A DNA stretch of 11,848 bases from assembly GCA_013329865.1 (NCBI GenBank), contig DUJJ01000135.1:2608-14455 (forward strand), written 5' to 3'. The notes below the pieces were generated by a model. It had not been told where the DNA came from, made no database searches, and worked only from the letters and a program-made list of their open reading frames with translations. The DNA is from Candidatus Poseidoniaceae archaeon (GTDB lineage: Archaea > Thermoplasmatota > Poseidoniia > Poseidoniales > Poseidoniaceae). Both the position numbers and the translations under genes were made by a program. Shown one piece after another: positions 1 to 11,848 of this stretch. Position 1 is the first letter of the stretch; each line of letters opens with the position of its first letter.

Positions 1-16
1 TGTATTTCGCCATCAT
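1..16 (-). CDS. Possible 5' end of a divergent gene leaving the left edge (partial)
   Basis: Read on the minus strand, two adjacent ATG codons (16-14 and 13-11) are followed by three more open codons (Met-Met-Ala-Lys-Tyr) before the window ends. A GGAG Shine-Dalgarno match lies at 26-23, six bases before the first ATG, the same spacing used by other genes here. This is all that can be seen, so the product is unknown and the call rests on the SD plus start codon only. If right, 17-65 is a short divergent promoter region shared with the small membrane protein to the right. Confidence 0.25.
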
Positions 17-65
17 ACTCTTCTCCGAAATTTCCTGGTCAAACCTTATTTTCTGAGGTCATACC

Positions 66-326
66 TTGTCAAATCTTCTTGATATTTTTATCATGAAGCA
101 AAGAGCTCTTGACGTCGACGACCAAAACGCCAAAACCGTATTTTGGGTAATGTTCGAGAAGTTATCGATTATCCTTTCATTGGTCATTATTTTCGCCATT
201 ACGTTAGCTTTGAACCTCCCCTGGTGGGCGATAGGTGCTATCCTCGGATTCTCACTAGGACCTGTTGTCTATGGTCATTATTACTTCATTTACATCAGGC
301 CGGTGATGAAGCGACGGGAAGGTTGA
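66..326 (+). CDS. Small two-helix membrane protein, unknown function
   Basis: Encodes 86 residues from a TTG start at 66, or 77 residues from an ATG at 93. I prefer the TTG because a GAGGT Shine-Dalgarno match lies at 55-59, six bases upstream, whereas the ATG has none. Residues 1-30 are polar and charged. Two hydrophobic segments follow at about 32-51 and 53-76, separated by Leu-Pro-Trp-Trp, and the C-terminus is basic (Lys-Arg-Arg-Glu-Gly), which would place it in the cytoplasm. No family is recognised. It lies 35 nt upstream of the NfeD-like gene on the same strand and is probably the first gene of that operon, which suggests a role at the membrane with NfeD and flotillin. That role is inferred from position only. 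Confidence 0.65.
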   Translation: MSNLLDIFIMKQRALDVDDQNAKTVFWVMFEKLSIILSLVIIFAITLALNLPWWAIGAILGFSLGPVVYGHYYFIYIRPVMKRREG

Positions 327-361
327 TGAGTGAGCGCTCCGTGTGATTGACAGGTGAAGGT

Positions 362-958
362 ATGGGTTTATTCGGCGATTTACTTGAAATGATAGGGCTT
401 GGAGGAATAACCGGAGTAGACATTCTATTCGCAGCAATGGCGATTGTCGGAACATTCTTGTTCATTATCTATTTTTTGTTGATTCTGATTGGAGATTTCA
501 CGGGCGGTTTCTTTGACTTTGAGATGGATGCTGACGGCATATTTCATCTATTCACAATCCAAGGTTTACTGAGTTTTATTATGATGTTCGGGATTTTCGG
601 ATTATCGGTATCGCAGGCAGATCAAAACGCCTTTGTTGCAATTATTGCGGGCACCATTGCTGGGACATTTTCGATGTATATCGTCGGTAAAGTATTCCAA
701 ATGATGGCCAGTCTTGAACAAGATAACACGGTCGAACATTCCCAGGCAATCGGCGCTAGAGGGACTGTTTATCGAACCATACAACCGGGTCAGATGGGCC
801 AGGTTCAGGTCGAGTATCAAGGCGCTTTGAGGACCGAATCAGCTATGGCAAAAGATGTAAATTTAAAACTGGAAACTGGTAAATTCATCAAAGTTGTCGA
901 TTCAATTGCTGAGCGATTGATTGTTGTCCCCCTTGATATAAGCGGTGAAGACAACTAA
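362..958 (+). CDS. NfeD-like membrane protein with C-terminal OB-fold (flotillin partner)
   Basis: A 198-residue protein starting at the ATG at 362, which has an AGGTGA Shine-Dalgarno match at 352-357; a TTG at 347 in the same frame would put the SD inside the gene. Three hydrophobic segments are visible at about residues 19-44, 64-83 and 88-115. They are followed by a beta-rich soluble domain (about 128-192) beginning Ala-Ile-Gly-Ala-Arg-Gly-Thr-Val and ending in Leu-Ile-Val-Val-Pro-Leu, the pattern of the NfeD C-terminal OB-fold. The N-terminal ClpP-like serine protease domain of long NfeD proteins is absent, so this is the short class, comparable to YuaF of Bacillus or YqiJ of E. coli. Those are encoded beside flotillins, and here too a flotillin follows 66 nt downstream. 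Probable role: membrane partner that organises or stabilises flotillin assemblies. Confidence 0.85.
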   Translation: MGLFGDLLEMIGLGGITGVDILFAAMAIVGTFLFIIYFLLILIGDFTGGFFDFEMDADGIFHLFTIQGLLSFIMMFGIFGLSVSQADQNAFVAIIAGTIAGTFSMYIVGKVFQMMASLEQDNTVEHSQAIGARGTVYRTIQPGQMGQVQVEYQGALRTESAMAKDVNLKLETGKFIKVVDSIAERLIVVPLDISGEDN

Positions 959-1024
959 CTTTCCTCCAAAAGTGCACCTTCACGGGGGGTGAATCCTCTT
1001 ATAGGGGTGTGAATTGGTAACAAC

Positions 1025-2410
1025 ATGGTCGCAGAAGCGCTAGCACTGATTGGTATTGCATTACTGGTATTCGTATTGTTAGTGACGATTTACGTCGCAA
1101 CATCTAGATATAAATTGGCTCCATCTGACAAGATTTTAGTTGTTTATGGTAATGTTAAGGATAAAGGTTCAGCAGCGTGTTACCACGGTGGCGGTAAAAT
1201 CGTCTGGCCGTTGATTCAACACTACGCATACTTAGATCTCAAGCCAATGACAATTTCCATCGACTTGGAACACGCCTTGTCACAGCAAAATATCAGAATT
1301 AACGTTCCTTCTACCTTTACAATCGGTATCTCAACCCAACCTTCAGTTATGAAGAATGCCGCAGAACGTCTCCTTGGGCTACCGGTTCCGCAAATTGAAG
1401 ATATGGCAAAAGAGATCATTTTCGGTCAACTACGTTTGACTGTTGCTTCACTAACTATCGAGCAAATAAACCAAGACAGAGAAGCATTCCTTGAGAAAGT
1501 ATCTACCAACGTGGATACCGAATTGCACAAGATTGGTCTTTACCTAATTAACGTTAACATCACTGATATTACAGATGAGGCAGACTATATTGCATCTATT
1601 GGTGCAAAGGCAGCAGCGGTTGCTATCGCTGACGCAACCGTTGACCGTGCTGAGGCAGCCCGTGATGGTGCTGTTGGAAAAGCCGCAGCAGATAGAGACC
1701 GAGAGATTGAGGTCGCTAAAGCTGAGGCTGAGGCATCCAAAGGACAAAAAGCGGCTGAAGCTGACAAGCGTGTATTCGTTCAGCAACAAGAAGCACTGGC
1801 TGTCGAGGGTGAAAACGTCTCACGTGCTGACATCGCTGCCTACAATGCTGACTTAGCGGAAAGAGAAGCAGAAGCGCTACAACGTTCTGAAGTTGCAAGA
1901 AGAAAGGCTCAATCAGAAATTGAAAGGGCGCAGTATGAACTCGAAGGTGAAAGATTGCGTGCTGAGGAAATCGCTCGTGAGGAAGTATCGAAGCAGCAAA
2001 TTGAAATCGCTGCCGAAGCGGAAGCGGAACGACAGCGCAGAATAGCCCGTGGTCAAGCAGACGCAATCCTAGCAAAATTCAACGCTGAAGCGGAGGGAAC
2101 CAGAGCGGTTCTTGAAGCAAAGGCTGCAGGTTATCAGTCACTTGTCAGCAGCGCGGGCGGTGACCCCAAGGCAGCTGCCACGTTACTCATGGTTGAGAAG
2201 ATCGAAGAAATTGTTGCTCGACAAACTGAAGCGATTGCCAACTTAAAGATTGACAAGATTACTGTTTGGGATTCTGGCAATGGTGGCGAAGGTGGCAGTA
2301 CCGCAAACTTCGTTTCTTCCCTAATCAAGTCACTACCTCCTGTGCATGATGTTGCTAAGATGGCAGGAGTAGACTTGCCTGACTACCTTGGTAGCATGAA
2401 AGAAGAGTAA
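1025..2410 (+). CDS. Flotillin family protein (FloT/YqiK-like, SPFH/PHB domain)
   Basis: A 461-residue membrane scaffold protein. Residues 4-25 form one N-terminal hydrophobic anchor. Residues 28-190 fit an SPFH/prohibitin domain, with the block Gly-Gly-Gly-Lys-Ile-Val-Trp-Pro near 55-62 and the typical stretch ending in Ile-Thr-Asp-Ile-Thr-Asp-Glu at about 179-185. Residues 195-370 are a long Ala/Glu/Arg-rich coiled coil with many Glu-Ala repeats, typical of flotillins. The C-terminus (about 375-461) carries a Gly/Ser-rich linker and a Val-Asp-Leu-Pro-Asp-Tyr motif near the end. Flotillins oligomerise on the cytoplasmic membrane face and mark ordered lipid domains. The NfeD-type neighbour immediately upstream supports the call. 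The start is the only reasonable ATG, but its SD is poor: the GGGGTG at 1004-1009 is 15 nt away. The archaeal client of this complex is unknown. Confidence 0.92.
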   Translation: MVAEALALIGIALLVFVLLVTIYVATSRYKLAPSDKILVVYGNVKDKGSAACYHGGGKIVWPLIQHYAYLDLKPMTISIDLEHALSQQNIRINVPSTFTIGISTQPSVMKNAAERLLGLPVPQIEDMAKEIIFGQLRLTVASLTIEQINQDREAFLEKVSTNVDTELHKIGLYLINVNITDITDEADYIASIGAKAAAVAIADATVDRAEAARDGAVGKAAADRDREIEVAKAEAEASKGQKAAEADKRVFVQQQEALAVEGENVSRADIAAYNADLAEREAEALQRSEVARRKAQSEIERAQYELEGERLRAEEIAREEVSKQQIEIAAEAEAERQRRIARGQADAILAKFNAEAEGTRAVLEAKAAGYQSLVSSAGGDPKAAATLLMVEKIEEIVARQTEAIANLKIDKITVWDSGNGGEGGSTANFVSSLIKSLPPVHDVAKMAGVDLPDYLGSMKEE

Positions 2411-2473
2411 TGTTGCCTGATTAATAGGGCCACCCAACTGGCCACTGTTGTGGTAATTTAGACCGTATCATTC

Positions 2474-2501
2474 AAGGACTTAGCCAGACGTAGTTTGGCT
2501 A
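2474..2501 (+). promoter_or_regulatory. Hairpin between SD and start codon of fhs
   Basis: A perfect inverted repeat lies directly before the fhs start: 2481-2489 pairs with 2493-2501 (nine pairs, one of them G-U) around the three-base loop GTA. The A of the ATG at 2501 is the last paired base. The only Shine-Dalgarno-like sequence, AAGGA at 2474-2478, is 22 nt from the ATG, too far for direct use, but folding of the hairpin would leave only about two unpaired bases between them. The structure could present the SD at working distance, or could hide the start codon. The pairing is seen; the role is inferred. Confidence 0.4.
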
Positions 2502-4216
2502 TGCCTACAGACCTTGAGATCGCTAATGCTGCTAATCTTGAACCAATTGAAGCAATTGCATGGAAACTGGGAATTTCCTCCACCGAGATTATGCCCATGG
2601 GTAGAAGTGTTGCAAAGATAACCTGGGATGCGTGCAAGTCTCGTATGGCAAAACCTCAGGGGAGTCTGGTTTTGGTTACCTCTGTTAATCCAACTCCGTT
2701 TGGTGAGGGTAAGACAGTAACCACAATTGGTCTTACTCAGGCACTGTGTCGTATTGGACAATCAGCCACCTGCGTGATTAGGGAACCATCTATGGGTCCA
2801 GTGTTCGGCATCAAGGGCGGAGCGGCTGGTGGAGGCTACTCACAGGTACTGCCAATGGAAGATATCAATTTGCACTTCACCGGAGATTTGCATGCGGTTA
2901 CCTCTGCCCACAATTTGTTATCAGCTCTGATAGATAATCACATCAAACATGGTAATGAATGCGAGTTAGATTCAACAAAGATTAGTTGGCCTAGAGTCCT
3001 TGACATGAACGACCGGGCGTTAAGAGATATCGTGGTCGGTATGGGCGGAGCGGCTAATGGTCATCTTCGTCAGGATCGGTTTGATATTACCGCTGCCAGC
3101 GAAGTTATGGCGATTCTTGTGTTAGCCAGTGATTATGCCGATTTGAAGAAGCGCTTGGGTGAAATCGTAATTGGTCAATCAACAACTGGCAACCCGGTAA
3201 AAGCATCCGAATTAGACGCTCACGGTGCTATGGCACTGCTACTAAGAGATGCTTTTCTGCCTAATCTAGTACAAACCTTGGAAGGCAACCCAGCCTTCAT
3301 TCATGGCGGTCCGTTTGCTAATATCGCACACGGTAATTCAAGCATAATAGCCGATAAGTTAGCGCTAAGTGCCGCTGATATTGTGGTTACTGAGGCTGGA
3401 TTCGGTTCTGACATGGGTGCTGAAAAATTCATGCACATCAAAGCAGCAACGTCAGGTAAAGGGCCTGATTGTGTAGTCATGAATGTGACCATAAGATCGA
3501 TGAAATTACACGGTGGCGCTTTTGGTAACCGGGGAGGTTACCGACCTAGCAAAGCCGAGTTGGAGGCGGAAAATGTTGAGGCTGTTTCGATAGGTGCTGC
3601 AACTAATTTAGACCGACATATCAGAAATATGGCTGGTTTTGGCGTTCCAGTTATAGTTTCAATCAACAAATTTACTTCAGACACTGCTGCTGAAATCAAA
3701 GCCTTGTCTGACGCAGCACACGCAAGTGGTGCACGCGCAGTTACAATTACTGAGGTTCACAGCAAGGGTGGTGAAGGCGGAGAAGAACTAGCGAAAGCAG
3801 TGGTAAAAGCTGTTCAAGACCATGTCGCTGCCGGTCGTCCTTTTACTCCATTATTCCTCAAAGATGCACCGGTGATGGAAAAAGTTGAAGCGATAGCAAC
3901 TAGAATGTATAAGGCAGAATCTGTTATTATTGAAGCCGGTGCCAAGAAACAATTAGACAAAATTACCTCATGGGGTTACGGAAATCTGCCTGTTTGCATG
4001 GCGAAAACCCAATATTCCTTCTCACATGATGCTAATAAGCTGGGTGCGCCCAGTGGATTTTCACTCCCAATTAGAGAGTTTAGATTGAATTCAGGCGCAG
4101 GTTTCATAGTAGCGATTCTAGGTAATATGATGACTATGCCGGGCTTGCCCAAGCGACCAGCAGCCATTGACATGGATATGGATGATGACGGGAAACAGAC
4201 TGGCGTCTTTGGGTGA
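2501..4216 (+). CDS. fhs: Formate--tetrahydrofolate ligase (10-formyl-THF synthetase)
   Basis: A 571-residue cytosolic enzyme, close to the family length of about 555-560. It joins formate to tetrahydrofolate with ATP, giving 10-formyl-THF for purine synthesis and other one-carbon reactions. Visible family blocks: the nucleotide-binding loop Thr-Pro-Phe-Gly-Glu-Gly-Lys-Thr at residues 65-72 (usual form TPAGEGK, with Ala replaced by Phe here), the long signature Glu-Pro-Ser-Met-Gly-Pro at 95-100 with Lys-Gly-Gly-Ala-Ala-Gly-Gly-Gly-Tyr-Ser after it, and Pro-Met-Glu-Asp-Ile-Asn-Leu-His-Phe-Thr-Gly-Asp at 118-129. The frame is intact from end to end. I chose ATG 2501 over an in-frame TTG at 2495, which lies inside the hairpin. 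The gene is of bacterial type and sporadic in archaea, so ancient transfer is likely. The pelota gene begins 4 nt after its stop. Confidence 0.95.
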   Translation: MPTDLEIANAANLEPIEAIAWKLGISSTEIMPMGRSVAKITWDACKSRMAKPQGSLVLVTSVNPTPFGEGKTVTTIGLTQALCRIGQSATCVIREPSMGPVFGIKGGAAGGGYSQVLPMEDINLHFTGDLHAVTSAHNLLSALIDNHIKHGNECELDSTKISWPRVLDMNDRALRDIVVGMGGAANGHLRQDRFDITAASEVMAILVLASDYADLKKRLGEIVIGQSTTGNPVKASELDAHGAMALLLRDAFLPNLVQTLEGNPAFIHGGPFANIAHGNSSIIADKLALSAADIVVTEAGFGSDMGAEKFMHIKAATSGKGPDCVVMNVTIRSMKLHGGAFGNRGGYRPSKAELEAENVEAVSIGAATNLDRHIRNMAGFGVPVIVSINKFTSDTAAEIKALSDAAHASGARAVTITEVHSKGGEGGEELAKAVVKAVQDHVAAGRPFTPLFLKDAPVMEKVEAIATRMYKAESVIIEAGAKKQLDKITSWGYGNLPVCMAKTQYSFSHDANKLGAPSGFSLPIREFRLNSGAGFIVAILGNMMTMPGLPKRPAAIDMDMDDDGKQTGVFG

Positions 4217-4220
4217 GTTG

Positions 4221-5288
4221 ATGCAAGTATTGAAGCGCGAGTCAATGCTTTGGCGGTTGCGCATTACTACCAATGATGACCTTTGGTCACTGGCAAGACT
4301 TGCTCGTCGGGGCATGTCAATTGGTATGCTTGGCGAGCGAAGGGACCAGACAACAGCCGGCGAGGAGGGAGGTAGAGCTAAGGTTGCTGAACGCAAGAAA
4401 ATGTGGATTCGATTGAGAATTGAATCAACTGAATATCAATCATTTAGTGATGTGGCGCGGATTCACGGCATTATCGAAGAAGCAAAGCTTGACATCGGTA
4501 GTTATCATACCCACAACATAAGTGTTGGTGACGAGATTGAACTCTCCTGCCAGACTCCATTCTTGGAGACCGACCAGCAACTCCTCCAGCAGGCTATTGA
4601 CGCCGCAAAACAAGTGCAAATTGCCCTTGCAGTCGTCGAAAACGATGAGATTATTTTGTTTCACATCACACCTCGGGGACTTCGTGAATCAACAACGTGG
4701 ACGATGCGTGGTGGCGGTAAACGAGTGGATATCAAACAATCAACCGGAGTCGCTAAACAATTTCGCGAGCGAGTCATCAAGGAACTAACCGAGTCACTCG
4801 CAGATGAAACACCATTAATTCTGTGCGGCCCAGGCCACGCTAGAGAGGTAATACTAGCAGAATTGCGCAGTAGTGGCCAAACACGTTTCATGTCCTCAAT
4901 CGCCACTTCGATGTCAGGCAGAGCTGGGGCCAATGAGGTATTGCGTGAAAACCTTGCAGGTAACCTACTCGATGATTATGCAATAAGTCATGAAATTAGT
5001 ATTTTAGAAGAGGCATGGAAGCGAATCTCAACCGATGGCGCAGTTGCTTACGGGGCGCAGGAAATTGACCGAGCACTAAATGAGGGGGCGATTGAAACCA
5101 TGTTGATCTCTGCCGATTTGTTAAGAGATGAAGAATCAACCATCGGCGGCAAGACATGGCAAATTTGGTCACAGTCTCTAGCAGATTATGGTGGAGTGTT
5201 GATTCAGTGTTCAACCGACCATGACTCCGGCCAACAGTTGATGGGGATTGGCGGCGCGGTCGCACTACTGAGGTTCAAAATCAGGTGA
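4221..5288 (+). CDS. pelA: Ribosome rescue factor pelota (aPelota / Dom34)
   Basis: A 355-residue protein, the normal length for archaeal pelota. It binds the empty A site of stalled ribosomes and, with aEF1A and then ABCE1, splits them. Domain A (about 1-128) starts Met-Gln-Val-Leu-Lys-Arg and has the loop with Arg-Arg-Asp-Gln-Thr-Thr-Ala-Gly-Glu (40-48) followed by Ala-Glu-Arg. The central domain (about 135-258) has Gly-Pro-Gly-His at 203-206. The C-terminal domain (about 262-355) has Tyr-Gly-Ala-Gln-Glu-Ile (277-282) and the closing Gly-Gly-Ala-Val-Ala-Leu-Leu-Arg. The eRF1 Gly-Gly-Gln tripeptide is absent, as expected, so it does not release peptides. The ATG at 4221 is preceded by GGTGAG at 4212-4217, overlapping the fhs stop; an upstream in-frame ATG (4167) inside fhs would add residues with no family match. 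Probably co-transcribed with fhs and the next gene. Confidence 0.95.
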   Translation: MQVLKRESMLWRLRITTNDDLWSLARLARRGMSIGMLGERRDQTTAGEEGGRAKVAERKKMWIRLRIESTEYQSFSDVARIHGIIEEAKLDIGSYHTHNISVGDEIELSCQTPFLETDQQLLQQAIDAAKQVQIALAVVENDEIILFHITPRGLRESTTWTMRGGGKRVDIKQSTGVAKQFRERVIKELTESLADETPLILCGPGHAREVILAELRSSGQTRFMSSIATSMSGRAGANEVLRENLAGNLLDDYAISHEISILEEAWKRISTDGAVAYGAQEIDRALNEGAIETMLISADLLRDEESTIGGKTWQIWSQSLADYGGVLIQCSTDHDSGQQLMGIGGAVALLRFKIR

Positions 5289-5292
5289 TACT

Positions 5293-5610
5293 ATGAAAAT
5301 TGTCAAGTTCAGTGATTACCGAGAATCGTCAGACCTATCTTTGCTTGATGGTGCTCGTTGGCTGATAATCCATCACGAAGAGTTAGAAAGTGCTGCTGCC
5401 GTCCTATTCCACAGCGAGTTGCTTGACATATTAGTTGGAGTTGACCATAGAGGCTCAAAAATCTCTGACGGCTTATGGCAAAGAGCTGTGCACCTTATTT
5501 TAGCCGACTCACATTTAGAACATGATGATGAGCAGAGCATCACTCGGCGCACTGGGATTACCAAGGTAGTGCTTGATTCAACTGAAGAAATTGATTTTTT
5601 TTGCTACTGA
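5293..5610 (+). CDS. Hypothetical 105-residue protein coupled to pelota
   Basis: I do not recognise a family. The start is well supported: an AGGTGAT Shine-Dalgarno match at 5283-5289 overlaps the pelota stop codon (5286-5288), and the ATG follows at 5293, so translation is probably coupled. The product is soluble, with no signal peptide or membrane helix, and acidic, with a His/Glu-rich patch at about 27-32 (Ile-His-His-Glu-Glu-Leu) and a compact alternation of hydrophobic and charged segments that suggests a small alpha/beta fold. The last codons include a run of eight T at 5595-5602. Its position suggests a role in translation or ribosome rescue, but that is inference only. Confidence 0.75.
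   Translation: MKIVKFSDYRESSDLSLLDGARWLIIHHEELESAAAVLFHSELLDILVGVDHRGSKISDGLWQRAVHLILADSHLEHDDEQSITRRTGITKVVLDSTEEIDFFCY
5595..5602 (+). terminator. T8 tract, possible terminator of the fhs-pelA unit
   Basis: Eight consecutive T residues on the + strand, within the final codons of the 105-residue gene and 11 bases before the 3' end of the convergent tRNA-Val gene. Euryarchaeal transcription commonly ends at U-rich tracts without a hairpin. The position at the end of the last gene of this unit, facing a convergent RNA gene, fits. No other T run of this length was noticed nearby. Confidence 0.4.
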
Positions 5611-5612
5611 AG

Positions 5613-5689
5613 TGGTGGGTCCGGAGGGAATTGAACCCTCGATCTTCGCCTTGTAAGGGCGACGTCATAAACCCCTAGACCACAGACCC
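5613..5689 (-). tRNA. tRNA-Val (anticodon UAC)
   Basis: On the minus strand the sequence folds as a full cloverleaf. The 7-bp acceptor GGGTCTG/CGGACCC has one G-U pair. A D arm with GTC/GAC ends and a GGGG loop follows. The anticodon stem is TCGCC/GGCGA around the loop CTTACAA, giving anticodon TAC (valine, GUA codons). The variable loop is five bases, and the T arm is GAGGG-TTCAATT-CCCTC. The discriminator is A at 5616. The three bases after it (5615-5613) read CCA, so the 3' end is encoded; without it the gene is 5616-5689. No intron is present. Confidence 0.95.
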
Positions 5690-5710
5690 AACTCGCCATG
5701 TGGCCACTCA

Positions 5711-5718
5711 TTATTGAA
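5711..5718 (-). promoter_or_regulatory. TATA-like box for tRNA-Val
   Basis: On the minus strand this reads TTCAATAA, centred about 25 bases upstream of the mature tRNA 5' end at 5689. That is the spacing expected for an archaeal TATA box when transcription starts at or near the first tRNA base. The match to the consensus is only moderate and no clear BRE is visible. Confidence 0.3.
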
Positions 5719-5721
5719 TGC

Positions 5722-5733
5722 AACGCATGCGTT
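5722..5733. promoter_or_regulatory. 12-bp perfect palindrome in the tRNA/cinA divergent region
   Basis: The sequence AACGCATGCGTT is a perfect 12-bp inverted repeat with no spacer. It lies in the 78-base region between the divergent tRNA-Val and cinA genes, beside the TATA-like box of the tRNA and 34 bases before the cinA start. It could be a dimeric regulator site, but a short chance palindrome cannot be excluded. Confidence 0.3.
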
Positions 5734-5767
5734 AAACTCAAAACCAAGTGGCAAGACGGGGAACTAA

Positions 5768-6454
5768 ATGGATGAAGATATCCAAGCGGCTGCAGCCCGT
5801 CTAGTGAGGCGCCTCAAAGAGGGTGGTCACACAATCACGGTTGCTGAATCATGCACTGGTGGGTTATTAGCTAGCGCCTTTACCGACATTGCCGGAGCGA
5901 GTAACTGGTTCAATCAATCTTGGGTCACTTACTCGAATCATGCAAAAATGGCTGAACTAAGTGTAGCGCCCGAGACCCTCGAAAAACACGGGGCCGTATC
6001 GGCTAAAGTTGCCATCGAGATGGCTAAAGGTGCACTTGAACAAGCTAATGCTGATATCGCTATTTCAATAACCGGAATTGCTGGTCCGGGCAACGATAGC
6101 ACGACCAAGAAAGTTGGAACAGTGTATGTCGGAATCGCATCGAACACCTGGGCAAATGCTGAATCAACGCAAATTGGTGGCAACCGCTCTGAAAACAAGA
6201 TCGGTTTTGTTCACTTTGCCCTGTTAACTGCTATCGCCCTGTGGGATGATGCGATGGAAAAAGCCGAAGCTAACCGGAAAAAGTTGGCTGAAATAGAGGC
6301 GCAAAAAGAACAAGCTCGCAAAGAGTTTGAAGTTGAACGTGCCAAACGAGAAGCCGCAGCAAAACAGTCCGCTCCCTGGCAAGATGAGTCATGGAGTGCT
6401 GATGACGATACTAATGAAGACGAATCTATTGGTGAAGAGGTCGAATGGAACTAG
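5768..6454 (+). CDS. CinA C-terminal domain protein (PncC-type NMN deamidase) with acidic tail
   Basis: A 228-residue protein. Residues 1-162 are a complete CinA C-terminal domain: Ala-Glu-Ser-Cys-Thr-Gly-Gly at 26-32, Ile-Thr-Gly-Ile-Ala-Gly-Pro-Gly at 101-108, Gly-Thr-Val-Tyr-Val-Gly at 117-122, and the conserved Arg at 140. In bacteria this domain hydrolyses the amide of nicotinamide mononucleotide to recycle NAD by-products; by homology the same is likely here. The N-terminal ADP-ribose pyrophosphatase domain of full CinA is absent, as in stand-alone PncC proteins. Those are usually near 160 residues, so the extra 66 are odd: 163-200 are a Lys/Glu/Ala-rich predicted coiled coil, and 201-228 are very acidic with several Trp. 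The ATG at 5768 has only a weak GGGGA upstream. Its last codons overlap a short SD-preceded ATG frame leading into the DP1 gene. Confidence 0.85.
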   Translation: MDEDIQAAAARLVRRLKEGGHTITVAESCTGGLLASAFTDIAGASNWFNQSWVTYSNHAKMAELSVAPETLEKHGAVSAKVAIEMAKGALEQANADIAISITGIAGPGNDSTTKKVGTVYVGIASNTWANAESTQIGGNRSENKIGFVHFALLTAIALWDDAMEKAEANRKKLAEIEAQKEQARKEFEVERAKREAAAKQSAPWQDESWSADDDTNEDESIGEEVEWN

Positions 6455-6555
6455 ATAATTTAGTGACCGATTTGCTTTTGGAGTGGCGACCTTACCTGAA
6501 ATTATGGCAGCGTCAGCAGAAGATATTATCCAAATGCTGCGCCAGCGTAGAATGA
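6445..6555 (+). other. Short SD-preceded ORF overlapping cinA end and DP1 start
   Basis: An ATG at 6445 overlaps the cinA stop (TAG 6452-6454) and has a GAGGT Shine-Dalgarno match at 6437-6441. It opens 36 codons beginning Met-Glu-Leu-Asp-Asn-Leu-Val-Thr-Asp before a TGA at 6553-6555. The following DP1 frame has no good SD of its own. One extra T in the TTTT run at 6476-6479 would join this start in frame to DP1. It may be the true DP1 start interrupted by a natural or sequencing frameshift, a small coupling ORF, or chance. Confidence 0.25.
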
Positions 6556-8111
6556 TTGCCTCGGGCAAAGTTATTGGCAACTTGGCGGGTCACTCTAATC
6601 CTGCTGAATTACTTGACTTAGCCCCACGAGCAAACTTTGACCGGGGATTTCTTACCGAAGAGATACTGGGTCAATTGCTTGAACTATATCACCAGGAAAG
6701 CACCGACCGTGACAGCCCTAACCCTCCCAAAGCTGCAGCCAGTAATCCGTCAACCGATTTGGGCAGGGTTATTGCACCAATATTATCCGCCGAACCACTA
6801 GATATCAAATTCCGAAATAATCTCCCTGATTGGAATGCTACTGATTACAGTTGTTTAGCCACTGATGCACCATCAGATATCAAAATACACTACGATATTA
6901 CTGGGAAGAGCACTACAGAAGGAAAAATGAACGATATCACTGCATGTTTTTCCGACCGGCTCAATAAAATAAGAGATATGATAGTTAAAAATTCCAAATT
7001 ACCACGACGACCAACCGAAGTTTCGCGTTTATTACGCGAAGTTCACAGATTTCAAGGATATGAAAATAAAGCGGTTGTAATTGGACTGGTAAATGAACCT
7101 AGATACACGAAAAATGGACATTTAATGTGGTCAGTCGAAGATGAAACCGGTGAATTAAGATGTATGCTATACAAACCAAATAATGACAATAGGGACAGAT
7201 ATCAAGAACAAATTATCGAGGCTGGGTTAATGCCAGATGATGTTATTGGAGTTTCAGGACATTTCAACCAATCCGGTGAATTATTTATTGTCGATGATTT
7301 ATATTTCCCAATGAAAGACCGCCACCAAAAAACCGTTTCTCCTTACGGTGTTAGTGTCGCGTTCATATCAGATGTTCACTTGGGTTCAAAGACATTCCTC
7401 GAAGCACAGTGGCACAAAATGGCCAATTGGTTCCACACAGACCCACTGGCAAAGACGATTAAATATCTAATTCTATCAGGGGACTGCGTTGATGGAGTTG
7501 GTATTTATCCTGGCCAAGATAAAGAACTAGCAATCCCAGATGTTTATACTCAGTATTCCATGTTTGCAAAATTACTCGAATTATTACCAGATTGGGTTGA
7601 ATGCGTGATGCTACCAGGCAATCATGATGCAGTGCGCCCAGCAGAACCCCAACCTACTTTCGAAAAGGATATTCAACAAGACTACAACACAACCACATTT
7701 GTTGGGAACCCATGCGATTTCTCCCTGCATGGAGTAAGAGTATTATCGTATCATGGCAAATCCATTGATGACTTCGTCGCCGGTTTGAAAACTGTTACCT
7801 ATGCAGATCCGGTCGAGGCGATGCGACAAATGCTCAGAAGGAGACATTTGGCACCTCAATGGGGGGGTAAAACCCCGTTGTCTCCGGAACCTGAAGATGG
7901 ATTGGTAATCAACGAGGTTCCAGACATCTTCGTCACAGGCCACGTTCACGGACATGCCTGTGTTGATTTCAAGGGCACGACTCTAGTTTGTTCAAGTACT
8001 TGGCAAGACCAGACGTCATACCAACGAATGCTCGGTTTTCAGCCCAAGCCTTGTATGCTAACTATTGTAAATCTGGCAAGTCACGCAACAGTATCAATAC
8101 CGTTTGTTTGA
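6483..8111 (+). CDS. polB: DNA polymerase II (PolD) small subunit DP1
   Basis: A 542-residue subunit of the archaeal replicative D-family polymerase, carrying the 3'-5' proofreading exonuclease; the partner is DP2 (polC), not in this window. Residues 1-70 are helical, 71-150 look like a low-conservation linker, about 185-280 form an OB-fold, and 290-542 are an Mre11-like phosphodiesterase. All metal motifs are present: Ser-Asp-Val-His at 296-299, Gly-Asp at 333-334, Gly-Asn-His-Asp at 379-382, Tyr-His-Gly at 423-425 and Gly-His-Val-His at 486-489. The stretch Gly-Val-Gly-Ile-Tyr-Pro-Gly-Gln (338-345) is a DP1 hallmark. The start is uncertain: GTG 6483 is used here, ATG 6504 would remove seven residues, and neither has a clear SD. 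A better SD and ATG occur at 6445 in another frame. The stop codon abuts the stop of the convergent HAD gene. Confidence 0.93.
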   Translation: MATLPEIMAASAEDIIQMLRQRRMIASGKVIGNLAGHSNPAELLDLAPRANFDRGFLTEEILGQLLELYHQESTDRDSPNPPKAAASNPSTDLGRVIAPILSAEPLDIKFRNNLPDWNATDYSCLATDAPSDIKIHYDITGKSTTEGKMNDITACFSDRLNKIRDMIVKNSKLPRRPTEVSRLLREVHRFQGYENKAVVIGLVNEPRYTKNGHLMWSVEDETGELRCMLYKPNNDNRDRYQEQIIEAGLMPDDVIGVSGHFNQSGELFIVDDLYFPMKDRHQKTVSPYGVSVAFISDVHLGSKTFLEAQWHKMANWFHTDPLAKTIKYLILSGDCVDGVGIYPGQDKELAIPDVYTQYSMFAKLLELLPDWVECVMLPGNHDAVRPAEPQPTFEKDIQQDYNTTTFVGNPCDFSLHGVRVLSYHGKSIDDFVAGLKTVTYADPVEAMRQMLRRRHLAPQWGGKTPLSPEPEDGLVINEVPDIFVTGHVHGHACVDFKGTTLVCSSTWQDQTSYQRMLGFQPKPCMLTIVNLASHATVSIPFV

Positions 8112-8777
8112 TTATTCTAGACCTAAATATGGCTTAATACTCAGCAGGTTCTTTTCAGTAACTACTGGTATACCGGCAGCTGCAAAGGCAGATTTTGATG
8201 ATTCCCTAGTTGGATTGAAACCAATGAAGCGGCTTCCTGCTACTTGCATGGAAAGATCCATCTCAGAGTCCCCTACAGAAACGCAGTCGACTGCTTCAAA
8301 ACCATGCATTTCTAGGATTTTTGTAATTATCAGATTTTTCTTACTAGCATGTAGTCGACATATTCCCTCGTCTGACAAGGTATCATCCTCATTGAACTCG
8401 AACCCGTTAGCAATCCAATCATCAACCTTGAGCATCGAAGCAATCGAAGATACGAATAAATCAACCCCAGCACTAACAATTGCTACAAAAATCCCTGCTG
8501 CTTTCAATTCAGTAACCAACTCCTTGGCTCCCGGCATTACTTTAACGCCAGAATATGATCTAAACAACTCATCTCGGTAAATCGGATCTTGAATCTCCTT
8601 CCACATCCTGATGTCTAATCGCATGAATTCCGTATCAGAAATCTCACCCTCAATAAAGCGCTTGAGGTTGTGTGAGTTATCCGTGCCGAAATAATCGTGT
8701 AATGTCTTCCAAGAGGATACTGAGTCAACTAAGACTCCGTCACAATCGAATACTACCACCTTAGGAACTGTTGTCAT
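8112..8777 (-). CDS. HAD superfamily phosphatase (phosphoserine phosphatase-like)
   Basis: A 221-residue cytosolic hydrolase with all four HAD motifs. Motif I is Asp-Cys-Asp-Gly-Val at 11-15 (nucleophile Asp11, acid/base Asp13), motif II is Val-Ser-Ala-Gly at 101-104, the motif III lysine is Lys147 or Lys148, and motif IV is Gly-Asp-Ser-Glu-Met-Asp at 169-174. A helical cap between motifs I and II (about 20-80) fits the HAD-IB group that includes phosphoserine phosphatase, but the order and identity of the substrate-binding residues do not prove serine phosphate as substrate. I chose ATG 8777; an in-frame GTG at 8783 adds two residues. There is no SD, and an AT-rich element at about 8794-8805 would fit a promoter giving a nearly leaderless mRNA. 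Its stop (TAA at 8114-8112) directly touches the stop of DP1. Confidence 0.85.
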   Translation of the reverse strand: MTTVPKVVVFDCDGVLVDSVSSWKTLHDYFGTDNSHNLKRFIEGEISDTEFMRLDIRMWKEIQDPIYRDELFRSYSGVKVMPGAKELVTELKAAGIFVAIVSAGVDLFVSSIASMLKVDDWIANGFEFNEDDTLSDEGICRLHASKKNLIITKILEMHGFEAVDCVSVGDSEMDLSMQVAGSRFIGFNPTRESSKSAFAAAGIPVVTEKNLLSIKPYLGLE

Positions 8778-8858
8778 GAGCACTACTCTGAGTTACAATA
8801 CAAAAACGCTCGTCATACACCACGCATAGTTTGCACTAGCATCTATGGGTCAAGTACG

Positions 8859-8886
8859 CAGTGAGAGGGCCGAAACCCTCCCACTG
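8859..8886 (-). terminator. Hairpin 3' of the surface protein/pilin gene
   Basis: An 11-position inverted repeat: CAGTG-A-GAGGG pairs with CCCTC-C-CACTG around the six-base loop CCGAAA, giving ten pairs with one A/C mismatch. It begins 27 nt after the stop codon of the surface protein gene and lies in the 136-base gap before the HAD gene. On the minus strand no T run follows, so it is not a classic intrinsic terminator; it may mark the mRNA 3' end or protect it from exonuclease. The other strand is moderately T-rich after the stem, but there is no + strand gene here to terminate. Confidence 0.45.
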
Positions 8887-8913
8887 TCGTCTTGTCTTTG
8901 CTAATCAGTCACT

Positions 8914-9468
8914 TCAGACTGGTTGGTTCCAGGAAAGACCTGTGTAGGTCTTCAAGACCGCACCTTGGGTGTCACCGGCAGGTGAGTAGACAATCCTGAT
9001 AGTTGCATCAACTAGAGGTGTTCCGTCAGCAGCGTGAGTCTTGACGTAGATGTCATCGCCCGTGCTGAAAGAGGAGATTGTCTCATCCTCGTCTATTGTT
9101 ACAACATCACCAAAGGTAACGAGTTGATCGCTGTTGAACGGCGAGAACCCGTAAACTTGGTTGGTTGAAGCAAGGTTTGTCGTCTCAGTTACGATTGCAC
9201 CTGTGGCGTCAAGGTAGGTTACCGATACTTCTACAGCTTGGGTAGCCAATACGGTCTGTGCTTGTCCAACGGTAATCTTCCAGTGGTCAGTGGCAGTATC
9301 GCCAGTATCGACATTAGTAGCGTCAAAGGTAACTCTTGGAACACCCTTGGTATCAGTATCTGCAAGTTGTGCAGCCCAAACATATACCACACCAGATAGA
9401 ACAACAGTAATCGCAACCATCAAGATGGTGGCAATAACTGGGCTCACAGCTGATTCATCGTCAGACAT
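8914..9468 (-). other. Type IV pilin-like module inside the surface protein frame (possible separate product)
   Basis: From Met780 of the fusion (ATG at 9468) this part alone would be a normal 184-residue archaeal pilin. It starts Met-Ser-Asp-Asp-Glu-Ser-Ala, followed by Val-Ser-Pro-Val-Ile-Ala-Thr-Ile-Leu-Met-Val-Ala-Ile-Thr-Val, very close to the signal peptide and hydrophobic helix of haloarchaeal PilA proteins (archaeal type IV pilin N-terminal domain, DUF1628). By analogy the prepilin peptidase would cut after Ala786. The head domain (about 814-963) is Thr/Asp/Val-rich with beta-strand patterns. No clear SD precedes ATG 9468, so an internal start is less supported than release by cleavage. 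Confidence 0.7.
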
Positions 9469-11848
9469 TTGCTCTTCTTGGAACTCTTCTTCGTCATCAT
9501 CTCTGCGTCCTGCAAGGACTAGAGCGCTGACAAACAGGCCGGTTAGAGCGACTGCAATGATGCTTGGTGCGAATGATGCAACGGATAGAGCACCGATAGT
9601 CGATACTACGACTGGCAGGGCATTACCTGCAGTTTGCCAGTCTTCTCCGAAGGCACCGTTGTATCCTTGTTCTGTGTGACCACAAGACGGGGATTCACTC
9701 CATGCAACTTCGTTGCCGCCATTGGTAGACATCATGTTGTTACACCAGTTCTTGTCTTCAAACGCAGGTCTTCTGTTGGATTGTGCACCATTAGCATCCT
9801 CACCAATTCTACCTGGCTCAGACCACTTTCCGAATACCTGGCTGCTTGACACAGCGTTGTGGGATTCTGGGTTATCAGTCTGGATATCGTTGTTGTCTGG
9901 TGTGCACGCAGATCCTGGGTTACAGGTGACTACATCAACTTCCACCCACACTTCTGTGGTTTGGTCAGTAATCAGGATATCCCAGTCTTGGATGTCTAGT
10001 GATTGACCAAACGCAGGTGGTGAGTAGTAACGTGGTAGTTCAATCTCAGTGTGTCCATCAGAGTGTAGTGATACAACTAGTAGATGGTTGTAGGTGTATG
10101 GTCCTTCGTCGCCACCAGCAAAGATGCTGAAGTCAACTGGAACCATAGTTCCCGGCATAATGTTGCTGACTCTGTTAAAGTCAAAGCCTTCTGTAGCGTC
10201 TAGGTAGTAATCTGGCACATTCTCTGCAACGTTGTCAACCTCAACCGATAGGGTTACTGACACACTCTCTTGCACGTAGTTGTTAGGTGTTAGTGCTGTG
10301 TAGTTTGGCATGTAACTTGGTGGTTGTGGGCTGTCCGCTAGGGTCAGTGTCATCTCACAACGGCCGTTTGCAGTTCTGGTCTGGTGGATACCGTTGTTGT
10401 TGAGCATGTCAACTTCCCACGGTTCTGCGTTAGTGGTTGCATCAGGTATCAAGGTGAACTCAAGAGTGTCACCGTTGATGCTGTGTGTGTAGTAGTTTCC
10501 AGAGTTACAGGTGTTGGTATCTGTCAGAGTCCATGTTAGATCTGCATCGAGGTGGTCGATATCAGTCTTGATGTCTGATAGATCGAAGGTCAATGCATCA
10601 GCATCGGTTGTGTCCTCAACTAGGTCCAATCGGTAGTTGTCACCGTCATTGACGAATGATGTGCTACCATCAGTGGATGTAACAATTCCAGCCTTACCGG
10701 CTAGATTCGTTCCAGGGTAAACAAACTCTGGAACGTCGTTAACTGGAGCGACTTCGAACAATACCGTTACCGGGTCGGCGTCAGTATTCTCGTTGCCGTC
10801 ATCAGACAGAGTTAGTGTGATGGCACAAATTCCACCATACTCCCAGTTTTGGTTCTCAACGATTACAATCTCATCGACTAAGTTAGCATTCTGTGCAAGG
10901 CTGACTGAGATTTGGTCACAGTCTGCGCTAGCTCCCCAAGAGTAAACTTGGTTCACAGGGTCTTGCTCGTTAGCCATGTCTCTGATGAAAGAGTTGATGC
11001 TGTCGTTAGCTACCTTACCTAGAGGCTTGCTGTAACTGGTGAACCCTTCGTCTCTCGAGTTGTAGCGGTCGCCAGCAGCATCAGCATATAGGTAGATGTC
11101 ACCGTTGTCACAGTCTGGGTCAACATCGTTTCTTGCGTCACAAATGACCGGTGCGTCGTTAACGTTGAACACCTCGTAGACGATTGTCTTGCTTGCGGTT
11201 TGTCCATGGCTGTCAACTACCTCAAAGGTCAATTCGAAGGTTCCGAACTGGTCATTGATTGGTGTTACGTCATAGGTTCCCGTTACGCCTGATAGGTCAC
11301 TGAAGTCGGTCAATATGTTTGCGAACGCATCCATGTTACCACCAGTAACGTCCCATAGCATATCTGCCTCAATGTCTTGCTCGTCATCGACATATGTTGC
11401 AAGGTCAAGAGTTATTGCTCCTGAGTCTTCTAATACTGCGATATCAGCCAAGTTAGAGGTAATCTCTGGACAGGCTCTCAGTATGTCGAAAGTCAGAGAT
11501 TGGCTCTGATCCATTGTCACTCCAGTGGCAGTTGCCCAATCATAGTCACAAGTGTGTCTTGCTTCGGCAGCTGTCTTGACCATCACGCTGTATGTGTGCG
11601 GTGCGGTTGGTGTAGAACTAAACTCGAATGCCCTGTGCATTAGAACCTCGTTCTCAATAGTTCCGTCAGCCATATCTAACTTGTTCAATTCAAGATCGTA
11701 TGCTTCTGTCAGTGTCTCTGCGCCGGTGCCAGTAATTGTCTGGCTTGGGCTGACTGCAGTCACAGTGTCTGTGCCAACGGCTTGGACGGTTGCAACTATG
11801 TTCATGCTGTCAACAGATGAGCCGCCAAGTGAACTTGCTGGTACGGAT
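8914..11848 (-). CDS. Cadherin/Ig-like surface protein fused to a type IV pilin-like module (5' partial)
   Basis: One open minus-strand frame running off the right edge. The ATG at 11805 is not the real start: the 14 codons upstream to the edge are open and similar in style (Ser/Gly-rich). Residues are counted from that Met. Positions 112-535 hold beta-rich modules separated by Val-Asn-Asp-Ala-Pro (215-219) and Val-Asn-Asp-Val-Pro (355-359), the linker typical of bacterial cadherin/Ig-like repeats; a third, less regular module ends near 528. There are Asp-rich, probably calcium-binding stretches (e.g. 227-246), scattered cysteine pairs and N-glycosylation sequons (267, 501). A Cys/Asn-rich region (628-727) is followed by a hydrophobic anchor (about 729-766), the stop-transfer Arg-Arg and an acidic linker (767-785), then a complete pilin N-terminal motif (786-813) and a 150-residue beta-rich domain. 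Surface adhesin or pilus-associated function is inferred. The fusion is continuous, without a stop or frame change. Confidence 0.85.
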   Translation of the reverse strand, partial: SVPASSLGGSSVDSMNIVATVQAVGTDTVTAVSPSQTITGTGAETLTEAYDLELNKLDMADGTIENEVLMHRAFEFSSTPTAPHTYSVMVKTAAEARHTCDYDWATATGVTMDQSQSLTFDILRACPEITSNLADIAVLEDSGAITLDLATYVDDEQDIEADMLWDVTGGNMDAFANILTDFSDLSGVTGTYDVTPINDQFGTFELTFEVVDSHGQTASKTIVYEVFNVNDAPVICDARNDVDPDCDNGDIYLYADAAGDRYNSRDEGFTSYSKPLGKVANDSINSFIRDMANEQDPVNQVYSWGASADCDQISVSLAQNANLVDEIVIVENQNWEYGGICAITLTLSDDGNENTDADPVTVLFEVAPVNDVPEFVYPGTNLAGKAGIVTSTDGSTSFVNDGDNYRLDLVEDTTDADALTFDLSDIKTDIDHLDADLTWTLTDTNTCNSGNYYTHSINGDTLEFTLIPDATTNAEPWEVDMLNNNGIHQTRTANGRCEMTLTLADSPQPPSYMPNYTALTPNNYVQESVSVTLSVEVDNVAENVPDYYLDATEGFDFNRVSNIMPGTMVPVDFSIFAGGDEGPYTYNHLLVVSLHSDGHTEIELPRYYSPPAFGQSLDIQDWDILITDQTTEVWVEVDVVTCNPGSACTPDNNDIQTDNPESHNAVSSSQVFGKWSEPGRIGEDANGAQSNRRPAFEDKNWCNNMMSTNGGNEVAWSESPSCGHTEQGYNGAFGEDWQTAGNALPVVVSTIGALSVASFAPSIIAVALTGLFVSALVLAGRRDDDEEEFQEEQMSDDESAVSPVIATILMVAITVVLSGVVYVWAAQLADTDTKGVPRVTFDATNVDTGDTATDHWKITVGQAQTVLATQAVEVSVTYLDATGAIVTETTNLASTNQVYGFSPFNSDQLVTFGDVVTIDEDETISSFSTGDDIYVKTHAADGTPLVDATIRIVYSPAGDTQGAVLKTYTGLSWNQPV
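11305..11848 (-). other. Right-edge N-terminal part of the surface protein, truncated by the window
   Basis: Between about residue 112 of the visible frame and the window edge, a Thr/Ala/Asp-rich segment precedes and enters the first clear cadherin/Ig-like module. It holds two cysteines (86, 112) before the module and the phrase Thr-Tyr-Ser-Val-Met-Val (71-76), suggesting another beta-sandwich. No signal peptide is visible, so it must be upstream of the window. Confidence 0.5.

What the first reader, a model, noticed from the sequence alone, without database searches (positions are those of the whole stretch)
8914..11848. Adhesin and type IV pilin encoded as one frame, possibly a two-product polyprotein
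A large cadherin/Ig-like extracellular region, a membrane anchor with Arg-Arg stop-transfer, an acidic 19-residue linker and an entire pilin precursor follow one another in a single frame. The topology works: the linker would be cytosolic, exactly where the archaeal prepilin peptidase (PibD) cuts. One cut after Ala786 would free a mature pilin and leave a membrane-anchored adhesin, fixing their ratio at 1:1. Alternatively the uncut protein could be a pilus anchor, with the large domain tied to the pilus base. Prepilin motifs normally sit at the N-terminus of a precursor, so one placed after about 780 residues and another membrane segment is unusual. The motifs and open frame are seen; processing is inferred.
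Basis: partly seen in the sequence, partly recalled or inferred. Interest (0 to 1): 0.75.

Follow-up and report, generated by a model that had tools for sequence, protein, structure and literature searches.

The report
Giant adhesin ending in a pilin
Abundant ocean-surface archaea make one giant surface protein of about 4,500 to 5,500 amino acids that ends in a complete pilus-building subunit, which may be cut free at the membrane, an arrangement opposite to that of known adhesive pilins.

Summary
The window shows only the last 977 residues of a protein cut by the contig end. Intact frames in relatives are about 4,500-5,500 aa. Order: N-terminal signal segment, huge extracellular region, one transmembrane segment, Arg stop plus 17-22-residue acidic linker, complete prepilin.

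The fusion is widespread in Poseidoniales: strong tail matches in 149 of 292 class genomes, 15 genera, both families (my count). In 195 of 195 loci (127 distinct junctions) Ala precedes VSPVIA and no stop lies within 45 residues upstream. In 10 of 122 genomes the giant body came without a strong tail match; all 10 run off a contig end. Internal starts are not conserved. The genome has a FlaK/PibD-like peptidase and pilus ATPase/platform genes. The giant follows type IV pili, not the archaellum.

Most likely one cytosolic cut releases a pilin and leaves an anchored adhesin (0.6). An uncut pilus-base tether stays open: Poseidoniaceae fused sites lack the charged -2 residue called critical in archaea, though their archaellins appear to lack it too. 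No processing was shown.

The parts
8914..11848 (-). C-terminal 977 residues of the giant adhesin-pilin gene; 5' end cut by the contig end
   Evidence: open frame; contig end; intact homologous frames of 4,520-5,478 aa stop to stop
9619..11848 (-). last part of the extracellular adhesin region; weak cadherin-like / tandem-95 similarity
   Evidence: Cadherin_5 and NF012211 below their cut-offs
9565..9618 (-). conserved juxtamembrane stretch LPVVVSTIGALSVASFAP
   Evidence: invariant L97, P98, V101, A106, V109, S111, F112, P114 in 15 sequences; coordinates
9508..9564 (-). transmembrane anchor (TM1)
   Evidence: hydrophobicity scan of five intact homologues; helix 113-138 of the 330-aa model; coordinates
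9448..9507 (-). Arg-Arg stop-transfer and acidic linker ending in Ala (-1 of the prepilin site)
   Evidence: 17-22 aa counted from the first Arg/Lys, net charge -5 to -9 in 109 sequences; Ala at -1 in 127 of 127
9361..9447 (-). class III (prepilin) hydrophobic domain VSPVIATILMVAITVVLSGVVYVWAAQLA, start of the predicted mature pilin
   Evidence: PF07790 and TIGR02537; conserved in alignments of 15 and 32 sequences
8917..9447 (-). predicted mature pilin, 177 aa
   Evidence: AlphaFold2 helix 3-29 plus eight strands, pLDDT 80.4, pTM 0.68; best PDB match H. volcanii type IV pilus 8fj5
9466..9468 (-). in-frame internal ATG that could start a 184-aa prepilin; not conserved

Best explanation
The gene encodes a giant surface adhesin whose C-terminus is a full type IV prepilin. 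Shown by sequence: an N-terminal hydrophobic signal segment, a very long region after it, one transmembrane segment, an Arg stop and an acidic linker of about 19 residues, then the class III pilin signal and a pilin head. Inferred: the first segment starts export, TM1 stops it and places the linker in the cytosol, and the pilin H-domain re-enters the membrane with its head outside. The resident FlaK/PibD-like peptidase then cuts after Ala, freeing the N-terminus of a pilin for the type IV pilus machinery and leaving a giant adhesin anchored by a TM/Arg/acidic tail. Each protein made would give one adhesin and one (probably minor) pilin.
For: Strong tail matches in 149 of 292 class genomes, 15 genera, both families (my count). 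Body in 122 of 292; the 10 of these 122 without a strong tail match all run off a contig end. With positions -1 to +6 left free, Ala|VSPVIA in 127 of 127 distinct junctions (195 of 195 loci hit) and Ala in 120 of 120 listed database giants, while -2 takes ten residue types. Hydrophobic domain almost unchanged in 15 tails whose identity to the window is 41-79%. Only three hydrophobic segments in four of five intact homologues; L043 has one more weak one at 306-324. Peptidase: PF06847 over the cut-off in the own genome, FlaK 3s0x match in which GGAD aligns with GGGD, and an upstream D..R..N stretch that I recall as the first catalytic Asp motif; PF06847 in 44 of 59 genomes, 37 over the cut-off, two very weak. 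T2SSE in 44 of 59 and T2SSF beside one in the own genome. Giants occur with type IV pilus ATPases but no archaellin (g7 six genomes, g22 two) and not in four g4 genomes with archaellin and one ATPase type. The mature domain folds as a pilin. The neighbouring surface protein also ends TM, Arg, acidic tail.
Against: No processing data. A charged residue at -2 is described as critical for archaeal prepilins (PMC4371748 section 8), yet f1-type fused sites have it in only 5 of 106, against 25 of 26 stand-alone f1 pilins, mostly of one genus; f2 fused sites have it in 20 of 24. Partly answered: 43 of 43 archaellins read also have an uncharged -2 if cut at the canonical place, which I recall. The leader is a whole 4,000-residue protein, not a short peptide. 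Peptidase_A24 PF01478 found nothing in 59 genomes; the candidate rests on PF06847 and a modest FlaK match. In the own genome the T2SSE genes, the peptidase and the other pilins lie on other contigs than the giant. The Foldseek match has a large rmsd (9.3) and TM-scores of 0.42/0.54.
Confidence: 0.6

Rival explanations
1. The protein stays whole. The pilin part joins the base of a type IV pilus (or its inner-membrane complex) while TM1 and the giant adhesin tether it, so the adhesin is held at the pilus base as an anchor.
For: The linker can loop between two membrane helices (330-aa model, low-confidence linker between helices 113-138 and 156-182). Fused f1-type sites lack the charged -2 residue that stand-alone f1 pilins keep: 5 of 106 against 25 of 26. 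No split into two genes was seen in the genome loci read.
Against: Ala at -1 is invariant although -2 and -6 vary, which a mere loop does not require. Family f2 sites have a charged -2 in 20 of 24. Archaellins of these genomes also appear to have an uncharged -2. Prepilins have to be processed before assembly in known systems (PMC10191384 passage; PMC4371748 section 8).
Confidence: 0.28
2. Two products arise by internal translation start: the long frame makes the fused protein, and a start codon in the linker makes an ordinary prepilin.
For: The window has ATG at 9468 giving MSDDESA|VSPV, a normal-looking prepilin. Some short database proteins begin at such a Met.
Against: 40 of 109 junctions have no ATG, GTG or TTG four or more residues before the site; at the place of the window's ATG relatives have ATT, ATA, ATC, CTA or CTC, besides some with ATG.
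Confidence: 0.04
3. The pilin-like tail is only a second membrane anchor or export/retention signal of the adhesin and never joins a filament.
For: In the own genome the giant lies on another contig than the T2SSE, peptidase and other pilin genes.
Against: A complete pilin head with invariant residues is kept in the 15 aligned tails, with a pilin fold; every genome with a strong tail match in the 59 searched also has T2SSE.
Confidence: 0.06
4. Artefact: misassembly or a single-strain loss of a stop codon joined two adjacent genes.
For: The window comes from a 207-contig, 71.5%-complete genome. Frames are broken far upstream in G003 and G021.
Against: Strong tail matches in 15 genera and two families, in a single-contig genome and in isolate AH-273-F07.
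Confidence: 0.01

Closest known systems
Archaeal type IV pilins with the PF07790 N-terminus (for example Haloferax PilA)
   Same: Same kind of site (Haloferax DAVS/RAVS, PMC4371748 table), hydrophobic helix, beta-rich head; best solved match is the H. volcanii pilus 8fj5.
   Different: There the class III signal is N-terminal with a short leader; here it follows about 4,300-5,300 residues and another membrane segment.
Modular (grafted-adhesin) type IV pilins, such as S. sanguinis PilB/PilC, and the long Thermoplasmatota pilins read here
   Same: One polypeptide joins a pilin to another, in S. sanguinis adhesive, region (PMC10191384 passages).
   Different: In the long Thermoplasmatota pilins the pilin comes first: 20 of 20 long frames from the wider phylum that I fetched (chosen from a capped list) have the site at residue 7-133 of the stop-to-stop frame. 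Here the order is reversed and an anchor lies between.
FlaK/PibD archaeal prepilin peptidases
   Same: Candidate in the own genome with PF06847 and FlaK 3s0x similarity including the GGAD motif.
   Different: About 340 aa and far below NCBIfam's FlaK cut-off (27.1 of 330 bits); its substrate would be an internal site.
Non-pilin tip adhesins such as PilY1/PilC
   Same: Adhesin functionally linked to type IV pili.
   Different: PilC/PilY1 is a non-pilin effector at the pilus tip (PMC10191384 passages); here the pilin is part of the adhesin's own frame.

Membership tests
Archaeal type IV pilin (PF07790 / TIGR02537) | Class III signal: small residue at -1 followed by the hydrophobic domain | tested here: met
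   PF07790 E 3.7e-8, TIGR02537 E 9.8e-11; Ala at -1 in 127 of 127
Archaeal type IV pilin (PF07790 / TIGR02537) | Signal at the N-terminus of the precursor | tested here: not met
   Site lies about 4,300-5,300 residues in, after another membrane segment
Archaeal type IV pilin (PF07790 / TIGR02537) | Charged residue at -2 of the cut site | tested here: inconclusive
   Fused f1-type 5 of 106, fused f2 20 of 24, stand-alone 27 of 30; archaellins 0 of 43 if cut at the recalled place
Archaeal type IV pilin (PF07790 / TIGR02537) | N-terminal helix with beta head | tested here: met
   Model pLDDT 80.4; Foldseek 8fj5 E 3.5e-5, TM-score 0.42/0.54, rmsd 9.3
Archaeal type IV pilin (PF07790 / TIGR02537) | Pilus ATPase, platform and prepilin peptidase in the genome | tested here: met
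   T2SSE three places and PF06847 one place in G000; T2SSF in L059
Archaeal type IV pilin (PF07790 / TIGR02537) | Incorporation into a filament | not testable with these tools
   needs purified pili
Modular pilin (pilin with grafted adhesin) | Adhesive domain C-terminal to an N-terminal pilin module | tested here: not met
   Order is adhesin, anchor, linker, pilin
Two-product polyprotein | One conserved open frame holding two distinct modules | tested here: met
Two-product polyprotein | Cleavage between the modules | not testable with these tools
   site and protease gene present, processing not observed

The most novel reading that the evidence does not exclude
An internal class III signal is genuinely processed: prepilin peptidase acts as a polyprotein protease, cutting between two membrane segments to make a membrane-anchored giant adhesin and a pilin in fixed 1:1 ratio. 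This would be an exception to the rule that prepilins carry an N-terminal signal, conserved across Poseidoniales lineages that have type IV pili.
Probability: 0.55. Interest if true: 0.85.

Novelty: new variant of a known kind. Interest (0 to 1): 0.72.

Why it matters
A 2023 review states that prepilins invariably display an N-terminal class III signal (PMC10191384, passage). Here is a conserved counter-architecture in an order described as the most abundant planktonic archaea of ocean surface waters (PMC6461757, abstract in the listing). It is easy to overlook: where a source names these 4,500-aa proteins at all, the names seen are mostly 'type IV pilin' or 'FlaG/FlaF family flagellin'. If cut, it couples adhesin and pilin dose and shows prepilin peptidase working inside a polyprotein; if uncut, it is a covalent adhesin anchor at a pilus base. 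Either way it bears on how these archaea, proposed to use flagella genes for particle adhesion (PMC6461757 passages), attach to particles.

Tried and rejected
Stops in the linker: ten genomes were flagged with a stop inside the match (nine TGA, one TAG); reading those ten among 20 loci showed the normal C-terminal stops. Giant without pilin: 10 of 122 body genomes had no strong tail match; all 10 frames run off a contig end. Internal start: rejected. Peptidase_A24 PF01478 gave 0 of 59; PF06847 found the candidate, so absence of one Pfam family was not absence of the enzyme. The -2 charge rule first looked like evidence against cutting; archaellins weakened that (of 52 printed rows I dropped 7 FlaF/FlaG-like and 2 unrelated ones; the archaellin cut position is recalled). 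Tree of pilin domains (46 rows: 17 fused thinned by similarity, 29 stand-alone): fused and stand-alone are clustered (2 changes against 13.9 in shuffles), but two stand-alone groups sit inside the fused rows on very long branches, so rooting and number of fusion events are unresolved. Literature searches (open-access library only, listings seen) showed no description of this architecture; they are not proof of absence from print.

Short database proteins (100 hits): 37 show TM1 upstream by my pattern, the other 63 do not, mostly because the record starts inside the anchor, linker or pilin, in a few because the anchor is changed. Four (P0151, P0177, P0188, P0196) pair a stand-alone-type leader (RNEEA) with a fused-type mature pilin on contigs of 623-1,370 bases; chimeric assembly at the near-identical H-domain is likely but not shown, and real split copies are not excluded there.

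Counting rules: the pattern allowed only small or aliphatic residues at -1 and needed 55 open residues upstream, so I recounted with -1 to +6 free and no such demand (195 of 195 loci, 127 distinct, all Ala|VSPVIA, none with a stop within 45 residues). The -2 figures (110 = 109 plus L042, which my pattern had filed as stand-alone) and the 24 f2 rows (20 new, not thinned) still rest on the stricter patterns. The motif used to count charged -2 sites follows FlaFind as I recall it. The 149 of 292 is my count of genomes with best E of 1.8e-33 or better; rows for the weakest were not printed and not all were read; genera g11, g12, g14 and g17 rest on match rows, not on reading by handle. Of 120 listed giants (257 found) 119 fit the TM1-plus-site pattern; P0014 has CC in place of RR.
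Full report
What is there. The minus-strand frame 8914-11848 is open without a stop for 977 codons. It runs to the contig end (contig 14,455 bases), so the N-terminus is missing. Pilin_N (PF07790) and the archaellin/pilin signal (TIGR02537) match near residue 800; the cadherin-like match is below its cut-off. Just upstream lie one hydrophobic segment (9508-9564), Arg-Arg and an acidic linker (9448-9507).

The whole protein. Stretches from relatives give open frames (stop to stop) of 5,368 (L035), 4,591 (L036), 4,625 (L037), 5,478 (L038), 4,630 (L039), 4,642 (L042), 4,585 (L043), 5,404 (L044), 4,520 (L045), 4,564 (L046) and 4,597 aa (L049). In two others, L040 and L041, the frame is broken far upstream, and L047 and L048 are cut by their stretch. 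The eleven align over their length with many gaps; identity in 100-residue steps, taken over five of them, runs from 0.17 to 0.59 and peaks at the pilin signal. A Kyte-Doolittle scan of five finds hydrophobic segments at the N-terminus, at TM1 and at the pilin H-domain, plus one weak extra in L043. Pfam finds little in the body: weak NosD and cadherin-like matches, beta-helix or NosD in some database giants, and in the f2 homologues L037 and L043 a plastocyanin-type domain. Neighbours, read by eye: in 12 of 15 loci a large protein with a C-terminal TM, Arg and acidic tail upstream; downstream in several a HAD-like gene (HAD by Pfam in the window) and in 11 a gene like window 6483-8111.

Conservation of the junction. 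With the last 330 residues of 15 homologues as a model (A1), 198 of 292 genomes of the class match at 1e-8; by my count 149 of these reach 1.8e-33 or better, in 11 genera of family f1 and 4 of f2. The other 49 include 20 genomes of a third family (f3) with only weaker matches, which I take for ordinary pilins and did not read. In 195 of 195 loci no stop lies within 45 residues before the site. The body, searched with an alignment of about residues 1001-1600 (A2), is in 122 of 292 genomes, only in genera that also have the fused tail; the 10 of these without a strong tail match are all cut by contig ends. Fusion is the only state seen in the genome loci read.

The site. Over 127 distinct junctions, with -1 to +6 left free, the sequence is Ala|VSPVIA in all; in 120 of 120 listed database giants Ala is at -1. 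Over 110 junctions -3 is acidic in 108 and -4 is Asp in 101; over 109 the linker is 17-22 aa with net charge -5 to -9. The -2 residue is charged in 5 of 106 f1-type fused sites, 20 of 24 f2 fused sites and 27 of 30 stand-alone pilins. A review says charge at -2 is critical in archaea (PMC4371748 section 8). Against that, 43 of 43 archaellins read have Ile, Leu, Trp, Val, Phe, Ser, Met or Tyr at -2 if cut at the canonical place, which I recall. So the rule in Poseidoniales may be looser, and the f1/f2 difference is a natural test.

Machinery. The own genome has one PF06847 (archaeal peptidase A24 C-terminal type II) gene of 339 aa, similar to FlaK 3s0x with GGAD aligned to GGGD, and a D..R..N stretch that I recall as the first Asp motif, three T2SSE ATPase matches and T2SSF platform genes; these lie on other contigs than the giant. 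Among f2 genera, g7 (six genomes) and g22 (two) have no archaellin at 0.001 and carry ATPases of 412-440 and 513-522 aa (283 aa in G121 and 443 aa in G244 excepted); seven of these eight have a strong tail match, and the eighth, G260, has the body cut by a contig end. Four g4 genomes have archaellin and one ATPase of 581-585 aa but no strong tail and no body (G241 has a weak tail match of 3.4e-10). The giant therefore goes with type IV pili, not with the archaellum.

Structure. The mature tail is predicted as a helix (3-29) and eight strands (pLDDT 80.4, pTM 0.68); best solved match is the H. volcanii pilus (E 3.5e-5, TM-scores 0.42/0.54, rmsd 9.3), then the Cuniculiplasma filament and archaella. 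The 330-aa model has helix 113-138 (TM1), a low-confidence linker and helix 156-182 (mean pLDDT 61.6).

Reading. The anatomy is that of an anchored surface protein followed by a prepilin. The most economical mechanism is a cytosolic cut by the resident peptidase, giving a pilin and an anchored adhesin; the invariant Ala beside a variable -2 supports recognition there. An uncut tether at a pilus base is the main rival. Cleavage, stoichiometry and assembly are inferred, not shown.

Novelty. Joining adhesins to pilins is known, with the adhesive domain grafted onto a pilin (modular pilins; PMC10191384 passages), and in 20 of 20 long frames fetched from other Thermoplasmatota the pilin site comes first. 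The reverse order with an internal class III signal did not turn up in my searches of a held open-access library. I place it as a new variant of a known kind. Papers: passages only for PMC6461757, PMC10191384, PMC4858521 and PMC4187195; section 8 and passages for PMC4371748.

Noticed in passing
L057, L278-L307 (archaellin loci): Poseidoniales archaellin precursors appear to have an uncharged residue at -2 (43 of 43 read, cut place recalled), unlike the rule given for archaeal prepilins; their peptidase specificity may differ.
   Followed up: partly
L066 2157-6443 (-), L067 3500-6637 (+): Stand-alone pilins in frames of 1,429 and 1,046 aa end in YHC.PHPSMTGTIIV, which looks like a blue-copper (cupredoxin) site (motif recalled): a pilin carrying a plastocyanin-like domain.
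   Followed up: no
L037 giant residues 3193-3275; L043 residues 3179-3259: A plastocyanin/azurin-type domain (PF00127, over the cut-off) lies inside two f2 giant adhesins.
   Followed up: no
G028 C15/C20, G166 C9/C1, G272 C32/C36, G146 C240/C157: Some genomes carry two matches to the giant gene tail.
   Followed up: no
P0151, P0177, P0188, P0196: Short-contig proteins join a stand-alone-type leader to a fused-type mature pilin; likely chimeric assemblies at the near-identical H-domain, but split copies or gene conversion are not excluded.
   Followed up: partly
L040 (G003), L041 (G021): The giant frame is broken into two overlapping frames far upstream of the junction in two genomes of about 10 contigs; sequencing error or real break not distinguished.
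   Followed up: no
L035-L040, L042-L046, L049, upstream of the giant: A large protein, also with a C-terminal TM, Arg and acidic tail, precedes the giant gene in 12 of 15 loci; two examples (1,026 and 1,032 aa) have no Pfam match at 0.01.
   Followed up: partly
L225: A record titled uncultured Rhodobiaceae bacterium carries the archaeal giant tail, so that bin is probably contaminated.
   Followed up: no
window 9565-9618: The juxtamembrane stretch before TM1 (LPxVVxxxxAxSVxSFAPS) is unusually conserved for a plain anchor; it might be a further processing or sortase-like signal.
   Followed up: no
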